Assembly: GCA_024648695.1 (NCBI GenBank)
Contig: JACAVV010000016.1
Span: 1 to 64,000 of the forward strand
Length of the DNA stretch: 64,000 bases
Reading direction: 5' to 3'
DNA from: Nitrospina sp.
Lineage (GTDB): Bacteria > Nitrospinota > Nitrospinia > Nitrospinales > JACRGP01
The notes under the pieces were generated by a model. The model worked only from the letters and a program-made list of their open reading frames with translations. It made no database searches and had not been told where the DNA came from. The position numbers and the translations under genes were made by a program. Positions 1-64,000 of the stretch are shown here, one piece after another (the stretch's first letter is position 1; each line of letters opens with the position of its first letter).

Positions 1-424
1 ATCAAAAAATCCAGGTTGGGACATGGCAGGGTTCCTTTCAAACAGGGGGGAATGCTGTAAAACGCTTAACATACGTATTTTAATTCATTCAATAACTTTT
101 TGCCCTATTTTTAGAGGCACCCTTAAAATAAAGGTTTAATTATCAATAACTTGTCAATCAAGTTGGAATTTGAGATAATGTTCCGGAATCAAGGTTTACC
201 AAGCCTTGGATGGGAGTAACATACGTGTTTTTCCCGTATCTTTCAAGCTGTTGTCCATGTAAATCAGGACCACCCTGCTTTTCAGGCCTGGTTATACGAT
301 CCCTCAAACCCGAAGTTAACGTTCAATCAAGCTCAAATGCCCGGCCGTTGAAACCTTCCAGGCGATTTCCACGGAACACCAACGGTAGCATGATTTTCTC
401 ACCTCAAACCGGAATGAATGAAAA
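1..424. other. Upstream region without a recognisable gene
   Basis: No convincing coding region is visible on either strand. The one open frame across 210-491 has no recognisable protein character and overlaps the start of the M23 peptidase gene out of frame. The stretch presumably carries the promoter of the downstream cell-wall genes, but I could not single out a convincing -35/-10 pair. Confidence 0.5.
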
Positions 425-1570
425 ATGGATTTATCTTCCCTGTCGTTCAACAACGAAAAAAAACCCAAACTGTTCACCGCTAAAAAATTAATTCTTTTAA
501 CCTTTGTTTTCTCTCTGGGCTTAAACGTCTATTTTCTTCTTTTCAAGGACAACGCCAGTTCACCAGATGCTGAAGTTGTGGTCCAAAATGTGGCTCAGGA
601 GGATGCCACAACAACACTGGCGACCGGGGATAAGTCTCCTTCTGTACTGGCAAAAGTGGGTGGGGATAACGTATCAGAAAACCCTGCGTTTCGCGTTAAT
701 AAAACTTCGTTCACGGCATCCAACGAATTTGAGGGTGAACCTTTATTCACTTTTCACCTGAAAATCAAACGCTCCCTGAACTACACGCTGTGCAGTAAAA
801 TGGATAAAAAAGATTGCGGATTGATGTCTGCCTATTTGGGCCGAATCCTGGTCTGGTTTTTGGACGTGAATAAACATTTGAGAAAAAATGATGGCCTGTA
901 TGTAGTTTACAGAAAGGTGGATGGCCCGGACCGCTTCAAGGTTTTGAAATTAAAGTACGAGAGCAGTTATTTTCGAAAAACGTTTGAGGTAAATTATTTT
1001 AGAAACGATACCATGCCCTACGGCGGCTATTTTGATCCGGAAGGCAATGAAATCGCCAAACGTATTGCTGATATGGAAAGCCCGGTTCGCGATTATATAG
1101 AAATCACTTCCCTGCCGGGAGACTACCGTGGTGGCCGATTGCGCGGACATGGCGGAACCGATTTTAAAACGGATGTGGGCACACCTGTGTTCGCCAGTTT
1201 TTCCGGGAAAGTTAAACGGGTCAACTGGAACTTTCGTGTGAACGGAGATTGTATCGAAATCGACCACCCAAAACTGGGGATTCAAACCAAGTATCTGCAT
1301 TTGAATAAAGTCAATGTAAAACCAGGAACCTGGGTCAAGCAAGGCCAACTCATTGGAGAATCCGGTAACACAGGCCGAAGTTTTGCGCCGCACCTGCATT
1401 ATGAAATCCGTAGCCGGGGAAAACGGAAAAAAGTGTTCAGTCCTTTTAAATCCAAATATCACAAATCTTTCAATCGCAAAATTGAAGAGGGCAATCTGGC
1501 CGCCTATCAAAACCTCGTGGCCTTGTACGACGAAGCCCTCGAAAACCTCCCCGGCAATAAAACCACTTGA
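425..1570 (+). CDS. M23-family murein endopeptidase, membrane anchored
   Basis: A 381-aa LysM-less M23 (LytM/lysostaphin-fold) zinc peptidase expected to cut peptidoglycan cross-links in the periplasm. A single hydrophobic segment at about residues 22-40 follows a Lys-rich start and should act as a signal anchor. The peptidase domain is about residues 238-340. It has the zinc motif RGHGGTDF near 239-246, the YLHL histidine near 290 and the HLHYEI motif near 323, so all metal and catalytic positions look present. Residues 85-220 resemble the helical/beta pro-region common in OapA/MepM-type enzymes. The ATG at 425 has no strong ribosome site. mtgA follows after 51 bases on the same strand, so a murein hydrolase and a murein polymerase are probably co-transcribed. 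Confidence 0.9.
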   Translation: MDLSSLSFNNEKKPKLFTAKKLILLTFVFSLGLNVYFLLFKDNASSPDAEVVVQNVAQEDATTTLATGDKSPSVLAKVGGDNVSENPAFRVNKTSFTASNEFEGEPLFTFHLKIKRSLNYTLCSKMDKKDCGLMSAYLGRILVWFLDVNKHLRKNDGLYVVYRKVDGPDRFKVLKLKYESSYFRKTFEVNYFRNDTMPYGGYFDPEGNEIAKRIADMESPVRDYIEITSLPGDYRGGRLRGHGGTDFKTDVGTPVFASFSGKVKRVNWNFRVNGDCIEIDHPKLGIQTKYLHLNKVNVKPGTWVKQGQLIGESGNTGRSFAPHLHYEIRSRGKRKKVFSPFKSKYHKSFNRKIEEGNLAAYQNLVALYDEALENLPGNKTT

Positions 1571-1621
1571 TGATTACGTTTTTGGATTTTCGAATCCCCA
1601 CGGATTCAATATCAAACCCTC

Positions 1622-2362
1622 ATGGCAGTTAAAGTTAAATCGCATCAAAAATCCCGGCCGCGATCCTTCGGATCGCGGTTGATCCGGGTTTTACGCAATG
1701 TCCTGTTGCTATTTTTGGCGATCACTATTTTGCCGGTTCTGCTTTATTCTGTGGTGAACCCGCCTTTCACCCCTTTGATGTGGATTCGATGGGTCGAATC
1801 GGGTTATGAAAGCTCATATCCACGATCCATAAAGCAATGGATCCCTCTGGAAGAAACATCGCCACATTTATTGAAGGCGGTGATCGGTGCGGAGGATCAA
1901 AAATTCTTTCAGCATAAGGGCTTCGACTGGGAGGCCCTGGAAAAAGCCATCCAACACAACAAAACCTCTAAAAAAACCCTGGGCGCCAGCACCATTTCCA
2001 TGCAAACAGCGCGCAATGTCTTCCTTTGGCAAAGCAGGACCTGGTTACGTAAAGGCCTGGAAGCGTACTACACATTTTTAATAGAAACCTTCTGGAGCAA
2101 GAAACGTATTCTCGAGGTTTACGTGAACGTGATTGAATGGGGAAACGGAGTCTTCGGTTGCGCGGCGGCGACGGAAAAATATTTTCATCGTTCGCCCAAA
2201 AGCATATCGCCCATTGAATCAGCCTGGTTGGCCGCGGTCTTGCCCAACCCACGTAAATGGGCTCGTCCCATACCTTCAAAACGCGTGGAGCGGCGGCAAG
2301 CACGCATCCTGAAAGCCATGGGCGGAGTCAAGCTTCCCCTCCATTTGCAAAGCAAGACTTGA
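1622..2362 (+). CDS. mtgA: Monofunctional biosynthetic peptidoglycan transglycosylase
   Basis: A 246-aa family GT51 glycosyltransferase that polymerises lipid II into glycan strands at the outer face of the inner membrane. One membrane segment lies at about residues 22-43. The GT51 domain follows, with IGAEDQKFF (catalytic Glu near residue 90), the KTLGASTISMQTARN block and the second glutamate region VIEWGNGVFG near 170. Length matches E. coli MtgA (242 aa), and there is no penicillin-binding domain. Codons 13-19 contain a perfect 9-bp inverted repeat (1658-1678), which is unusual inside a coding region. It follows the M23 peptidase gene. Confidence 0.93.
   Translation: MAVKVKSHQKSRPRSFGSRLIRVLRNVLLLFLAITILPVLLYSVVNPPFTPLMWIRWVESGYESSYPRSIKQWIPLEETSPHLLKAVIGAEDQKFFQHKGFDWEALEKAIQHNKTSKKTLGASTISMQTARNVFLWQSRTWLRKGLEAYYTFLIETFWSKKRILEVYVNVIEWGNGVFGCAAATEKYFHRSPKSISPIESAWLAAVLPNPRKWARPIPSKRVERRQARILKAMGGVKLPLHLQSKT
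1658..1678. repeat. Perfect 9-bp hairpin inside the mtgA N-terminus
   Basis: Arms CCGCGATCC (1658-1666) and GGATCGCGG (1670-1678) flank a TTC loop. It encodes part of the basic stretch before the membrane segment of MtgA. It may be a short mobile palindrome captured by the gene or an mRNA structure near the start codon. Confidence 0.7.
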
Positions 2363-2396
2363 AACTGTTAAGCTGGATTGATTCCTGAAAAACCAA

Positions 2397-2426
2397 TCCC
2401 CTTCTCCCCAACGGGACCAGGGGTAT
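2397..2426. repeat. REP-like GC-rich imperfect palindrome, copy 1
   Basis: A C-rich arm (CCCCTTCTCCCC) is followed by a G-rich arm (GGGACCAGGGG). It lies between mtgA and the methyltransferase gene and belongs to the same dispersed family as copies at 15911, 33317, 33995, 36906, 45071, 51884, 56497 and 57152. Confidence 0.55.
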
Positions 2427-2474
2427 TCTTTCTTGAAATTGAGATAACCCGTAAACCTGCCATGAAGAAAATCA

Positions 2475-3734
2475 TTGTCCATACGTACTCATAAATTAAA
2501 AGTATCCAATCGCCTACAATCCAGAATCCGCAAAGGTTATCCCTGGGTCCATTTTTATCAAATCGAAAAAGAACCCAAAGACATCCAGCCGGGCGATCTT
2601 GGGGTTATTTACGATAAAGCCAACCGCTTTCTGGCGATCGGCTTATACGACCCTTGTTCTGAAATACGTTTGCGCATTTTGAATACGGGGTCTCCCTGTG
2701 CAATCGACCGGGTTTTTTTTGATCAACGCCTCAAGGAAGCGCTCATATTGCGCGTGGGATTGGAAGAGGCCGGAACCACGGGTTATCGTGTGGTGAATGG
2801 AGAGAATGAGGGGTTTCCCGGGTTTGTTATCGACCGCTACGGGGACACGGTGGTATTTAAACTTTATACAGCGGCCTGGTTTCCCCATCTGGAAACCCTG
2901 CTTGCGCTGGTCACCGAAAACCTAAACATAAAACGTGTGGTCCTGTTATTGAGCCGTCACACAGAACGAAGCGGATCGGGTGATCCCCCATACAAAAATG
3001 GCACAGTCCTTTACGGTCCGGAACGGGAAGGCCCGGTTCCTTTTAAAGAAAATGGACTGAAATTCAAGGCCGATGTTATTGAGGGACAAAAGACGGGATT
3101 TTTTCTCGATCAACGGGAGAACCGGGAACGCATTGGCAAACTGGCCAAAGGTAAAACGGTTTTGAATGTTTTCAGTTACACCGGAGGGTTTTCCATATAC
3201 AGTTTGGCAGGAGGCGCCAGGTCGGTTTTGGAAATCGATTCCAACCGATGGGCCCTGGAGGCGGCAAAGCTAAACATGAAACTGAATGAAGACACATTAC
3301 AAAATGTGGATACACGTTTCGACCAATTGTGTGAAGACGCTTTTAAAGCCTTGTCCCGATTGAACAAGGAGAAACAAAAATTTGATGTTGTGATATTGGA
3401 TCCGCCCGCATTTGCAAAAAACAAAAAGCATAAGTCCAATGCCCTTTTGGCTTATCAACGCCTGGCGAAAATGGGTGCGCGACTGACTCGCCCCGAGGGC
3501 ATGCTATTCTCAGCATCCTGTTCGAATCCTGTAGAAGCAGGAGAATTTTATTATGCCGTGCGCCGGGGTATCAGGGAAACCGGAAACGTATTTGAAGAAA
3601 CGTTAAAAACACAACACGCGCTGGACCATCCGGTCCGCTTCAAAGAAGGGGCTTATCTAAAGGGAATTTATTGCAGGATAAAAGGACGGGGAGTCCAATC
3701 AACAGGTACGCATGAAGAAAAGAAGAGGCGCTGA
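2475..3734 (+). CDS. rlmI: RlmI-like 23S rRNA (cytosine-C5) methyltransferase
   Basis: A 419-aa class I SAM-dependent methyltransferase with an N-terminal PUA domain (about residues 1-80, with RKGYPWVH and PGDLGVIYD) and a Rossmann methyltransferase domain from about 190. Visible motifs are GQKTGFFLDQREN, VLNVFSYTGGFSI (SAM motif I), VVILDPPAF (motif IV) and SASCSN near 355-360. These are typical of the RlmI/YccW family, which makes m5C1962 in 23S rRNA; the exact target base is inferred. The start is a TTG at 2475, since no in-frame ATG lies near the PUA N-terminus; the ATG at 2462 is in another frame and stops at once. Confidence 0.85.
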   Translation: MSIRTHKLKVSNRLQSRIRKGYPWVHFYQIEKEPKDIQPGDLGVIYDKANRFLAIGLYDPCSEIRLRILNTGSPCAIDRVFFDQRLKEALILRVGLEEAGTTGYRVVNGENEGFPGFVIDRYGDTVVFKLYTAAWFPHLETLLALVTENLNIKRVVLLLSRHTERSGSGDPPYKNGTVLYGPEREGPVPFKENGLKFKADVIEGQKTGFFLDQRENRERIGKLAKGKTVLNVFSYTGGFSIYSLAGGARSVLEIDSNRWALEAAKLNMKLNEDTLQNVDTRFDQLCEDAFKALSRLNKEKQKFDVVILDPPAFAKNKKHKSNALLAYQRLAKMGARLTRPEGMLFSASCSNPVEAGEFYYAVRRGIRETGNVFEETLKTQHALDHPVRFKEGAYLKGIYCRIKGRGVQSTGTHEEKKRR

Positions 3735-3824
3735 AACGATTTTAACGTACCTAATGGATGAGTGGATTGAAACTTAAATTTAGCAAGGAACAGTTTAAAA
3801 AGAACAGGTAACAAAACCACCGAG

Positions 3825-4166
3825 CTATTTTTTAGCTTTCGTTTTTGCTTTAGCTTTAGCCTTGGCTTTCGTTTTTGCTTTAGCCTTAGGCTTAGCTTTT
3901 GCTTTGGTTTTTGTTTTCGCTTTTGCTTTAGTTTTTGCCTTGCTCTTTGCGGCTGTTTTTGATTTTGCCGCAGTTTTTGTTTTTGCTTTAGCTTTCGTTT
4001 TAGCTTTAGCTTTTATTTTCGCCTTAGCTTTGGTAGCTGTTTTAGCTTTGGCTTTGGTCTTGGCTTTAGCTTTTACTTTCGTTTTAGCTTTAGCCTTTGT
4101 TGCCGTTTTGGCTTTGGCTTTTGTTTTTGCCTTAGCCTTGGTTTTTGCTTTTGCCTTGGTTGCCAT
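3825..4166 (-). CDS. Lys/Ala/Thr repeat, histone H1-like DNA-binding protein
   Basis: A 113-aa protein made almost wholly of the tetrads AKAK, TKAK and TATK. This very basic low-complexity composition is shared with histone H1 tails and bacterial AlgP/Hc1-like proteins. It probably coats or condenses DNA, or binds RNA, without a folded domain. The ATG at 4166 has an excellent ribosome site (GGAGA six bases upstream); a longer reading to 4211 lacks one. A good sigma70-type promoter sits 57 bases further upstream. The repeat is prone to slippage, so length will vary among strains. Function is inferred from composition only. Confidence 0.75.
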   Translation of the reverse strand: MATKAKAKTKAKAKTKAKAKTATKAKAKTKVKAKAKTKAKAKTATKAKAKIKAKAKTKAKAKTKTAAKSKTAAKSKAKTKAKAKTKTKAKAKPKAKAKTKAKAKAKAKTKAKK

Positions 4167-4222
4167 CAAGGTCTCCTTTCGTGATATTTGATTACTCGTT
4201 TCAGCGCCCAAATATCGTTGTT

Positions 4223-4250
4223 ATTTTATGCGATACACTAATAAAGTCAA
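4223..4250 (-). promoter_or_regulatory. Sigma70-type promoter of the Lys/Ala repeat gene
   Basis: Read on the minus strand: -35 TTGACT, 16-base spacer, -10 TAAAAT (each 5 of 6 to consensus), ending 57 bases before the ATG at 4166. The rest of 4167-4463 is AT-rich with no gene. Confidence 0.55.
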
Positions 4251-4463
4251 GGAAAATTGATACATCTCAAAACCTGTTTTCAATTGGATTAAAGCGTGTT
4301 GGTTCCTGTTCAAAAAAATATAAACCGGTTGTTTTTTTATTGCCCCCTCTAAAAGCCTTACTGTATGCGGACTTCAGCGGCTATTGCTTTTTTCTGTATA
4401 AAAAGTTTATGGTAATGCCGGTTTTGTATTCATAATATTTTTTTTAAGTTTTTTTGTTTTGCA

Positions 4464-5249
4464 ATGAATGTTTCTGTCGATTTCAAAAAATTAAAAATGT
4501 TTGAAGCCTGTAATGAACTGGTTCATGGTTTCACCATACGCACTTACCAGGATTACAATTCAAAAAGGCATGCCCTGTTTCCCGGCTTAAATAAAGGCGA
4601 TGAGACCTATCGCTTGCATTCCGCCTGGGTGTTGAAAGCTTTGTCCATCGATTCTAAAAATTTGTTTACTGTGAATCAGGTGCATGGCGACACGGTGTGC
4701 GTTGTAAAAAACAGGAAACCAAAAAACGATGCGCATCTTCAAAAGGCAGATGCGATCGTCACTCATCTTGAAGAATTTCCTCTAGGCATATGGACTGCGG
4801 ATTGTGTCCCTGTTTTGATTTATGACAAACGCTTACGTGTGCTCGGACTGGTTCATGCCGGACGGCGCGGTACGGAAATAAATATCGTTCGCAAAACGCT
4901 TCAAACTTTAAACAAGGAATTTGGTTGCCTTGCAAAAGACATTGCACTGGGTCTCGGTCCGGCCATAGGGAAATGTTGCTATGAGGTCGACGAGCCTTGT
5001 TTGACAGGCTTTAAACGTTCCTACCCCTATTGGGAATCCCTGGTGTCACCTTCCCCTTCGCACGGAAGATTTTATCTCGATTTGTTAAATGCCAACGCAA
5101 TAGATGCCGTCAGTTTCGGGCTTCAGGAAAACCAGATAGAGAGAATGCCCTATTGCACTTCTTGCGATAACAACATGTTTTATTCATACAGGAGGGATGG
5201 CAATGCAGGAAGGATTTTAACGGTGGCTATGATTCGCAAAAAAGCGTAA
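4464..5249 (+). CDS. pgeF: PgeF/YfiH-type multicopper laccase-domain protein
   Basis: A 261-aa protein of the Cu-oxidase_4 (DUF152) family, whose members include the peptidoglycan editing factor PgeF and purine-nucleoside-active enzymes. Family blocks are clear: VNQVHGDTV, the TADCVPVLIYD cysteine motif, LVHAGRRGT, LGLGPAIGKCCYEV and the C-terminal CTSCDNNMFYSYRRDG. The metal-site Cys and His residues therefore look intact. Length is standard. The neighbouring murein genes (425-2362) fit a role in wall editing, but this is context only. The ATG at 4464 follows a U-rich leader with no Shine-Dalgarno sequence. Confidence 0.88.
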   Translation: MNVSVDFKKLKMFEACNELVHGFTIRTYQDYNSKRHALFPGLNKGDETYRLHSAWVLKALSIDSKNLFTVNQVHGDTVCVVKNRKPKNDAHLQKADAIVTHLEEFPLGIWTADCVPVLIYDKRLRVLGLVHAGRRGTEINIVRKTLQTLNKEFGCLAKDIALGLGPAIGKCCYEVDEPCLTGFKRSYPYWESLVSPSPSHGRFYLDLLNANAIDAVSFGLQENQIERMPYCTSCDNNMFYSYRRDGNAGRILTVAMIRKKA

Positions 5250-5284
5250 TGAAGAATTCCAAACCAGTTTCATTGAAAACATTT

Positions 5285-7873
5285 TTAAGGGGAAGACTTT
5301 TTTTGGTTTAATGGCAGGGTGAAATAAAGGATGGTTCCTTTGCCCCCTTCGCTTTCCGCCCAGATGGAACCCCCGTGCATCTCCACCAGCTTTTTAGTGA
5401 TCGCCAATCCCAATCCGGTTCCCGAGGCGCCTCGAGTGAATGAAGAATCCACTTGATGAAACACATCGAAAATTCTGGCCAAGTGTTCTTCCGGTATACC
5501 ACAACCTGTATCCACCACCTGAAACATTACCGTCTCACCGGTTTTTTTGACAATCACGCGGACGGTTCCTGTATCGGTGAACTTGATGGCATTGCTCAAC
5601 AAGTTGAGTAAAATCTGTTTCAGGCGAACGGGGTCCGCTTTCAATTCCAGATCCTGGCATTCAGTTTCCAGCTTGAGTCCCTTGTTCTGGGCGATAACCT
5701 GGATGTTGGAAACCACATCCTGGACCAGAGATTTGATGTTAAGAGGCTCAATGTTTAACGCCATTTTCCCAACTTCGATTTTTGAGAAGTCCAGCAAGTC
5801 TTCAATCAAGTCCAGCAAATGTTTACTCGAACCCTCAATGTCCCGGGCAATGTCATTGATATCGGAAGGGGGCGGCAGTTCCTTTTCATCCGTAAGCAAT
5901 GGCGTGTTGCCAAGTACCACGTTGAGAGGCGTGCGGAACTCGTGCGATATGGTGCTGATGAAATTGGTTTTGAGTCGGTTGGACTCCTCAGCCTTTTGCG
6001 CCGCCAGTTTCAATTCCGCTTCCACTTTATTGCGCTCGGTGATATCGATTCCGAAACCAATGATTTCGGCGACCTTTCCCGTATCATCCCGGCGATAGGA
6101 GAAGTTCCACGAAATGGTACATAATTCCTTGAAGCAGGTGGTCATGATCATTTCGTAGTCAACCACGGGACCTTGTTCGATTTTTTTCAGGAGCTGGTCA
6201 ACCTGGCCGTAATGATCGCCGGGAAAAAAAAGTTTCCACCAGTTGGCATCAGCCAATTGTTCCCAGGTGTAGCCCGTGGAATGAAGTACGGCAGGATTGG
6301 CAAAGTTGATCGCGCCTTCAGGGGACAAACGGCAAATCAGGGACGGTGTTTTTTCAATGATCTTGGCACTGTAATCGCGTTCTTCACGCAATGCCGTTTC
6401 AATGCGTTTTCTTTCGGTGATGTCACGTACGATTCCCAGATACAATAAAGGTCGCGTGTCTTTCGTCGCGCGCGGTTGACGCCTCCTTTCCGGCATTTTC
6501 AGTTCGCTGACTGATAGTTCCATCGGAAACACAGACCCGTCCTTCCGGCGCCCAACCACTTCAATCACCTTGCCCAAAATATTTTTGCGGTGGGTCTCCA
6601 GCAAGGACTGCAATCCTTTGTGATCCATATGATAATGCGGTTCGGGCATGAGCAGATTGATTCGTTTACCGAGCACCTCAAAAGCCTTGAAACCGAAAAT
6701 AGATTCGGCCGCAGGGTTAATGGATTCAATGGAACCATTTTGAAATGTGGTGATAATGCCGTCCAGTGCATTGACCACAATGGACCGGATTCGTTCTTCA
6801 CTGGCGCTGACAGTGGCATAAGCCCAGATCCGCTCGATTCCCAATGCGATCTCCGAGGACACGCCCGACAAGGCATGTTCGAGAGCTGGACTGATTTCCT
6901 CCCGAGAATACAGGTCAAGAATGCCCATTAATCGGCCTTCAACAATCAGAGGATAACTCGCGTAGGCCCTGACCTTTTCCTTGATCAACCACTCCCGCTC
7001 CTCAAAGTGGGAATCGTTTTGAATATCGTTCGAAACCAACGGGACCCGGTTTTTGACCGTTTGTTCAACCAGATCGCGGTCCCGGTTGATCATCGAATCG
7101 GAAATAAAAATTTCATCTGCCTGACCGTGGCCCTGCAGTTCCAAAAGGTGGTCCCCTGTGTGAAGAGTCCAGATTCTTGCAAACACCGCGTTGCCGTATT
7201 GAATGATCGCCTTGAGGCATTGTCTTGAAATAGGAGGTAAGGAATCGCCACCCGCAAGAATCGATCCGATTTCTGCACTCAGGCTACCCAGGCGAATGCG
7301 CTCCGCCAGCTTCTGCTCCGCATACCTGCGCTCGGTGCAGTTTTCTCCGATTCCGACAATGCCGATCACCCGGTTCCGGTCATCAAACCGTGGCGACAAA
7401 GTGAGCTTGACCCACACTCGGCGTCCGTCTTTTGCCAATTCCTGGATTTCACAGGTGGTGCCTTTCTTCTCCGACAAAATGTATTTAAACACCTCCATGA
7501 TTTTTTGTTTGTTTTCCGGATCGTCCGGATACACCACGCCAATCTTTTGTTTTCCCACCATCTCTTCGGATTGATAACCAAGCAAGTTTTCGGCACCCTT
7601 GTTCCAGAAAAGGACGTTGCCTTCCAGGTCGGTTGAAATAATGGAGATACCTGTTGGGCTCTCCATGATATTTTGCAGGAAACGGTTTTGGGATCGCCAG
7701 GATTCTTCAAGCACCTTTCGCAAGGATTCGTTTTTTTCCAGGCGAGATACTTTTTCCCTCAAGGATTCAATCTCCTTGATGAAATCTGATTTTTTCCAGT
7801 ATTCGTAACTTGAGTCGTTCATAGTTGCGCACTGATTGCCAAAATGACCGCCGGGAATTCCGGTCATATGCAA
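5285..7873 (-). CDS. Multi-PAS/GAF sensor histidine kinase (orphan)
   Basis: An 862-aa cytoplasmic-looking kinase without membrane segments. Order of domains: coiled coil about 30-60, PAS/PAC about 65-185, GAF about 195-350, PAS about 355-490, PAS about 500-620, HisKA with STISHEFRTPLN near 645, and HATPase_c to the end with LLNLLSNAIKFT (N box), VVDTGCGIPE (G1) and GTGLGLAITKK (G2). All kinase motifs are intact, and there is no receiver domain and no adjacent response regulator, so its partner lies elsewhere. Signals are probably sensed inside the cell. The ATG at 7873 has no clear ribosome site; the in-frame ATG at 7822 (MNDSSYEYW) is equally possible. Confidence 0.9.
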   Translation of the reverse strand: MHMTGIPGGHFGNQCATMNDSSYEYWKKSDFIKEIESLREKVSRLEKNESLRKVLEESWRSQNRFLQNIMESPTGISIISTDLEGNVLFWNKGAENLLGYQSEEMVGKQKIGVVYPDDPENKQKIMEVFKYILSEKKGTTCEIQELAKDGRRVWVKLTLSPRFDDRNRVIGIVGIGENCTERRYAEQKLAERIRLGSLSAEIGSILAGGDSLPPISRQCLKAIIQYGNAVFARIWTLHTGDHLLELQGHGQADEIFISDSMINRDRDLVEQTVKNRVPLVSNDIQNDSHFEEREWLIKEKVRAYASYPLIVEGRLMGILDLYSREEISPALEHALSGVSSEIALGIERIWAYATVSASEERIRSIVVNALDGIITTFQNGSIESINPAAESIFGFKAFEVLGKRINLLMPEPHYHMDHKGLQSLLETHRKNILGKVIEVVGRRKDGSVFPMELSVSELKMPERRRQPRATKDTRPLLYLGIVRDITERKRIETALREERDYSAKIIEKTPSLICRLSPEGAINFANPAVLHSTGYTWEQLADANWWKLFFPGDHYGQVDQLLKKIEQGPVVDYEMIMTTCFKELCTISWNFSYRRDDTGKVAEIIGFGIDITERNKVEAELKLAAQKAEESNRLKTNFISTISHEFRTPLNVVLGNTPLLTDEKELPPPSDINDIARDIEGSSKHLLDLIEDLLDFSKIEVGKMALNIEPLNIKSLVQDVVSNIQVIAQNKGLKLETECQDLELKADPVRLKQILLNLLSNAIKFTDTGTVRVIVKKTGETVMFQVVDTGCGIPEEHLARIFDVFHQVDSSFTRGASGTGLGLAITKKLVEMHGGSIWAESEGGKGTILYFTLPLNQKKSSP

Positions 7874-7965
7874 AAGTTAATGGAAGCTACCAGGATTTCC
7901 TGGAATGATATCATTTCAATTTAAAGAAACACAATGAAACAAAATTCACTCCACGAATTCACGAG

Positions 7966-8006
7966 CCAAAAAAGAAGAGACTCAGGGCCACCCTGGCTTG
8001 GCCTGA
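7966..8006 (-). terminator. Likely terminator of the three-gene GHKL ATPase cassette
   Basis: On the minus strand a stem of TCAGGCCA pairing with TGGCCCTGA (one bulge, eight-base loop) is followed by a T-rich run. It begins 30 bases past the stop codon of the last cassette gene. Confidence 0.55.
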
Positions 8007-8035
8007 TTCCTTGAAATATTCAAGAACCATACGGA

Positions 8036-8770
8036 TTATTTATTCAGTAAATCCAGAGACTTCCATTCATCAAACTCATATGGCAACAGGAACAGAATGC
8101 CCTCCGCAGTAAGACTGTACAAATCAAAGGTCATATCCAACTGCTGAATCACATTTATGAATCGGAACAGGTTCCCCCTTTTGGATTTAGATAAAATGCC
8201 CCGTTTCGGCGCTTTCCTTTTGCTGTCGAAATAAAGTACATCTGCCGCTTCTATGATTGCTGAATTTGAAATAAAATCCTGCCTCATTACCAATTGGTGG
8301 TAAATTTGGCTTTCATTAAAAACAGGTCCCCATAAAAGTAACCGGGCTTTTAATCCATGGACTTTGAAAACTGAAAATGGACCCGCAAGAAGATGACGAT
8401 GACTGGTTCGAAAATCCTGTTCCAGAATATGACGGTAATCCTTTCCAGGCTTGCGCTTTCCTTCCAGGTTTTCAGGACACACCTGGTCAAAATAAAAAAG
8501 TGATAACCAACTCCAGAGCCCTTTGCTTTCAGGGGACATGATACTGATTCTGTCATTCCAAATATCGTTTAAATAGTTGAGCATTTCAATGCGGGTGTCG
8601 AATTCCCTGCTTTCAATATTAACGGGAACAACAATGGCCTTGGAAAAATTGCTGTCGTATAAAATTTCCAGTGGTGGAGCCAGATCAGGATGAATCCGCA
8701 GTTTTTCAAGGTAATCCCGAAACCGGTTGATCCCCTGAGCATTCAGTTGTCTTAATGCACGCATCGACAT
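8036..8770 (-). CDS. Unrecognised protein, third gene of GHKL cassette
   Basis: A 244-aa soluble protein with no signal peptide or membrane segment, and I do not recognise the family. It has a mixed alpha/beta composition. The N-terminus (RALRQLNAQGINRF) looks helical, there is a Trp-rich patch near residue 105 (GLWSWLSLFYFD), and a Lys/Arg-rich stretch lies near 190-200. The C-terminus (about 200-240) looks like a small winged-helix-like segment, though this is a guess. Its ATG overlaps the TAA of the preceding gene by one base (TAATG), so it is almost certainly translated by coupling. It is the last gene of the cassette and is followed by a hairpin terminator. Confidence 0.75.
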   Translation of the reverse strand: MSMRALRQLNAQGINRFRDYLEKLRIHPDLAPPLEILYDSNFSKAIVVPVNIESREFDTRIEMLNYLNDIWNDRISIMSPESKGLWSWLSLFYFDQVCPENLEGKRKPGKDYRHILEQDFRTSHRHLLAGPFSVFKVHGLKARLLLWGPVFNESQIYHQLVMRQDFISNSAIIEAADVLYFDSKRKAPKRGILSKSKRGNLFRFINVIQQLDMTFDLYSLTAEGILFLLPYEFDEWKSLDLLNK

Positions 8771-9531
8771 TACTCTTTATCAATAAATTCTTTATACAGG
8801 TTCAACTGGTTACGGTATTTACAGAAAGCCTCCACTGCACCATTCATCCACTCACTTTGTTCTATTACCAATGTTGCCCTTCGACCGGAAGGTGGAGAGC
8901 CCACACCGGGAAGCTTTGCTATAAACCTTATCCACAAGGCTGGCCAGTCATCTTCATCCAGTTCGGGATCAAAACTCTCGTCCGAAAAAATATGATGCAG
9001 GACCTGGCGCAGAACCTCCGGATAAACCAGAGCGGAAAAAGCGATATCCGACCTGGCGATTTCTTTTATGGAATCTATCCGGTTATTCAATCGAAGTGTC
9101 GGCCAATCCCCTTCAAGATCCAGTTTCCAGATCTGGTCTCCCAGCTCTTCTGAAAACTCGACATGGAGGAGGCTGACTTTTCCTGGCATATTTTGGTCGG
9201 CCCCTTTCGGAAAAATCTTGTCCGCCAGCGCGATAATGCGTCCCTTCTGCACTACCTTCATTCGATACAAAGGAATGACACCGGGTGCTATCTTCGACAA
9301 CTCGCGGTTTTCGGGAATTTTTATCTGCCCAACGGTTCCAAAGGAAAACCGCATGTACGAGGGGCGCTTATAAGCTTCCAGAAAAATGGAAGCGTCGTTG
9401 GGCAACCGGGTCCCGGACATGTCTATCTGCGCTTCAAAGGTATAAGGATGTTGATCAAGGTTCAGCAAGGTTACTGTGACCCGATTCCCTGGAAGCTTTT
9501 TCCGGCCTGTGAAGTTTAATTTCCTGATCAT
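8770..9531 (-). CDS. Unrecognised protein, second gene of GHKL cassette
   Basis: A 253-aa protein of unknown family. The first 100 residues look beta-rich (alternating hydrophobics around NRVTVTLLNLDQHPYTF and SIFLEAYKR). The central and C-terminal parts look helical, with an acidic stretch SFDPELDEDDW near 193 and a conserved-looking patch WNGAVEAFCKYRNQLN-like at the end (WMNGAVEAFCKYR). There is no catalytic motif I can name. The start overlaps the TGA of the ATPase gene by four bases (ATGA), so stoichiometric co-expression with the ATPase is likely. It could be an adaptor between the ATPase and the third protein. Confidence 0.75.
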   Translation of the reverse strand: MIRKLNFTGRKKLPGNRVTVTLLNLDQHPYTFEAQIDMSGTRLPNDASIFLEAYKRPSYMRFSFGTVGQIKIPENRELSKIAPGVIPLYRMKVVQKGRIIALADKIFPKGADQNMPGKVSLLHVEFSEELGDQIWKLDLEGDWPTLRLNNRIDSIKEIARSDIAFSALVYPEVLRQVLHHIFSDESFDPELDEDDWPALWIRFIAKLPGVGSPPSGRRATLVIEQSEWMNGAVEAFCKYRNQLNLYKEFIDKE

Positions 9532-11435
9532 TGTTCTGGCGCTTCGACCGTTTCGATTTTAACTCTCAGGTCCCTGTTCGGATCGAATCCGGAGACTTCA
9601 ATAAAAAATTCCGCATCCTTCAAATTAACCAAAAGCCGGTTTTGCTTGTTGAGTTTGATGATGCTTCCCTGGCTTTTTAACCGGATTGGAGGCTTGTCAA
9701 TTTCAAAGTCAAAAGGACTGTATTTGGAAAAAGGGTTCCCTCCCCGCAATTCATAACCCATCGTAACGAGAATCCACTCAGGAAACGAACCGGCCTTGGG
9801 GTTTCCGGTTATTTTGAATCCATCTGGCTTTTTAAGGAGGCTGATTTCGCCGGTCTGCCCCACAAGCTCCGGTGATTGCTGGAGTCCACTGCTGGTATTT
9901 TCACCGGTTTTGCCAATTCCTTTCTCTTTCGCGGAAATTTCAGCGGGATCCTTAACGAAAAAAATATTCTCCAGAAGCTTTTCATCAATCCCCTGCGAAG
10001 GTTTGCTAATAATCCTTACGATGTCTTTCGGGCTATTTTTCACAAAACGCAAACAGGAAGGACCGCGGACATATTTGCCTTTGAATTTTGGTGACCGCTC
10101 CTGCCATTCCGTATGGGCCGGGTTTTCCGAATCTCCCAACAAAGCCGATAACACCTTGTCGTTGATCGAAATAACCGCCCGAACCCCCTTTTGCTTGAGG
10201 CTCGTCACACCCGCTATGGTAATTCCTTCTCTGATAAAATGATCTTCCGGTTTTTTCAGACCATCATCCCGTTCGATAAAAATATCAAACCAGCTTTGCT
10301 GATAATCACCCCCTTCCGGTTTAATTTTTAAGGGAACCCGAATCGCCAATCGCTCCCTGGCCTCAAACCGGTTCCTCAGGGTTTCCAGAATATCCGGCGG
10401 AAACAGGGACTCATCCCACTTGGGAGCCCTATCTTCCCGTGGGGGATTGAGTACCACAAATTTTTCAGAGGACAAAGAATGAATCCAGCGGGTGAAAGTG
10501 CAGAGGTGATGAAAATCATCTTCGGTCAATCGGGACTCATTAAAGTCCACATGCTTTAATAAATCTTCCACCTTTTGATCATCGATAACCAGTTTCCTGC
10601 GATCCTGGTGGAGCTCGACAATCAGGTCTTTGGATAATATCGGAAAGAAGTAATGCAACAAAATCGAAGAGGCCAGGCCTTTTTTTTCGACGGAGGGGTC
10701 CGGATAGGGAATAACAACAGACAGTCCCGGCTTTCCTATTCTCTTTAATTCGAAATCCGTTGCAAACTGTTCAATAAGGGACGGATCTTCAACAGGAGAT
10801 GAGAAATCCCCGTTAAAAACTCCAAACCATCCATAGGGACAATGCTTTTCTCCATTAACCCTGTGTGTTTTCAACACAGAATGACCCATCAGATAGGTTT
10901 GTTTATCGCTTTCCCTAACGGTCATTCCAAAAAAGGAATTAATTCTTGAACTCGCCTGGAAAACCGTTTTGCCGAGACCCCATCGACCGCGATCCGCTTG
11001 ACTCTTCAGGGTCCGGCCTACATTTCTCCAGAAATAAAAGAAATCATTTTTCTGTTCAGTATGTTTAAAATCATCATCTTGCGTGGGGTCACCTTCCAAT
11101 CCTCGCGTGCCGTAATCTTCAATCAGTAAAAAATGGTCCGGTTCCATTTTTCTTGGAACATTTGTCAGCCCATTCTGTTCTGCATTAATGTGTTCCTGAA
11201 GTCCTTTCAGGTATTTGGCCAGGACCGCTTTGCCGGAATTTCGGGTAAACAACCTGAAAGATACTTTAACCGTTTGACCCGGAACTCCGGCGTCCAGAGA
11301 GTTCTGAACAGACTCGCGAACCAGAGCGTCCGCAACGCTATCCAGATGTTCCGTTGAAAAAAACTCGCTTTCAATCGGATCCGTATTCATCTCTCCGCGA
11401 GACATCACCCTGAACTTCCAAACCGGATCTGCCAT
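9528..11435 (-). CDS. GHKL-fold (Hsp90/MutL/MORC-like) ATPase, cassette leader
   Basis: A 635-aa protein with an N-terminal GHKL ATP-binding domain. The N box is ALVRESVQNSLDA (Glu41 and Asn45), the DxGxxG box is IEDYGTRG (Asp107-Gly112), and the glycine loop is RGRWGLGKTVF (Gly150-Lys156), followed by a strand typical of MutL/MORC ATPases. There is no HisKA dimerisation domain or phospho-acceptor His, so it is not a sensor kinase. Residues about 330-480 would be the transducer region. Residues 540-635 form a separate beta-rich C-terminal domain. The ATG is preceded by GAGGAAGAA. It heads a tightly overlapping three-gene operon with its own promoter, operator and terminator. By analogy with GHKL ATPases in restriction and phage-defence loci it may be a conflict system; this is inference. 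Confidence 0.8.
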   Translation of the reverse strand: MADPVWKFRVMSRGEMNTDPIESEFFSTEHLDSVADALVRESVQNSLDAGVPGQTVKVSFRLFTRNSGKAVLAKYLKGLQEHINAEQNGLTNVPRKMEPDHFLLIEDYGTRGLEGDPTQDDDFKHTEQKNDFFYFWRNVGRTLKSQADRGRWGLGKTVFQASSRINSFFGMTVRESDKQTYLMGHSVLKTHRVNGEKHCPYGWFGVFNGDFSSPVEDPSLIEQFATDFELKRIGKPGLSVVIPYPDPSVEKKGLASSILLHYFFPILSKDLIVELHQDRRKLVIDDQKVEDLLKHVDFNESRLTEDDFHHLCTFTRWIHSLSSEKFVVLNPPREDRAPKWDESLFPPDILETLRNRFEARERLAIRVPLKIKPEGGDYQQSWFDIFIERDDGLKKPEDHFIREGITIAGVTSLKQKGVRAVISINDKVLSALLGDSENPAHTEWQERSPKFKGKYVRGPSCLRFVKNSPKDIVRIISKPSQGIDEKLLENIFFVKDPAEISAKEKGIGKTGENTSSGLQQSPELVGQTGEISLLKKPDGFKITGNPKAGSFPEWILVTMGYELRGGNPFSKYSPFDFEIDKPPIRLKSQGSIIKLNKQNRLLVNLKDAEFFIEVSGFDPNRDLRVKIETVEAPEQ

Positions 11436-11468
11436 TTCTTCCTCATTCTCCTGGAATTGGGGAATTCA

Positions 11469-11497
11469 ATTTTATCTGTCTTGAAAACTATTTTCAA
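11469..11497 (-). promoter_or_regulatory. Promoter with overlapping palindromic operator, GHKL cassette
   Basis: On the minus strand: -35 TTGAAA, 17-base spacer, -10 TAAAAT. A perfect palindrome TTGAAAA-3-TTTTCAA (11481-11497) covers the -35 and the first half of the spacer, a typical place for a repressor. It ends 33 bases before the ATPase start codon. Confidence 0.6.
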
Positions 11498-11518
11498 TTC
11501 GCTTGTTGTCGGGATCGC

Positions 11519-11547
11519 TTGAAAGCCATCGGGATTCAATTTATAAT
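11519..11547 (+). promoter_or_regulatory. Sigma70-type promoter for the 594-aa gene
   Basis: -35 TTGAAA (11519-11524), 17-base spacer, perfect -10 TATAAT (11542-11547). It faces away from the cassette promoter and leaves a leader of about 135 bases before the start at 11688. A second TATAAT-like string lies near 11566. Confidence 0.55.
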
Positions 11548-11687
11548 AGGCTCAGTCCTTCATATAATGAAAAGCGTCTCCCCAGCAATTAAAATTGATT
11601 CATCACTCCAGAGATTAAGGCTCAGGATCCAATTGCGAATGACATGGATCCACCAGAAACCTGGCGAATCCCACAAATTAAGGAAAT

Positions 11688-13472
11688 ATGGAAACCGATA
11701 CAAAATTTTTCGAATTGGGAAGTTTTCCTTTTGCGCTGGAATGGATTCAATCCATGCCTCATCGCGTGGAAGAAATCTTAGGTCAGACCCCGGTTGAAGA
11801 GCAGATACGCTTGGCAATGCAACTACCAGGCCAAGAGCGGCTGGACCTTTTAATGCTCTCGCCGAAAGGAATAGAAGTCGTTCGGGCAATGCCTCCAGAA
11901 GAGATTCATTACATGATCAAGCACCTGGGACCGGAACAATGTTTTCCCGTGCTATCAGTTTTGTCCACCGACCAGGTGCAATATCTGTTCGATGTGGAGT
12001 GGTGGTATGGAGATACATTTATTCCCGAAAGAGCGATCTACTGGCTCCATTTGTTCGATCAATGTGAAGAACCCAAGGTTCTGGAATGGCTGTTGACCGA
12101 AGAGTTTGACCAAAAGGTGATGCTGTTGCAATCGCTCATTCTGGTAAGAAAACGGGATGAGATGACCGACGATTACCAGAATACCGAGGATATGCCCACC
12201 TTCACTCTGGACGGAGTGTACGACATTTTTTTAAAAGTTCCAGATATCGAACCGGTCCTTAAAAAGAATTTCAAATTACTTCGGGAAAACAATGAAAAAG
12301 TCTATTTCAGCCTGCTGGAAGCTGTTATTTGGTATCCCGTAACACCCACATTGGAAAAGGCGTACCAATGGCGCGTGGTGCGAACCGGCGAACGTGGCAT
12401 TCCCGAACTGGAAGAAGCCATTTCGGTGTACAGCCGTCTGGATCCAGAATCCCTGAAAGAGGATATTCCGGAGCCCGACTATTTTGGTGCCGGCGGTAAA
12501 TACAGGGTGGCTCCTGTCTTTCCACTGTTCAAACTGTCCGCTACCAGTTTTTTCGGGCAATGTTTGAAAGAAGTGGACAACCGGGACCGCCTTGAAGCTC
12601 TGCGTTGGGAACTGGTGTACCTTGCCAATAAAGTTCTGGTTGCTGACAAGGTAGACCCCACCTTGCCGGACAGTTCCGTTCACACGATGAAAAAGGTATT
12701 GGGCTATGTGAATATCGGTCTGGAATTGGGCGCCAAGGGAGATCCGGTGCGAGGCACCAGGATATTGGAAAGAAGCTGGATGCAGTCCTTGTTCCAGGTA
12801 GGATTCGGACGCTTGCTCCAGGTGAGTTGGCAAGCCAAAAACCTGGTGAAAGACCAGGGAGCCTTATTGCCTGTGGTTTTGACGGAAACCCAAAACAATC
12901 AGTTGAAGTCGCTTATCGGACGCTTTCCTAAAATCTGGAGGGCAACTTCCGGCGAGGGACTTGACGCGGAAGAGGATTTTGAATCCATGGCCGAGGTTTT
13001 GGATGCGGAACGATTTCTTGCCAAATGTTTATTTCAGGCCCGCTTCACCCGCCATTGTCTCGATCTCCAGGCAGAAAGCATGAGAACGTTCCTGGAGTCG
13101 ATGACTTTTCCTGAAAATGTGGAGGATCTGGACATACAGGTTCTGGTAAACACAAGCCTGGCTAATCATGTCCTGTATAAAGAACTGGTGTGCGAGCCCA
13201 TTTCAACAATGGCGGTTCAACCCTTTATAAATATGCTTTACATTACAGGGGCGACACAAGAACTCCCCGCTTTTCGGGAAGATCTCATAAGAGCCTATTT
13301 TAACCGCCTGCTAGAGGTTCCCATGGCCTGGTCCGATGAAGATCGAACATTTTTGAACGAGTTGCTGGATGAAAGTCTGGCCTTGTTTCATGAAGATTTC
13401 AGAGCCCTGACCAGCCGCCGCATCAACTGGAATTTTATCCGTTGTTTGGCAGTAAAAGAACTCCGGGAGTAA
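11688..13472 (+). CDS. Helical-repeat protein with MgtE-N-like start (probable DUF6178)
   Basis: A 594-aa soluble, mostly helical protein. Residues 25-110 carry short repeats resembling the intracellular MgtE N-domain or MotE repeats (QLPGQERLDLLMLSPKG, AMPPEEIHYMIKHLGPEQ, VLSVLSTDQVQYLFDVEWW). The rest is rich in W/L-containing helices. I believe it corresponds to the DUF6178 family known from delta-proteobacterial genomes, but I cannot confirm this without a search. No catalytic motif is visible. It is probably a scaffold or regulator. It stands alone behind a good promoter at 11519, about 230 bases ahead of a small gene and purH. Confidence 0.8.
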   Translation: METDTKFFELGSFPFALEWIQSMPHRVEEILGQTPVEEQIRLAMQLPGQERLDLLMLSPKGIEVVRAMPPEEIHYMIKHLGPEQCFPVLSVLSTDQVQYLFDVEWWYGDTFIPERAIYWLHLFDQCEEPKVLEWLLTEEFDQKVMLLQSLILVRKRDEMTDDYQNTEDMPTFTLDGVYDIFLKVPDIEPVLKKNFKLLRENNEKVYFSLLEAVIWYPVTPTLEKAYQWRVVRTGERGIPELEEAISVYSRLDPESLKEDIPEPDYFGAGGKYRVAPVFPLFKLSATSFFGQCLKEVDNRDRLEALRWELVYLANKVLVADKVDPTLPDSSVHTMKKVLGYVNIGLELGAKGDPVRGTRILERSWMQSLFQVGFGRLLQVSWQAKNLVKDQGALLPVVLTETQNNQLKSLIGRFPKIWRATSGEGLDAEEDFESMAEVLDAERFLAKCLFQARFTRHCLDLQAESMRTFLESMTFPENVEDLDIQVLVNTSLANHVLYKELVCEPISTMAVQPFINMLYITGATQELPAFREDLIRAYFNRLLEVPMAWSDEDRTFLNELLDESLALFHEDFRALTSRRINWNFIRCLAVKELRE

Positions 13473-13700
13473 AATCCTGAAGGTAGCTGTTCCGAACCCG
13501 TGACAATTTTCATTCCCATTTACCAAAAAACAGTGTAGTATTTCTGCCGTCCATACCCAATAGAAGGCTCATATAATGTTGCCTATCCTTGAAATTTGAG
13601 GCCAAACGTCCTTATATCAAAAGGGTTTTGGGTTTTTTATGGTTTTCCAGGCCAGAGTTTTTATTTGTATCATTTTTTGATCGACGAGGAATTAAAACCC

Positions 13701-13889
13701 ATGTCTACAAGAGACCAGAAAATTCGCACCGTCCAGTCGGGAGGGCAGGAACCGGGCCTGCTGGAGTCCTATGGCTCGTTTCCCGTATGGTTGCTGAAAA
13801 TTATCCAGATGTTAACCCCGGATTTTCTAAACGACCTGTTGGCGCCTAAAAAAGAGAAATCAACGGAAACCGGAAAAAAGGAATCATGA
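13701..13889 (+). CDS. Small 62-aa protein coupled to purH
   Basis: A 62-aa protein of unknown function. The chosen ATG has a GAGGA ribosome site; longer in-frame readings starting at 13596 do not. It has a polar Gly/Gln N-terminus, an amphipathic or hydrophobic centre (SFPVWLLKIIQMLTPDFLN) and a Lys/Glu-rich tail. The TGA overlaps the purH ATG (ATGA), so it is co-translated with purH and may be a membrane-surface peptide or merely a coupling leader. Confidence 0.6.
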   Translation: MSTRDQKIRTVQSGGQEPGLLESYGSFPVWLLKIIQMLTPDFLNDLLAPKKEKSTETGKKES

Positions 13890-15442
13890 GTTCAGTACGA
13901 AGAGCCCTGATCAGCGTTTCCGATAAAACCCGGATCGGGGAATTAGGGCGCAAATTAAATGAGCTGGGAGTGGAGATCCTGTCCACCGGGGGCACTGCCA
14001 AACTGCTTCAGGATGAGGGCGTCCCCGTCCGCCTGGTATCGGATTATACCGGTTTTCCGGAGATGATGGGGGGACGTATCAAAACCCTGCATCCGAAAAT
14101 TCATGGAGCGATTCTTGGGCGCAGGCATCTGGATGAAGATATTCAGGCCATGCAGACCCATGAAATCGAGGCCATCGATCTGGTTGTGATCAATTTATAT
14201 CCCTTCGAGGCGACTATTCGAAAAGAAAATTGCACCCTCGAAGAAGCTATCGAGAATATCGATATCGGGGGTCCGGCCATGATTCGCTCCGCGGCAAAAA
14301 ATTATAAGGATGTGGGGGTTGTGGTAGACCCCGCTGATTATGATGTCGTGTTGGAGGAATTATCCGGCAATGAGGGGGGTCTCACATTGGAAACCCGAAA
14401 GCGGCTCAGTCAAAAGGCCTACTCCCTGACTGCCCGATACGATGCCACCATCAGCCGCTATCTTGCAGGACAACAAGAAAGCAAAACCACTTTTGGTCCG
14501 TCGTTCCAGGAACCCTATGAAAAAATTCAGGACCTGCGCTACGGAGAAAACCCGCACCAATCTGCGGCCTTGTATAAAGATGTTCAGGCCAGTGAAAATG
14601 ATCTGGTATCTGCCCGCCAACTGCAGGGCAAAGAGTTGTCCTTCAACAATTTTCTCGACATGAACGCAGTTTGGGAATTGGTGTCTGAGTTTGAGGAAAG
14701 CGCGTCTGTGATTGTGAAGCATTCCAATCCTTGCGGTGTCGCCCTGGGAATCAATCAAAGAGAAAGCTTCATCGCGGCGAGGGAAACGGATCCGGTTTCC
14801 GCTTTTGGAGGGATTTTGGGCTTCAATCATCCGGTGGATAAAGCAACTGCCGAAGAAATTACCAAAAATTTCGTGGAAGTGATAATAGCTCCCGGATATG
14901 CTCCAGAGGCATTGGAAATATTCGCAAAAAAGAAAAATGTTCGAGTGATGGAAATGCCGGAGACTGCTGTAAAGCATTCTCCCAGGAGATATGACATCAA
15001 AAGAGTAGGCGGCGGACTGTTGGTTCAGGATGCCGATACCCTTGGATACGACCCGAAGAAGTTGTCATCCGTTTCCGAAAGGACGCCCACAGAAGAAGAG
15101 TTGGCGTCGCTAAAGTTTGCCTGGATCGTGGCCAAGCATGTAAAATCGAATGCCATCGTTTATGCGCGCGGCAATGAAACCGTAGGGGTAGGTGCGGGGC
15201 AAATGAGCCGTGTGGATTCAGCACGTTTAGCGATCGAAAAGGCCCAAAAACCTGTTGCCGGTTGCGTGATGGCTTCGGATGCTTTTTTCCCCTTTCGCGA
15301 TGCCGTCGATGCGGCCGCCGAAAACGGAATCACCGCAATCATTCAGCCGGGCGGCTCTATTCGAGACAATGAAATCATAGAAGCCGCCAACGAACATAAA
15401 ATGGCGATGGTATTTACCGGTATTCGCCACTTCAAACACTAA
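13886..15442 (+). CDS. purH: Bifunctional AICAR transformylase / IMP cyclohydrolase
   Basis: A 518-aa enzyme carrying out the last two steps of de novo IMP synthesis: formylation of AICAR by 10-formyl-THF and ring closure to IMP. The N-terminal MGS-like cyclohydrolase domain (about 1-130) shows [33 protein letters not shown] and [16 protein letters not shown]. The transformylase domain from about 135 shows [26 protein letters not shown] (the Lys-His catalytic pair) and the C-terminal [10 protein letters not shown] and [10 protein letters not shown]. Length and motifs are standard. The start is set by the ATGA overlap with the 62-aa gene. Confidence 0.97.
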
Positions 15443-15509
15443 ATGGAAACCTATGAAGTTCGGGGAAAGTTCTTTCCCGTTTTTCAATTGTAAAGTAAGG
15501 AGCGATTCG

Positions 15510-15905
15510 ATGAGCAAAGTCAGCGAGCATATGAGCCGTACCTTATACAGCACCAGCAAGGACACGTATGCCCATGAGGCTATCGATGAAATGTATAAAA
15601 ACAAGATCAGCGCACTGCTGGTTAAAGGGGAATCGGATTTCGAATGGATCATCACCAAAACCGATTGGATGCTGTTGGTCCTGAAAGGAGAATGCGACCC
15701 CCAAACCCTGAAAGTTTCGGATTTAATGACACGCATCGAATACACCGTAGAGGGTGATGAAACTATTGCGGTAGCCTGTAACCGAATCCAGGAGAAAAAA
15801 GTTCGCCACTTGCCGGTCAAGGAAAACGGTAAAATCGTAGGAATGCTGTCTGTTAAAGATATAGAGAAATACTTTTTAAGCTTGCACAAGCAAACCGACT
15901 TTTAG
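15510..15905 (+). CDS. Two-CBS-domain protein
   Basis: A 131-aa protein consisting of a tandem CBS pair (Bateman module). The first repeat is VSEHMSRTLYSTSKDTYAHEAIDEMYKNK (quoted in part: residues 3-30) and the second is VSDLMTRIEYTVEGDETI with KVRHLPVKENGKIVGM. Such modules bind adenine nucleotides and relay energy status. The ATG at 15510 has AAGGAG nine bases upstream and was preferred over the longer reading from 15453. It lies 67 bases after purH on the same strand, so co-transcription is possible. Confidence 0.85.
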   Translation: MSKVSEHMSRTLYSTSKDTYAHEAIDEMYKNKISALLVKGESDFEWIITKTDWMLLVLKGECDPQTLKVSDLMTRIEYTVEGDETIAVACNRIQEKKVRHLPVKENGKIVGMLSVKDIEKYFLSLHKQTDF

Positions 15906-15910
15906 AGAAA

Positions 15911-15935
15911 TGCCCCCCTCTCCCTTCTGGGTGAG
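15911..15935. repeat. REP-like GC-rich element, copy 2 (partial)
   Basis: A C-rich half (CCCCCCTCTCCC) is followed by TTCTGGGTGAG. It looks like a shortened member of the dispersed palindrome family and lies in the gap after the CBS gene. Confidence 0.45.
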
Positions 15936-16017
15936 TTTTTTTCATAGTTGGAATTAACCCAATAAAGGAAACTGACGACTTATGTAACTTTAATTAATAT
16001 AATCCAATATATTGCTC

Positions 16018-16467
16018 ATGGAAGATGAAATTAAATCCATTCGAATACTTATAGCTGAAGACGACGAAGATGATTATCTTTTGATGAAGGAAGCCATTGC
16101 AGGAGCCCGGTTTAAGTACCCCGTGGATCGCGTCCAAAATGGTGAGCAATTAATGGATCATCTTCACACCAGTCTTGAGTCCCCCAAAATTAAACCCAGC
16201 CTGATTTTGCTGGATTTAAACATGCCCCTGAAAAGCGGTCGGGAAGTATTGGCCGAAATCAATTGCCATCCTGATCTAAAAATGATTCCCATCATTGTAT
16301 TGACCACTTCAAGTTCGAAAGAGGATATTGCCTTGTCCTATGATTTAGGGGTTAACTCTTTCGTCCAGAAACCGTTAAGATTTGAAGATATGGTTAACTT
16401 TTTCCAGCTTTTGCAAAAATACTGGATCGAGTTTGTAAAACTTCCATCATCGGATTTTCTGGATTAA
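16018..16467 (+). CDS. CheY-like single-domain response regulator (Rcp1 type)
   Basis: A 149-aa receiver protein with a complete phosphorylation site: EDDEDD near residue 15, the phospho-acceptor in LILLDLNMP (about residue 67), Thr/Ser in IVLTTSS, and the conserved Lys in FVQKPLRF. The insertion between the acidic pair and the acceptor and the QKPL loop are typical of Rcp1-like regulators, which usually pair with phytochrome-type or PAS kinases. No kinase is adjacent; the orphan PAS/GAF kinase at 5285-7873 is a candidate partner. The ATG at 16018 was chosen over a TTG six bases upstream. The next gene starts 35 bases downstream. Confidence 0.9.
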   Translation: MEDEIKSIRILIAEDDEDDYLLMKEAIAGARFKYPVDRVQNGEQLMDHLHTSLESPKIKPSLILLDLNMPLKSGREVLAEINCHPDLKMIPIIVLTTSSSKEDIALSYDLGVNSFVQKPLRFEDMVNFFQLLQKYWIEFVKLPSSDFLD

Positions 16468-16502
16468 GTCTGTTTCATTGATCGGCGCTAAGCGGGTAAT
16501 CG

Positions 16503-17264
16503 ATGGTATCAACCCTTATTAAAGTCCTCATTAGAGGTTCCATTTTAATTTTAGTTTTGGGAATTTTGGGAGCAACAGGATTGTTTGCCAAAATATTCCC
16601 GGAACGCCACAGCCTCGCCCAAAAAGATCCTGAAAAATATCAAATGATGCTGGATCAATTTAAATCCGGAAGTATTGAGGAGGGTTGGAACATGTACCAA
16701 CTATTGCATACCCACTCCTCGGAGGAAATGCTGGCTATCCGTTACCGGGAAATGAAACAAAAATGGCTGGACGACAAGGAATTTCGCATGAAAGACCTGG
16801 AGCGGCAACTGGAATTAAAAACGGCTTCCAGTAACGAACGGATGAAAAACCATGAGGTCCGGTTTGTGCAACTGTCTAAAGAAAAGAAAAACCGCGGACC
16901 TCTGGTTTGGGACCACCTGACTCCCTGGAGAAAAACCATGATCTTGCGGGAAAAATGCATCAAGTTTATTGAATTAGAGAAAAAGGATATTCAACGGAGG
17001 AGAAACCTGTTTTCCGCAGTCCGAACTTCCCGCCTTTCCATTGGAAAAAGAGGCAGAACCATGTCATCGGAAGAGTTTTGCGGCCTATTAGTTCCCCTGA
17101 AAGATGATGAAACCGTAGTGGTGCACGCGATCCGGCAGTTGAAAGAAAAAATGAACTACTACTATTTTTCTGAAATGATCCGGGAAATGGGGGTGAACCT
17201 GGAAAAGATTTATGCCTTTCCAGATCAGGCGCAACGCATGGTGGAAGACTTCAACTCGGGTTGA
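16503..17264 (+). CDS. Single-pass membrane protein of unknown function
   Basis: A 253-aa protein with one N-terminal membrane segment (about residues 9-30, VLIRGSILILVLGILGATG) followed by a long charged, mostly helical and partly coiled-coil body (about 85-180). It has no recognised domain. It lies 35 bases behind the CheY-like gene, so the two may be co-transcribed. It could be an output or scaffold protein for that regulator, which is speculation. Confidence 0.65.
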   Translation: MVSTLIKVLIRGSILILVLGILGATGLFAKIFPERHSLAQKDPEKYQMMLDQFKSGSIEEGWNMYQLLHTHSSEEMLAIRYREMKQKWLDDKEFRMKDLERQLELKTASSNERMKNHEVRFVQLSKEKKNRGPLVWDHLTPWRKTMILREKCIKFIELEKKDIQRRRNLFSAVRTSRLSIGKRGRTMSSEEFCGLLVPLKDDETVVVHAIRQLKEKMNYYYFSEMIREMGVNLEKIYAFPDQAQRMVEDFNSG

Positions 17265-17296
17265 ACCGGAAAAAATAAATTAACCCCTGTTAGAAC

Positions 17297-17872
17297 CTAG
17301 AATTGGAGGGTTATTATAATCAAGCAAGTGATTCCTGCAATTAATAGTGCCCGCAAACCGGTCCACAACCAAAAGGTTCCACTCACTTTTCCCAGAAATA
17401 GACCCAGAAAAAAAATAACAACAAAAGCGGCAACAATCGTTGATTCAATGGGAGTGAGCGGGAGCGGTACCCCCATTTGGTCCATATATAATGGTGAAAT
17501 AATCAGAAGAGAGATCAGTAAAGGGGCAAACCCGTTTACCAGAGCAACCCCAATGGGTACCCATTTTGATGCTTTACCATATTCAGTATCGCCGAGGTCG
17601 GTAACCAAAGCACTTTCCAGTTCCCCCAGTTCTTTTTTTCTTTCCTCTGACTCACTGAGATAGGCGCTGGTTATACCGCTGATAAAAAGCGCTATGGCCG
17701 CGCCCAGGCAAGCGCTACTTGCAGTATGCGTTGGAACATTTCCGTTGCTGTAAAATCCCATGTTCAAACCAAGCATCGTCAGCGCCCCATCATAACCATT
17801 AGTAAAAAAATATCGACGGGCGATTCCATGTGCACGGGAAAGATTAAGAAGAAGCTTGATGCGCTGAAACAT
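17297..17872 (-). CDS. VIT1/CCC1-family membrane transporter
   Basis: A 191-aa integral membrane protein resembling the vacuolar iron/manganese transporter (VIT1/CCC1) family, prokaryotic branch. The signature near the N-terminus is RRYFFTNGYDGALTMLGLNM, followed by SGITSAYLSESEERKKELGELE, the cytoplasmic Glu-rich metal-binding helix. About five membrane segments are visible. The probable role is moving Fe2+ or Mn2+ across the inner membrane. It lies eight bases behind the DUF211 gene on the same strand, so the two form an operon. Confidence 0.75.
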   Translation of the reverse strand: MFQRIKLLLNLSRAHGIARRYFFTNGYDGALTMLGLNMGFYSNGNVPTHTASSACLGAAIALFISGITSAYLSESEERKKELGELESALVTDLGDTEYGKASKWVPIGVALVNGFAPLLISLLIISPLYMDQMGVPLPLTPIESTIVAAFVVIFFLGLFLGKVSGTFWLWTGLRALLIAGITCLIIITLQF

Positions 17873-17880
17873 GGATCAAT

Positions 17881-18159
17881 TTACTCCTTTTCAGGAGTTA
17901 CATCCGGTCCTTCCACCTCCACCTCATCAATGCTGTGTAAAGATCCTCCCAGATTCTTGATCGTATCCTTGATTGCTTCAAATGGAATGTCATTCCCCTC
18001 TATTACCAGGGTAATTGATTCGGTTTTTTCATCTACCTCTTCTACGGAGAGCTTAACTTTACACTGGTATCCCTGGTCTGCAATGGCTTTTGCAAAATCG
18101 AGTGCACCCGGGTGATGAGGCTTCAAAACATCAAGAACAATTCGTTTGACCTTGGGCAT
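17881..18159 (-). CDS. DUF211-family small protein
   Basis: A 92-aa ferredoxin-fold protein matching the DUF211 family (KVKRIVLDVLKPHHPG, then VEEVDEKTESITLVIEG, IPFEAIKDTIKNLGGSLHSIDEVEV), best known in archaea. These proteins form oligomers and may bind metal or small ligands; no function is proven to my knowledge. The pairing with a VIT1/CCC1 transporter suggests a regulatory or chaperone role in metal transport. Its archaeal flavour hints at transfer. Confidence 0.75.
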   Translation of the reverse strand: MPKVKRIVLDVLKPHHPGALDFAKAIADQGYQCKVKLSVEEVDEKTESITLVIEGNDIPFEAIKDTIKNLGGSLHSIDEVEVEGPDVTPEKE

Positions 18160-18306
18160 TGCTTTTGTTTAAAGGAGTGTCATTAATGATAGTTTCAACA
18201 ATAATTATTAATTGCAGGAATATTTCAGTAAGGAAGAGAATATTTGGAATTCTTAACGCACCGCTGGGTAGTAACTTTTATATAAAAAAATCCAGGCTAA
18301 TGAGGC

Positions 18307-18765
18307 TTAATTCAACGAGGGGTCGCCCCGATCCTGCCCGGTAAGCTGGGAAAGACCTGTTGCCAGTTGTTTCAATTCATGATTGGATTTGAATTCCGGA
18401 AGCGTGGTTTTCCCTCGCGAATCGGCAAACTCGACCAGTTTTTTCAATGGACGGATCAGCAAGTTGAACGAATAAACGCCCCCGACCACACAAATGATTG
18501 TCCCAATAATGGCCAGCCCAACCATTTCTTTTCGAATTTGATTCACACTGCCATTGAGCCGGTCTTTAAGCGTATTAAACTGATCCAGGCTCATCGTCTG
18601 GGGATTCATTGCCAGTACAACTCGGTCAACCTGACTGAGTTGAATAAACAGATAAAACGCCATATAACCCATGCAGGAAATGGCGACGATATAACCCGTC
18701 ATCACCACATTGATAAGGCTTTTCTTTTCTCCTGGAAGCTCGTCCCTGAAAATTCCGGTTTTCAT
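18307..18765 (-). CDS. Two-TM protein with a HAMP-like tail and no output domain
   Basis: A 152-aa protein with membrane segments at about 18-40 and 82-104 around a short periplasmic loop, then a HAMP-like helix pair (LIRPLKKLVEFADSRGK, then NHELKQLATGLSQL). No kinase, cyclase or methyl-accepting domain follows. Its start overlaps the stop of the M48 protease gene (ATGA), so the pair is translationally coupled. It may anchor, or report the activity of, the protease. Confidence 0.7.
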   Translation of the reverse strand: MKTGIFRDELPGEKKSLINVVMTGYIVAISCMGYMAFYLFIQLSQVDRVVLAMNPQTMSLDQFNTLKDRLNGSVNQIRKEMVGLAIIGTIICVVGGVYSFNLLIRPLKKLVEFADSRGKTTLPEFKSNHELKQLATGLSQLTGQDRGDPSLN

Positions 18766-19838
18766 AGTTTTCCTTGAGTTCTGGTTTTATAACGGCTGGC
18801 CAGGTGGGGATATTTCGCGCCCGCACGATAATTGCCCAGTTTATTTTTTAAGGCAGAGTATCTGGCCCTCGGGCTCGGGTGCGTGCTGAAGAAAATCGAT
18901 CGATGGGATTTGGTCCCACCCAGGATCCGAATGAAGTCGATCAAACCCTTGGGGTTGTATCCCAACCGATAGGCATACTCCATACCCAACCGGTCTGCAT
19001 CGTGTTCCAGGTTTTTATCCAGCCCTTTGGTGAACAGGGTATTGGAAACCTCGGAAATCAATTGATTGAATTTACCCGGATCCTCATCCAGTAAGGTCAT
19101 GGACAGGGTGCCGATACCTTGCAAAGATTTACTGCGTTCAATGGTTTTTAGCGCGTGTTTTTGAGTGATGTGAGCGATTTCATGACCCAGGACCCCTGCC
19201 AACTGCGCTTCACTTTGAAGCATTTGAAGCAAACCGCGACTCACAAAAACATACCCGCCAGGAGTCGCAAAGGCATTGGGATCGCTGGTGTTTACAATGG
19301 AAAAGTAATAAGGAATATCCGCACGATCCGATACCTGAACCAAAGCCTGACCCACCAGATTCACGTATTTTTGCAAAGCGTCATCCTTGTATTGGCCGCC
19401 GAATTTGTCGAACACTTCTACTGCCAAGGCTTCGCCGATAGCTTTTTCTTCCTGATACCCGATCGGTTGCAACGCCTTGAACGTTTGGGTGGTGGTGCTC
19501 AACACTTTAGAAGTTTTTTTATCGATCACTCCCAGGGACGTGCCCAGCCCAATCAAACCGCCACCCCCCTTTTTTTTCGTTTCCTCCACTTGCTTTACAG
19601 GTTCTGCGCTGGTTGGGGGCCTGGGAGGCGTCGGAGCCCCTGAAATCCTTGGTGTCGCAGGTACATCCGGAGTCGGAACCTTGGGCGGCACCGGCTCTGG
19701 CGGTTTGGTCAACTGTTCCACACCCCGCGTGGTTTTATCAATCTCCTTAAAAACATCGCCTAAACCAAAGGGATAGGAAGTGCCTGCCATAAGCCCTAAA
19801 ATAAAAATGGGAATAAATACTAATCCTGCTTTTTTCAT
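18762..19838 (-). CDS. Periplasmic M48-family metalloprotease
   Basis: A 358-aa secreted zinc protease. A signal peptide (MKKAGLVFIPIFILGLMAG) is followed by a Pro/Thr-rich low-complexity linker (about 25-90). The M48 domain has VLGHEIAHITQKHA as the HExxH site and LEHDADRLGMEYAYR carrying the third zinc ligand. It resembles BepA/YggG-like peptidases that police outer-membrane protein assembly. The ATG at 19838 has GGAG seven bases upstream and is preferred over a GTG at 19853. The downstream HAMP-like gene overlaps by four bases. Confidence 0.9.
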   Translation of the reverse strand: MKKAGLVFIPIFILGLMAGTSYPFGLGDVFKEIDKTTRGVEQLTKPPEPVPPKVPTPDVPATPRISGAPTPPRPPTSAEPVKQVEETKKKGGGGLIGLGTSLGVIDKKTSKVLSTTTQTFKALQPIGYQEEKAIGEALAVEVFDKFGGQYKDDALQKYVNLVGQALVQVSDRADIPYYFSIVNTSDPNAFATPGGYVFVSRGLLQMLQSEAQLAGVLGHEIAHITQKHALKTIERSKSLQGIGTLSMTLLDEDPGKFNQLISEVSNTLFTKGLDKNLEHDADRLGMEYAYRLGYNPKGLIDFIRILGGTKSHRSIFFSTHPSPRARYSALKNKLGNYRAGAKYPHLASRYKTRTQGKL

Positions 19839-19917
19839 GGTTTTCTCCACCAAATATAATGGGGACCGATTCCCTGATTATTGAATTTCGCCGGGAAAGG
19901 ATTATTATCAATAGAGT

Positions 19918-20475
19918 TTAATGCCCGTACGCACCCAATTTCCCCTCTTTCAGGAAATTGTCAATGTCTCCCTGACTCACTGAAAAATTTTCCATTTGAT
20001 TGACCGCATTGATACTTTCCGGTGACGATCCGTGGCTTTCCGCATAGCGTTGCGTGACGGGGTTGAGTCCTCGTATACTCGACCCTGAGGACGATTCGCG
20101 GGCCGCAAAGGTTTGCTCTTCGCCGCCCAGCACGTCAAACAGGCCGCCACCTCCGCCGCCACCTGAGGAAGCGCCTTCGGGAGCACGGCGGGTCAATTTG
20201 AATTTGAACACCCAACCCTCCCCTTCGCTGGAAGAAATCCTGTAAAACCGGCGCGTTTTTTCAAGAACATCCACCGCCGTTCCCTGCGACAAAACCCCAA
20301 TCACATCAGAAGAAGACGAGGCATCTGACTGAATTTTTGTACGATCAGACTTCACATACCAAGTTTCACCGAAAACCAGAGCGGGAAATAACAAAAATGC
20401 AAGAACAGTAAATACGAACAGACGCAAAGAAGATTTTGCTTGCGATTTGAATCGATTGAGCATAGCGGTTTTCAT
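19918..20475 (-). CDS. Secreted bacterial SH3-domain protein
   Basis: A 185-aa protein with an N-terminal signal sequence (about 18-37, LRLFVFTVLAFLLFPALVFG) and one SH3b domain (about 38-92: TWYVKSDRTKIQSDASSSSD, then VIGVLSQGTAVDVLEKT and GEGWVFKFKLT). A run of seven glycines follows, then a polar tail of about 75 residues that looks partly disordered. SH3b domains often bind peptidoglycan peptides. It lies on the same strand upstream of the M48 protease, 79 bases away, and both may act in envelope upkeep. Confidence 0.8.
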   Translation of the reverse strand: MKTAMLNRFKSQAKSSLRLFVFTVLAFLLFPALVFGETWYVKSDRTKIQSDASSSSDVIGVLSQGTAVDVLEKTRRFYRISSSEGEGWVFKFKLTRRAPEGASSGGGGGGGLFDVLGGEEQTFAARESSSGSSIRGLNPVTQRYAESHGSSPESINAVNQMENFSVSQGDIDNFLKEGKLGAYGH

Positions 20476-20628
20476 TAATTTTAAAGTTATTGATGAACGA
20501 TTCCTGATTACTAAGCTAACCCTTAGAACCCCACAACGTCAACTACTTTTTAGGAGGCCTTTTACCCCTGCAATATTGGCAATCCCCGGTAACCCTGAAC
20601 CTAAAACTGATGCCATTCAGGTTTTTAT

Positions 20629-21588
20629 CTAAGCCACCCTCTCTTGATTTTCAATTGCTTTTTTCAAGCGGCCCCAATCAAAAGCCGATCCCGGATCATA
20701 TTTGGAATGAATACCTTTCCTGGTTCCTTTTTGAATATGACTGTGCCCCAGAATCCCGGAAAAAGAAGAGAAATTATCAATACGGTCGAGTGGAATCCGC
20801 TGAAGTTTTTTTGAAAAAGGAATTCGAAGCTTGATTTTAGGCAAGAGGCGATGAATTCCCAGGCACAATTGAATCAGGCTTTGATATTGTTCCTCGGTGA
20901 AGTCCCACATGCGAATGGTTTTACCGTTGATGGTCCGGCTGAAATACCCCCTCTCACCAAAGGTACGGGCCGGCCGTGCTTTAAAGCCTGGAGTTCGCAG
21001 AGTGTCCCGGAATTTACCAGGCAGGGCCAATTCCCACTGTCCGTTTATTACGCGGTATTGATCCTGTTTGATTTGATACAACTCAGCATCCTTGACCAGC
21101 GCTTCCGGTCCCAGGTTGGCGATTTCCACATGGACCGCCCGATCATTACCTCGCCCATCATCCCCTGGCCCTGTATTGGTTTTCCAGTACAGGTCGCATG
21201 TTTGGTACAGGGTACCGTCCAAATCAAGATAGAAATGACTTCCAAGAAAAGAACTGTCTTTCAGAACCTGATGGCAGTGATGGGAACAGTAACACGCATC
21301 ATAATGAAGAACCAACTGGTGAACGCGTTGTTTCAACTCCTCATAAGCACGGGTAGTATTGCGGATCTTATAAGCTTCCGGTTCGCGGGTGGGAGCATCA
21401 TTTAAAGCAGGCGGATGTTGCGTAAACCCCTGACGCCCCCTGGGATTGGGGCAGGGAAGCCCCCCGGAGTCGGTCCAGGTGACAACCTGGGTCCCTATAT
21501 CCAATTTTTGCCCGCAGGTTTTAATGGAAGTATTCACGGTACATTCATGGTGGATGGTTTCAGGTAATGTATAAACTGCTCCTTCCAC
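20629..21588 (-). CDS. N-acetylmuramoyl-L-alanine amidase-like protein (Amidase_2/PGRP fold)
   Basis: A 319-aa protein with the zinc amidase fold of the Amidase_2 (AmpD/T7 lysozyme/PGRP) family. The core runs about 85-310: QLVLHYDACYCSHHC carries the first zinc His, SHFYLDLDGTLYQTCD the substrate strand, AVHVEIANLGP the central strand, and ILGHSHIQKGTRKGIHSKYDPGSAFDW (residues about 283-309) the second His and DPG motif. No signal peptide is visible, which is odd for a wall hydrolase and recalls phage endolysins or cytoplasmic muropeptide-recycling AmpD. The only start after the in-frame stop is a GTG at 21588. Confidence 0.8.
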   Translation of the reverse strand: MEGAVYTLPETIHHECTVNTSIKTCGQKLDIGTQVVTWTDSGGLPCPNPRGRQGFTQHPPALNDAPTREPEAYKIRNTTRAYEELKQRVHQLVLHYDACYCSHHCHQVLKDSSFLGSHFYLDLDGTLYQTCDLYWKTNTGPGDDGRGNDRAVHVEIANLGPEALVKDAELYQIKQDQYRVINGQWELALPGKFRDTLRTPGFKARPARTFGERGYFSRTINGKTIRMWDFTEEQYQSLIQLCLGIHRLLPKIKLRIPFSKKLQRIPLDRIDNFSSFSGILGHSHIQKGTRKGIHSKYDPGSAFDWGRLKKAIENQERVA

Positions 21589-21847
21589 ATAGATGACTTA
21601 AGGAAAATCTGCCGATTTCCAAATTTGAATTACCAAAAAGTAATGATATCTTATAAATAAAGAATATAAAAATTGAAAAATTTGTCGATAAAGACTTTAA
21701 ATAAGGATCGCCCAAATTTATCAAAGATTTAGACAAAATAATCTTTATAAAAGTGCACACAAAGAAGTTTCATTATTTTTCAATGTGTATATAATTCTAT
21801 TTAATCATTAAATTGCTAGTTTCTTTGTGGGATGTGAGGAAATCTAT

Positions 21848-23815
21848 TTGATACCTGTTGTAAAAAACGAAACCATTCAAAAAAAGCTGATTCGGATCAT
21901 AATGGCATCCAGCCTGGTTGCCCTATTATTAGCTTGTGCCGCATTTATGGGATTTGATTTAATTATGTTTAAAAAAATCAAAACTCGCGAGTTGATGATG
22001 ACTGCAGATTTAATCGCAGAAAACAGTATAGCCGCTATTGAGTTTGACGATTCTGAAACCGGCCTTCAAATTATTTCCACTCTTAAAGCAAATCCTTCCA
22101 TAGAAGCGGCGGCGATTTATGTCAAATCCAGAGGCGTCTTTGTTTCTTTTAAACGCGACACCTCTTCCAAAGACGCCATCCCGGAAAAACCGCTTCAGGA
22201 AGGTGGTTATCTGGAATCGAATTCCTTAAAAGTGTTCCGGGAATTCAATATAAACGCCAACTCACAAATCATGGTTTATATAAAATCAAACCTTCGGGAA
22301 ATTATCCAGACCTTAAAACAATATTTATTGATTTTAGTTGCAGTTTTGTTCGGATCGGCTTTTATTGTTTATATCCTTGCCACCCGCCTGCAAAGAAGAA
22401 TATCCGGTCCCATAACCCATTTGGCGGAAACTGCCGAGCGGGTCGCTGAAGAAAAAAACTATTCCATTCGAGCCACCAAAAGCAGTGATGATGAACTTGG
22501 GTCCCTGGTAGAGCGGTTCAACGACATGCTGGTTCAAATCCAGCATCAGGATGCCGAACTACATGAAGCACATGATGTTATGGAAAAACAGGTTGAAGTT
22601 CGCACTCGTGAATTGCGGCAGGAAATCGATGTCCGCCGTAAAACCGAGGAAGATCTGATTTCTGCCAAGGAAGAGGCTGAAAAAGCCAACAACGCCAAAT
22701 CAGAATTTTTGTCCCGCATGAGTCATGAATTGCGCACTCCCATGAACGCGATACTGGGTTTTGGCCAACTCCTGAAAATGGATACAAAAGAAGATAACCC
22801 CGAATCCCGGAAAAATTTTGTCGATCAAATTTTAAAGGCAGGCAACCACCTGTTGGAACTGATCAATGAGGTATTGGATTTATCGCGAATTGAATCCGGC
22901 ACCATGACCTTGTCTATAGAAGGTATTGCGGTGAATGATCTGATTGAAGAGGTTCTGGTTTTAATCAATCCTCTTGCAGAAACCAGGAACATTGATGTAT
23001 CGAACCGAATCCCAGAATCGGAAAACCTGGTTATCCAGGCTGACCGGACACGTGTGAAACAAATTTTGCTCAACCTGCTTTCAAATGCTGTGAAATACAA
23101 CAAAGAATATGGCAGTGTTTCTTTGGGTGGATTCAAAACAGATGAAGACACCATCCGGCTTCAGGTCACGGACACGGGCAAGGGGATTCCTCTTGAAAAG
23201 CAGATGGAATTGTTTGAACCTTTTCAAAGGTTGGGAGAAGAAAACTCCGGCATTGAAGGTACCGGAATTGGTTTGACCATCACCAAACGCCTGGTAGAAC
23301 TCATGGGCGGAAGCATTCATCTGGAAAGCGAAGAAGGAAAAGGCAGTACCTTTTTCATCGAATTCCCTCAAGGAATCCTGACGACAACGCCTCGCGGAAT
23401 CAAGTCCGATTCAATGCCTGAAAATCCGGAGGGTGACCTGCCAGTTCCAAAAGTAATTCTTTATGTCGAAGACAATCCTGCGAATTTTGAACTGGTTCGG
23501 CAGGTGTTGGTCAAACGCCCCAAATTATCTTTGGTCAACGCGACCCAGGCTGAAAAGGGTTTAGAGTTGGCAGAAAAAATTCGGCCGGACCTGATCTTTA
23601 TGGATATCAACCTACCTGGAATGGATGGCCTTGAAGCTTTTAAGGAGCTTCAGAAAAAGGAAAGTACCAAAGATATCCCTGTCGTCGCGTTAAGTGCCAA
23701 TGCCATGGATTCTGATATCAGCAAAGCCATGGGCATGGGATTCAAGGATTATATTGTAAAACCAATAGATGTTAAAAATTTTCTAAATCTGGTAGATGGT
23801 CTGGTTTTAAGCTGA
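21848..23815 (+). CDS. Hybrid histidine kinase (CHASE8-like sensor, HAMP, HisKA, HATPase, receiver)
   Basis: A membrane-bound hybrid kinase of about 655 aa. Segments at about 15-37 and 155-178 bracket a periplasmic sensor that looks like CHASE8 (LIAENSIAAIEFDDSE, SIEAAAIYVKSRG). HAMP, a coiled coil, HisKA with SRMSHELRTPMNAILG, HATPase_c (NLLSNAVKYN, DTGKGIPLEK, GTGIGLTITKR) and a C-terminal receiver with LIFMDINLPGMDG and YIVKPIDV follow. All catalytic residues appear intact. The TTG at 21848 is preferred because GAGGAA sits five bases upstream; a GTG at 21827 is in the same frame. No partner gene is adjacent. The 5' region (21589-21847) is very AT-rich. Confidence 0.88.
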   Translation: MIPVVKNETIQKKLIRIIMASSLVALLLACAAFMGFDLIMFKKIKTRELMMTADLIAENSIAAIEFDDSETGLQIISTLKANPSIEAAAIYVKSRGVFVSFKRDTSSKDAIPEKPLQEGGYLESNSLKVFREFNINANSQIMVYIKSNLREIIQTLKQYLLILVAVLFGSAFIVYILATRLQRRISGPITHLAETAERVAEEKNYSIRATKSSDDELGSLVERFNDMLVQIQHQDAELHEAHDVMEKQVEVRTRELRQEIDVRRKTEEDLISAKEEAEKANNAKSEFLSRMSHELRTPMNAILGFGQLLKMDTKEDNPESRKNFVDQILKAGNHLLELINEVLDLSRIESGTMTLSIEGIAVNDLIEEVLVLINPLAETRNIDVSNRIPESENLVIQADRTRVKQILLNLLSNAVKYNKEYGSVSLGGFKTDEDTIRLQVTDTGKGIPLEKQMELFEPFQRLGEENSGIEGTGIGLTITKRLVELMGGSIHLESEEGKGSTFFIEFPQGILTTTPRGIKSDSMPENPEGDLPVPKVILYVEDNPANFELVRQVLVKRPKLSLVNATQAEKGLELAEKIRPDLIFMDINLPGMDGLEAFKELQKKESTKDIPVVALSANAMDSDISKAMGMGFKDYIVKPIDVKNFLNLVDGLVLS

Positions 23816-23854
23816 TAAGTTTCTGCCACTAAAGACCTTGTTTTCTGCATTGGC

Positions 23855-25588
23855 TTACAATCGATAATTGGGCTTGAGATCCTTGAGTCCCGTCTTACCC
23901 AACTCTTCGAAGAACAATTCCTTACCTTTGCCTGCCGCTTTGAATTCCTTATCCAGCCAATCGATGCATTCGTGAAAGTTCTTGAAATGGTAATTCTCGG
24001 GAATCAATCCGGGTATCAGGTTGATTCGCCTCAACATCCGCAATGGCTGGGGCTTTAGTCCGGTTATCACCACAGCAATGCCTCTTTTTTCCAGATCCAG
24101 AATAACTTCCTCCAATGCGTATAAGCCCGTTTGATCTACATGGGGAACCAGTTTCATTCTGAAAATGACCACACTGACATCCTCAAGGGTTTTTGCTATT
24201 TCCTGGAAAGAGGAAGCGAAACCAAAAAATAAAGGTCCGTCCAGATGTTTCACATAAATCTGGTTCATAATAGATGCGGGAATTCTTTCTTCGTCCCAGG
24301 GTAAGTCATCCATGTAATCCTTTAAAGGAAGGATTTTCACCTCCCGGCCCACTTCGTCACTCATCTGTTTCATAAACAGCACGGAAGACAAAACCAATCC
24401 TGCTGCCACTGCCTGGATCAGGTCCACAAACACGGTCAAGACAAGAACCATAATCATGACCACCGCATCTGCCTTGGGTATGTGTTTGATATGCCTCAAC
24501 CCTTTGTAATCAATGATCCCCACTCCTACCGTAATCAATATACCCGCCAAAACGGGCAAAGGAATCTGTGAAGCATAAACACCCAGGCCCAGTAAGATAA
24601 ACAAGAGCAACAGTCCATGAATCATCCCGGAAATTTTCGTTTGGCCACCTGAATTTACATTCACCAGGGTACGCATGGTGGCCCCTGCCCCAGGCAGGCC
24701 AGCGATACTGGCGCCCATCATATTTCCAATTCCCTGGCCGATCAGTTCCCGGTTGCTATCGTGCTTGGTTTTGGTCAAGTTGTCTGCAATAACAGACGTC
24801 AACAAGGAATCGATCCCACCCAAAACAGCAAGGGTCAAGGCAAGCTCCACCACCAGATAATAATCTACCGACAGCAGATCCAGATTAAAAATGTGCCCTA
24901 ATTGCAGGGATGGAAACCCACCGGGAATATCTCCAATGACGGGAACCTTCAATCCAAACATTCCCGATGCTATCGTTAGAGCGATCAAAGCCACCAGAGT
25001 ACTGGGAATCGCCTTGGTCACACGCGGAAAAAGGTAAATAACCGCTATAGTTGCAGACGCCAGAAAAACCGCTTCCACATTGATTCCCGACATCAGCTTT
25101 CCAACCTGCAACACCACCTCCAATACCTTTTTAGGAGACTCCTGGCCAAAAAAAGGAAAGATCTGCAAAAGAATGATTATCACGCCGATTCCGGTCATGA
25201 ATCCTGAAACCACAGGGTAAGGAATATATTTGATATACACACCCAGCTTGAGGACACCCATTACAATTTGCAGGGCTCCCGCCAGCAGGAAAATGAGAAC
25301 AATGAACCCTATCCCGGAATTGATATCGCCATAAGTATTAACGGCCTCCAGAACCACCACCGAAGAAACCACCGTCATGGGACCCGTAGGACCGCTTATC
25401 TGGGTATTGGTACCACCTAGTAAAGACGCGAAAAACCCGAGAACAATCGCCCCATACAAGCCCGCAATCGCCCCCATACCCGATTGCACGCCAAACGCCA
25501 AAGCCAGAGGCAAGGCCACAATCCCGGCGGTGATTCCACCGAACAAATCACCTTTCAAATTGGATGTATCCAGAATTTTCTTAATCAT
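23855..25588 (-). CDS. SulP-family inorganic anion transporter with STAS domain
   Basis: A 577-aa SLC26/SulP protein with about 11-14 membrane segments. Signatures: GGITAGIVALPLALAFGVQS at the N-terminus, TNTQISGPTGPMTVV in segment 3, and ELIGQGIGNMMGASIAGLPG. A cytoplasmic STAS domain fills residues about 440-550 (PLFFGFASSFQEIAKTLED, VIFRMKLVPHVDQTGLYALE). Substrates of the family include sulfate, bicarbonate and nitrate; the sequence alone does not decide. It stands alone, with 385 bases of non-coding DNA upstream. Confidence 0.92.
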   Translation of the reverse strand: MIKKILDTSNLKGDLFGGITAGIVALPLALAFGVQSGMGAIAGLYGAIVLGFFASLLGGTNTQISGPTGPMTVVSSVVVLEAVNTYGDINSGIGFIVLIFLLAGALQIVMGVLKLGVYIKYIPYPVVSGFMTGIGVIIILLQIFPFFGQESPKKVLEVVLQVGKLMSGINVEAVFLASATIAVIYLFPRVTKAIPSTLVALIALTIASGMFGLKVPVIGDIPGGFPSLQLGHIFNLDLLSVDYYLVVELALTLAVLGGIDSLLTSVIADNLTKTKHDSNRELIGQGIGNMMGASIAGLPGAGATMRTLVNVNSGGQTKISGMIHGLLLLFILLGLGVYASQIPLPVLAGILITVGVGIIDYKGLRHIKHIPKADAVVMIMVLVLTVFVDLIQAVAAGLVLSSVLFMKQMSDEVGREVKILPLKDYMDDLPWDEERIPASIMNQIYVKHLDGPLFFGFASSFQEIAKTLEDVSVVIFRMKLVPHVDQTGLYALEEVILDLEKRGIAVVITGLKPQPLRMLRRINLIPGLIPENYHFKNFHECIDWLDKEFKAAGKGKELFFEELGKTGLKDLKPNYRL

Positions 25589-25973
25589 TTAGAAATGAAC
25601 TCATGGTTCTATATTGGGGAAAACGAGGAAGTTTGAAAAACCTGCCCGTGTAATCAAGGATCGATGAAGGATATCGACTCTTTCAATATTAATCAAATTA
25701 TAGAATGAATTAAATTAAAACTTTGCCCTCCAAAGTCTTTGATTGAATAATCCTGGAATAGAATAAGACTCAGGGTGAATTGTAGAGAAAGAATTTGCAT
25801 CTGCTTTAAAATTGTCAAGAAATGTATGCTATAATCCCGATCACCTTAAAGGTCAAAATGAAACTCTCCGATTCGCCTTCGCTTCAGTTCAGGTTGAAAT
25901 CAAATACTTGTAATGCATACAGCCAAAATTGAAATTTACTCTAGTCCTATTAGACAGGATCTCAAAAAAACAT
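25589..25973. other. Non-coding region between SulP gene and tRNA-Arg
   Basis: AT-rich and without a credible gene. It holds an extended -10 element at 25827-25835 facing the tRNA, and presumably the SulP promoter on the minus strand, which I could not pin down. Confidence 0.6.
25827..25835 (+). promoter_or_regulatory. Extended -10 element upstream of tRNA-Arg
   Basis: TGCTATAAT is a perfect extended -10 (TGn plus TATAAT). It lies about 140 bases before the tRNA. No good -35 is present 16-18 bases upstream, as expected for extended -10 promoters. Confidence 0.4.
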
Positions 25974-26050
<77 letters not shown>

Positions 26051-26056
26051 AATAAA

Positions 26057-26100
26057 TAAAGGGGTTAACGCATTGAAGCGTTAACCCCTTTATGTTTTTT
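26057..26100 (+). terminator. Strong intrinsic terminator after tRNA-Arg
   Basis: A perfect 15-bp stem (26057-26071 with 26078-26092) closing a six-base loop, followed by TGTTTTTTTG. It starts seven bases after the CCA end and would insulate the VOC gene downstream. Confidence 0.9.
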
Positions 26101-26160
26101 TGTGTTTTTGCTAAAAATATTCCTTATTCAACATATCAATTTTATTCGAAGGAATTAAAC

Positions 26161-26541
26161 ATGGAACTAAAGAAAATGACTTGTATGATCCAGGTGAAGG
26201 ATATCAACAAAAGCCTGGAGTTTTATGAAGGGCTCCTGGATTTTAAAATGGTAAGTACCGAGGAACAATTGAAAGATTGGAAATGGGCGTTCATTCAATC
26301 GGGTGGGGTCGAACTGATGCTTTCGGAATCTGACTGTGTCGAAAATCCAAAGGGTGAGCATGAATTCACTGCCTGCTACTATTTTTATCCGGATGATGTG
26401 GAAGCTTTTCATGAAAGGATTAAAACCTCGGGCTACAAGGTATCGGAGCTTGAGATCACTTTCTACAAAATGAAGGAATTCAGCTTGCGCGATCCGGATG
26501 GACACCTTTTATCTTTTGGCCAGGATGCCGATAGCCTTTGA
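26161..26541 (+). CDS. VOC (glyoxalase/bleomycin-resistance fold) protein
   Basis: A 126-aa single VOC module with two beta-alpha-beta-beta-beta units: MIQVKDINKSLEFYEGLLDF at the start and FSLRDPDGHLLSFGQ at the end. Candidate metal ligands are few: Glu in VELMLSE and a C-terminal position occupied by Ser rather than Glu. It may therefore bind ligands rather than catalyse. The ATG at 26161 has AAGGA seven bases upstream; the longer frame from 26092 overlaps the tRNA terminator and was rejected. Confidence 0.85.
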   Translation: MELKKMTCMIQVKDINKSLEFYEGLLDFKMVSTEEQLKDWKWAFIQSGGVELMLSESDCVENPKGEHEFTACYYFYPDDVEAFHERIKTSGYKVSELEITFYKMKEFSLRDPDGHLLSFGQDADSL

Positions 26542-26560
26542 ATTTTGCGATAAGTAGAAC

Positions 26561-27976
26561 CTAATTTTTCTGACTCACTGCCCAGATGACTATAAACGAC
26601 AGCAGGAATGCGGGAACGAGTTCGTAGATGATGTCGTCTGACAAGCCGGTGATTTTCCATATCAATGTGGTGCCAAAGCCGGTGAGCATGCCTGCGATGG
26701 CGGCGGTTCTGGTTACTTTCTTGTAATAAAGGGTGGCCAGGATCACGGGTCCGAAGCTGGCGCCCAGTCCGGACCAGGCGAACAGGACGAACCAGAAAAT
26801 AACCTTCACTTCATTCAAGGCTATGAGCATCGCTCCGATTCCCAGAACAACGATGGTGCCGCGACTGATGGAAATCAGTGTTTTATGGGACGGTTCGCGT
26901 TTCAAGAGTTTTCGGTAAAAATCGTGTGCCAGTGAGGAAGCCGCGACAATGATTTGGGCCGACACGGTACTCATGATAGCCGCCAACACGCCGGTGAGAA
27001 CCACGGCCGATACAATCGTCGGCAAAAGCATTTCTGCGGCTCTGGGAAACAAGTGCTCCGGGTCTGACAGTTCGGGCAATAAAGCTTTGCCGCTGATTCC
27101 TAACAGAATTGCCGATGAATAGATGAGGAGTCCCCAGCCAAAAGCGATCCAGATGCCCTGTTGAATAGTCTTGGTATCCTTCGCCGCCATATAGCGGTTG
27201 AGCACATGCGGTTGGCCGGGATAACCCAGACCAATGCCCAGCAGACCGATCATCGAACCAAAAAAAACGGGCAGAGTTTTACCTCCCATCCAATCCAACG
27301 TATCCGGGGAGTTAGCGTTCACCTGGTTCGCCATTTCCGAAAAGCCACCAAGATGCACCAGTGCGGTGATCGCCAATATCACCAATCCCACCACCATGAT
27401 CAGTCCCTGAATAAAGTCGGTCCAGGCAACCGCTAAAAATCCGCCCATGGAGGTGTACGATAGAATGATAGCGGCACCAATGGGGATGCTCCAGTAATGG
27501 GGAATGCCAAACATAGCATCGAAAGTTTTTCCCACGGCGGTAAACTGGGCGGCGACATAGGCCATCATGCAGGAAAATATGATAACGACTGAAATGATCC
27601 GGAGCACATGAGTGTCGTCTTTGAAATGCGACTCCAGATAATCCGGAATGGTGATGGAATTGGTTTCGTGCGAATGTTTTCGTAGACGTTCGGCGACAAA
27701 TAGCCAGTTGATGCTGTAACCCAGCAGGCATCCCGGCAAAAACCACGCGGCGGACAATCCTTCTTTATAGGCCAGTCCAACGGTGCCCAGCACGGCCCAG
27801 GCGCTTTCCGAACTGGCGGTAGAGGAAATGGCAGTCACCCAGGCTTTCAACGAACGGTTGGCGAGAAAAAAGTCGAGGGGAGATTCGGTGGACTTCGAGG
27901 AAACGTAACCGATGGCCACCATAGCCAGGAGATAAATAAAGAAAACCGCGCCGATGGCGCCTGATAGTTCCGTCAT
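26561..27976 (-). CDS. Sodium:solute symporter, PutP-like
   Basis: A 471-aa SSS-family (SLC5) transporter with about 13 membrane segments. Homology to sodium/proline symporter PutP is plain at the N-terminus (FFLANRSLKAWVTAISSTAS, then SINWLFVAERLRKHS) and in the Na+ site region SSTASSESAW and TVSAQIIVAASSLAHDFY. Proline or another small solute such as an osmolyte is the likely substrate. The ATG at 27976 aligns with PutP; the 13 extra codons upstream do not. A near-consensus promoter lies only six bases before this ATG, so the mRNA is predicted to be leaderless or nearly so. Confidence 0.88.
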   Translation of the reverse strand: MTELSGAIGAVFFIYLLAMVAIGYVSSKSTESPLDFFLANRSLKAWVTAISSTASSESAWAVLGTVGLAYKEGLSAAWFLPGCLLGYSINWLFVAERLRKHSHETNSITIPDYLESHFKDDTHVLRIISVVIIFSCMMAYVAAQFTAVGKTFDAMFGIPHYWSIPIGAAIILSYTSMGGFLAVAWTDFIQGLIMVVGLVILAITALVHLGGFSEMANQVNANSPDTLDWMGGKTLPVFFGSMIGLLGIGLGYPGQPHVLNRYMAAKDTKTIQQGIWIAFGWGLLIYSSAILLGISGKALLPELSDPEHLFPRAAEMLLPTIVSAVVLTGVLAAIMSTVSAQIIVAASSLAHDFYRKLLKREPSHKTLISISRGTIVVLGIGAMLIALNEVKVIFWFVLFAWSGLGASFGPVILATLYYKKVTRTAAIAGMLTGFGTTLIWKITGLSDDIIYELVPAFLLSFIVIWAVSQKN

Positions 27977-27982
27977 GCTTGT

Positions 27983-28011
27983 ATTATAAAGGATGACCGG
28001 TTTTCTGCCAA
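27983..28011 (-). promoter_or_regulatory. Near-consensus sigma70 promoter abutting the symporter start codon
   Basis: On the minus strand: -35 TTGGCA (5 of 6), spacer of exactly 17, -10 TATAAT (6 of 6), then ACAAGC and the ATG. The expected transcription start falls on or next to the A of the start codon, and no ribosome site is present. Confidence 0.6.
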
Positions 28012-28177
28012 CCACTAGGCAGAGAGTCGGGTTTTCTTGCGACCTGTAATTTTTCTACGTGGTCCGAAAGTTATGGTTCCAACAATCTGTGCTCCTGCGC
28101 CTTGGCATAGATCAGGTTATAATAAAGGTAGCTTTAAATGGTGACGCCTTTAGTGGCGTATTGAAAGGTTCGTTCCT

Positions 28178-28867
28178 ATGATGAAATCCGCGCTTGTCAT
28201 CCTTTCTATTTGGATGCTATCACAATCTTCGCTCAATTCGATGAGCGGGACGGTCGTGGCTGTGCAGTCCGGTGACTCCTTTAGCCTAAATGTGGATGGA
28301 GAATTATTCCGGATTCGTCTCGCAGATGTGGATTGTCCTGAAGTGAAGCAATCGATGTACCGGCAGGCGATGCAATTCACTCGCGACTTGATTCTTGGAA
28401 AATTGATCCGCGTGAATTACGAAATGATCGACCGGTTTGGAACCGTGGTCGCCTATGTGGTTCTGCCAGATGGGCGCATTTTGAATGAGGTTCTTTTGAA
28501 AGAGGGCTGGGCGTGGCATTACAGGGTACGGGTGGACCATAAAATCGAATTGGAGCAACTGGAATACGAAGCCTGGTCAGCCCGATTGGGTATCTGGGTC
28601 GATCCCGAACCGGTTCCCCCCTGGGTGTATCGCCGTGAAGGCCGATTGCCCACGCCGCCTTCTTCCCCTTCGGGAGTGGATTACGATCAGATTCTAAATT
28701 ACGGGCTGGTGGGTAATGTAAAAACCAAAGTGTTTTCCTGGCCTGCTTGCTCAGGGTATCAAGGACGGGTTTCGAAGTGGAAGTCGCGGAAAATATTCAG
28801 CAACAAACTGCAAGCGGAGTCGCTGGGATACAAGGCGGACAAATCGTGCAGGAGTAATCGCCGATGA
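28178..28867 (+). CDS. Staphylococcal-nuclease-like (thermonuclease) protein
   Basis: A 229-aa SNase-fold protein (about residues 22-140). Motifs: VQSGDSFSLNVDGE, the Arg and Asp/Glu of RIRLADVDCPE (equivalents of nuclease Arg35 and Glu43) and the third catalytic Arg near MIDRFGTVVAYV. An N-terminal hydrophobic stretch probably acts as a signal peptide. The C-terminal 55 residues (NVKTKVFSW, PACSGY, KAESLGYKADKSC-like ending) resemble the small Cys-containing Ada/excalibur-type module often fused to secreted nucleases. A short hairpin ACGCC/GGCGT lies at 28143-28158 just upstream. Confidence 0.85.
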   Translation: MMKSALVILSIWMLSQSSLNSMSGTVVAVQSGDSFSLNVDGELFRIRLADVDCPEVKQSMYRQAMQFTRDLILGKLIRVNYEMIDRFGTVVAYVVLPDGRILNEVLLKEGWAWHYRVRVDHKIELEQLEYEAWSARLGIWVDPEPVPPWVYRREGRLPTPPSSPSGVDYDQILNYGLVGNVKTKVFSWPACSGYQGRVSKWKSRKIFSNKLQAESLGYKADKSCRSNRR

Positions 28868-28877
28868 CAGGTTAAAA

Positions 28878-29348
28878 TCACTTGAGGCAGGAATTCACAT
28901 GGATCGTGCGGCGTTTTCCGGGAATACGAATCCAGTCGACTTCATTGAACCCTGAGATGTCCATCTGGATTTCCTGAAGCTGGCTGGCGCTGACCAGTTT
29001 TCGATAGTGCAAGGTGTTCAGAGCCCAGCAATCGGCCAGCTCTTCTTGTTCGTAACTTATCTCTCTCTGGTCCAAATGGTCGAAAAGGTGGTGGGCGCAT
29101 TCGCGATACTCAAAAAACATTCGGGTCTTGGGATGAATTGAAGGCATGACATTGGGGTTGTAACGAATCGTTGGCCAGTTGTCAGAAGCAAAGTCCGCCT
29201 GGGCGAGGGTGAGGAGACTGTCGTCCTCGATCCATAGTACGTTGTAGCCTTTGGAATCAATGCATCCTTCTATCGGGCTCTGTGCTTTAGCCTTAAAAGG
29301 AATTGTTAGAACCAGGGCCAAGCATAATATAATCCCCATACCCTTCAT
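28878..29348 (-). CDS. Secreted protein with a degenerate HExxH-like zinc motif
   Basis: A 156-aa protein with a clear signal peptide (MKGMGIILCLALVLTIPFKA). Residues about 80-110 read FEYRECAHHLFDH followed by EELADCWALNTL. This layout (xExxHH, then Glu-Ala-Asp) recalls small periplasmic gluzincin-like proteins with HECAHH and an ExxAD third-ligand helix. The first motif position is Arg here, so metal binding or catalysis may be lost or altered. It is convergent with the nuclease gene. Confidence 0.65.
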   Translation of the reverse strand: MKGMGIILCLALVLTIPFKAKAQSPIEGCIDSKGYNVLWIEDDSLLTLAQADFASDNWPTIRYNPNVMPSIHPKTRMFFEYRECAHHLFDHLDQREISYEQEELADCWALNTLHYRKLVSASQLQEIQMDISGFNEVDWIRIPGKRRTIHVNSCLK

Positions 29349-29554
29349 AATGTTCTCCTCCGCAAAAACCCGGAATCAGGAATTCAAAATTTTTAGAATT
29401 TCCGGCAAGATTAATTTTCGAACAAAATTAAAACATTTTGGGAAGGACCTATTATACCACGAAGAATCAGTAAGGAGAGGATCGCGCGTATTATTTTTTA
29501 ACGAGGTAGGGCAAGGACAAACAGGTTGCGGCAACACGCTAAAAAGCACCCTTT

Positions 29555-31747
29555 CTACTTAACCCTCAAAGACACTGAACCGTCCCAGTCTTTCGGCAGT
29601 TTTTCGGGATTCAGGTTGACGATGCGATCCACGATTTCCTGCGAAGCCAAGTCGTCCGGACGCAGAGCAAGGGCATTGCATAACTGGTCCATAGCGGCTG
29701 GAAATTTTCGGTCGAGGAAGGATTCAAATGCATTCTGGTAGGTAGTGAAATACTCGAGGTCTTTGGCATCCAGGCCCTCTCCGTTTTGCCCGTATACTTC
29801 GAAAATTTTTACCGACTTTTTCTTGCCCTTCACTTTGACCACATCCAGAGCACGGGTTGAAAACAAATTGGGGGTCAATCTGGAATACGTTGCCTCGGAT
29901 ACGATTAATTGAGTCCCATAAAGTTTATTGGTTCCTTCCAGGCGCGATGCTAAATTCACCGCATCCCCGATGACGGTGTAATCGAAGGACTTTTCCGAAC
30001 CCATGTTACCGATGATCATTTTCCCTGTGTTAATTCCAATTCGGCAATGCAACTGGGGAAATCCCATGGCATTCCAGCTTTCCTCCGAATCCCTGGCTTT
30101 TTTCAACATTTTTAGTCCGGCGCGAACCGCGCGGTCGGCATGGTCGGGAATAGTCAAAGGCGCTCCAAAAACCGCCATGATGGCGTCACCCAGATATTTG
30201 TCGATGATGCCTTCTTCTTCAAAGACGATTTCCGTCATGTCCGTTAAATACCGGTTGAGAAACTGGACCAGCTTTTTGGGATCGTGTTGTTCGGAAATGG
30301 TTGTGAAATTGGCAAGGTCGATGAACAGGACGGATAACTCGCGTTCCTGTCCCCCCAACTGTAGCAGGTCGGGGTGGTCGATCAAATGTTTCACCACTTT
30401 TTCCGGGACGTATTTGAAGAACGCGTTTTGAATGAATTCTCTTTCCTTGGACACTTCCAGGTGGACCCCAAGCATCAACAACAAAAAGAAAACGGTTCCG
30501 GTCGACAGTATGGTTACGATGGGAAATAAGGAGAAATGGATCATCTCGTACCAGGTGGTGCTCAGGAGGGCGATCAAAATGGCCGCCCCGATTCCAAGGG
30601 GCCACCAGGATGACCGGAACCAAATCGAAAATCCCAGCAAAACCCCGATCGATACCAACACACCGATAGTTTCCCAAAACGACCATTCCTCATAAAACGT
30701 ATTATTAAGGTAAGCGTTCAATAAGGAAGCATGAACCGCTACCAGAGGCACGTCCTCTTCCAAAGGAGTGTTGCCAATATCCGTAGCCTGTTGAGACACT
30801 TCCCCAACAAAAACGAAATTGGCCTGAAAAATGTCTTCCAGATTTCCCCTGATGTTCGGGTCCTCGAAATGTTTGAACAGGGTGTGCATGCCCATTTGCT
30901 TGAAATCTTCGTTCCATAACCTTGGATAAGGAACGAAGACTTTGCCAAATTCATCAATGGGAACCCGGACATCCTTTTCCAGAAAACTTCCTTTTATGGC
31001 TGGAATAATAACTTCCTTCCCCCAGCGAATAATCACTTTTTCGAAGGGAACCCGCATGTAATCGAGGAACATAGACAAGCTGAGGCTTGGGAAATATTTT
31101 GAATCGATTCGCAATACGATGGAGTTGTGACGGAAAATACCGTCCCGGTCTTCCAGCATATTGATATGGCCCGATTTGTATGCGTTCATGGCAAATGGTT
31201 CCAGATGCATAAACGGGCGAGTGGCGTAAGTGGGCTTTGGAACGCCATGCTCCTCGGGGTTTTTTAAATACTCATTACGCAGGCGTTTGTAGCTGGGGCT
31301 GGATTCCCATTGGAATGGTTCCGGCTTTTCTGACAGATGAAAACCTATGGGTAAAAATACCAGCCCCAGGTTCTCCAGAGACTGTGTGAATTGGTTATCT
31401 GATTCCGTATTGCTCGGTCGTGGGAAGATCATATCGTAAGCGACCGATTGCGGTTCCAGTTCGGCGAGAATATTGTTCAGGTGGGCAAGGTCTGCCCTGT
31501 CTAAATAGTTTTTTCCTATGGTTGAATACGTTTCGTCCGAGATGGTGATGTAAACAATTTGGTCGGAAACTTCGGGACCAAATTGCTGAAGTATTGCTTT
31601 CTTGTAAAACCAGTCCAAAGCCCGGTAATCCCATCGGCTCCAAACCGATCCGATAACCAGGAAAACAAGGACTGTCGATCCTATAAGGATTGAAGTGAGG
31701 ATCGCCAGATGCTGTATGAGTTTTCTAGTTCTTAACTTTAAAGTCAT
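29555..31747 (-). CDS. CHASE2-domain adenylate/guanylate cyclase
   Basis: A 730-aa membrane-bound class III nucleotide cyclase. A first membrane segment (about 14-36) leads into a periplasmic CHASE2 sensor (about 45-340, with ETYSTIGKNYLDRADLA and FVFVGEVSQQATDIGNTP). Three membrane segments (about 360-435) and the catalytic domain (about 465-640) follow. The two metal Asp residues are visible in LFIDLANFT and YLGDAIMAVFG, and the transition-state region in DYTVIGDAVNLASRLE. It probably makes cAMP. The start overlaps the end of the upstream secreted-protein gene by 23 bases, so the two are likely co-regulated. Confidence 0.93.
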   Translation of the reverse strand: MTLKLRTRKLIQHLAILTSILIGSTVLVFLVIGSVWSRWDYRALDWFYKKAILQQFGPEVSDQIVYITISDETYSTIGKNYLDRADLAHLNNILAELEPQSVAYDMIFPRPSNTESDNQFTQSLENLGLVFLPIGFHLSEKPEPFQWESSPSYKRLRNEYLKNPEEHGVPKPTYATRPFMHLEPFAMNAYKSGHINMLEDRDGIFRHNSIVLRIDSKYFPSLSLSMFLDYMRVPFEKVIIRWGKEVIIPAIKGSFLEKDVRVPIDEFGKVFVPYPRLWNEDFKQMGMHTLFKHFEDPNIRGNLEDIFQANFVFVGEVSQQATDIGNTPLEEDVPLVAVHASLLNAYLNNTFYEEWSFWETIGVLVSIGVLLGFSIWFRSSWWPLGIGAAILIALLSTTWYEMIHFSLFPIVTILSTGTVFFLLLMLGVHLEVSKEREFIQNAFFKYVPEKVVKHLIDHPDLLQLGGQERELSVLFIDLANFTTISEQHDPKKLVQFLNRYLTDMTEIVFEEEGIIDKYLGDAIMAVFGAPLTIPDHADRAVRAGLKMLKKARDSEESWNAMGFPQLHCRIGINTGKMIIGNMGSEKSFDYTVIGDAVNLASRLEGTNKLYGTQLIVSEATYSRLTPNLFSTRALDVVKVKGKKKSVKIFEVYGQNGEGLDAKDLEYFTTYQNAFESFLDRKFPAAMDQLCNALALRPDDLASQEIVDRIVNLNPEKLPKDWDGSVSLRVK

Positions 31748-32333
31748 ACCGCTTGATCAAAAAAGACTTTCCGGAGTAAGTTCTCAACTTGTTGATAAAC
31801 GAGTCTTTACCCAATCCTCGAACGTTTCCTGCGATAGCAATGGTTTTTTCCGAATGGTCTCCAAGACCCATGGAACTCTTTTTCATCAAATCCCCTTCGA
31901 GAGAGGCCCATTTATCAAAGCTGGCGGATCCCTTATCCAGCAATGAAGTGACTTCCAGAAGTTCTACCGGACTGCAAATGATGGTAAAGGATTCCTTTGG
32001 GCTCGAACCGTCCGGTTGAAAATACTGGTCCTTACTGGGAAGGATAAGCGGACTATTTTTAAAAACCTTGCCCTTGTGAATGAGCGTTGAAGTATTGACG
32101 TCCGAGGATACGATATAAACGTTGGCATCTTCGTGAGTCGCCACATAGATCCTGATTTTATCGTTGGCATGCAAACGGTCCCGGGACTTCGCCCGAAGGG
32201 TGCCCCCTTCAGTCGCAATTTCAATGCCTATTTTGGCGCGCACAACATCCTCTGCAAAACTATTGACAATCAACAATCCGCTGATTAAAAAATTGATCAA
32301 TATTAAGAGCCATAAACGTGTTGATATTTTCAT
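31725..32333 (-). CDS. Secreted DUF4384-like protein coupled to the CHASE2 cyclase
   Basis: A 202-aa protein with an N-terminal signal or anchor segment (about 8-28) and a beta-rich domain about 40-150 resembling DUF4384 (LHANDKIRIYVATHEDANVYIVS, in part; PLILPSKDQYFQPDGSSPKES). Such domains occur with CHASE2 or caspase-like signalling proteins. The ATG at 32333 has GAGGA eight bases upstream and is preferred over one five codons earlier. It overlaps the cyclase gene by 23 bases, suggesting a ligand-sensing partner for the CHASE2 domain. Confidence 0.7.
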   Translation of the reverse strand: MKISTRLWLLILINFLISGLLIVNSFAEDVVRAKIGIEIATEGGTLRAKSRDRLHANDKIRIYVATHEDANVYIVSSDVNTSTLIHKGKVFKNSPLILPSKDQYFQPDGSSPKESFTIICSPVELLEVTSLLDKGSASFDKWASLEGDLMKKSSMGLGDHSEKTIAIAGNVRGLGKDSFINKLRTYSGKSFLIKRYDFKVKN

Positions 32334-32415
32334 GACGTGGATCCTCATCCAGGGGTTTATACCTTAATAAAAGCAAGTTGAATGGGTTAGCTTACATACT
32401 TAGCTTCAAAAAAAA

Positions 32416-33111
32416 TCAGAGTCCCTTTATCAATTCAATCAATTCAGCCAAACCGCTAGTAACGAAACTCGCTTCTTTAAATTCGATTCCCATATTTAAT
32501 TTATTTCTTACAATAATGCAGTGCATTCCCGCTTGCCGGGCCGCTTTCATTCCCTTCAAAGCATCTTCCAGAACGAAACATTTTTCAGGTGCGACCTCAA
32601 GGGCTCTGGCGGCTTCCAGAAAAATATCCGGAAACGGCTTTTCCCGGCTGGCGGCTTCTTTTCCTAATATGACCGGGAACAAAGGCTCCGCGTCGGCGTT
32701 CCGCAAAATGGCCCGGATATCGTGCCCCCAGGAGCCTGAGGCTATTGCCACAGGAAACTTCTTTTTTAGCAGAGTGACCAATTCAATCGCCTGATCAAAC
32801 AGCTTGATTTCACCACTGTTGCAAAACCGCGAATAAATCTCGAATTTTTGTTCACGCAACTGTTCAGGAGCCAGATCTATGTCGAGTTGGTAACGTTCGA
32901 TTTCTCCCTTGATGCCACCCCCTTTGGAGGTAAATTCCACCCAATACTCATCCGGGTCGATATGATGTCCAAATTGCTTGAAAACATCATAATAAGCCCG
33001 ATAATGGTAGGGTTCAGAATCGGCAATCAGTCCGTCGAAATCGAAGATACAAGCGTCGCTGGAATGGAGAATAGCCCCCAATCGTTCCGTTCGTTTTAAC
33101 AGGTCTACCAT
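32416..33111 (-). CDS. HAD-superfamily hydrolase, beta-phosphoglucomutase-like
   Basis: A 231-aa subfamily IA HAD phosphatase. Motif I is IFDFDGLIADSE (nucleophile and acid/base Asp), motif II VAIASGSWGHD, motif III Lys in SREKPFPDIF, and motif IV FVLEDALKGMKAA. The cap domain (about 25-95) is helical as in PGMB/phosphoglycolate phosphatases. The substrate cannot be read from sequence. It stands alone between non-coding stretches. Confidence 0.88.
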   Translation of the reverse strand: MVDLLKRTERLGAILHSSDACIFDFDGLIADSEPYHYRAYYDVFKQFGHHIDPDEYWVEFTSKGGGIKGEIERYQLDIDLAPEQLREQKFEIYSRFCNSGEIKLFDQAIELVTLLKKKFPVAIASGSWGHDIRAILRNADAEPLFPVILGKEAASREKPFPDIFLEAARALEVAPEKCFVLEDALKGMKAARQAGMHCIIVRNKLNMGIEFKEASFVTSGLAELIELIKGL

Positions 33112-33565
33112 ACACCTTTAGGATAAGCGATTGCTTGTAATAAGCAAGCACGGATTTAGGAATAAAGTTAAAATAAAAACCTGGGAAAATGTTACGATTC
33201 CACTTTCTCCGGGAAACCTTTTTGAATCAGATTAAATTATCTGGTGGCATTTTAATATAAGGGCTGAGCCGGCGCAAAAATTACCCTGAAAATTGCCCTA
33301 ATTATGGACAAGAGCACCCCCTCTTCCCATCGCGGAAGAAGGCCGGGGTGAGGCCGTGCAAAGCCCGGCATTTCCCCATAATCATTTAAAGGAGGGTCAG
33401 GGGATTTGCGGCCAAAGTCCCAAAAAACAGAGTTCCCAAACAGGTATTTGGCTGGTTTGAATTGTTTTATTGACCTCAATTCTCTTTTCCAGAACCAATC
33501 TTAAGAACAGGCAGGATTTCGTAGCCTGAAAAGTCGTTGCGTCATCCAGTATCGAGAGATAACCC
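33112..33565. other. 454-base non-coding region with a REP-like/MITE-like element
   Basis: No credible gene. It contains dispersed palindrome copy 3 (33317-33353), itself bracketed by ATTATGG (33301) and CCATAAT (33382), and the promoter area of the 123-aa gene. Confidence 0.6.
33301..33382. repeat. Possible miniature element enclosing REP-like copy 3
   Basis: Inverted 7-base ends ATTATGG (33301-33307) and CCATAAT (33376-33382) enclose the GC-rich palindrome at 33317-33353. The 82-base size and terminal repeats suit a REP-type singlet or small MITE. Confidence 0.45.
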
Positions 33566-33937
33566 ATGCATACTATTTATAAAGAAGTCGATTTAACGGA
33601 TGTCCACCGCATCCTGCAGTACTGTGAATCCCATTCCATAAAAAACGGTGGACTGTTCGAAGTGTATACCCAGCCCGGATTCGACTTGCACATGATTATC
33701 GTCAATTCCTGTCCGGAAGATGGCCCCTCAGATATGTTCCGCCCCTTAGGTGCGTTTTATTTAAACTATTTGAATCCCGGAGTGATATCCATAGAAGAGG
33801 AAGACCCTCATTACGACGGAGTCGAATCGCGAAAGCGCCACGTGGCCGCCGTCAAACAGGTAATCGATATACTATTAAAGGAAGGCTATCCGGGAACTCA
33901 CATTAAATTCAACGATCTGCCCCCTTTGAAATTTTAA
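33566..33937 (+). CDS. Small protein of unknown function
   Basis: A 123-aa soluble acidic protein, not recognised. It looks alpha/beta, with a helical start (VDLTDVHRILQYCESH) and a C-terminal helix followed by TGxHIKFND-like ending (GTHIKFNDLPPLKF). A GAGAGA stretch lies just before the ATG. It stands alone between two non-coding, repeat-bearing gaps. Confidence 0.65.
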   Translation: MHTIYKEVDLTDVHRILQYCESHSIKNGGLFEVYTQPGFDLHMIIVNSCPEDGPSDMFRPLGAFYLNYLNPGVISIEEEDPHYDGVESRKRHVAAVKQVIDILLKEGYPGTHIKFNDLPPLKF

Positions 33938-34260
33938 ATTCCCAGGATCCTGTTCAGGCAAAAACGAAAGCGATGTAAAAGGAAGAGTCATAATTCCCCC
34001 TCACCCCTCCTTCTCCCGCCAGAGGAGAGGGATGAAACAGGGCCGAAGGCCCTCGTTATAAACTTTATATTTTAACGGCTTTTTATCCGGCGGATTAAAA
34101 ATCATACTTGATACGACCAGAAAATTAGAAAACATTGCTCCTCAAGAGGGAATAAATCCGAACTTTTTACTCTCAGTTAACAGTGGTGTCCTTTTTTTGG
34201 GATTGTTATAATTGCGTCGATTGTCAGCAAAGAAAAATTTTTGGGAGCCAATAAACGACT
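33938..34260. other. 323-base non-coding region with REP-like copy 4
   Basis: Contains the palindrome family member at 33995-34032 and a perfect AGGGCC-GAA-GGCCCT hairpin at 34039-34053. No gene is visible; the promoter of the PhyH-family gene should lie near its end. Confidence 0.55.
33995..34053. repeat. REP-like palindrome, copy 4, plus adjoining hairpin
   Basis: CCCCCTCACCCCTCC and TTCTCCC are followed by AGAGGAGAGGGA, then the AGGGCC-GAA-GGCCCT stem-loop 7 bases later. Confidence 0.6.
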
Positions 34261-35205
34261 ATGCCGATCAATATACCCTGGTTTGAATCCCTGGATTTTT
34301 ACGATCAGATCAAGGAGAAAAACTTCGACCCGGAAACTGAAAAGCGGGTGATTCAACTGCATGAAGAAGGCTTTTGCGTGTTTGATCCTGAAATTGATCC
34401 CCAATTGATCGATGCCGTTATTTCCGATATGGCAGGGAAATACAAAACTGAAGGCCGCCTGAATGAACAACGCCGTGTATTGGATGGCTGGTCGATTTCG
34501 GAAAATGTGCGAAAGTTAGCGATCCTGCCTCAGGTGATTGGGTTTCTGGAAAAGGTTTACGGTCGCAAGCCAATTCCTTTTCAAACCTTGAATTTTGAAA
34601 TTGGATCGGAACAAAAGACCCATAGCGACACCGTCCACTTCAATACGATTCCTCCCCGCTTCATGTGCGGTGTTTGGGTGGCGCTGGAGGATATCGACGA
34701 GAATAATGGTCCGGTGCATTATTACCCCGGCAGTCATAAACTTCCCATTTTCGATATGGCAGAACTTGGCCTTCGGGGGAGCCAGGCAAAATTGCCCTAC
34801 GAATTTTACGGGTTTTATGAAGACTATGTCGAGCGTTTGATGAAAAACATGGGACTGCCGCGCAAAGATTTAATTATGAAACGTGGAGAGGCTTTGATTT
34901 GGTCGGCGAACCTGTTTCATGGGGGGAGTAAAATTCTGGATACTTCCAGAACCCGCCTCAGTCAAGTCACGCATTATTATTTCGAGGATTGTTTATATTA
35001 CTCTCCCATGCTGTCGTCACTTGCCGATGGAACTATTTATGTGAGAAACCCCGCAGACCTGATCATAGGCAAGACGCTTCCAATCTCCCGGTTTTTCAAG
35101 TGTGCAAGCTCCGCAGGTTTCGGCACCGGGCGGGTGGTTTCCATGGTGGTCAGCACGGTGCTTAAAAAGGCAGGAATCGTGTTCCGGAAGTTGACGAATA
35201 AATAA
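34261..35205 (+). CDS. PhyH-family Fe(II)/2-oxoglutarate dioxygenase
   Basis: A 314-aa phytanoyl-CoA dioxygenase-type oxygenase with a double-stranded beta-helix core. The iron ligands appear as HSD in EQKTHSDTVHF (about residue 119) and the distal His in SANLFHGGSKI (about 220). The 2-oxoglutarate-binding Arg is in TSRTRLSQVTHYYF. VHYYPGSHKLP is typical of the family. The substrate is unknown; such enzymes hydroxylate lipids, osmolytes (ectoine) or secondary metabolites. The 3' end overlaps the convergent 4-TM gene by 44 bases. Confidence 0.88.
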   Translation: MPINIPWFESLDFYDQIKEKNFDPETEKRVIQLHEEGFCVFDPEIDPQLIDAVISDMAGKYKTEGRLNEQRRVLDGWSISENVRKLAILPQVIGFLEKVYGRKPIPFQTLNFEIGSEQKTHSDTVHFNTIPPRFMCGVWVALEDIDENNGPVHYYPGSHKLPIFDMAELGLRGSQAKLPYEFYGFYEDYVERLMKNMGLPRKDLIMKRGEALIWSANLFHGGSKILDTSRTRLSQVTHYYFEDCLYYSPMLSSLADGTIYVRNPADLIIGKTLPISRFFKCASSAGFGTGRVVSMVVSTVLKKAGIVFRKLTNK

Positions 35206-35620
35206 TTTTCCAATTCAGGAACTTTTTCTTTAAATTCTTCCACGGAGGAAAGGTCTTAAACAAAATAATGCCAAAAGGAATCCACCAAATCAGGTCGTTG
35301 AAAATAATATGAATTCCAAAAATCATTGGAAGTTGTCCGTTTATTACCGCACTTGCAAAACCCAAAGGACCCAAAACTTTTCCCATAAGTCCCACTAGCA
35401 CAATCGGCCAATGAACGGCAGGGTCCCTGGCGGCCAACCAATATCCCACTCCATAAACGCCAACGATCATTCCAATACACTGCCACAACTGGGGATATAT
35501 GGGTGGAGCCATTCCGAGAAATTCGAAACTCTGTACAGGGAATAAAATGGCTATGGCTCCCCAAAGGAAATTATAAATCGCCGCCAAACGCAAAGTGTTT
35601 TGCATCGATTGTTTTTGCAT
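35162..35620 (-). CDS. Four-TM membrane protein of unknown function
   Basis: A 152-aa integral membrane protein with segments at about 10-29, 45-62, 75-100 and 107-125 and a Lys-rich cytoplasmic tail. It has no family I can name. It starts five bases after the stop of the 48-aa membrane protein gene and is in the same orientation as the CarH-type regulator. Its end overlaps the convergent PhyH gene. Confidence 0.75.
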   Translation of the reverse strand: MQKQSMQNTLRLAAIYNFLWGAIAILFPVQSFEFLGMAPPIYPQLWQCIGMIVGVYGVGYWLAARDPAVHWPIVLVGLMGKVLGPLGFASAVINGQLPMIFGIHIIFNDLIWWIPFGIILFKTFPPWKNLKKKFLNWKIIYSSTSGTRFLPF

Positions 35621-35625
35621 GATAA

Positions 35626-35772
35626 TTAAAACCTCATAAAACTGAGGACTAATAGAGTCAGTGCGGTGGCAATACCCACCGCAAACCCAACATGAATAAT
35701 AAAATTCAGGATGGGTGTCTCATTGTAAGTGAAGAGATTTTCGTCAAGTTTTTTTAAGGGTTTATTTTCCAT
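35626..35772 (-). CDS. Small 48-aa single-TM protein
   Basis: A short gene with a strong ribosome site (AAGGAG eight bases before the ATG). It has a polar N-terminus (MENKPLKKLDENLFTYNETP) and one hydrophobic segment (about residues 21-45). It lies 57 bases after the CarH-type gene and five bases before the 4-TM gene, on the same strand, and may be a subunit or partner of the 4-TM protein. Confidence 0.7.
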   Translation of the reverse strand: MENKPLKKLDENLFTYNETPILNFIIHVGFAVGIATALTLLVLSFMRF

Positions 35773-35829
35773 GGTTGACTCTCCTTAAGAGTTAAAACCG
35801 TTAAACTTTTTTAGAAAAAGAGAACCCGG

Positions 35830-36822
35830 CTATCCAGTTTGAATTGAAGCCCCAAAAAAACTGGAAAGCCCCCAGGCCTTTCGCCGGGTTCTTTTAGTAT
35901 GCCCTAAGGTTATTGCAAGATCCCGAACCAACCAGTCGTAATACTCATCCAAGCGGCTAGAATGGCGGATCCTGGGAATGTTCCTGGGGACACCGTTTCC
36001 TCCTGTGATGATGCGGGTTTTCTCAGGCAAGTCTGCTGAAAGATGAAAAAGGAAATCTTCTGCTTTTTGCGGGTCGACGCAGTTCGACATGCTGATTCCC
36101 AGCATTTCGGCATTGCATTCCGCTACTGCTTTCACAATATTTTCATAAGGCGTGTTTCGCCCGAGGAAAATGATCCTGACATCTGTTAAAGCCGTAATCG
36201 TTGCACACAACAAAAGTCCCAGTTGATGCGGCTCGTCCGGCATAGTGGTGAACACGTTCACCAGCCCCGTCTTAAACTTGTTCAGGCGACGCCATTTTTC
36301 CGATAAAAAAGCCGACAGGCATTCGGAAGCAAAGTGCTCTTGCGATATATCAAGTTCGCCATCTTCCCAACCTTTGCCGACTTGTTGGATAAAAGGCACG
36401 ATCAAGCGAGTCACACAAAACAAGGGACCGAATTTCCCCCAGGCTTCGAACAAACCCTGGTGAAGGCGTTCTTCATTGTAATCAGCGGTTGCCTCAATCC
36501 AGGTTGGAACGATACCGTGTTCCTCATCGTGATGCGGTCCCCCGGAAGAAGGTTTTATTTGCAGGCCCAGCATTTCCTGCACTTCTTCCAGGGTTCCGCT
36601 AACCACCTTGCTCGCTCGGTATCCCGACTCAAGAGCCTTGGCGATGGCTCGCAAGCGGGGAACTTCATTCTGGGCGTACCTGCGATGTCCCGATGGCAAT
36701 CGATGAGCTTTGGGCGCCCCGTGCCGCCGTTCCCACATGCGCAAGCTATGAGTGCTGATTCCGGTGGCTCGGGATAATTCGCCTATCGTTAGATAGTCGC
36801 CGTTTGCGGATAAATGTGTCAT
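35830..36822 (-). CDS. carH: CarH-type B12-dependent photoreceptor / MerR-family repressor
   Basis: A 330-aa transcription factor. The MerR-type winged helix is at about 10-80 (TIGELSRATGISTHSLRMWE and LPSGHRRYAQNE). The helical and B12-binding domains follow from about 105. Two motifs diagnostic of AdoCbl light sensors are complete: W-x9-E-H (Trp152, Glu162-His163) and E-x-H-x-x-G (Glu197, His199, Gly202), the latter giving the lower cobalt ligand. In the family, AdoCbl in the dark makes a DNA-bound tetramer and light breaks it, derepressing carotenoid or photo-protective genes. A GGAG ribosome site precedes the ATG. The neighbours on the same strand, rather than carotenoid genes, are the likely targets. 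Confidence 0.88.
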   Translation of the reverse strand: MTHLSANGDYLTIGELSRATGISTHSLRMWERRHGAPKAHRLPSGHRRYAQNEVPRLRAIAKALESGYRASKVVSGTLEEVQEMLGLQIKPSSGGPHHDEEHGIVPTWIEATADYNEERLHQGLFEAWGKFGPLFCVTRLIVPFIQQVGKGWEDGELDISQEHFASECLSAFLSEKWRRLNKFKTGLVNVFTTMPDEPHQLGLLLCATITALTDVRIIFLGRNTPYENIVKAVAECNAEMLGISMSNCVDPQKAEDFLFHLSADLPEKTRIITGGNGVPRNIPRIRHSSRLDEYYDWLVRDLAITLGHTKRTRRKAWGLSSFFGASIQTG

Positions 36823-36905
36823 CGGGAAATCTCCAGTGAATACTTCGTTAAATTGTCTTTTGTTTGGTTAACACGTTTCTATTAATACCAGATCCAAGGT
36901 TGATC

Positions 36906-36946
36906 ACCCTCCCTGACTCCCTCCTGAGAGGAGAGCGGAGAAGGGG
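36906..36946. repeat. REP-like palindrome, copy 5
   Basis: ACCCTCCCTGACTCCCTCC is followed by GAGAGGAGAGCGGAGAAGGGG. It ends right at the stop codon of the His-rich paralogue B gene, between it and the CarH-type gene. Confidence 0.6.
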
Positions 36947-37606
36947 TTACGCTTCTCCTGCTCCCCGGTCCGTGACTTTCAACCCAGAGGAGGCTCTTTC
37001 AATCAGGAAGTCACGGCCCTCGATTTGTGTATGAAAGCGATTTCCTACCTTGATGTCGTACCGGTCCAGCAACTTCATTTCGAATCGGGTGATTCCAACA
37101 AACCCTACATTTGCCTCATTAACCAGCTTCGACAATTTGGTCTGGGTCTTTTGGCCAAACACCCACTGGACAGGAAGATAATTGTGGTCGTGTCCCACAT
37201 GGCTTCGAGGATGGATAGAAACACGTTTCATCATATCTGCGGGGCGTAGGGGAAGTTGTTCATTATTATTAGCCGTTTTAATGTGGCTTACATTGTGAAT
37301 ACGAATTCCTCCGGCAACACGCTCCAGCTTCATATTCATACCGGCAAAATTGGCGGTAAAGGTATGACCCACTTTGATCCCATAGTGGTCGAAATTTTTC
37401 TGCTCCGTTGAATTGATCCCTAGGACGCCGGTGAACTTGCTTGAAACCAGATTATTAGCGATTCTCTCAGTCAGTTTTTCTGACAAATTCCAGGTTACGG
37501 AAAGCGTCGAATGGTCGTGATTCGAATGAGCCACTGAACCGGTGGCAGTAAAAGCGATGAAAGAACTGATAGCGATGGCTTGGGTCAAGGTGGTTGCTGT
37601 TTTCAT
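36947..37606 (-). CDS. His-rich secreted two-module protein, paralogue B
   Basis: A 219-aa protein with a signal peptide ending near GSVAHSNHDHS. It contains two copies of one module of about 77 residues, the first opening with HSNHDHSTLSVTWN and the second with HVGHDHNYLPVQWVFG. Both carry FxGVxGI/GFVGIT, DHYGIKVG/DRYDIKVG and a closing strand LxxERxxGGIRI/LIERASSGLKV. The module is not one I recognise; the HxxHDH start suggests metal (Cu/Zn/Ni) binding. The ATG at 37606 has AGGAG and was chosen over a longer reading. It is a tandem paralogue of the gene at 37671-38330. Confidence 0.8.
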   Translation of the reverse strand: MKTATTLTQAIAISSFIAFTATGSVAHSNHDHSTLSVTWNLSEKLTERIANNLVSSKFTGVLGINSTEQKNFDHYGIKVGHTFTANFAGMNMKLERVAGGIRIHNVSHIKTANNNEQLPLRPADMMKRVSIHPRSHVGHDHNYLPVQWVFGQKTQTKLSKLVNEANVGFVGITRFEMKLLDRYDIKVGNRFHTQIEGRDFLIERASSGLKVTDRGAGEA

Positions 37607-37670
37607 GATAATTCTCCTGATTGCGAGGTGGTTTGTTTTTGGTTTGATTGATTTCATAAAGGGGGAGGCC

Positions 37671-38330
37671 TTATGCCTCATCCCCATTGGCTTTCACAAC
37701 TTTTACGCCGGAACTGGCGCGTTCGACGATATAATCCTGGCCGCCGATTTCAGTATGAAACGATTGGCCAACCTTGATTTCGTAGCGGTCCAGCATATCG
37801 AGTTCGAAGGACGTGATTCCTACAAATCCCGTATTATCCATTTGGACACGTTTCAGCAGTTTTGCTTGTGTCTTTTCGCCGAAAACCCATTCAAAAGGAA
37901 CATAACTGTGGTCGTGCCCGGAATGCGCTTTAGGATTCAGAGAAACGGGTCTGGCATTTTGTGCGGGACGAATGGGAACCTGTTCATTATTGGCCGCCCG
38001 TGAAAATTTTGAAGGGTTCAGGATTTTGATGCCGGAGGAAGTTCGCTCAATGGTTAAATTCATGCCGTCCAATTTGCTGTTAAACTTGTTCCCAACTTTG
38101 AGCCCATAATGATCGAACCTTTTTTGCTCTACAGAATTTATTCCGAGGAACCCGGCAAAATTTTCAGCAGACAAATCCGATTGAATTCTGGTTGCCATGT
38201 TTTTGGAAAACTTCCAAGTGAGGGGTAAGGTAGAGTGATCATGGTTTGAATGTGCCCATGCAGTGGAAGAACTGATAGCGATTAAAGACCCGATGGCGAT
38301 GGCTTGTTTCAAGGTGGCTGTCGTTTTCAT
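37671..38330 (-). CDS. His-rich secreted two-module protein, paralogue A
   Basis: A 219-aa secreted protein: signal peptide of about 26 residues, then module 1 (about 27-104, beginning HSNHDHSTLPLTW) and module 2 (about 136-212, beginning HSGHDHSYVPFEW). Each module has an internal GFxGI, FDHYGLKVG or LDRYEIKVG, and an IERTSSGIKI or VERASSGVKV closing strand, so the protein arose by internal duplication and then gene duplication. No known family comes to mind. It is the first gene of a co-oriented row ending in the CarH-type regulator and small membrane proteins. Its promoter carries a palindrome in the spacer. Confidence 0.8.
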   Translation of the reverse strand: MKTTATLKQAIAIGSLIAISSSTAWAHSNHDHSTLPLTWKFSKNMATRIQSDLSAENFAGFLGINSVEQKRFDHYGLKVGNKFNSKLDGMNLTIERTSSGIKILNPSKFSRAANNEQVPIRPAQNARPVSLNPKAHSGHDHSYVPFEWVFGEKTQAKLLKRVQMDNTGFVGITSFELDMLDRYEIKVGQSFHTEIGGQDYIVERASSGVKVVKANGDEA

Positions 38331-38748
38331 TTTGAATCTCCTGATTAGGTTTAAAGAAATTAAATCGTTGTCTAAGTATTAATTTAGTCCTATGACTAAA
38401 AAATGTCAAGTAAATATTCAAAAATTTTAGATAATAATTTAGAATTTTTTATAACTAATTGAATTTAAAGTGATTAAAATTTAAAAAATTTCTAAGTTTC
38501 TAATGAATTCTTAAATGCATTCAAGATTAAAAGCCGTTCAAACGGGAATTTATTTAATATTAAGCACTAAATGGCAACTTTTGGTTGGATCATTTTTATT
38601 TTCTAACTAAATGTCTAGATAAATATTATATTCTGAAGCGCCAGAGTGTCTGAATTTGAGGTAAACTATAGAAGAAAAATAGGAAGGCCTTCATTTGCTC
38701 GCATTTTAACGGTCCATTTAATCGTATATTTCAATCAGGATAATCAAG
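38331..38748. other. AT-rich divergent regulatory region
   Basis: 418 bases between paralogue A (minus) and the 117-aa gene (plus), very AT-rich. It holds the palindrome-bearing promoter at 38383-38410. A related-looking TAACTAAATGTCTAGATAAA string lies at 38603-38622. No gene is visible. Confidence 0.6.
38379..38407 (-). promoter_or_regulatory. Promoter with palindromic operator in the spacer (His-rich/CarH cluster)
   Basis: On the minus strand: perfect -35 TTGACA, 17-base spacer, -10 TAAATT. The perfect palindrome TTTAGTC-4-GACTAAA (38383-38400) fills the space between -35 and -10, the classic position for a repressor. It is about 50-75 bases upstream of paralogue A. Confidence 0.6.
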
Positions 38749-39102
38749 ATGGAGCAACCACCAATTAATTGCCCTTGCATGAATCCCCCTTTGAATCATA
38801 TGAATTTCGATTCTCAGGTTCTCGGTGTGGACCCAACTAAAGGGCGTTATGCTGATGTTTCCCTCGAAACCTGCAAAACCTGCAATAGGAAATGGCTTTG
38901 CTATTATATTGAAGGTGTGTATTCTCACAGCGGACGCTGGTACCGGGGCTTGATTACAGAAGAAACCGCTGAAACGGTTACTCCCGAAACGGCGGAAGAG
39001 ATATTACGAGAGCTAAAATGGCATATCATTGGAGGCAGTTATTTCGATTCTACAGGCAAAATACGAAATATTCCGGATTTACTGGGTATCGATAGCCCCT
39101 GA
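38749..39102 (+). CDS. Cys-containing small protein of unknown function
   Basis: A 117-aa soluble protein. Cysteine pairs CPC near residue 8-10 and CKTCNRKW near 42-49 suggest a zinc site. The rest is mixed alpha/beta with a helix VTPETAEEILRELKWHI (in part) near 77-93. No family is recognised. An AGGA ribosome site lies eight bases before the ATG. It is divergent from the His-rich gene cluster and separate from the flagellar operon by 200 bases. Confidence 0.65.
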   Translation: MEQPPINCPCMNPPLNHMNFDSQVLGVDPTKGRYADVSLETCKTCNRKWLCYYIEGVYSHSGRWYRGLITEETAETVTPETAEEILRELKWHIIGGSYFDSTGKIRNIPDLLGIDSP

Positions 39103-39228
39103 TCCTGATTTTATTCTCACTCCGTAATAAACGTCAAAATCATGGCGTGTTTGATTTCTTACCTGCGTTTTCCCCGTCTAGAAGCTGTTTATCCACTAAA
39201 ATTTCAATCTTTTCCACCCATCTCCCAT

Positions 39229-39245
39229 TTGGTACAGGGTTTGCT
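39229..39245 (+). promoter_or_regulatory. Sigma54 (-24/-12) promoter of the flagellar operon
   Basis: TTGGTAC, five bases, TTGCT: GG and GC are exactly ten bases apart, with one mismatch to TGGCAC-N5-TTGCA/T. The expected start near 39256 leaves about 60 bases of leader before flgC. Sigma54 control is common for basal-body operons. Confidence 0.65.
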
Positions 39246-39314
39246 TGGTTTATTAGTTAAAAACTTTTGCGTCTAAAGTTTGACTCCCATTTCCCTTATG
39301 GAAAGGAAAATCCT

Positions 39315-39752
39315 ATGGATTTTATGACTTCGATGAAAATCAGTTCTGCAGGACTCAATGTTCAGCGGAAACGATTGGAAATTATTTCCAGCAACCTTGC
39401 AAATCTTGAAACCACTCGCACCCAAGAGGGCGGACCCTATCGCCGAAAAGACCTGGTGGTCACGGCCATGCCTCTGGAAAATGAATTTGGACAAACTTTG
39501 AAAAATCAATTGGGAGAAAACCTGAAATCAGCAAATGTCACTCAAGTGATTGAAGATCAATCCGAGCCCCGACTGGTATACAATCCCAAACATCCGGATG
39601 CTAATGAATTGGGGTACGTGGCCATGCCCAACGTCGACCTGCTGGACGAAATGGTCAACCTGACGACGGCGTCTCGTGCATTCGAAGCCAATGTCACGGC
39701 AACCAACGCCACCAAAACCATGGCACAACGGGCCATCGAATTGGGAAGGTAA
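39315..39752 (+). CDS. flgC: Flagellar basal-body proximal rod protein FlgC
   Basis: A 145-aa proximal rod subunit, secreted by the flagellar export gate. The N-terminal signature is SSAGLNVQRKRLEIISSNLA and the C-terminal heptad region VNLTTASRAFEANVTATNAT; NPKHPDANELGYVAMPNVD is typical of FlgC. The ATG at 39315 has AAAGGA eight bases upstream. It opens the operon, but the usual partner flgB does not lie upstream and fliE does not lie between flgC and fliF, unlike most flg/fli clusters. Confidence 0.95.
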   Translation: MDFMTSMKISSAGLNVQRKRLEIISSNLANLETTRTQEGGPYRRKDLVVTAMPLENEFGQTLKNQLGENLKSANVTQVIEDQSEPRLVYNPKHPDANELGYVAMPNVDLLDEMVNLTTASRAFEANVTATNATKTMAQRAIELGR

Positions 39753-39806
39753 TTTAATCTTTTCCTGATCATTCAATAACTTTCAACTTTTTAACTCGAA
39801 ACTGTT

Positions 39807-41393
39807 ATGGAATCTTTTTTAGGTTTTTTAGGCAACGCAGGGCAACGGTATCAGGAACTGTCTCAGGAAAAAAAGGTCGCGGTGTGGGTCCTTTTTGCCG
39901 CGGCCATAGGGTCACTTTTCGCGATGAGCTTGTGGTTGAAAGCTCCCGATTACCAATTGCTCTATGCCAACCTTTCCAAAGAAGACGCCGCTAAAATTGT
40001 GGAAGAACTTCGGTCTAAAAAGATTCCTTTTGAACTTACCGGAGGTGGAACCTCGATTCGGGTTCCTTCGGGACAGGTTCATGAATTGCGTTTGAATCTT
40101 GCCACGCAAGGCCTGCCGGAAGGCAGTGAGGTGGGATTGGAGTTGTTTGAAGACGTTCCCCTGGGCATGACAGAGTTCGTTCAAAAACTCAATTTTCAAA
40201 GAGGCTTGCAAGGAGAACTGGCGCGAACTATTAAATCCCTCGATGTGATCGAACACGCCCGCGTGCATTTGGTAATTCCCCAGGACACTCTTTTCCTAAG
40301 GGAAAAACCCAAGGGAAAAGCTTCCATTATGGTTCAGGTTAAAAAAGGAAGGACTCTCAGCGAAGCACAGGTTCAGGGTATCGTTCATCTGGTTTCCAGC
40401 AGTGTAGACGGGGTGGCGCCTCAGGATGTTGTGGTGGTGGACCTTCGGGGAAATATTCTATCGGAGGGCAAGGAACCCAGTGCCGAAGGCATGATCGCCT
40501 CCTCCAATCATAAATTAAAAGCCAAAATTGAAAAGGGCCTGGAAAACAAGGTCATGACCATGCTGGAAGATGCTTTGGGACCAGGAAAAATTATTGCCCA
40601 GGTGACGGCGGATCTTGACTTTGAGCAGGTCGAACGAACCGAAGAAATTTTCGATCCGGATTCCCAGGTCGCGCGCAGTGAACAATCGACTACAGAATCC
40701 ACTCTCGGTGCTGTGCCTCCGGGAGGCATTGCCGGTGTTCAATCCCTGGTTCCTTCTGCAGAACCGGCACCTGGCGTTCCTGGCTCTGCCGCCAAAAAGG
40801 ACCGGGAGAATAAGACAACTAATTACGAAATTAACAAAATAGTGAAACACGTCCGCCAACCGGTAGGGGAAATCAAAAAATTATCGGTCAGTGTGCTGGT
40901 CGATGGCATTATGCTGGGCGATCCGCCCACCTACAAGGCACGGACGCCGGAAGAGTTAAATACATTATTGGAAATCGTGAAAACTGCGGTAGGATATAAT
41001 GAAGATCGGGGCGATCAGATCAAGCTGGAAAATGTCCAGTTCGACAAGAGCGCCCTCACTGAAGAAATGGCTCGAATGGAAAGTGAGCGCCGGTGGGAAC
41101 AGGCCAAGACGGCCGCCAAGGTGATCCTGGGATTTATTTTCATCATCCTTTTCTTCACCAAAATTATTCGTCCCCTGATGACCTGGATGACAACGACGGT
41201 TGAGGTGGTTCCCGAAGAGATTCCCGAACTGGGAAGCCCTGAAGAAGACGCTATTGAAGAGGAAAAACGGCGTCTCGCGGAACTGGGAACCCAATCCCAG
41301 GAACTTCGTAAAACCGTCGGGGAATTCGCTTCCACCGACCCCAAATACACAGCCGGTATCATCAGGCGATGGATGAAAGAAAGAACTCATTAA
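39807..41393 (+). CDS. fliF: Flagellar MS-ring protein FliF
   Basis: A 528-aa inner-membrane ring protein. The first membrane segment is about 24-45, then the YscJ-like ring-building domains (LLYANLSKEDAAKIVEEL, QRGLQGELARTIKSLDVIEHARVHLVIP in part), a disordered middle (about 280-340) and a second membrane segment about 432-452. The C-terminal tail (about 490-528) binds FliG. Length is normal. It lies 54 bases after flgC. Confidence 0.97.
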   Translation: MESFLGFLGNAGQRYQELSQEKKVAVWVLFAAAIGSLFAMSLWLKAPDYQLLYANLSKEDAAKIVEELRSKKIPFELTGGGTSIRVPSGQVHELRLNLATQGLPEGSEVGLELFEDVPLGMTEFVQKLNFQRGLQGELARTIKSLDVIEHARVHLVIPQDTLFLREKPKGKASIMVQVKKGRTLSEAQVQGIVHLVSSSVDGVAPQDVVVVDLRGNILSEGKEPSAEGMIASSNHKLKAKIEKGLENKVMTMLEDALGPGKIIAQVTADLDFEQVERTEEIFDPDSQVARSEQSTTESTLGAVPPGGIAGVQSLVPSAEPAPGVPGSAAKKDRENKTTNYEINKIVKHVRQPVGEIKKLSVSVLVDGIMLGDPPTYKARTPEELNTLLEIVKTAVGYNEDRGDQIKLENVQFDKSALTEEMARMESERRWEQAKTAAKVILGFIFIILFFTKIIRPLMTWMTTTVEVVPEEIPELGSPEEDAIEEEKRRLAELGTQSQELRKTVGEFASTDPKYTAGIIRRWMKERTH

Positions 41394-41411
41394 TTCCGGA
41401 AAGGGTTTACC

Positions 41412-42425
41412 GTGGCCAAGAAACTTACAGGACCCGAAAAAGCGGCTATCTTCTTAATGTCCCTGGGTGAGGAAGCCGCCGCAAAAGTGCTGTCCGAATT
41501 GGAAGAACGCGAAATCCAGACAATAGGAAACTACATCTCCGCCATTGGGGATATCGAAATGGCTACCATGGACCAGGTCAATCGCGAGTTCAACGATTCT
41601 GTGCAATCGGGAAGTGGCGGACTGGGCATTGCCGGTCTGGATTTCTTAAAAACTGCCTTGCTTAAAGTTCTCGATCCGGATAAGGCGGCGGAGATATTAA
41701 ATAACATCTCCACTCCGGGAGAGGAGTTCGGCGGTGGTCTGGAAACGCTCCGCATGCTGGAACCCAAGGTCATTTCCAACTTTCTGGTGAATGAACACCC
41801 TCAAACATCGGCCATTGTCATGGCTCATTTGGACCCTGCCCTTTCGGGCGCGGTTATCCGGGAGTTGCCGGAAGGAGCCCGCATGGAAATCGTCCATCGT
41901 CTCGCCACTCTGGAACGTGTGTCTCCGCAAGTGATCCGTGATCTGGATGAAGCGTTGCAGGAAGAATTTCGAACTTCCGGCGCCGTGTCGGGAAACAAAA
42001 TGGGCGGTGTAGCGTCTGCGGCGCAGATCATGGGTTCTCTGGATCGGGGAACAGAATCGGCCATCCTCACCGCTATGGACGAAGTCGATCCGGACATGGC
42101 GAACGAAATTCGCAACTTGCGTTTCACCTTTGAAGATATTCTGAAGATAGACGACCAGGGATTGCAAATGGTTTTGAAAGAAGTCAATCAGGAAGATTTG
42201 CTCATCGCCCTGAAAACGGCCAGCGACGATTTAAAGAACAAAATTTATACCAATATGTCGCAAAGGGCCGCAACGATGTTGAAAGAGGATGTGGAATCTT
42301 TGGGTCCCACAAAGGTCAGCGAAGTGGAAAAAGCCCAGCAAAAGATCGTTCAGGCTTGCAAAAAGCTGGAAGAAGAAGGAAAGATTGTAGTGGGTGGTTC
42401 GGGTGGAGGCGAAGAACTTGTCTGA
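41412..42425 (+). CDS. fliG: Flagellar motor switch protein FliG
   Basis: A 337-aa switch protein linking FliF to the C-ring and stator. N, middle and C domains are complete, with LTGPEKAAIFLMSLGEEAA, the EHPQTSAIVMAHL middle motif and the C-terminal charged torque helix (DDLKNKIYTNMSQRAATMLKED). The start is a GTG at 41412, 18 bases after fliF. The 3' end overlaps the fliH start. Confidence 0.97.
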   Translation: MAKKLTGPEKAAIFLMSLGEEAAAKVLSELEEREIQTIGNYISAIGDIEMATMDQVNREFNDSVQSGSGGLGIAGLDFLKTALLKVLDPDKAAEILNNISTPGEEFGGGLETLRMLEPKVISNFLVNEHPQTSAIVMAHLDPALSGAVIRELPEGARMEIVHRLATLERVSPQVIRDLDEALQEEFRTSGAVSGNKMGGVASAAQIMGSLDRGTESAILTAMDEVDPDMANEIRNLRFTFEDILKIDDQGLQMVLKEVNQEDLLIALKTASDDLKNKIYTNMSQRAATMLKEDVESLGPTKVSEVEKAQQKIVQACKKLEEEGKIVVGGSGGGEELV

Positions 42426-43272
42426 TCAATCAAAGACTTTCACACGCCGATTTTGGGAGGAATCGGATGAAAGCAAGACTGAAGCCGGGGGTGGGAAGTC
42501 GGGAGAGTTTTCCAGCAAAGGTTTTGTTTCCAAAAAAAGCGTCGATCAAAGAAAGTTCATTTTCGATTCTGAAAAAGCCCGAAACTTTGATGAAACCCGC
42601 GTGTCCAAAGCCCGCGAAGGGGTTAAGGAGATTATCAAAGATGCTTTGGACCGGGTGCAGATCAAGGCCCAGGAAATCAGGGAACAAGCTTATCAGGAAG
42701 GTTTTAAAAAGGGACAGGAGGAGGGTTATAAAAAAGGTGAGGACGATGCCAAGGCCAATTTCGAACCCTTTTTGGAAACCCTGCAGGACTCCATCAATCA
42801 ACTGGGAACGTTTCGACAACAAATGTATTCCAAGGTGGAGCGGGAAATGGTGGAGATGGTGGTGGACCTTGCAAAAAAGGTCATTCAGCACGAATTAAGC
42901 CTGAGCGAAGACCGGGTTCAAAAAATGATTCAACTGGCGACACATTCTGTCATGGGCCGGGAGTTCATGAATCTCCGGGTACACCCTCAGGATAAAACTT
43001 ATGCCGAGGCCTACCGTCCCGAATTACATGAAATGTTTGGCGAAATCAAGAACATTCGCATTGAAGCGGACCCCAGCATTCGGCGCGGTGATTGTGTGAT
43101 CGAAACCAATTTCGGAACTGTGGACGCCCGGCTGGAAAAAATCAATGAACAAATCGACAAGATTCTGGATTTCGCTCCGCATTTACCAGAAGAAAGTCAG
43201 AAGCAAATCGAGACGAAACAGGACCTTCCACAACCAGACACAGATGTTTCCGATTCCCCGGTGGAGGAATGA
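42418..43272 (+). CDS. fliH: Flagellar assembly protein FliH
   Basis: A 284-aa export-ATPase regulator. It has a charged N-terminus, a coiled region with the repeated GxxxG-like stretch QEGFKKGQEEGYKKGEDDAK (about residues 93-112), and a C-terminal V-type ATPase subunit E-like domain (EMVEMVVDLAKKVIQHEL, then RIEADPSIRRGDCVIETNFG in part). The TTG at 42418 is preceded by a perfect GGAGG eight bases upstream; an upstream GTG (42394) lacks one. The gene overlaps fliG and fliI (ATGA). Confidence 0.9.
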   Translation: MSDQSKTFTRRFWEESDESKTEAGGGKSGEFSSKGFVSKKSVDQRKFIFDSEKARNFDETRVSKAREGVKEIIKDALDRVQIKAQEIREQAYQEGFKKGQEEGYKKGEDDAKANFEPFLETLQDSINQLGTFRQQMYSKVEREMVEMVVDLAKKVIQHELSLSEDRVQKMIQLATHSVMGREFMNLRVHPQDKTYAEAYRPELHEMFGEIKNIRIEADPSIRRGDCVIETNFGTVDARLEKINEQIDKILDFAPHLPEESQKQIETKQDLPQPDTDVSDSPVEE

Positions 43273-44594
43273 TGAATCCCGTGATTGATTTAAAAAAGTA
43301 TCGATCTTTTTTTGAAGATACCTCACTGGTAAAAAAGGGAGGGCGGGTCAACCGCATCATAGGATTGGTGCTCGAAGGGGACGGTCCCGCAGTTTCAGTG
43401 GGGAGTTTGTGCACAGTGTATCCAGGCAACGACCGTGAACCGGTGGAGGCGCAGGTGGTGGGGTATCGTGATAATCGGACTTTATTGATGCCTCTTGGGG
43501 AAATAATAGGGATTGAACCGGGAAGCTATATTGAATCGAAAGACGATTATCCCAAATTCAACGTGTCCGAAGGTTTGTTGGGCCGGGTTGTGGATGGAAT
43601 GGGTCAACCCCTGGATGGTAAAGGCCCGATCGTTATTGGTCAGAATTATCCTTTGATGGGATCGCAAATGAATCCTCTGGACCGGGGTCGGATCCACCAA
43701 CCCCTGGATGTCGGCATTCGGGCTATCAATGGATTGCTCACCTGCGCCCGGGGCCAGCGTCTGGGAATTCTCGCCGGAACCGGTGTGGGGAAGTCGGTTT
43801 TGATGGGCATGATCGCCCGCAATACCGAAGCGGAAATCAGCGTCATTGCATTGGTCGGAGAACGTGGCCGTGAGGTTAAAGAATTTATCGAGGACAACCT
43901 GGGAGAGGAAGGACTGAAAAAATCCATTGTCGTGGCCGCCGCTTCGGACCAGCCTCCACTCGTCCGCCTGCGGGCCGCCTATGTTGCAACCACCATTGCG
44001 GAATACTTTCGCGATCAGGGGAAGGACGTTTTGTTGATGATGGATTCGGTGACGCGTTTCGCTCTGGCGCAAAGGGAAATTGGACTCTCTGTTGGAGAGC
44101 CTCCAACCACGCGCGGATTCACCCCATCGGTGTTTTCCATTCTTCCCAAACTTCTGGAGCGTGCCGGTACAGGACCCGGCAAAGGAACGATCACCGGACT
44201 GTATACGGTGCTGGTGGAAGGGGACGATCTCAATGAACCTATTTCCGATGCCTTGCGCGCGGTGCTGGATGGGCATATCGTGTTGTCCCGCGATCTCGCC
44301 GCCCACAACCATTTCCCGGCAATTGATATTCTGAACAGCACCAGCCGTCTCATGATCGATGTGACTTCCAAAGAACATTATGAATTGTCCATGAAGTTCA
44401 AGGACGTATTGGCGACCTATAAAGAGGCCGAGGAACTCATCAACCTGGGTGCGTATGCCCGAGGAAGCAATCCCAAAATCGATCTGGCAATCCAGAAGAT
44501 CGATGTGTTCAATCAATATCTGCGCCAGGGAATTCTGGATAGAAGTAATCACGGGCAAAGCCTGCAAACGCTTCAACAAATTCTGGCTAACTGA
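43269..44594 (+). CDS. fliI: Flagellum-specific ATP synthase FliI
   Basis: A 441-aa hexameric ATPase of the flagellar type III export apparatus, homologous to F1-beta. Walker A is GILAGTGVGKSVLMG (about 167-181). The Walker B region is DVLLMMDSVTRFALAQREIG, and the catalytic GERGREV motif is present. Standard length, 4-base overlap with fliH. Confidence 0.97.
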   Translation: MMNPVIDLKKYRSFFEDTSLVKKGGRVNRIIGLVLEGDGPAVSVGSLCTVYPGNDREPVEAQVVGYRDNRTLLMPLGEIIGIEPGSYIESKDDYPKFNVSEGLLGRVVDGMGQPLDGKGPIVIGQNYPLMGSQMNPLDRGRIHQPLDVGIRAINGLLTCARGQRLGILAGTGVGKSVLMGMIARNTEAEISVIALVGERGREVKEFIEDNLGEEGLKKSIVVAAASDQPPLVRLRAAYVATTIAEYFRDQGKDVLLMMDSVTRFALAQREIGLSVGEPPTTRGFTPSVFSILPKLLERAGTGPGKGTITGLYTVLVEGDDLNEPISDALRAVLDGHIVLSRDLAAHNHFPAIDILNSTSRLMIDVTSKEHYELSMKFKDVLATYKEAEELINLGAYARGSNPKIDLAIQKIDVFNQYLRQGILDRSNHGQSLQTLQQILAN

Positions 44595-44596
44595 TC

Positions 44597-45049
44597 ATGC
44601 GTTTCCGTTTTCAAACGATTTTGAACCTGAGAAAAAACCAGGAAGATCAGGTCAAACGTGACTTTGGCCGGGTGAACCAGCACGTGGTGAAGCAGGAAGA
44701 GACTTTGCAGTTTCTTGAAAAAATTGAGACGGATACTCATAACGTGGTCCAACACAGGTTTCAGCAAGGGATTGCGGGAAATGCGACCCAACTCTACGAC
44801 GAATTTTTCGAAGGGATAAAAATTCAAAAGAGCCAGCAAAAAAAAGTGGTGGATGAAGCTAAAACCCGCCTGGAGGCAAAACGGGAAGAACTTGTAGAAG
44901 CCATGCGCCGGCGCAGAGTTCTGGAAATCCTGAAAGAGCGAAATCAGAAAGATTATGAGGCGCAACAACAAAAGCTCGAACAAAGCGAACTTGATGAAAT
45001 CGCTGCGCAACAACATCGATTGAGGACTCATGAATTCCTTGAGGATTAA
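44597..45049 (+). CDS. fliJ: Flagellar export chaperone FliJ
   Basis: A 150-aa almost wholly helical, coiled-coil protein (FRFQTILNLRKNQEDQVKRD at the start), matching FliJ in length and position directly after fliI. It binds the FliI ring and export-gate substrates. The end overlaps the following motE-like gene by 20 bases. Confidence 0.92.
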   Translation: MRFRFQTILNLRKNQEDQVKRDFGRVNQHVVKQEETLQFLEKIETDTHNVVQHRFQQGIAGNATQLYDEFFEGIKIQKSQQKKVVDEAKTRLEAKREELVEAMRRRRVLEILKERNQKDYEAQQQKLEQSELDEIAAQQHRLRTHEFLED

Positions 45050-45908
45050 ATTTATTCCGATCATTAATAAGGGACCCTCCTCTACCCTGGCGAGAGAGGG
45101 AAGGGTGAGTGGGAATAATAAAGCCAAAGTCCTACCATTAAAAGTGCCCTTAAAAAAGCCATTGGGCAATTTAATTGATAATTTTGATCCTGATCACTTA
45201 TCCATAACCGGGCTTAATTATAGCTCCGAAACTCAAACCCGGAATAAAATATACCTTAAGCCAAATTGGACGTGGTTATCCAAAAGCTTTTCTTCGCTTT
45301 TAATCCTGGTTTGTTTGCCTCTGCTTAATTTTTCTCCGGGTTTTCATTCCATTGCCCTTGCACAGGAAAAAACAGAAACTCCGGGTGCGGGACCACAAAG
45401 CACAGCAAGTGAAAATGGTGCGCAGGAGAAAAACGGGACGGAGTCCAATAAACCCAAAGCACCTGTAACCTTGCCCAAACGGACTTCTACCCTGAATCCT
45501 CAAACCCTGCGAATGATGGAATTGATCGAGAAGAAAAACCGCGAGTTGAAGGAACGGGAAGTGGAATTAAAGCTGAAAGAACAGGCATTGAAAACTTTGG
45601 AAGAACAAGTGCTGGCCGACCTGAAAAAGGTCGAAGATGCCTTGAACAAAAGCCGGGAACAATTCGGTATGCGCAAGGAGATGATTGATAATAATATCAA
45701 TTCCCTTGTAAAAGTTTATTCCTCCATGCGACCGGATGATGCGGCCACTTTATTAGGGATTCTGGATGAGGACATTGCGGTACAAATCATCTCCCGGATG
45801 AAGAGTAAAAACGCGGGCCAGGTGATGGGGAAAATGGATACCAAAGTGGCTAAAAATATCAGTGAGAAAATCGCAGGAATCCGGGCAACGAAAAAACGCA
45901 GAAAATAA
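45030..45908 (+). CDS. MotE/FlbB-like flagellar protein with MgtE-N domain
   Basis: A 292-aa protein. The N-terminal about 75 residues are unlike the family and include a stretch (GPSSTLAREGRVSG) that is a translated copy of the dispersed REP-like palindrome. A membrane segment follows (about 88-110), then a Pro/Thr-rich linker, a coiled coil (about 155-225) and a C-terminal MgtE_N/MotE domain (YSSMRPDDAATLLGILDEDI, then VMGKMDTKVAKNISEKIA). MotE/FlbB chaperones stator or basal-body parts. The true start may be downstream of the repeat, but no better ATG exists before the membrane segment. Confidence 0.8.
   Translation: MNSLRIKFIPIINKGPSSTLAREGRVSGNNKAKVLPLKVPLKKPLGNLIDNFDPDHLSITGLNYSSETQTRNKIYLKPNWTWLSKSFSSLLILVCLPLLNFSPGFHSIALAQEKTETPGAGPQSTASENGAQEKNGTESNKPKAPVTLPKRTSTLNPQTLRMMELIEKKNRELKEREVELKLKEQALKTLEEQVLADLKKVEDALNKSREQFGMRKEMIDNNINSLVKVYSSMRPDDAATLLGILDEDIAVQIISRMKSKNAGQVMGKMDTKVAKNISEKIAGIRATKKRRK
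45071..45113. repeat. REP-like palindrome, copy 6, inside the motE-like 5' end
   Basis: GGGACCCTCCTCTACCC and GGCGAGAGAGGGAAGGGTGAG form an imperfect palindrome. It is read in frame near the N-terminus of the motE-like gene. Confidence 0.6.
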
Positions 45909-45916
45909 ATTCTGAA

Positions 45917-46612
45917 TCAATCTTTTTCGGAATCAGCTTCCTCTTGCTTTTTTTCCTTTTCCCTTTCCCTGATTTGTTCGGGGGAAACTGTTCCCAGGGA
46001 AAGCAGGGACTTGATACCCTCTTCCGGGGGCACCGACAAAACAGTCACTTGGTTTTTTGGAACGAACAAAAGAAAACCTGTAGTCGGGTTGGGTGTGCAG
46101 GGAATGAAAATATTCTGAAATTCCTTGCTCCCGATTTTAAAGGCAAGTTCGCCTGTCGTATCTTTCGACACCAAACCAAACGCTCGGGTACCTTCTTTGG
46201 GAAAGTCCACCATGCTGAATTTTTTGAACGCTTGAGTATCGGATTGCGAAATGGCCTCCATCAAATGCTTTATGCTGATATAGATCACCCGCACAAATGG
46301 AATCCGGTTTAAATAGGATTCACCCCATTTTACAATTTTGTTGCCAAAAATGTTCGAAGCGAACAACCCCACCAGAAAGACCATGGTGAATATAAGGATG
46401 AAACCCAAACCGGGCAAATGAAAATCTTCCGGCAGTGGCAGGTTGAATTGAACGATGAGGTTCGTCACCAATGGGGCCATGGCTTTATCGACCCGTCTTA
46501 TCACAAAGGCAAATACAAAATAGGTGAACACAATGGGGATGACGACCAATACTCCGAAGATCATCGTCTTCTTCAGGGAACTATTAATTTTTTGTCGAAA
46601 GGCGGTGAACAT
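45917..46612 (-). CDS. DUF502-family inner-membrane protein
   Basis: A 231-aa protein with two membrane segments (about 18-43 and 66-90) followed by a cytoplasmic or periplasmic domain with the family motifs PFVRVIYISIKHLMEAI and PCTPNPTTGFLLFVP. DUF502 proteins have no assigned biochemical role that I can state with confidence; in plants, homologues are membrane trafficking-related LCV-like proteins. It is convergent with the flagellar operon and close to the end of the pilus cluster. Confidence 0.88.
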   Translation of the reverse strand: MFTAFRQKINSSLKKTMIFGVLVVIPIVFTYFVFAFVIRRVDKAMAPLVTNLIVQFNLPLPEDFHLPGLGFILIFTMVFLVGLFASNIFGNKIVKWGESYLNRIPFVRVIYISIKHLMEAISQSDTQAFKKFSMVDFPKEGTRAFGLVSKDTTGELAFKIGSKEFQNIFIPCTPNPTTGFLLFVPKNQVTVLSVPPEEGIKSLLSLGTVSPEQIREREKEKKQEEADSEKD

Positions 46613-46666
46613 GGCAATGAAGTGGGCAAACAGGGTTGAAATAGTATAAGTGAACCCGGAACGGCC

Positions 46667-48016
46667 TCACTGCAGGGATTTCAAGTGTTCTTCTACCTGG
46701 GAACCCAAAACGGGATGCGAGATCATTCCAAACTGGAGAAAGCGGCGGTAAAAATTCAGAGCATTGACCCGGTCTCCCAATTCCTCGTACAACACGGCCA
46801 GATTGTAATTGGTCGCGGCGTCCTTCGGGCTTTTAGCGAGGGCCTTGTTCAGAATGGCTTTGGCCTGCTCCAGCTGGTTCAATTTTTTGTAGATCACCGA
46901 AAGGTTGTTATAGGACTCCAGATTTTCGGGATCGAGTTCGATGGCTTTCTGATAGTTGGCCACGGCTCCATTATAATTTCCTTTGAGATAGTATACCACC
47001 CCAATATTATTGTAGGCCTTCACATATCTCGGATTTAAATAAAGCGCGCGCAAAAGATCTTCGGTCGCTTGATCGAACATATTGAGTTCTTTGTAAATCA
47101 CACCCATATTGTTAAACACATCCGGGTTGGACGGGTCCAGCTCTGCGGCTTTGCGAAAATTGATGAGACTCTTTTCCAGGTCGCCGGCTTCCTGAAAGAA
47201 AACGCCGCGATTGAAAAAATAATTGCTGTCCTGGAAAATATCTCCCAGACTTTTGCTCTCGGGTACTTTCTTCTCCAACTCGCGTAGAGGAGGAGGTTGA
47301 ACCCGGGAAGGAGGAGGGGGAGCGCTTGACAAGGAAGCTACCTTTTGTAGCGGCTCTTCCATTTCCGGTTCGGAATGGACCCGCACCGACCGGTTTTTCT
47401 CTTCTTTTCGGGCAATGGGTTTTTCCTTTACCGGAACCGGATCCACGACGATGTCGTCTGCCCCGGACTCCAAATCATTAATGCCTGCCATCGCGTCCTC
47501 AAAATCGCTGAACTCATCATCGGTCGAATCCATCCCGATGAAATCCTGTTCGGTGTCATCAACAATGGTGTTTTTGATAGAAGGTTTTTTGGGAATGAGA
47601 TGTTTTTTGCTGAGAACAGGGACCGGCGTTTTTTTCTCTAGAGTGGGAATGGCTCTCACCGATTCCCGGTCGGGTTCTTTAGTTGAGGCTTTAACGGGAA
47701 ACTCTTCAGTTTCTTCAGAATCCCCTGCTGGGGGCATTTCCACAGGAATCAGAGTTTCTACAGGCTGGGTATTTTTTTCCAGAAGGGGCAGTTGCGTGAT
47801 ACTTTGACGAGAAGGGTCCAGTGCTCCGGCGTAAATCAAAAACCCCAGAACCGCCAATAAAAAAACGATGATCGTGATTCCCCTCAGCGTCGATTTGTTG
47901 CCGGAGGCACGGAAAATCTGAGGTTCCAGCTTACCGGTTTCAGGAACCTGGGACGGGGCTTCTGGATTGCTTTTTCTGCGAACCGCTTTTTTTAAACTGT
48001 CTGCGATTAAACTCAA
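46667..48016 (-). CDS. TPR protein of the pilus cluster (MshN-like)
   Basis: A 449-aa protein: short cytoplasmic N-terminus (MSLIADSLKKAVRRK), one membrane segment (about 44-64), a long acidic and Pro-rich linker (about 75-250), then about five tetratricopeptide repeats (about 260-440), for example VFNNMGVIYKELNMFDQATE and SYNNLSVIYKKLNQLEQAKA. The architecture fits MshN/GspB-like periplasmic scaffolds that recruit a secretin. It overlaps the AAA gene by four bases (ATGA). Confidence 0.85.
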   Translation of the reverse strand: MSLIADSLKKAVRRKSNPEAPSQVPETGKLEPQIFRASGNKSTLRGITIIVFLLAVLGFLIYAGALDPSRQSITQLPLLEKNTQPVETLIPVEMPPAGDSEETEEFPVKASTKEPDRESVRAIPTLEKKTPVPVLSKKHLIPKKPSIKNTIVDDTEQDFIGMDSTDDEFSDFEDAMAGINDLESGADDIVVDPVPVKEKPIARKEEKNRSVRVHSEPEMEEPLQKVASLSSAPPPPSRVQPPPLRELEKKVPESKSLGDIFQDSNYFFNRGVFFQEAGDLEKSLINFRKAAELDPSNPDVFNNMGVIYKELNMFDQATEDLLRALYLNPRYVKAYNNIGVVYYLKGNYNGAVANYQKAIELDPENLESYNNLSVIYKKLNQLEQAKAILNKALAKSPKDAATNYNLAVLYEELGDRVNALNFYRRFLQFGMISHPVLGSQVEEHLKSLQ

Positions 48017-49491
48017 GAACGCCCTCCTCCCCCGGAGGACTTGGTCACGGCAAACATCATCGGCTTTCTGCCGGTATGTTCCAGAGCGTTGAAATAAATA
48101 CGAGCCGTTTTGGCATCTTCATAGGGCCCGACATAAACCACGTACCAGACCTGGCCCATCGTTTCTACCTGCTTCCAGTATGCGCCAAAACCCTCTTTAA
48201 TCAATTTTTTTACGCTATCTTTGGCCTGGCTGAGGGAACTCAGTGAATAGACCTGAATACGGTAATGCCCCTTTCCCTGCATTCCCTGGGTCAGAGAATT
48301 CGGATCTTCCCCCACGGTTCCAGAATCAGGATCGATCCTTTCGCCTATTGGGTTTGCAAGTCCCGTTTCATCTTCGGAGGAATTCAAAATTAATGGAGTT
48401 TCTTTCAGGCGATTTTTTTCTGCCGCGGAATTTTGACTGGAGCCAAAAAACTTTTCCGGAAGCGATTGTATTCCTGCCCCAAAGAAAAAAGCCAGGCCAC
48501 AAATAAAAAATATTGCTGAAAGAATCAAGGGTAACTGGTTTTTGAAAAAACTCTTGAAGAAGTAACCTTTCTCTTCCTCTCCCAGTAAACTGCGTATCGC
48601 CTGCTTCACCTGGGAACTGCCAATGGTGTCGATCTGGTCGTTATAACCGGCCAATAAAGCGCGGTCGCACACGAGATTGATCAAACGCGGATAGCCCTGG
48701 GAATAATTGTAAATATCGTTGAACGAAGACTTGGTAAAGTTAACGGAAGTACCGGCTCCTGCAACCAGAATGCGGTGGCTGATATAGTTCTTTGTTTCTT
48801 CACGCGTCATGGGAATGATTTCGTAGCGAATGGAGATGCGTTGATTCAACTGTTTTAATACGGGCAGGTTCAACTTGTCATTCAATTCCAACTGGCCGAC
48901 AAAAATGATTTGAAGCAGTTTTTCCTTTTCTGTTTCCAGATTGGATAAAATACGCAACTGCTCCATGACTTCCAGCGACAGGTTTTGCGCTTCGTCAATA
49001 ATGAGAACCGTAGAGCCGCCCTCTTCATGTTGTTTCAACAGATAGGCATTCAGTGCGTCGATCAATTCCTTTTTGGGCGCTTTGTTGATCCAGTTGTACT
49101 CAGAACTTGAAAGCTCCCGGGTTTTGCTGACACCCTCACCATTTTCATCTGCGCTTACGGTAGACACCATGGCGGGTCTGGACTGGAATGAGCGCAAGGG
49201 TTTCACGCCCAAATCGTGCAAACAGGTTCTTAATAAATCCATGTCCGAAAGCATGGGATTCAATATCAACGCAACCTGAACGTTCGGATCCAACTGCTCC
49301 AGCAAACAGCGGCACAGGGTCGTTTTGCCCATTCCCACGTCCCCGGTTACGACCATGAACCCTTCCTTTTGCCGGACTCCATACAGCATGTGTTCCAGCG
49401 CACCCTGATGTTGCTTGCTCAAAAAGAAAAACTTCGGGTCAGGGGTCAGGCTGAACGGTTTTTCCAGAAATCTGTAATAGTGTTCATACAT
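48013..49491 (-). CDS. ExeA/MshM-like AAA ATPase with C-terminal SPOR domain
   Basis: A 492-aa protein. The N-terminal ExeA/GspA-type ATPase (about 1-275) has Walker A GDVGMGKTTL (about 48-57) and Walker B VLIIDEAQNLS (about 166-176). A membrane segment follows (about 313-335), then a linker and a periplasmic SPOR domain (about 410-485, HYRIQVYSLSSLSQAKDSVK, VWYVVYVGPYEDAKTARIY) that binds denuded peptidoglycan. GspA-like ATPases help secretins pass the murein layer, which fits its place between the secretin and TPR genes. Confidence 0.9.
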   Translation of the reverse strand: MYEHYYRFLEKPFSLTPDPKFFFLSKQHQGALEHMLYGVRQKEGFMVVTGDVGMGKTTLCRCLLEQLDPNVQVALILNPMLSDMDLLRTCLHDLGVKPLRSFQSRPAMVSTVSADENGEGVSKTRELSSSEYNWINKAPKKELIDALNAYLLKQHEEGGSTVLIIDEAQNLSLEVMEQLRILSNLETEKEKLLQIIFVGQLELNDKLNLPVLKQLNQRISIRYEIIPMTREETKNYISHRILVAGAGTSVNFTKSSFNDIYNYSQGYPRLINLVCDRALLAGYNDQIDTIGSSQVKQAIRSLLGEEEKGYFFKSFFKNQLPLILSAIFFICGLAFFFGAGIQSLPEKFFGSSQNSAAEKNRLKETPLILNSSEDETGLANPIGERIDPDSGTVGEDPNSLTQGMQGKGHYRIQVYSLSSLSQAKDSVKKLIKEGFGAYWKQVETMGQVWYVVYVGPYEDAKTARIYFNALEHTGRKPMMFAVTKSSGGGGRS

Positions 49492-49509
49492 AGTCTGCCA
49501 ACCCGTTCA

Positions 49510-51294
49510 TTAGTTTAATAACTCGTCATCCAGGGGATAAGGAATCCTCTTGATCCTGCTTCGCTCAATCCTAGTGCGGTCGTCTATAGCCATGCCCGCC
49601 ATGATTTCAGGAATGAGCATGATGACCAACTCGGTTTTTTCACGCGTTTCCTCTTCGTGCTGAAACATTCGGCCAACATAGGGAATGTTTTGTAGAAAGG
49701 GAATACCGTTGACATCCTTTTCCACCCGCGTTTTCATCAGGCCGCCGATAACAATGGTTTGCCCGTTGTTTGCCATCACCACGTTGTTCGATTCCCGCAC
49801 ATCCAGAACGGGCACTGAGTTCTGCCCATCGGGAGACAACCGTTCACCGGATTTTTCCGAGATGCTGGTGTTGATGCTCATCATCACCTTGCCATTAGGG
49901 TTGATCTGCGGTACCACGTCCATCACGATACCAATGGTGACCGTTTCTGGAATAAATTCCGTTGTGGTGGCCCCCTCGATGGTGATCACTTCTGGAATGA
50001 AAAACACATCCTCCGTGCCCACCTTGATCACCGCCCTCTGATTGTTCATTGTCGCGATTTTCGGACTGGACAACACTTTCACCTTGCCCTGAGTAGCCAG
50101 CATGTCGACGACCACTTCAAGATTCGAAGCCGTCAATCCCAGGGCAAAGTTGGATGCTCCAGCCAAAGCGGTTCCTGGAAAATCAATACCGTTGAAATTG
50201 CTTGTACTATTATTAAAAAAAGTCACCGGACTCACCTGGCTCCAGTCGATTCCCAGTTCGTGACTTTTATTCAGGGTCACTTCTATGATTTTAGCCTCAA
50301 TAAATACCTGCCGATGCACCGAGCCTTCCACGGCTTCCAGGAATTCCGCCACCTGCAACAGGGTTTCCGGGTCACTCCTCACCAAAATGATTCCCGCCTG
50401 CTTGTTTATCGAATAATACTCGTCTTTTTTGGGCCTGCTGTCATTTGCGGTTTGGCTGTTGGTTGAACTGTTTGAACCGGTTCCCGGCAGTACCGAAGAA
50501 ATGCTGGTGGACGTGGGTGTGAGCGACACATTATCGATGGCATCTGCCGATCCCCCGACCAGATTTTCGAGTCCGCTTTTGATTTCGCGCCATAGATTAG
50601 CTTCCTCCGAAGACTGGATGGAGCTTGCGGTGCGTTGCGTTCCCGTAATGCTTCCCGATACCGTTCCCGTTGCCTGATTGGTTCCGCTGGAAGGAGCCGT
50701 CGATCCGATTCCCGTGACTCCGGACCCGCTGGTAGCCTGCACACTGCTACGGCCGATGCGGCGGGATATGATGTAGTTCAGATTGAATATGCGCGTGACT
50801 CGCTTTTGAGGCGCGACCTTGATGAAACGACCGTCAATCGTATAATCCAGCTTCAAGGGTTTCAACATATTGTCCAAAGCTTCGCGCAGGGACACGTCTT
50901 CCAAATCGATGGTCACCGTTTTCTGGATTTCGGGATCGATAACAATATTGTGCTTGATTTCTTTTGACAGTGCGAGAAGAACGGTCTTGATATCCACGTC
51001 CTGGGCCGACAAGGTCAATCGCGGACCGGGAGTCCGGGTGGGTTTGGTTTTTTTGTCCCATTGCGTGATAAGAATTTCCGGTTGCTTTTGCCGCTTTGGG
51101 GGAGTCACATGCATCCTGGACGCCTGTGTGGTCACCAGATTTTGCATGGGTTGCACGGTTGGTTTCGGTGAACCCACCTCGGGCGGATCCTCCAGGGAAG
51201 ATGCGGTATCGATCCTCGTGGCGCAGGAGGTCACGGTGGCCAGACAAAGCAATCCCAAGCCAACTCTCAAAATGTGATTCAGCCTAAATCGCAT
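49510..51294 (-). CDS. PilQ/MshL-type secretin lipoprotein
   Basis: A 594-aa outer-membrane secretin. The signal peptide ends in a lipobox (LATVTSC, Cys about 24). A STN/N0 domain at about 88-160 (VDIKTVLLALSKEIKHNIVI in part) leads to a Ser/Thr-rich variable loop (about 190-295) and then the N1 and secretin domains (about 300-575, with VFIEAKIIEVTLNKSHELGI, VKVLSSPKIATMNNQRA and TIVIGGLMKTR). The order matches MshL more than PilQ. It forms the exit pore of the pilus. A sigma70-like promoter lies 33 bases upstream. Confidence 0.93.
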   Translation of the reverse strand: MRFRLNHILRVGLGLLCLATVTSCATRIDTASSLEDPPEVGSPKPTVQPMQNLVTTQASRMHVTPPKRQKQPEILITQWDKKTKPTRTPGPRLTLSAQDVDIKTVLLALSKEIKHNIVIDPEIQKTVTIDLEDVSLREALDNMLKPLKLDYTIDGRFIKVAPQKRVTRIFNLNYIISRRIGRSSVQATSGSGVTGIGSTAPSSGTNQATGTVSGSITGTQRTASSIQSSEEANLWREIKSGLENLVGGSADAIDNVSLTPTSTSISSVLPGTGSNSSTNSQTANDSRPKKDEYYSINKQAGIILVRSDPETLLQVAEFLEAVEGSVHRQVFIEAKIIEVTLNKSHELGIDWSQVSPVTFFNNSTSNFNGIDFPGTALAGASNFALGLTASNLEVVVDMLATQGKVKVLSSPKIATMNNQRAVIKVGTEDVFFIPEVITIEGATTTEFIPETVTIGIVMDVVPQINPNGKVMMSINTSISEKSGERLSPDGQNSVPVLDVRESNNVVMANNGQTIVIGGLMKTRVEKDVNGIPFLQNIPYVGRMFQHEEETREKTELVIMLIPEIMAGMAIDDRTRIERSRIKRIPYPLDDELLN

Positions 51295-51326
51295 AAATTT
51301 CCACTATTTTCCTATATTTGCATAAA

Positions 51327-51355
51327 ATTATACCAAATTAAGGTACAATAGTTAA
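51327..51355 (-). promoter_or_regulatory. Sigma70-like promoter upstream of the secretin gene
   Basis: On the minus strand: -35 TTAACT, 17-base spacer, -10 TATAAT (6 of 6). It lies in the 187-base gap between the PilP-like gene and the secretin gene, so the last three genes may be transcribed separately. Confidence 0.45.
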
Positions 51356-51481
51356 GAGGATATGTCTATAAAATATTGATTTTTTAGGACTTTTTGGATT
51401 TTTCGAATGAGGTGGGAAAGTGGGTGTTTACAAGTAGCCCCGGATATTCAGAACAGGGGGAAAATGTATTCAAAGAACAAA

Positions 51482-51943
51482 CTAATCGGAGTCGACCACT
51501 TTTACCTTAAAGGGAGGGCGGTTCAGATCCAGCACCGTCTGTCCGGAATCGTCCTGCAGGATGACATAACTTTTGGAAATCTCTAAAACGGTCTTACCGA
51601 AAATGCGGTCCCCTTCGACGTAGTTTTTGTTGTTGAGAGTGGCGACTCTTGTGCCATTAATACTCAGGACCGCTTGCAGTTTAATGTCTGGTGCCGAAAC
51701 CTCCACGGTTTCCACTTCCTTGATTTGGCTTCGAACATACACACCATCTGGCAGGAGAAATGGATTGAATCGTTTTTCCGCGTTTGAGGCCTGGGCGGGA
51801 TTGCTCAAAAATAACACAGTCATAACTATTGGGAACCAGCTATGAAGAAACGAAAAACCTCTCGTCCCACTTTTCTTGAGGAATATCCCCCTTCCCCTTT
51901 CCGGGAAAGAGGGTAGTTTAAAGTTTAGTGCATCACAAAACAT
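51482..51943 (-). CDS. PilP-like pilus alignment protein
   Basis: A 153-aa protein with an atypical N-terminus: residues 10-20 (LPSFPERGRGI) are a translated REP-like palindrome. A signal sequence then ends near NPAQASNA (about 54). The body (about 60-150) is a small beta-domain of the PilP/GspC HR type (DIKLQAVLSINGTRVATLNN in part, DRIFGKTVLEISKSYVILQD in part) with KSYVILQDDSGQTVLDL. It should link the PilN/O inner-membrane complex to the secretin. It overlaps the pilO-like gene end by 11 bases. Confidence 0.8.
   Translation of the reverse strand: MFCDALNFKLPSFPERGRGIFLKKSGTRGFSFLHSWFPIVMTVLFLSNPAQASNAEKRFNPFLLPDGVYVRSQIKEVETVEVSAPDIKLQAVLSINGTRVATLNNKNYVEGDRIFGKTVLEISKSYVILQDDSGQTVLDLNRPPFKVKVVDSD
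51884..51915. repeat. REP-like palindrome, copy 7, inside the pilP-like 5' end
   Basis: ATCCCCCTTCCCC and TTTCCGGGAAAGAGGG form part of the palindrome family and lie in the reading frame of the PilP-like gene, before its signal sequence. Confidence 0.55.
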
Positions 51944-52520
51944 ATAAATTCAGCCGCATTTCGGTTTCAATATTTGGGAGAATTTCATCCACGCGTTCTG
52001 TTCTCATTTTCGTGAGATTCACGATTGCTGGAATGGAATTCAAACCATTTAAAAAATGGATCAGTGCCTGGTAATCGCTGTGAATGGTCAGGTCCACGGT
52101 AACCCGCTTGAAATTCATCGTGCCCTGGGTCTCTTCCTTTTCCACGGTTTGAAAACTTCTGAGAATCGCTCCGTGGACATCCGCTTCCTGTTTCAGGCGG
52201 CGCAAAATCTCGATATCCTGCCCTTTCATCCGCGATTTAATTTCCTTGATGGTGCTTTTCAGGTCTTCAATACGCTTTTCAGTGATTCCGATTTGGAGCT
52301 TGGCTTTTTGGATTTCAGCAGGCGTGGATACCGCTTGCTGATAAATCGAAATGCTCTTTTCCAGTTCGTCCAGTTCCATTTGGGCCGTCTTGATCTTTTC
52401 TTCCTGGACTTCATATTCCAACAGGTAATACCCCATTCCCACAATGACAAGAAGAGTGATCACCAGTAGTACCAATTCTCTTTTTTGTAATTTTTTGCCT
52501 TTAAGCAATCCGGAAGCCAT
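51933..52520 (-). CDS. PilO-like pilus assembly protein
   Basis: A 195-aa inner-membrane protein: cytoplasmic N-terminus (MASGLLKGKKLQKRE), one membrane segment (about 16-34), a coiled coil (about 35-95) and a ferredoxin-like PilO domain (about 100-195, VTVDLTIHSDYQALIHFLNG). It should dimerise with the PilN part of the upstream fusion. It lies 14 bases after the PilM-PilN gene. Confidence 0.88.
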   Translation of the reverse strand: MASGLLKGKKLQKRELVLLVITLLVIVGMGYYLLEYEVQEEKIKTAQMELDELEKSISIYQQAVSTPAEIQKAKLQIGITEKRIEDLKSTIKEIKSRMKGQDIEILRRLKQEADVHGAILRSFQTVEKEETQGTMNFKRVTVDLTIHSDYQALIHFLNGLNSIPAIVNLTKMRTERVDEILPNIETEMRLNLYVL

Positions 52521-52534
52521 ACTCTGGTTTTCCT

Positions 52535-54238
52535 TTATGATGAAACAGGGCTTTGTAGCAAGGGGCGCACCTGAATTTCAAACACGATCCCTGCCTTTGT
52601 GTAAACTTCCGCATCCATAGCTTCGGAATTGACCAGTTTGACCTGACCAAAAACAGACGAGGATTTCAATCGATCCATCATGCGGGTCAGCGATCTCAGC
52701 ACGGCCTTTTCATCGCCAAACACATGGCCTTCAATTCGGATAGGAGCTCCCAGCGTACTGGAGGGTTGGCCGCGGTCGGAAAAGTAGGCCACCGTTGACA
52801 GGGAGGTATTGATCGGTACGATTCGGGCCAATTCCTTCAATACCTCTTTTAAGTTCACCGTTTTTTCAGGCGCGCCGGGCAAGGTGGCGCGTTCGTTTTC
52901 CAATTGGGATTTTAATCTTCGCAAAGATTGTAGTTTTTGTACTGGAGATTTGGAAGCAATGGCCAAGGCTTGTTTTTGTGCCAATTCCTGTTTTGCTTGC
53001 CGAATTTGTTGTTGAGTCGATTCGTTCTCACCGCGCAGTCCGGAACTAATCAGGAACAGAATGCCTATCAGGATCAAAACGCAGGTACCAGGAATCATTT
53101 TGATGAGGTTTTTTTTCAGCGAAGTGCGGTACTCTTCCGGAAGAATATTGATTTTTTCCGACTGCCCCAAAGCCGTTCCCGAAGCTACGGTGAGACTGGG
53201 ACCCCACCTTTTCACATCTTCCTGCCCCACACCCTCCAATGGAGAGGCGCATTGCATCAATACATTGCAACGTTCCACTTCCAGGCCAAGGTTTTCTTTA
53301 AGGAAATTGTATAAACCCCGCAAGCTGGCTGACCCACCGGAAATAATGACCCGATCAACTTCATCGACTTTATAATGATTTTTAAAATATTCATAGGAGC
53401 GGAATATCTCCTCGGCCTGTTTGTTGAGGACCGGCAGGATACGATTGCGAATATCGGTCAGGTAGACTCCCTCTTCAGTGACAGCTTCAGTATCTTCCCC
53501 CGGCAGGCCGTAGGCTTTCTTGATATGTTCGGCGCGAACGGAATCGATGGTTTCCACGCCGTCTTCGGTTTCATAGTTTCCCAACATGGCACGGGACACG
53601 TTTTGTCCGCCATTGGGGATTTCGCGCGAGAACAGCAATTTGTTGTTGGAGATGAAATACACGCGAGTGCGTTCAGCACCCATATCCACATAGGCGGTTA
53701 CGATGTCTGGGTCAAGGTCGAACAGGACCTGATCATAATGCCATAGGGCCATGGGGATAACGCTCACGCCCATCGGTTTCAATCCCGCTTCTTTGACGAC
53801 ATTGACGTGGTACGTGACCAGATCATTTTGGGCTAATACAGCAAGGTATTCATTCAGCAGGGTGCCGTCTTCTTCCTTTTGACCTGTATAGTAATAATCG
53901 ATACAGGCATCATCGACGGAAAACAGCACGTCCTCGCGCGTGTTCCAGCGGATGGCGTCAATGATATCCTCTTCCGGCATGTTGGGTAAGGTCACCTGGC
54001 GAATAGCTACCTGATTGCCGCTCACAGTCAAGTACACCTTTTTACTTTTGAATCCGGCGCTGGAAAATAAATCTTTAACGAAGTCGGAAAGCTGGCGTGT
54101 GTTGTTGCGATCAATGATGAGTGATTTGGGAAGCGGCTCGACCACATAGTTCACAATTTCGAATCCGGTGCCGCTGGCATACAGTTCCACCGCTTTGATG
54201 GAATGGGACCCAATGTCTAAACCGATCGCACTTTTCAT
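52535..54238 (-). CDS. PilM-PilN fusion protein of the type IV pilus complex
   Basis: A 567-aa protein combining two usually separate parts. Residues 1-350 are an actin-like PilM ATPase (AIGLDIGSHSIKAVELYASG phosphate 1 region, DMGAERTRVYF phosphate 2, IISGGSASLRGL adenosine loop). Residues from about 361 (KINILPEEYR) match the PilN cytoplasmic motif, followed by one membrane segment (about 380-399), a coiled coil and a ferredoxin-like periplasmic domain ending near 565. In classical T4P the PilM ATPase binds the INLLPxR-like tail of PilN; here the partners are covalently joined, resembling GspL of type II secretion. No PilN gene stands alone nearby. Confidence 0.88.
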   Translation of the reverse strand: MKSAIGLDIGSHSIKAVELYASGTGFEIVNYVVEPLPKSLIIDRNNTRQLSDFVKDLFSSAGFKSKKVYLTVSGNQVAIRQVTLPNMPEEDIIDAIRWNTREDVLFSVDDACIDYYYTGQKEEDGTLLNEYLAVLAQNDLVTYHVNVVKEAGLKPMGVSVIPMALWHYDQVLFDLDPDIVTAYVDMGAERTRVYFISNNKLLFSREIPNGGQNVSRAMLGNYETEDGVETIDSVRAEHIKKAYGLPGEDTEAVTEEGVYLTDIRNRILPVLNKQAEEIFRSYEYFKNHYKVDEVDRVIISGGSASLRGLYNFLKENLGLEVERCNVLMQCASPLEGVGQEDVKRWGPSLTVASGTALGQSEKINILPEEYRTSLKKNLIKMIPGTCVLILIGILFLISSGLRGENESTQQQIRQAKQELAQKQALAIASKSPVQKLQSLRRLKSQLENERATLPGAPEKTVNLKEVLKELARIVPINTSLSTVAYFSDRGQPSSTLGAPIRIEGHVFGDEKAVLRSLTRMMDRLKSSSVFGQVKLVNSEAMDAEVYTKAGIVFEIQVRPLLQSPVSS

Positions 54239-54362
54239 GCAAGGCTACCTTACTGGATGAGGACTGAGAATAGTTCAACTATCCATTAAACACCAATAAG
54301 GCCTTATTTTTCAATAGTTTTTTGTTTGGGCAAAGGGTGTGAGAGTTTTTTTAGTTGATAAC

Positions 54363-55532
54363 TCAGCCCTCTCCCCAATCGGGAGGTGAAGCGGTACCCA
54401 ATCCCTCTGTGCATTCAAGATAACCTGAAGTATCGATACCGGCATCATCGTCAAAGACAACTGTACTTTTATTATTCATAATTACAGAATTAGCAATTAC
54501 AGCACCTGAAAGAGTTGAACTATTTTTTATTGTTACTGTACCATTAGCAATTAAACCACCGTAAAAGTCAGCATTTGTAGCATTTAAAGTGGCATCACTG
54601 CCAACCAGTGCTAATGCTTTGGCGGGGTCCCCAAGGGTTTCATTGAATTTTGCGCCATTGTTTAATGTTAAATTTCCATCCGTGTGTAAAGTAAAATCGC
54701 CGTTTACCTGAATCTCACTACTATTCTTTAAAAGAACATCTCCTCCTACATTTATGGAAACAGTACCATTGGTTATTAAGAGATCACTATTTTCTATAGT
54801 CAAATCATTTTTCACATAAATAACATCTCCATCAGCCGCATTCACAGTTTCCGAGATAGTCATGCTACAAAATTTAAAATAATTGAGATTCGACCCGGTC
54901 AAATGAGTTCCAGGGTCGTAGTTTGGATACTCCGCTGTTGGTATTCCTCCCACGCAGGGAGTACCATCAAGTGAAACTGCATCCACCAAGGGGGTAGAAG
55001 GACAAAATCCATCTTCTGTTTCAGGGGGGGTAGTTGCTCCTCCATGAGGAGAAAAAGTTGTACAGGATGAAACGCCATCAGTGGACAAATTACAAGTAAC
55101 CGTACCGACGGCTCGGGTCACATTCTTGCCTATTTCTCTAATTGCTCCTCTAAAAGTGCCTACTGAATTTACTCTTACGTTATCTGCATCGGTGGTACCA
55201 GTGGTTACCCCTTGAAAAGTGATACTAAAGTTTCCCCCTCCAAAATCTCTATCGAAGGTTTCGGCAGTTAGGGTGGACCAGTCCGAGGTGTGGGTTGCGG
55301 TTAAAAAGTTACAATTGGTTATATCATTTGTTTGCATACAACTCTCTGTATAACGGATACCCGATTCGGTAATCATAAAAGCGTTGGCAGAAGTGTATGT
55401 GAGGGCAGAACCGGCATGTTCCTGCTGGGTTTCGGCGAAGAAACTCATTGCAATGGTTCCCAGGATTATGATCACCGCGATCACACCCATTATGGCCGCG
55501 ATGCCTTTTTGGTTTTTCAGGTAATGGAACAA
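54363..55532 (-). CDS. PilX-like protein with a beta-repeat C-terminus
   Basis: A 389-aa protein with a pilin-like N-terminal hydrophobic helix (GIAAIMGVIAVIIILGTIAM) preceded by a short basic leader. The head domain (about 45-150) is PilX-like with Cys pairs. The C-terminal part (about 250-375) is a run of short beta-strands (TIENSDLLITNGTVSINVGG in part, IKNSSTLSGAVIANSVIMNN in part) resembling polymer-forming or right-handed beta-helix domains. The start is set at a TTG (55532) with GAGG upstream, just past the end of the PilW-like gene; a longer frame to 55619 overlaps that gene. Confidence 0.75.
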   Translation of the reverse strand: MFHYLKNQKGIAAIMGVIAVIIILGTIAMSFFAETQQEHAGSALTYTSANAFMITESGIRYTESCMQTNDITNCNFLTATHTSDWSTLTAETFDRDFGGGNFSITFQGVTTGTTDADNVRVNSVGTFRGAIREIGKNVTRAVGTVTCNLSTDGVSSCTTFSPHGGATTPPETEDGFCPSTPLVDAVSLDGTPCVGGIPTAEYPNYDPGTHLTGSNLNYFKFCSMTISETVNAADGDVIYVKNDLTIENSDLLITNGTVSINVGGDVLLKNSSEIQVNGDFTLHTDGNLTLNNGAKFNETLGDPAKALALVGSDATLNATNADFYGGLIANGTVTIKNSSTLSGAVIANSVIMNNKSTVVFDDDAGIDTSGYLECTEGLGTASPPDWGEG

Positions 55533-55557
55533 GAAAATGTCCTCGCCTTTTTTACGA

Positions 55558-56067
55558 TTAGAGTGTTGAACGGGGACGCACTGAGGATACCAGTGTAAAC
55601 GTCCCTGCATTGCCTCCACTAAGGGTCAGCGAAATATCGTAGAAACTCCCATTAGCGGTTGCAGTAAACCCAGTAACATTGGAAGCCACTATGGAAGTAG
55701 AGGCCCCTTGCCTTTCCAAATTCCCCGCATTCTCTTCATAGGTAATGGGGCCTGTAGAGTTTTCCTGCGGATGCACGAAATTCTTGGTAAAGGTGATACT
55801 GGTGCCATCTGCGGAAACACCGTTCCCCATTCGTACTTCACGCACAATCATCTCCATGGCTAATTTCCCTTCATCGATCAAATCCTTACGTGCGGAGACA
55901 TCGGAATTCATCTGGATGACATCCACGATATAAGTGGTCGTGAAACCGCCTATGATGCCAAGCAATACGATCACCAAAATAATCTCGATGAGGGTGAAGC
56001 CCATTGAGTTCTTTAAGGCATTCCAGCAAAAGCGGTGTTGGGAATTAAAAAAATGGCTCATGTTCAT
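55558..56067 (-). CDS. Minor pseudopilin, PilW/GspJ-like
   Basis: A 169-aa type IV prepilin. A 23-residue leader ends at Gly before FTLIEIILVIVLLGIIGGFT; processing at G/F with Glu at position 5 fits prepilin peptidase rules. The head is beta-rich (GKLAMEMIVREVRMGNGVS). It follows the pilV-like gene with a 4-base overlap and should sit at the pilus tip. Confidence 0.88.
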   Translation of the reverse strand: MNMSHFFNSQHRFCWNALKNSMGFTLIEIILVIVLLGIIGGFTTTYIVDVIQMNSDVSARKDLIDEGKLAMEMIVREVRMGNGVSADGTSITFTKNFVHPQENSTGPITYEENAGNLERQGASTSIVASNVTGFTATANGSFYDISLTLSGGNAGTFTLVSSVRPRSTL

Positions 56068-56573
56068 TGCGTGAATAAGGAAACGAAAGTCAAGCTCTCT
56101 CCCTGATATGTCACTGTAAGAGTCACTTTTTTTGCGAATGTGGCCAGACCATCGAGGGTATCCAGAGCGCTTGCGGCAACGGTTTCCACATCAAATGTTG
56201 AAACGTAGTCTACATCACAGTCTATATTAGAAACGGTACCTTGAAACGTAGCGCAGTCAAGGTTGGTTCCGATTGGAAGTGTCCCAAAAGTTTGGTCTGC
56301 CAGGATCTCCATTTGCTTTTGGCCATAGAACGATATTTGAACATAATATTCAGGTTGTTTGATATCCTTCAATCCCGAAAAAGGAACCATGATGGCCGGG
56401 ATTGCAATGCCAATCATAACGATGGCGATGATGATTTCCATCAGGGTGACGCCCGATTGATTATTATCTGGTAGCCGGAAGAGAAGGGCGTGTCGTACCC
56501 CCTTCTCCCCTTGCGAGAGAGGGTTGGGGTGAGGAGAAACAACAACCGTTCCTTTTTTTCTAAATTGACTCAT
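56064..56573 (-). CDS. Minor prepilin, PilV-like, with REP-derived leader
   Basis: A 169-aa prepilin with a cleavage site G/VTLMEIIIAIVMIG at about residue 41/42. The leader is unusually long and includes VVSPHPNPLSQGEKGV, the protein form of the dispersed palindrome at 56497-56536. The head domain is small and beta-rich with CysTyr-type features (DCATFQGTVSNIDCDVDY). The start is fixed by ATGA overlap with the upstream fimT-like gene. Confidence 0.85.
   Translation of the reverse strand: MSQFRKKGTVVVSPHPNPLSQGEKGVRHALLFRLPDNNQSGVTLMEIIIAIVMIGIAIPAIMVPFSGLKDIKQPEYYVQISFYGQKQMEILADQTFGTLPIGTNLDCATFQGTVSNIDCDVDYVSTFDVETVAASALDTLDGLATFAKKVTLTVTYQGESLTFVSLFTQ
56497..56536. repeat. REP-like palindrome, copy 8, inside pilV-like leader
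   Basis: ACCCCCTTCTCCCC and TTGCGAGAGAGGGTTGGGGTGAGG: the best-preserved copy, read in frame as SPHPNPLSQGEKG on the minus strand. Confidence 0.75.
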
Positions 56574-57073
56574 GATACGGTCACCCGCCCGGAATAAGCT
56601 TCCACAGTAATAGTTCTACTTTCTCCACCCGCTGAAACGGTAACTTCATAATCATCGCTTCCATTTTCGGGTTCCCCGTATTGATTAAAAGAAACAGTCA
56701 CATCGTTCGTGACCGCGTTTCCCGGCAAGACGCGGGTCCAATCATTGGTACCACCGGGATCATCGATGTCGTATTGGCCTGCTACATCGAAATCGATGCT
56801 GACACTCTGGTTGCGCGCCATTGCCAGTTCCTGCGCCATGCGTATATCGGTTTGCACGGTAGCCGCGGCGGTTCCAACATCGAAGGTATTGCGGTTGAAC
56901 AGGGGAAATGCGACGGCTCCCATGATAGCGATGAGTAATATGACGATGATCAATTCGATCAGTGTGAATCCCAGTTCTGAACTAAAATTTGATTCAACGG
57001 TATAGGCTCTCTTGAAAAATGGGAAGGAGGCTATTGGGAGAAATGACTTTTCTTTAATTCCTAGCAAATTCAT
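56570..57073 (-). CDS. Minor pseudopilin, GspH/FimT-like
   Basis: A 167-aa prepilin with leader of about 35 residues and the motif G/FTLIELIIVILLIAIMGAVA. The head (about 70-165) is the GspH beta-sandwich (VQTDIRMAQELAMARNQSVS, DPGGTNDWTRVLPG, TVEAYSGRVTVS). It is the first gene of the minor pilin row. The leader is longer than the usual 6-15 residues; no ATG lies closer. Confidence 0.85.
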   Translation of the reverse strand: MNLLGIKEKSFLPIASFPFFKRAYTVESNFSSELGFTLIELIIVILLIAIMGAVAFPLFNRNTFDVGTAAATVQTDIRMAQELAMARNQSVSIDFDVAGQYDIDDPGGTNDWTRVLPGNAVTNDVTVSFNQYGEPENGSDDYEVTVSAGGESRTITVEAYSGRVTVS

Positions 57074-57151
57074 GGAAATGGTTTTCCCAAAATTTTTATT
57101 CTGAATTAACCTTCAGTTATGGATCAGTGCCGTTAATTTAAGAAATCAAAT

Positions 57152-57178
57152 ATCCCTTCCCCAGGGGGAAGCGGGGTG
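57152..57178. repeat. REP-like palindrome, copy 9
   Basis: TATCCCTTCCCC and AGGGGGAAGCGGGGTG form a short imperfect palindrome between the receiver gene and the fimT-like gene. Confidence 0.5.
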
Positions 57179-57199
57179 TTTTATCAATAACCGGGTTTA

Positions 57200-57631
57200 T
57201 CAGGAAGAGGATGAGGTTTTTTGATTGGGTCTGGTTTCCACTGAGCCTCCAGTTCCGTCTCCCAGGATCTCATATATTTTAGCCTGAAATACATCCACAC
57301 TGAATGGTTTGATGAGGCAATGGATGATGCCCGCTTTTTTGGCTTCCAGGATCCTTTCCTTTTCGTTGGCATCGGTGATCAGGATGAAGGGAACCCCTTT
57401 CAGGTAATCCTTTTTTTGTAAAACCGAGAAAAACTCCAGGCCGTTCATGCCATCCATTTCCCAATCGGACAAAATGAGTTCCACCTTCTCCAGGACTAAC
57501 ATCCTTAAGGCACTTTCAGCATTTTCTGATTCTATAACCTGGGTAAACCCCATTTTTTGCAAGTGATACTTAACCAGGTCCATCGACTGATTCGGGTTTT
57601 GGACAACCAAAATTTTTTCTTCGTTTTCCAT
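57200..57631 (-). CDS. Receiver-domain protein with degenerate acidic pocket
   Basis: A 143-aa single receiver domain. The phospho-acceptor (Asp56, LILSDWEMDG), the Thr (Thr86, FILITDANE) and the Lys (Lys108, CLIKPF) are present, but the acidic pair that binds Mg2+ is replaced by Gln11-Asn12 in ILVVQNPNQS. Phosphorylation is therefore doubtful, and it may act as a constitutive or protein-binding pseudo-receiver. The ATG at 57631 was chosen over a longer reading. It lies 124 bases downstream of the receiver-LpxC fusion, in the same orientation. Confidence 0.85.
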   Translation of the reverse strand: MENEEKILVVQNPNQSMDLVKYHLQKMGFTQVIESENAESALRMLVLEKVELILSDWEMDGMNGLEFFSVLQKKDYLKGVPFILITDANEKERILEAKKAGIIHCLIKPFSVDVFQAKIYEILGDGTGGSVETRPNQKTSSSS

Positions 57632-57755
57632 AATTCGACACAGGTAATCTGTTATTAAAATTACTTTTACATGCAATTTTAAAATAAAATTTTTTAAAAA
57701 AAAAGGTCAAATATGAATTTTTTTTGAAAAAAAGTGGGAGGGTTTGGTTTGGAAA

Positions 57756-59834
57756 TCAGTCGAGATTCTTCTGGATCTCTTTGAGCAAACCAATATTTTG
57801 GGTGTGGCCCGATTTGTGGGCCTTCACAAAACCACGGATGGGTTTACCCAACAGAAACAGGTCGCCTATAATGTCGAGGATTTTGTGACGCACGAATTCG
57901 TTTTCGAATCGAAGAGGGGTGTTGAGTACTTTACCGTCGCCCAGGAGAATAAAATTGTCCAGCTTACCGCCGGTACCAAAACCCATGCGGGTCAAATGGG
58001 CGACGTCTTCGAGGAAACCAAAGGTACGGGCGGGAGCGATTTCATCTTTAAAGCTGTCCGACCCTTTGAATTCATAAGTAAAGTCCTGAACGCCAATGGG
58101 AGCAGGATACTCCATGTGATAACTCACTTTAAAATGGTCGCAAGGTTCAATGGAAATGAACGCTTTATCCTTCGAGCCAAAACTCAGGGGTTTGTCGATG
58201 ATGATCTCTTCATAGGGATCGCCCTGGTCTTCCAGTTCACCGTCTTCGATCAGCTGGCAAAAATCCTTGGCAGATCCATCCATCACCGGCGCTTCATCGC
58301 CGATTTTGATGAGCAGGTTGGTGATTCGATACATGTGCAGGGCCGCAAGAATATGTTCAATGGTTGCTACAGAGGAATTTCCCTTTCTCAAACAGGTCGA
58401 ATAGTCGGTGGATTGAATGTTTTCCAGTTTGGCGGGAATGGTATTGCCGCTGGAGATGTCCCCGAAAATGATACCGCTTCCCGGAGGTAGAGGTTGCAGG
58501 ATCAATCCGGTTTTTATTCCGGAGTGCAAACCGCTTCCGCATAAAACGACACTTCGTTTTAAGGTTCTTTGTGTCAGCGACCGTTTAACCGGGTTCGATG
58601 GTTCTACAGATTGGGAATCGCTTATAGTCACTTCAATGCTGGAACGACCGTTCGATCTTGCGTGTGGAGTTTTAAAAAAGGGCGGCAAATCCCGAACCGT
58701 GATTTGCTCTTTATGCGAGGCCGTTATCGCCAGCTTTTCCAATACCGACCTCAATTCCTTGATGTTTCCGGGCCAGGTATACTGGCATAAATATTTCATT
58801 GCTTCGAAATGGATCTCCGGGCATTGCGCGGGACCATTTTCCGCAAACTCCAGGAAATAGGTTTTGATTAAAGACGGTATATTCTCACTGTATTCCCTGA
58901 GCGGAGGAATTTTAATGGACGATTCCTGTAACTGTTCATACAGATCTTTATTGAACTGCCCTTTTTTGACTTTGCAAGCAAGGTCCTTGGAACTGGCACA
59001 AAACAGGCGCGATGGCAGAAACTCCAGCTTGCGGTCGGCTCTTTTCACTTCTTTTCCGGCCAGGGCCAAAGCCAGCTTTTCCTGAAGACTCTTGCTCAAG
59101 GCATCAATATTGGTTAAATAGACAACCTTATCGTCAATGGACTTGGCGCCGTTTGTTTTGGTTCCGTTGCTTTTGGCATGACCGTTCAATCCCTTGGGAA
59201 GCGGACGGAACAATTGTGCCTGAATACTGGGCATGGGGCGTACTGCACAATTCAATTTTAACCAGGGGCGGTTACTATATTTGCTTTGGCGGTGAATGGT
59301 TTGAACGATCAACTCTTTGCCGGTTCCCGGTTCACCCTGGACCAATATCGCATTGTTGTGCCTGGAAGCTGATTTGATGGCCTGCTTCAGTTCAACCAGT
59401 TTTTCAAAACAAAAGGGCAGTTCCGTTTTGCGAAACAGATCGCCTTCCCCCTGGACAGGTTGAATTTTCTTATGCTGAAGGGCGCTTTCCACCGAGTGGG
59501 TCAACTGCTCCAGCGAGAACGGTTTTTCAATAAAATCAGAAGCGCCTAATTTGGTGGCTTTCATGGCCGTTTCAATGGTGCCGTGACCGGACATGACCAC
59601 CACTTCAATGGCGGGATGATAGGTCTTGACGGTTTTCAGTACCTCAATGCCGTCCATTCCTGGAACCCAGATGTCCAGTAGCACCAAATCTGGAGGATCC
59701 GACTGAATGATCTCCAGGGCGTCCAGGCCGTCGTTGGTGGTCGCCACTTCGTATCCCTCGTCGGTCAATATGTCCTCCAGCGAGGTGAGAATATTGACCT
59801 CATCGTCTACGATCAAAACCCGTTCTTTGGTCAA
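57756..59834 (-). CDS. Receiver-AAA+ (NtrC-like)-LpxC fusion
   Basis: A 692-aa fusion. Residues 1-125 are a complete receiver (Asp10-Asp11, phospho-acceptor Asp54, Lys104). Residues about 140-375 are an NtrC-type AAA+ domain with Walker A GEPGTGKE (167-174) and YTWPGNIKELR. The GAFTGA sigma54 loop is missing (a Gly/Lys/Asn-rich insert at 211-225 lies there), and the Walker B Asp-Glu is replaced (VVYLTNIDA). No helix-turn-helix follows. Residues about 412-690 are a full UDP-3-O-acyl-GlcNAc deacetylase: Glu493-His494, Thr604-Phe605 region of PARTFGF, HKILDIIGD (His650, Asp654) and SGHTQN (His677). LpxC does the committed lipid A step, so phospho-relay control of LPS synthesis is suggested. Confidence 0.92.
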   Translation of the reverse strand: MTKERVLIVDDEVNILTSLEDILTDEGYEVATTNDGLDALEIIQSDPPDLVLLDIWVPGMDGIEVLKTVKTYHPAIEVVVMSGHGTIETAMKATKLGASDFIEKPFSLEQLTHSVESALQHKKIQPVQGEGDLFRKTELPFCFEKLVELKQAIKSASRHNNAILVQGEPGTGKELIVQTIHRQSKYSNRPWLKLNCAVRPMPSIQAQLFRPLPKGLNGHAKSNGTKTNGAKSIDDKVVYLTNIDALSKSLQEKLALALAGKEVKRADRKLEFLPSRLFCASSKDLACKVKKGQFNKDLYEQLQESSIKIPPLREYSENIPSLIKTYFLEFAENGPAQCPEIHFEAMKYLCQYTWPGNIKELRSVLEKLAITASHKEQITVRDLPPFFKTPHARSNGRSSIEVTISDSQSVEPSNPVKRSLTQRTLKRSVVLCGSGLHSGIKTGLILQPLPPGSGIIFGDISSGNTIPAKLENIQSTDYSTCLRKGNSSVATIEHILAALHMYRITNLLIKIGDEAPVMDGSAKDFCQLIEDGELEDQGDPYEEIIIDKPLSFGSKDKAFISIEPCDHFKVSYHMEYPAPIGVQDFTYEFKGSDSFKDEIAPARTFGFLEDVAHLTRMGFGTGGKLDNFILLGDGKVLNTPLRFENEFVRHKILDIIGDLFLLGKPIRGFVKAHKSGHTQNIGLLKEIQKNLD

Positions 59835-59916
59835 TTTGTATCGCCTTGATTTTTAAAGGTTTAAACAACTTTTGAGAATAGGCGGACTTCCCCTTTATTC
59901 CTGATTACGGTATACA

Positions 59917-60549
59917 CTATTTCCGGGAAAAATCCAAATAAAAGATGGTTTTTCCGGATTTAATAAAAAAGTTTTCGTATTTGGTTTTGGGGACTTCATC
60001 GCGGGTGTGGCGGATGGCCTGTTTGTCTCCGAGATTGGTTAATTGAGGTTCGGCTTTCAAAATATCGACCATTTCTTCGGCGTAGGACTCAAAATCGGTG
60101 GCGATATGGAGTTTTCCGCCGGGGCGAAGCCGGTCCGATAATTGCCGGACAAAATCCGCTTTGATCAGGCGGCGTTTATGGTGCTTTTTTTTAGGCCAGG
60201 GATCGGGAAAATTGATGAAAATTTCCTGAATTTCGTTGTCGCCAAACAAGTGAGGAATTCTTTCGCGCGCATCACCATATGCGACACGGACATTACCGAT
60301 ATCGAGCTTTTCAATTTTGGTCACCACTTTTCGAATGCCTTTGTGGTAAAAGTCCAGGCCGATGAAATTGTGTTGAGGGTGCCTTAGAGCCATTTCAATC
60401 AGGAAATTGCCGTTGCCGAATCCTATCTCCAGAATTATCGGGTGGTCGTTGCCAAAAACCGCCTGCCACCCCGGGTTCGTGTCGATGTCAAAGAATAGCG
60501 GGTGACCCTGAGCCAGTTCTTCAAAAGAGATTAAATTTTTTAGTCGCAT
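59917..60549 (-). CDS. trmB: tRNA (guanine-N7)-methyltransferase
   Basis: A 210-aa SAM-dependent enzyme that makes m7G46 in the tRNA variable loop. Motifs: EIGFGNGNFLIEMA (SAM motif I), YGDARERIPHLF, NFPDPWPKKKHHKRRL (catalytic and tRNA-binding) and the C-terminal TKYENFF. Length is standard. It lies eight bases after greA on the same strand. Confidence 0.95.
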   Translation of the reverse strand: MRLKNLISFEELAQGHPLFFDIDTNPGWQAVFGNDHPIILEIGFGNGNFLIEMALRHPQHNFIGLDFYHKGIRKVVTKIEKLDIGNVRVAYGDARERIPHLFGDNEIQEIFINFPDPWPKKKHHKRRLIKADFVRQLSDRLRPGGKLHIATDFESYAEEMVDILKAEPQLTNLGDKQAIRHTRDEVPKTKYENFFIKSGKTIFYLDFSRK

Positions 60550-60556
60550 AAATCGA

Positions 60557-61042
60557 TTATTTCGCTTCCTCTCCGGTACTCTCGTGGATCGTGATTATCT
60601 TGACCACTTCATACTCTTTATTTGTCCCGCCAAACTTCAGCTCGACGTCGTCTCCCTCTTCCTTGCCAAACAAGGCCTTTCCAAGAGGTGAAGCCAGGGA
60701 AATTTTACCCTCGTCCGGATTGACTTCTTCAGGAAACACCAATTGATATTTTTTGGGTTCCCCGGTATCCAGATCCTTTAAAAACACCGAACTTCCCAGT
60801 CCGGAGCGGTCTTTGGGAATCTTGGAAATATCGAGTGAACTGACATCGCTGATTCGTTTTTGCAAGAGCGAGATTCTCGCTTCCAGATACATCTGGCGTT
60901 CTTTAGCCGCTTTGTATTCTGCATTTTCACTTAAATCCCCCATGTCCGTAGCTTCCTTAAGAGCTTTGGGGATATCCACCTCCAGCTCTTTTTTGGACTC
61001 CATCAGTTCTTTATCCAGTTTATCCAGGATCGGTAACCTCAT
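60557..61042 (-). CDS. greA: Transcription elongation factor GreA
   Basis: A 161-aa factor that rescues backtracked RNA polymerase. The N-terminal coiled coil (MGDLSENAEYKAAKERQMYL, holding the Asp-Glu tip) and the C-terminal FKBP-like domain (GEPKKYQLVFPEEVNPDEGK, then SPLGKALFGKEEGDDVELK) are complete. It precedes trmB. Confidence 0.96.
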   Translation of the reverse strand: MRLPILDKLDKELMESKKELEVDIPKALKEATDMGDLSENAEYKAAKERQMYLEARISLLQKRISDVSSLDISKIPKDRSGLGSSVFLKDLDTGEPKKYQLVFPEEVNPDEGKISLASPLGKALFGKEEGDDVELKFGGTNKEYEVVKIITIHESTGEEAK

Positions 61043-61131
61043 AGATAATCTCCCTCTTTAAATTATTCAAGGTCCTCTGGTATGAATGGACCTGGTGTTC
61101 GGTTGAAGGGTCTCCCCAGCATGGTGCGAAA

Positions 61132-61869
61132 TCATATAACCGGTACGATAAAAGCTTCGGGGAACCCTTTATTGCGAATCCGTTGTCTGCCTTTTAAGGC
61201 GTCCTTGTAGTTGGAATATTTCCCCACCAGCACCCGATACAGTTTTTGACCCTTTCTAAAAACAGCTTGAACTCTGCTATTCGTAAGGCTCCGTTGAAAA
61301 GCGCGCGCGTTATTTTTCAGTTTAAACACTGCGGCCTGAATTGAAAATTTTTTAAATGGTTTCGAAGGAGAGACTCCTGGTTTTTTACCTATAGGTCCAA
61401 GGGCTGTAACACGCACCCGGGCGGTCCCTTTTTTTAACATGCCAATAGCCTTGGCCGCCCGACGGCTTAAATCAATGATACGGTTATTTACGAAAGGTCC
61501 GCGGTCATTAATCCGCACCACGGTTTTTAGTCCGTTATCCAGATTATGAATCCGGACCCTCGTTCCAAAGGGAAGCGTTTTGTGCGCCGCAGTGAGTGCA
61601 TTCATATTGTAAACCTCCTGGTTGGAAGTCCGTTTCCCATGAAAGCCGGGTCCATACCAGGAAGCAATACCTTCCTTGGAATAGGATTTTAACCTTGCAA
61701 GTGGATAATAGGTAATGCCTTTGACATCATAAGGCATGTTTTCTGTCAGAGACGATTTCATGGAGGGTTCCTCGGCAGAGCTTTCAAAAACTATTAAACT
61801 CATGAAAATTCCAACCAGGCAAAATGCTTTCCCCTTAAAAAAGCTGATATTTGAAATAAAGAGATTCAT
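61132..61869 (-). CDS. rlpA: RlpA-like septal ring lytic transglycosylase with SPOR domain
   Basis: A 245-aa envelope protein: signal segment (about 12-32), double-psi beta-barrel RlpA domain (about 65-155: GIASWYGPGFHGKRTSNQEV, TLPFGTRVRIHNLDNG, RINDRGPFV with the catalytic Asp, and NRIIDLSRRAAKAIGML) and a C-terminal SPOR domain (about 172-243, FSIQAAVFKLKNNARAFQRS). It cuts denuded glycan at the septum. No lipobox is obvious. Confidence 0.93.
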   Translation of the reverse strand: MNLFISNISFFKGKAFCLVGIFMSLIVFESSAEEPSMKSSLTENMPYDVKGITYYPLARLKSYSKEGIASWYGPGFHGKRTSNQEVYNMNALTAAHKTLPFGTRVRIHNLDNGLKTVVRINDRGPFVNNRIIDLSRRAAKAIGMLKKGTARVRVTALGPIGKKPGVSPSKPFKKFSIQAAVFKLKNNARAFQRSLTNSRVQAVFRKGQKLYRVLVGKYSNYKDALKGRQRIRNKGFPEAFIVPVI

Positions 61870-62180
61870 AGGAAGGAAGTTGAGTAAAAGAGATTAAAAA
61901 TAAGATGGGAACCTGTAAATGTTTTTGAAACAGGTCATCGCTCAGGAATAAAAAACAGTAAATGACCCGGGAAGTGGTAAATTTCGTATAATTGTAATTT
62001 TTGATCCGAAGGGGGTCAACTAAAATCTATGGGTATCTTCCTGATTCCAATTTGTTTAAGGCAATAAATATTTTTTACAAAAGCTTGACGATTTCAAAGA
62101 TCCAAGGATAATACAAGCAAAATTGTTTGAAATTGTTGCCCGTTTGTGTAGGCATCGCTTTTTTTGACGATAAGATCCAG
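61870..62180. other. Non-coding region between rlpA and HDOD gene
   Basis: 311 bases with no gene. It includes an ACCTGT/ACAGGT hairpin at 61912-61937 and a sigma70-like promoter for the HDOD gene at 62085-62112. Confidence 0.55.
62085..62112 (+). promoter_or_regulatory. Sigma70-like promoter of the HDOD gene
   Basis: -35 TTGACG, 16-base spacer, -10 GATAAT, about 70 bases before the ATG at 62181. Confidence 0.5.
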
Positions 62181-63035
62181 ATGAAAGACAAATTACTCAA
62201 GTTAATAGAGCACAAAGGTGAAATCCCGCCTTTGCCCGATATATTGTTCCGCTTGTCTTCCAAGGTGGATGATCCCAATTGCGAATTGAGCGAGATTGCG
62301 GGTCTCATTGAAACCGAACCGGTCCTTTCCGGAAAACTCACCAAAATGGCCAACAGTGTTTTTTATGGTTCAGGCAGGGAAGCGTCGAAGGATTTATCTA
62401 CATCTATCATGCGCCTGGGCCTGAAAATGGTGCTGGATTTGGCCTATTCCCTGGAATTGCCGAAAATGTTTTATAAAAGCAAAGGCTTTGACCAGAAACA
62501 ATTCTGGCGCCATTCGCTTGCCGTCGGAATATTGTCCCGGGCCATTGGGCAAAAAGTGATTCCCCACAAAAAGGAACAGGAAAAATGTTATTTATCGGGA
62601 CTGATGCATGATATTGGCATTCTGGTTTTTTATTATCTGATTCCCAAGGAATACGCCGAGTTTTTGTCCGAAATTACAGACGTTGAAAAAACCCTGGAAG
62701 TGCTGGAGGAAAAGGCTTTTGGCATTTCCCACCCGGATTTGGGAGCCGCATTTGTGCAGAAATGGTGGCCTATTGAACCGGATGTGGTCCAGGCCATCAA
62801 TCATCATCATCGTTTGGGCCAGGATATAATAAAGGAACCCCTGTTTTCCCGAGTGGTTATGGTTGCCAACCAAATCATGAATAATATCGGTATCACCAAC
62901 GGCACCCTGGCGTATTTCAAACCCATCCACAAACAGAGCCTCAAGGATTGGGGGCTCACCACCGAAGATATGACCATCATGCTCCAGGAAACACGGAAAA
63001 ACCTGGACGCCACCGAATCCATTTTAAATTTTTAA
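62181..63035 (+). CDS. HDOD-domain signalling protein
   Basis: A 284-aa protein almost wholly made of an HDOD domain (about 10-215): IPPLPDILFRLSSKVDDPN, MANSVFYGSGR, FWRHSLAVGILSRAIG and LSGLMHDIGILVF. HDOD proteins are thought to be non-catalytic or weakly catalytic HD relatives used in signalling, motility and c-di-GMP contexts. The ATG at 62181 aligns with family starts; the longer frame from 62127 starts on a TTG. It stands alone behind its own promoter. Confidence 0.85.
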   Translation: MKDKLLKLIEHKGEIPPLPDILFRLSSKVDDPNCELSEIAGLIETEPVLSGKLTKMANSVFYGSGREASKDLSTSIMRLGLKMVLDLAYSLELPKMFYKSKGFDQKQFWRHSLAVGILSRAIGQKVIPHKKEQEKCYLSGLMHDIGILVFYYLIPKEYAEFLSEITDVEKTLEVLEEKAFGISHPDLGAAFVQKWWPIEPDVVQAINHHHRLGQDIIKEPLFSRVVMVANQIMNNIGITNGTLAYFKPIHKQSLKDWGLTTEDMTIMLQETRKNLDATESILNF

Positions 63036-63145
63036 ATTCTCATAAATCCGGTTATCATTTAAAAATCAAGGGAATATAAAATTCCCGAATCTCTAGACCC
63101 TGCATCGGGTTTTTGCTATATTATCCTTTTTTTCTTTGGAATTCG

Positions 63146-64000
63146 ATGGAAGAGAATACGTTCCGGGTGACTTTTAAAGGGGTTAGAGGTTCTATTCCCA
63201 GTCCTTCTTCTCCTGCAAGTATCCAGGAGAAAATCATTCATGCTTTAAAACAGGCGACTCCAGAGGATTTGAAGGACGATGCGAGTGTCTCCTCATTCGT
63301 GGAATCTTTGCCTGCGCATGTCAAAGGATGTTACGGCGGCAATTCCTCCTGTGTTTTAATTGAGGCGGGAGGCCATAAGCTGATCTTTGATGCCGGCACC
63401 GGAATTCGTGATTTGGGAAAGCGATGGATGGATTGCGAATTCGGTCGGGGTGAAGGCGAGGCGCATTTGTTTTTCAGCCACACCCATTGGGATCACATAA
63501 TGGGGATTCCTTTCTTTATTCCCCTGTATGTGCCGGGTAACCAATTCACCTTTTATTCGGCCCACGAAAACCTTAAAGAGCGTTTGGTCGGCCAGCAACA
63601 ATTCCAGTACTTCCCCGTACCCTTCAGTTCCCTGTCGGCTTCTATCAATTTTGTCGATTTGGGCGAATATAAAGAATACAGCATTGGTGACATAAAAGTT
63701 TCCTGGAAAGAAATGTATCATCCCGGCAAGAGTTTTGCCTACCGGCTGGATTTTCAGGGCAAATCCTTTGTATTCGCTACGGATGCGGAGTACAAGCAGT
63801 TGGGAATGGATAATTTAAGCCCTACCATAGAATTTTTCAAGGACGCCGATTTGCTGGTGTTCGATTCTCAATACACGTTTATCGAAGGTATGGAAAAAGA
63901 GGATTGGGGACATAGCTCCACCTTCATTGGCGTTGATATTGCCTTGGAAGCCAATGTGAAACGCATCGCCTTTTATCATCACGAGCCGACCTACAGTGAC
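63146..64000 (+). CDS. Metallo-beta-lactamase-fold hydrolase (partial, cut by window end)
   Basis: At least 285 codons, open to the window edge. The N-terminus is VTFKGVRGSIPSP, as in the MBL subgroup near PhnP/RNase Z-like proteins (GVRGSIP, then CYGGNSSCVLIE). The zinc motif is SHTHWDHIMG, followed by an additional ligand in MYHPGKSFAYR and the Asp of FVFATDAEY. WGHSSTF near the end carries a further His. Enzymes of this group include phosphodiesterases acting on cyclic or phosphonate-like substrates; the substrate is not readable. Confidence 0.88.
   Translation, partial: MEENTFRVTFKGVRGSIPSPSSPASIQEKIIHALKQATPEDLKDDASVSSFVESLPAHVKGCYGGNSSCVLIEAGGHKLIFDAGTGIRDLGKRWMDCEFGRGEGEAHLFFSHTHWDHIMGIPFFIPLYVPGNQFTFYSAHENLKERLVGQQQFQYFPVPFSSLSASINFVDLGEYKEYSIGDIKVSWKEMYHPGKSFAYRLDFQGKSFVFATDAEYKQLGMDNLSPTIEFFKDADLLVFDSQYTFIEGMEKEDWGHSSTFIGVDIALEANVKRIAFYHHEPTYSD

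Follow-up and report, generated by a model that had tools for sequence, protein, structure and literature searches.

The window, i.e., the whole stretch of 64,000 nucleotides of Nitrospina sp. DNA that was analysed, carries on its minus strand a cassette of three genes. These encode P1 (9528-11435, 635 aa), a putative GHKL-type ATPase related to PDC-M33A and paraMORC2, P2 (8770-9531, 253 aa), apparently weak kin of PDC-M33B, and P3 (8036-8770, 244 aa), apparently weak kin of PDC-M33C/DUF6339. The genes overlap by 4 bases (P1/P2) and 1 base (P2/P3), and the coordinates, lengths and overlaps given for them in a first-pass annotation of this DNA proved exact when the sequence was rechecked. Nine further loci were found in Nitrospinota, Nitrospirota, Desulfobacterota, and Bacteriovoracaceae, and the three genes occur in the same order A-B-C in all 10 loci including the window. 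Because all three are conserved as proteins (42-61% identity), in order, at the 9 further loci, they are not chance open reading frames, and P1-P2-P3 constitute one conserved module. The base composition of the region is unremarkable.

The promoter, palindromic operator and terminator that had been proposed for the cassette do not exceed chance expectation: between 7500 and 12000, 6 promoter-like sites were observed versus 6.0 expected and 3 terminator-like sites versus 5.2 expected, and the RNA folding of the flanks resembled that of shuffled sequences (z of -0.08 at the 5' side and -0.17 at the 3' side). The supposed operator corresponds to a short inverted repeat, GAATT-4-AATTC (11454-11467, no strand assigned), with arms of 5 bp, which was read directly in the sequence between a promoter-like site and the P1 start and is listed as a putative element only. 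An Rfam search over 5000-16000 gave no match.

Relationship of P1, P2 and P3 to candidate system PDC-M33

The ATP-site pattern of P1 (E41..N45..DA, D107-x-G-T-R-G, and G150-x-x-G-x-G-K156) is invariant or nearly so across 10 homologues. On the minus strand, GHKL box I (ESVQNSLDA, residues 41-49, 11289-11315) was found in 9 of the 10 homologues, being those complete at that end, while box II (DYGTRGL, residues 107-113, 11097-11117) and box III (GRWGLGK, residues 150-156, 10968-10988) were found in all of them. Moreover, an ExxxH motif (ENPAH, residues 437-441, 10113-10127, minus strand), which is a mark of the paraMORC2 ATPases of restriction-modification loci according to Iyer, Abhiman and Aravind (2008; PMC2292703), is invariant in 10/10 P1 proteins as well as in 8/8 M33A proteins. 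In alignment A1 the N-terminal extensions of the L008 and L010 proteins were trimmed, and P1 of L014 is cut by a contig end; the frame-broken A gene of genome G008 was left out of alignment A4.

P1 matched the PADLOC model PDC-M33A (E 3.6e-19), as did all 10 members of its family, and profile-profile comparison of this family with M33A gave an E of 4.5e-25 over approximately 400 columns. These comparisons show P1, at the sequence level, to be a homologue of PDC-M33A. The Pfam search with P1 yielded no match, to a curated GHKL domain model or any other, and 8 M33A relatives gave only unrelated weak matches in that search; P1 is identified as a probable GHKL ATPase by its motifs and M33A kinship, and as presumably paraMORC2-like by its ExxxH motif. 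The three ATP-site boxes recorded in the first-pass annotation are all present, and its assignment of P1 to the MutL/MORC-type GHKL ATPases is supported by the boxes and the kinship with PDC-M33A.

For P2 and P3 the link to this system is more distant. Reciprocal profile ranking placed P2 with M33B (p 4e-5) and P3 with M33C (p 6e-6), with cross-controls at 0.61-0.89, the p-values being optimistic because each family consists of related sequences. The ranking was performed on 437 unique open reading frames including spurious frames, among which were 8 P2, 9 P3, 12 M33B, and 14 M33C proteins, and the B profile was built without three divergent B proteins (L050, L021, and L052). Direct hhalign comparisons of P2 with M33B and of P3 with M33C, run together with cross-controls, were not significant (P of approximately 0.01 in local mode). 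A bridging C protein in genome G080 matches both the P3 and the M33C profiles (PDC-M33C, 1.6e-5). These data weakly indicate that P2 and P3 may correspond to PDC-M33B and PDC-M33C. Since neither has a PADLOC match to the B or C models, the cassette is filed as a relative of PDC-M33 and not as a member, and it appears to be a divergent branch of this known candidate system. The earlier view of the cassette as undescribed was therefore not upheld, as P1 goes with the PDC-M33A family and, judged by its motif, with the paraMORC2 ATPases already reported from restriction-modification loci; its suspected conflict-system nature gains support from the kinship with a candidate defence system.

Searches of Pfam, NCBIfam, PHROGs, and PADLOC with P1-P3 gave, weak chance matches aside, only PDC-M33A for P1; P2 and P3 matched no PADLOC model at E values up to 1, Pfam searches over all 10 P3 members gave single weak matches only, and sequence searches against solved structures gave nothing significant. 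No nuclease or toxin domain was detected in P1-P3 by family searches. Structures of P2 and P3 were predicted, as the first-pass annotation had suggested. The P2 model (pLDDT 76, pTM 0.46) comprises an N-terminal beta-sandwich and a C-terminal helical part, and its residues ~9-110 align with Ig/FN3-like sandwiches (93 residues aligned at an rmsd of 2.9, with a top Z of 8.3), a likeness that is uninformative on function because the fold is common; Foldseek returned no match to the P2 model at E 0.001. The P3 model (pLDDT 83.5, pTM 0.79) is mainly helical and had no match at E 0.001 in the PDB and BFVD (best VIA Z 2.2), which is no proof of a new fold. P3 contains strongly conserved polar residues including R125-H126; H124, which belongs to an HxH pair, is replaced by Y in L011.

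Distribution, insertion site and genomic neighbours

The cassette is a mobile insertion between conserved genes with a patchy distribution. The inserted interval spans 7874-11687 (no strand assigned), and the genes flanking it are adjacent in two relatives (G011 and G006), which thus display an empty site, while a HigBA toxin-antitoxin pair occupies the same site in a relative of the same family (G003). The cassette was encountered in 4/77 genomes of the phylum and in 0/4 other genomes of the family. In the phylogenetic tree the Bacteriovoracaceae copy is nested within the clade of the window and L009 (support 100 and 98), which points to lateral transfer of the cassette. Among 291 genomes of a second phylum there were 2 matches, i.e., G080 and a short one; a phage search gave a single weak partial match, and a pattern search of viral contigs yielded no cassette copy. 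Two members of one genus (L008 and L010) have alike neighbours on both sides. Besides proposing a self-contained, movable layout, which was supported, the first-pass annotation had advised examining patchiness among relatives and location in defence islands; the former was found, whereas in the window the cassette has housekeeping genes on both sides and does not lie in a defence island.

A methyltransferase is adjacent to the cassette in 0/10 loci of the window branch, the flanks being short in some, and L009 has a type III-like methyltransferase at approximately 4 kb. Profile searches of the host genome gave no match to PF00145, PF01555, or PF02086 and one match to PF02384, on another contig; none of these four families was detected in genomes G031, G042, and G581. 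The genes adjoining the host PF02384 match look, on visual reading, like those for the specificity and restriction subunits of a type I system. With neighbours partly scanned, a defence-type neighbour is clear in only 2/9 other loci. The PADLOC scan covered 7 neighbour proteins picked by eye from 4/9 loci. Among them were a helicase of L006 with similarity to a large number of helicase models (BrxHI being the best, at 9e-40), a WYL regulator of L007, and three proteins of L013, of which one is homing-endonuclease-like and two had no match. Around PDC-M33-type loci, a methyltransferase or sulfur-modification-type gene was seen near 12 of the 16 inspected, the modifications varying chemically (cytosine methylation, adenine methylation, and sulfur-type genes), and PDC-M33 relatives adjoin restriction-modification, AIPR, AbiG, and PD-(D/E)XK genes.

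Proposed function and comparison with known systems

Taken together, the cassette is probably a laterally moving, stand-alone and modification-free branch of paraMORC2/PDC-M33 that would protect against foreign DNA. By analogy it would most likely act as an ATP-gated DNA-clamp complex directed against such DNA. As in MutL, MORC, and topoisomerase ATPases, ATP binding by P1 may lead to dimerisation and closure of a clamp around DNA, on which P2 could serve as adaptor or sensor via its beta-sandwich part, while P3 would be the output subunit with a presumed effector step; the result would be either trapping or silencing of the foreign DNA or shutdown of the infected cell. Since the window branch travels without DNA-modifying enzymes, a different means of recognising foreign DNA may be at work; with no modification gene linked, discrimination would depend on a phage protein or on the state of the DNA (its ends, supercoiling or replication), and not on missing methylation.

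It is conceivable, though on balance doubtful, that P3 is a cell-acting toxin or a novel nuclease that is checked or triggered by P1 and P2, leading to abortive infection. The close or overlapping genes, which suggest a fixed stoichiometry, and the conserved polar residues, R125-H126 included, are consistent with this, and the output must lie in P1-P3 because no linked nuclease is encoded. However, P3 has neither a toxin or nuclease family match nor a significant PDB or BFVD fold match, its weak kin being DUF6339, of unknown function, and H124 is not invariant. The first-pass annotation had guessed at such a P3, and this reading amounts to a special case of the foreign-DNA clamp. A bolder form of the latter, in which a three-subunit, ATP-driven clamp would entrap and silence invading DNA with neither cutting nor a self-marking methylase, as a modification-independent bacterial MORC system and prokaryotic counterpart of eukaryotic MORC silencing, is regarded as unlikely.

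It is quite improbable that the cassette is a restriction-modification accessory served by a methyltransferase from another part of the genome. The usual position of PDC-M33 relatives beside methyltransferases, the host PF02384 match and the L009 methyltransferase would fit such a role, but the other three families are lacking in the host and all four in G031, G042, and G581, and no locus of the branch has an adjacent methyltransferase, within flanks that are short in some. For versions outside restriction-modification contexts, a role in host physiology or mismatch-repair-like DNA repair has been speculated by Iyer et al. (2008; PMC2292703). The cassette's stand-alone nature, ordinary base composition and housekeeping neighbours in the window, as well as the similar neighbours in L008 and L010, could be explained in this way, yet absence from 73/77 genomes of the phylum, the lateral transfer suggested by the tree and a site shared with a toxin-antitoxin pair make such a role equally improbable.

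If the cassette protects alone, the A-B-C core would be a complete immune unit with a self/non-self rule other than methylation. The window branch, having lost or never had a modification partner, would be the simplest setting for studying the function of this core, and it is relevant to the proposal that the MORC silencing ATPases of eukaryotes arose from restriction systems. Among known systems, GHKL-Shedu (VcSduA; PMC12137116) differs in fusing the ATPase to a nuclease domain, of which none was found in P1-P3, and is alike in that its GHKL ATPase is proposed as controller of immune output. Among the matches listed in a literature search on GHKL/MORC and anti-phage activity, none concerned the window family, as judged by title and start of abstract. 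The paraMORC2 ATPases share the GHKL boxes, the ExxxH motif and a wide but sporadic distribution, and the loci of relatives hold cytosine methylases, Vsr, and AIPR (PMC2292703). In that paper they are described mainly from cyanobacteria and Gram-positives, within restriction-modification systems, whereas the window branch stands alone in Nitrospinota and other lineages; their usual, although not strictly defining, link to methylase, Vsr, and restriction genes is represented by no adjacent gene in any of the 10 window-branch loci. For PDC-M33 and DUF6339, literature searches outside bioRxiv, with thin coverage of subscription journals, found no paper and no defence activity. PDC-M33 (PADLOC; genes A, B, and C, C being DUF6339, PF19866) has the same A-B-C order and tight spacing, a homologous A, and B and C linked weakly to P2 and P3 by reciprocal profile ranking; it differs from the window branch in that P2 and P3 lack a direct PADLOC match and in that the window branch has no linked DNA-modification gene. 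Whereas the PDC-M33 candidate system and the paraMORC2 ATPases were already known, what appears to be new here is a PDC-M33-related branch that travels without a modification partner.

The three-gene cassette and its conservation

The cassette (8036-11435, minus strand) encodes the GHKL-type ATPase P1 (635 aa; 9528-11435), P2 (253 aa; 8770-9531) and P3 (244 aa; 8036-8770), all on the minus strand. It is flanked by a conserved histidine kinase gene (5285-7873, minus strand) and by a 594-aa gene (11688-13472, plus strand), which we take to be DUF6178 and which was found in 21/21 genomes searched. Every gene coordinate of the first-pass annotation was correct, including the overlaps of 4 bases (P1/P2) and 1 base (P2/P3); the promoter and terminator it proposed were not upheld, as such sites are not commoner in this region than in shuffled sequence, and RNA folding of both cassette flanks was no better than that of shuffles. 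A 128-aa protein with lysine/alanine/threonine repeats is encoded at 3825-4211 of the window, and low-complexity ORFs resembling it are found at the equivalent position in other Nitrospinota (L045 3253-3570; L040 6205-6714).

A pattern scan of 84,980 species genomes detected P1 relatives at nine loci, with the source labels Nitrospinae, Nitrospirae, Deltaproteobacteria, Desulfobacterales, Bacteriovoracaceae and one unplaced proteobacterium. At all nine, relatives of P2 and P3 follow in the same order (identity 42-61%), and across the window branch, i.e., these loci and the window, the intergenic distances range from -8 to +9 bases (P1-P2) and from -16 to +6 bases (P2-P3). P1-P2-P3 is a conserved module. 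P1 of two loci (L008 7164-7985; L010 442-1134) carries an extra N-terminal part of roughly 230-280 aa, of which the first 60 residues are conserved and are followed by a Glu-/Lys-rich stretch; the scanned stretch of the L008 extension had no Pfam match, and the extension is possibly a host-specific signalling adaptor.

Distribution, insertion site and transfer

The patchiness among close relatives that the first-pass annotation had put forward for checking was borne out: of 77 genomes from the phylum four have P3, and it was not found in any of the four other genomes from the window's family (71-86% complete). Full-length P1 was found in 4 of 61 genomes, its own included, besides one more distant match. 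The cassette was absent beside the 594-aa gene in all seven relatives in which this site was read; the same histidine kinase borders the site in three of them (G011, G006 and G003) and is missing in the other four. The kinase and 594-aa genes are adjacent at the empty site of G011 and G006 (225 and 266 bases apart). In G003, which belongs to the same family as the window's genome, this intergenic gap is filled by a HigB-HigA toxin-antitoxin pair (L038 3617-4251; HigB, PF05015, 1.1e-20; HigA, HTH_3, 7.6e-6) and may therefore be a cargo hotspot. The cassette is patchily distributed and inserted, i.e., mobile.

In a three-protein tree, the Bacteriovoracaceae copy groups with L009 (support 98) within the clade containing the window (100), and the Nitrospinota copies L008 and L010 fall outside the clade of these three. 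The nesting of the Bacteriovoracaceae copy, with two Nitrospinota copies placed elsewhere, indicates lateral transfer of the cassette, subject to the reservation that the sources are metagenome bins; the transfer need not be recent, because the cassette's base composition is unremarkable.

Relationship to PDC-M33 and paraMORC2

P1 matched component A of the PADLOC candidate defence system PDC-M33 (M33A; E 3.6e-19), as did P1 of all 10 family members, and comparison of the P1 and M33A alignments extended over the ATPase region and beyond (E 4.5e-25). P1 carries the ATPase motifs, and its kinship to PDC-M33A is established. Five paraMORC families, made up of GHKL ATPases that occur in restriction-modification loci, were described by Iyer et al. 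(2008; PMC2292703). The ExxxH motif that marks paraMORC2 appears in P1 as E437-N-P-A-H441 (10/10 homologues); the corresponding positions of the M33A proteins, E396 and H400, do not vary (8/8). Because the E and H are invariant in both sets, we identify PDC-M33A and P1 as putative paraMORC2-type ATPases; this identification is our own, and no paper equating the two was found in the literature searched.

Family searches returned no match for P2 or P3. PDC-M33 has three components, of which C coincides with DUF6339. When profiles were compared directly, neither P2 against M33B nor P3 against M33C reached significance. In a ranking test of higher sensitivity, each profile was used to rank 437 unique ORFs from the loci (background, 227 ORFs of 180-420 aa), giving p-values that are optimistic because members of each family are related. 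The P2 profile placed M33B proteins at ranks 1-5 and 8 (p 4.2e-5; control M33C, 0.89), and the M33B profile placed P2 proteins at ranks 1, 2, 4, 6 and 7 (p 0.007; control P3, 0.77). Likewise, the P3 profile ranked M33C proteins 1, 2 and 4 (p 5.6e-6; control M33B, 0.61) and the M33C profile ranked P3 proteins 1, 2 and 6 (p 7.9e-5; control P2, 1.0). Two intermediates were found: a Rhizobium plasmid locus (L019) with all three genes (P1 profile E 2.7e-64, P2 1e-12, P3 2.9e-31), and G080, the C protein of which weakly matches both sides and hits PDC-M33C at 1.6e-5. Ranking tests, intermediates and gene order together make homology of P2 to M33B and of P3 to M33C likely, albeit weakly shown. In the P2 model, the N-terminal part (residues about 9-110) is a sandwich of Ig/FN3 type (Z 8.3) and the C-terminal part is helical; the P3 model is mostly helical, and no structure match was found for it.

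Modification genes and the proposed mechanism

No methyltransferase adjoins the cassette at any of the 10 window-branch loci, with short flanks at L010, L011, L012 and L014; the window branch has no linked modification gene. A type III-like methyltransferase lies about 4 kb from the cassette at L009 (PADLOC MTase_III 5e-154), and at L013 a gene of PD-(D/E)XK type is located some 7 kb upstream (PF14281 1e-5; PDC-S26 4.6e-7). Four methyltransferase families (PF00145, PF01555, PF02086, PF02384) were searched in eight cassette-bearing genomes. The window's genome (97% complete) had no PF00145, PF01555 or PF02086 match and one PF02384 match on another contig (C6); there, L087 1221-14300 holds an integrase-like gene followed by what by eye is a type I restriction-modification operon with this match. 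None of the four families was found in G031, G042 and G581, and the remaining four genomes each had at least one.

Sixteen PDC-M33-type loci, all from outside the window branch, were surveyed, and the neighbourhood of 10 includes a DNA methyltransferase gene: by record annotation in Planococcus (Dcm, Vsr, AlwI), Lactococcus (two adenine methylases, AlwI, AbiG), Ligilactobacillus (N-6 methylase, HsdS) and Deinococcus (Dcm, Vsr), by Pfam in G080 (PF00145, 4.6e-40), and by eye in G033, G008 contig 21, G097, G124 and G170. At two loci (G170, read by eye; G008 contig 24, Aminotran_5 2.6e-83 with weak SspD/DndC/BrxP matches), PAPS-reductase-like and cysteine-desulfurase-like genes stand in the methyltransferase's stead, which suggests a phosphorothioate-type modification partner. 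Genes of these two kinds flank L073 7403-13561 and L070 1704-10862, where the third protein beside the M33 A and B homologues is of another kind (it matches M33C in L070 alone, and weakly), and such a partner is possible there. Of the remaining four loci, that of Enterococcus has AIPR and that of Synechococcus a PD-(D/E)XK protein. No adjacent methyltransferase was present at the two haloarchaeal loci, although about 5 kb upstream of the one in Halobacterium a fragment resembling a cytosine methylase was noted by eye, and none was seen by eye at the Rhizobium bridge L019. Adjoining one canonical PDC-M33 locus, a 168-aa gene (L025 8082-8588) resembles by eye a small PD-(D/E)XK restriction enzyme and had no good Pfam or PADLOC model match.

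MutL, topoisomerase and MORC ATPases undergo ATP-driven dimer closure around DNA. By analogy, a P1 dimer would close around DNA, driven by ATP, with P2 as a putative adaptor or sensor on P1 and P3 as the candidate output subunit; the output might consist in trapping DNA, in cutting it through an unrecognised site or in shutting down the cell. Of the undescribed conflict system proposed in the first-pass annotation, the conflict role stands as a reasonable suspicion, and the novelty gives way to the relationship with paraMORC2 and PDC-M33, for which (PDC-M33) the literature searched yielded no experimental test. The cassette stands alone, as a divergent branch with kinship to paraMORC2 / PDC-M33.

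Follow-up and report, generated by a model that had tools for sequence, protein, structure and literature searches.

The window, i.e. the whole stretch of 64,000 nucleotides analysed here, carries on its minus strand one continuous frame (59834–57756) that codes for all 692 residues of a receiver-AAA+-LpxC protein. Pfam profiles matched Response_reg at residues 6–115 (110.7 bits), Sigma54_activat at 145–307 (84.6 bits), AAA_lid_14 at 313–394 (61.6 bits), and LpxC at 422–688 (276.5 bits). The gene, termed ntrX::lpxC, and its features are as follows.

57756–59834, minus strand: ntrX::lpxC, receiver-AAA+-LpxC fusion gene, 692 amino acids, TTG start, single open frame
59481–59822, minus strand: receiver domain of the NtrX clade, residues 5–118 (PF00072; acidic pair D10/D11, D54, S82, K104)
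59673–59675, minus strand: codon of D54, the phospho-acceptor of the receiver (from sequence and conservation among fusions)
58650–59402, minus strand: degenerate sigma54-type AAA+ domain with lid, residues 145–395 (PF00158, PF25601)
59313–59336, minus strand: intact Walker A/P-loop GEPGTGKE, residues 167–174 (GxxGxGK conservation)
59109–59126, minus strand: decayed Walker B, VVYLTN (residues 237–242), acids replaced by T241–N242 (from sequence)
58581–58649, minus strand: linker, residues 396–418, of low confidence and probably flexible (pLDDT <50 at 392–417); in relatives, the site of a Fis-type HTH_8, whole or as a remnant
57765–58580, minus strand: complete LpxC deacetylase domain, residues 419–690 (PF03331, 276.5 bits; TM-score 0.92–0.93 to Aquifex LpxC)
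58353–58358, minus strand: LpxC E493–H494, general base and zinc ligand (81 of 81 fusions)
57873–57887, minus strand: LpxC H650–K651–x–x–D654, H and D being zinc ligands (81 of 81 fusions)

Judged by fold, family match, and catalytic residues, the C-terminal part is a complete LpxC deacetylase. Its residues E493, H494, T604, H650, K651, D654, and H677 are all in place, the TIGR00325 score exceeded the cut-off alongside that of PF03331, and the TM-score to Aquifex LpxC given above was normalized by target length. The fusion was the only LpxC match in the window genome (Nitrospinota, 4.2 Mb, 97% complete); no second lpxC was found there, a check that an earlier note on this DNA had called for. 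That note had also described a complete receiver, a AAA+ domain with Walker A but devoid of the GAFTGA loop and the Walker B acids, a full set of zinc and catalytic residues in LpxC, and no DNA-binding domain, and the description held throughout. Specifically, the receiver possesses the acidic pair, the acceptor aspartate, S82, and K104, and the P-loop is intact. In the AAA+ domain of the window protein, no GAFTGA loop was found, the arginine-finger segment is altered, and T241–N242 occupy the places of the Walker B acids; the features that mark an NtrC-type sigma54 activator are thus missing. No Fis-type HTH or other DNA-binding domain was matched by Pfam in this protein.

The AlphaFold model of the window fusion comprises three confident domains (mean pLDDT 82.6), with linkers of low confidence at residues 128–139 and 392–417. 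Two fusion models showed such low-confidence tethers around folded domains, and their pTM values of 0.52 (window fusion) and 0.62 mean that domain packing and the receiver-LpxC interface are not fixed by the models. The best matches among full-length regulator structures were those of Brucella NtrX, including its ATP and ADP complexes.

A search for relatives, which the earlier note had suggested, returned many receiver-LpxC fusions from Nitrospinota, a second phylum, and about 13 further families. As LpxC-FabZ accounts for many frames of 430–470 amino acids elsewhere, true fusions were picked with a receiver-LpxC profile (A1), which was run over 383 genomes and scored fusions above 380 bits and ordinary LpxC below 275 bits. 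In Nitrospinota, all near-complete LpxC examined are receiver-fused, mostly as receiver-AAA-LpxC of 650–750 amino acids; three lineages of this phylum (families f8 and f6, and G028 within f2) have receiver-LpxC without the AAA+ domain. This shorter form was also found in every complete case examined in the second phylum (46 genomes, >20 families). Most fusions found with profile A1 in the further families outside Nitrospinota are again receiver-AAA-LpxC, and at least three named MAGs with receiver-LpxC are labelled Deltaproteobacteria, Thermoanaerobaculales, and Terriglobia. A frameshift or an assembly join near codon 400 was rejected as the origin of the gene, since the same continuous frame recurs in many independent genomes. 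One very divergent receiver-LpxC of the second phylum (L075:5404-6642, genome G100; branch length ~2.3) retains the acceptor aspartate and the LpxC catalytic residues; its function may differ.

When 74 LpxC domains were placed in a tree, all 47 from fusions fell into a single clade (support 100/99, present in 100% of bootstrap trees). The ntrX::lpxC fusion is ancient and spread over several phyla, and no local oddity. Among 81 fusions compared, D11 and D54 of the receiver and E493, H494, T604, H650, K651, D654, and H677 of LpxC were invariant, and the receiver residues S82 and K104 were kept in 80. The AAA+ domain was present in 41 of the 81, the window protein included; all 41 have the Walker A motif GxxGxGK and none has GAFTGA. 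Within the 29 AAA-bearing Nitrospinota sequences, 34% of the receiver columns and 35% of the LpxC columns were invariant compared to 6% in the AAA+ domain, where the 15 invariant positions include four P-loop residues. The receiver is therefore constrained like the enzyme, whereas the AAA+ domain drifts and keeps little beyond its nucleotide-binding loop. Mere chance persistence of a receiver that has no effect on LpxC can be given almost no credence in view of these figures; moreover, all 81 fusions compared still have the receiver, whereas the AAA+ domain was lost several times.

On the LpxC tree, the presence of the AAA+ domain requires at least five changes (gains or losses). The domain is hence dispensable, and the receiver is the conserved partner of LpxC. 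The earlier note had assigned to the AAA+ domain the part of an oligomerising relay, which is not necessary, as the domain is absent from the whole second phylum and from three separate Nitrospinota lineages; an essential motor or relay was rejected because of the repeated loss and the decayed Walker B. Where the domain is retained, the P-loop, invariant in all AAA-bearing fusions, indicates that it probably binds nucleotide. One fusion (L244:6205-8442) retains the Walker B acids (FLDE) without GAFTGA; its AAA+ domain is possibly an active ATPase and well suited to be compared with the decayed ones. Furthermore, two fusions (L255:6077-7375 and L256:6166-7482) have glutamine in place of the otherwise conserved histidine at the position of H437 of the window protein; both come from single-contig genomes of one family.

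Concerning the source of the regulator part, the earlier note had spoken of an NtrC-like response regulator. The regulator assignment stands, and a generic NtrC ancestor does not: in the receiver tree, fused receivers grouped together with operon-encoded NtrX (95/96), separate from the 22 NtrC-type paralogs that these genomes also encode. Unfused lpxC was found in lpxC-DUF4390-ntrY-ntrX clusters of Desulfobacteraceae, Rokuibacteriota, and other MAGs (L111, L158, and L103), and one further unfused cluster has the order lpxC-ntrY-ntrX (L121). The origin of the fusion is best explained by a gene cluster of the lpxC-(DUF4390)-ntrY-ntrX type. A Fis-type HTH_8 lies between AAA+ and LpxC in two fusions above the Pfam cut-off (L248 and L251) and in a third just under it (L014). 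Similarly, a fusion without AAA+ (L051) has retained an HTH_8 remnant just under the cut-off. As the NtrX HTH is still present in some fusions, a whole NtrX would have joined LpxC, with HTH and AAA+ decaying or disappearing afterwards; we infer this direction from domain homology. Two operon NtrX proteins (L111:10173-11522 and L158:10054-11415) have GALAAA and NSLPGT, respectively, instead of a normal GAFTGA, and their Walker B motifs are intact. The loss of sigma54 contact may accordingly predate the fusion.

In other bacteria, NtrX can work independently of classical sigma54 activation. This, together with the HTH_8 matches in L248 and L251 and those just under the cut-off in L014 and L051, would suit a bifunctional protein in which the NtrX half is still a transcription regulator, e.g. 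a repressor, and LpxC is merely co-translated. We consider such a protein very unlikely, because GAFTGA was found in none of the AAA-bearing fusions, the AAA+ domain was repeatedly lost, and neither the window protein nor the second phylum's fusions, which lack AAA+, gave an HTH match with Pfam.

In many fusion genomes the gene order is DUF4390-ntrY-[ntrX::lpxC]. An NtrY-like kinase with NtrY_N, HAMP, PAS, and HisKA domains is encoded directly upstream of the fusion at nine of 12 AAA-bearing loci in families outside Nitrospinota (gaps of −8 to 303 bp), and, behind DUF4390, in the Nitrospinota families f8 and f9 (gaps of −4, 61, and 73 bp). In family f6, one contig opens within a kinase fragment whose end lies just ahead of the fusion and which apparently represents an upstream NtrY. 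In Nitrospinales, the window genome included, ntrY is located beside DUF4390 and does not adjoin the fusion, and there is no adjacent ntrX. The ntrY ortholog of the window genome (C45:123710-125938) is full length, with 47% identity and 702 bits versus 139 bits for the next match. Among the receivers compared, no other one from genomes G000, G005, G070, G083, and G119 fell into the NtrX clade. Two genomes of the second phylum have likewise kept an NtrY-like kinase with no ntrX next to it, and in one of the two a DUF4390-like gene lies upstream (25 bits, just under the cut-off). Altogether, NtrY is strongly supported as the putative kinase partner of the fused receiver; in Nitrospinales, the proposed pairing is based on orthology and on there being no second NtrX among the compared receivers. 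Directly downstream of the fusion, the window encodes a lone CheY-like receiver (57200–57676, minus strand), in the place that PurN-LolA-M50 protease genes take in other Nitrospinota genera; it might interact with the same kinase.

As the earlier note had stated, pilus genes adjoin the fusion; they lie downstream of it in the window. Their proximity is incidental, and a functional tie was rejected, since other Nitrospinota genera have different neighbours there, namely PurN, LolA, and an M50 protease. Several lineages from different phyla have the genes for PurN, LolA, and a site-2-type protease of family M50 after the fusion (e.g. L061:3194-5880 and L250:3655-6105); at L255:5329-6087, LolA follows the fusion, only LolA having been tested at this locus. 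This PurN-LolA-M50 stretch constitutes an envelope-assembly neighbourhood. The gene directly upstream of receiver-LpxC is purA (adenylosuccinate synthetase) in a large part of the second phylum (e.g. L031:7666-8982 and L034:4157-5467). The LolA and M50 genes downstream of the fusion in several lineages, other Nitrospinota included, and the flexible appearance of the tethers would agree with a scaffold, in which the receiver mainly recruits LpxC to membrane-bound NtrY or to oligomers, near other envelope factors, and catalysis is unchanged. However, pure docking would not need the strict acidic pocket, phospho-acceptor Asp, Ser/Thr, and Lys that are kept in 80–81 of 81 fusions, and a scaffold is in our estimate improbable.

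We regard it as likely that an ancient NtrX-LpxC fusion is phosphorylated on its receiver by NtrY, acting with the DUF4390 protein, and that the cell's sole LpxC is thereby set directly. An intact receiver on the only LpxC, its deep conservation, and a strong candidate kinase are what direct phospho-control predicts; the gating of the deacetylase by receiver phosphorylation that the earlier note had proposed is supported in this part. In the proposed sequence of events, NtrY, a membrane histidine kinase on which the DUF4390 protein (PlrP) probably acts from the periplasm, would phosphorylate Asp54 of the receiver attached to LpxC. Phosphorylation would alter receiver docking or dimerisation, and the state of the receiver would set the activity, or the availability, of LpxC. 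The AAA+ domain would no longer be a sigma54 activator and, where kept and not lost as it repeatedly was, would serve at most as a nucleotide-binding scaffold. The phosphotransfer from NtrY to the receiver, the effect on LpxC, and the sign of this effect are all inferred.

Linker length and sequence vary widely among fusions, a variation that gives no indication of a single, rigid mode of coupling. Given seemingly flexible linkers of variable length, a CheB-like docking or dimerisation switch is likelier than a rigid relay. We therefore favour a CheB-like form and lean weakly toward an unphosphorylated receiver that would damp the tethered LpxC.

Instead of the turnover rate, the receiver might set the amount of LpxC, its phosphorylation deciding whether the fusion is handed over to a protease, much as in RssB or FtsH/LapB control, or shielded from it. 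The amount of LpxC is the classical control point in enterobacteria. Moreover, the fused LpxC extends only a few residues past its catalytic core (the Pfam match runs to residue 688 of 692); it apparently lacks a C-terminal degron of the E. coli type, which a different handle could have replaced. On the other hand, no degron or adaptor site was identified. Matches to the LapB zinc-ribbon family PF18073 say little about LapB, as they also occur in many control genomes and lie in frames of 442–491 amino acids that may be RadA. Control of the amount is conceivable but rather unlikely compared to the direct control of LpxC by the phosphorylated receiver.

Direct control would connect well with what has been described for unfused systems. 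The periplasmic partner PlrP, a DUF4390 protein, influences the balance between kinase and phosphatase activity in PlrS, an NtrY-type kinase (PMC13001219). In R. sphaeroides without NtrYX, lpxC mRNA was increased 8.8-fold and LPS about 2-fold, an indirect effect (PMC7240162). In D. vulgaris, lpxC is the single target of the response regulator DVU2934, and in S. fumaroxidans, lpxC lies beside the operon of a regulator orthologous to DVU2934 (PMC3333781). These reports make a link from NtrY over a receiver to LpxC natural, and the fusion would swap transcriptional for direct control.

In a wider sense, the committed enzyme of lipid A synthesis would itself serve as response regulator to the envelope sensor NtrY, LPS output would be set post-translationally, and the promoter machinery of NtrX would have been lost after the capture of what was possibly its own target gene, all of it a single ancient invention now found in several phyla. 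We hold this broader account to be reasonably probable. The domain and gene arrangements suggest that lipid A synthesis may be switched directly by a sensor kinase, and not only via gene expression or protein breakdown. A signalling input would be built into LpxC itself in several phyla, with an identifiable kinase. Because the output of NtrY would be one enzyme, there is a direct route to ask what NtrY senses. The fusion would also illustrate how a transcription factor can become an allosteric subunit of an enzyme whose gene it may once have targeted.

Known control of LpxC is by proteolysis or transcription. Enzymatic-output response regulators and transcriptional links between NtrYX and lpxC are already known, and LpxC as the output of a response regulator is seemingly undescribed: in the open-licence literature, we found no description of a fusion of LpxC to a receiver or response regulator, or of a response regulator with LpxC as output. 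In a 2025 review of lipid A regulation, two-component systems figure as transcriptional control, and the terms 'response regulator' and 'allosteric' are absent from the text (PMC12444477).

Compared to known systems, the fusion shares with NtrYX, including Bordetella PlrPSR, an NtrX-clade receiver, an NtrY-like kinase, and a DUF4390 gene adjoining ntrY. The output of NtrYX is transcription, whereas the regulator of the fusion is covalently attached to LpxC, no longer has GAFTGA, and has either lost its HTH or kept it in decayed form. DVU2934 of D. vulgaris is likewise a response regulator devoted to lpxC, but it is unfused and acts on the lpxC promoter (PMC3333781). The LpxC enzymes of Aquifex and Pseudomonas have the same complete fold and catalytic residues and are the only copy in the genome; the fusion differs from such ordinary LpxC by the N-terminal receiver with or without AAA+, by forming its own clade, and by having no evident C-terminal degron. 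In LpxC-FabZ, LpxC is fused to a C-terminal dehydratase, and unlike in the receiver fusion, there is no signalling input. CheB and PleD are response regulators with enzymatic outputs, in which, as in the fusion, a receiver is tethered to a catalytic domain. Their output is a signalling enzyme, whereas that of the fusion is an essential enzyme of outer-membrane biosynthesis.
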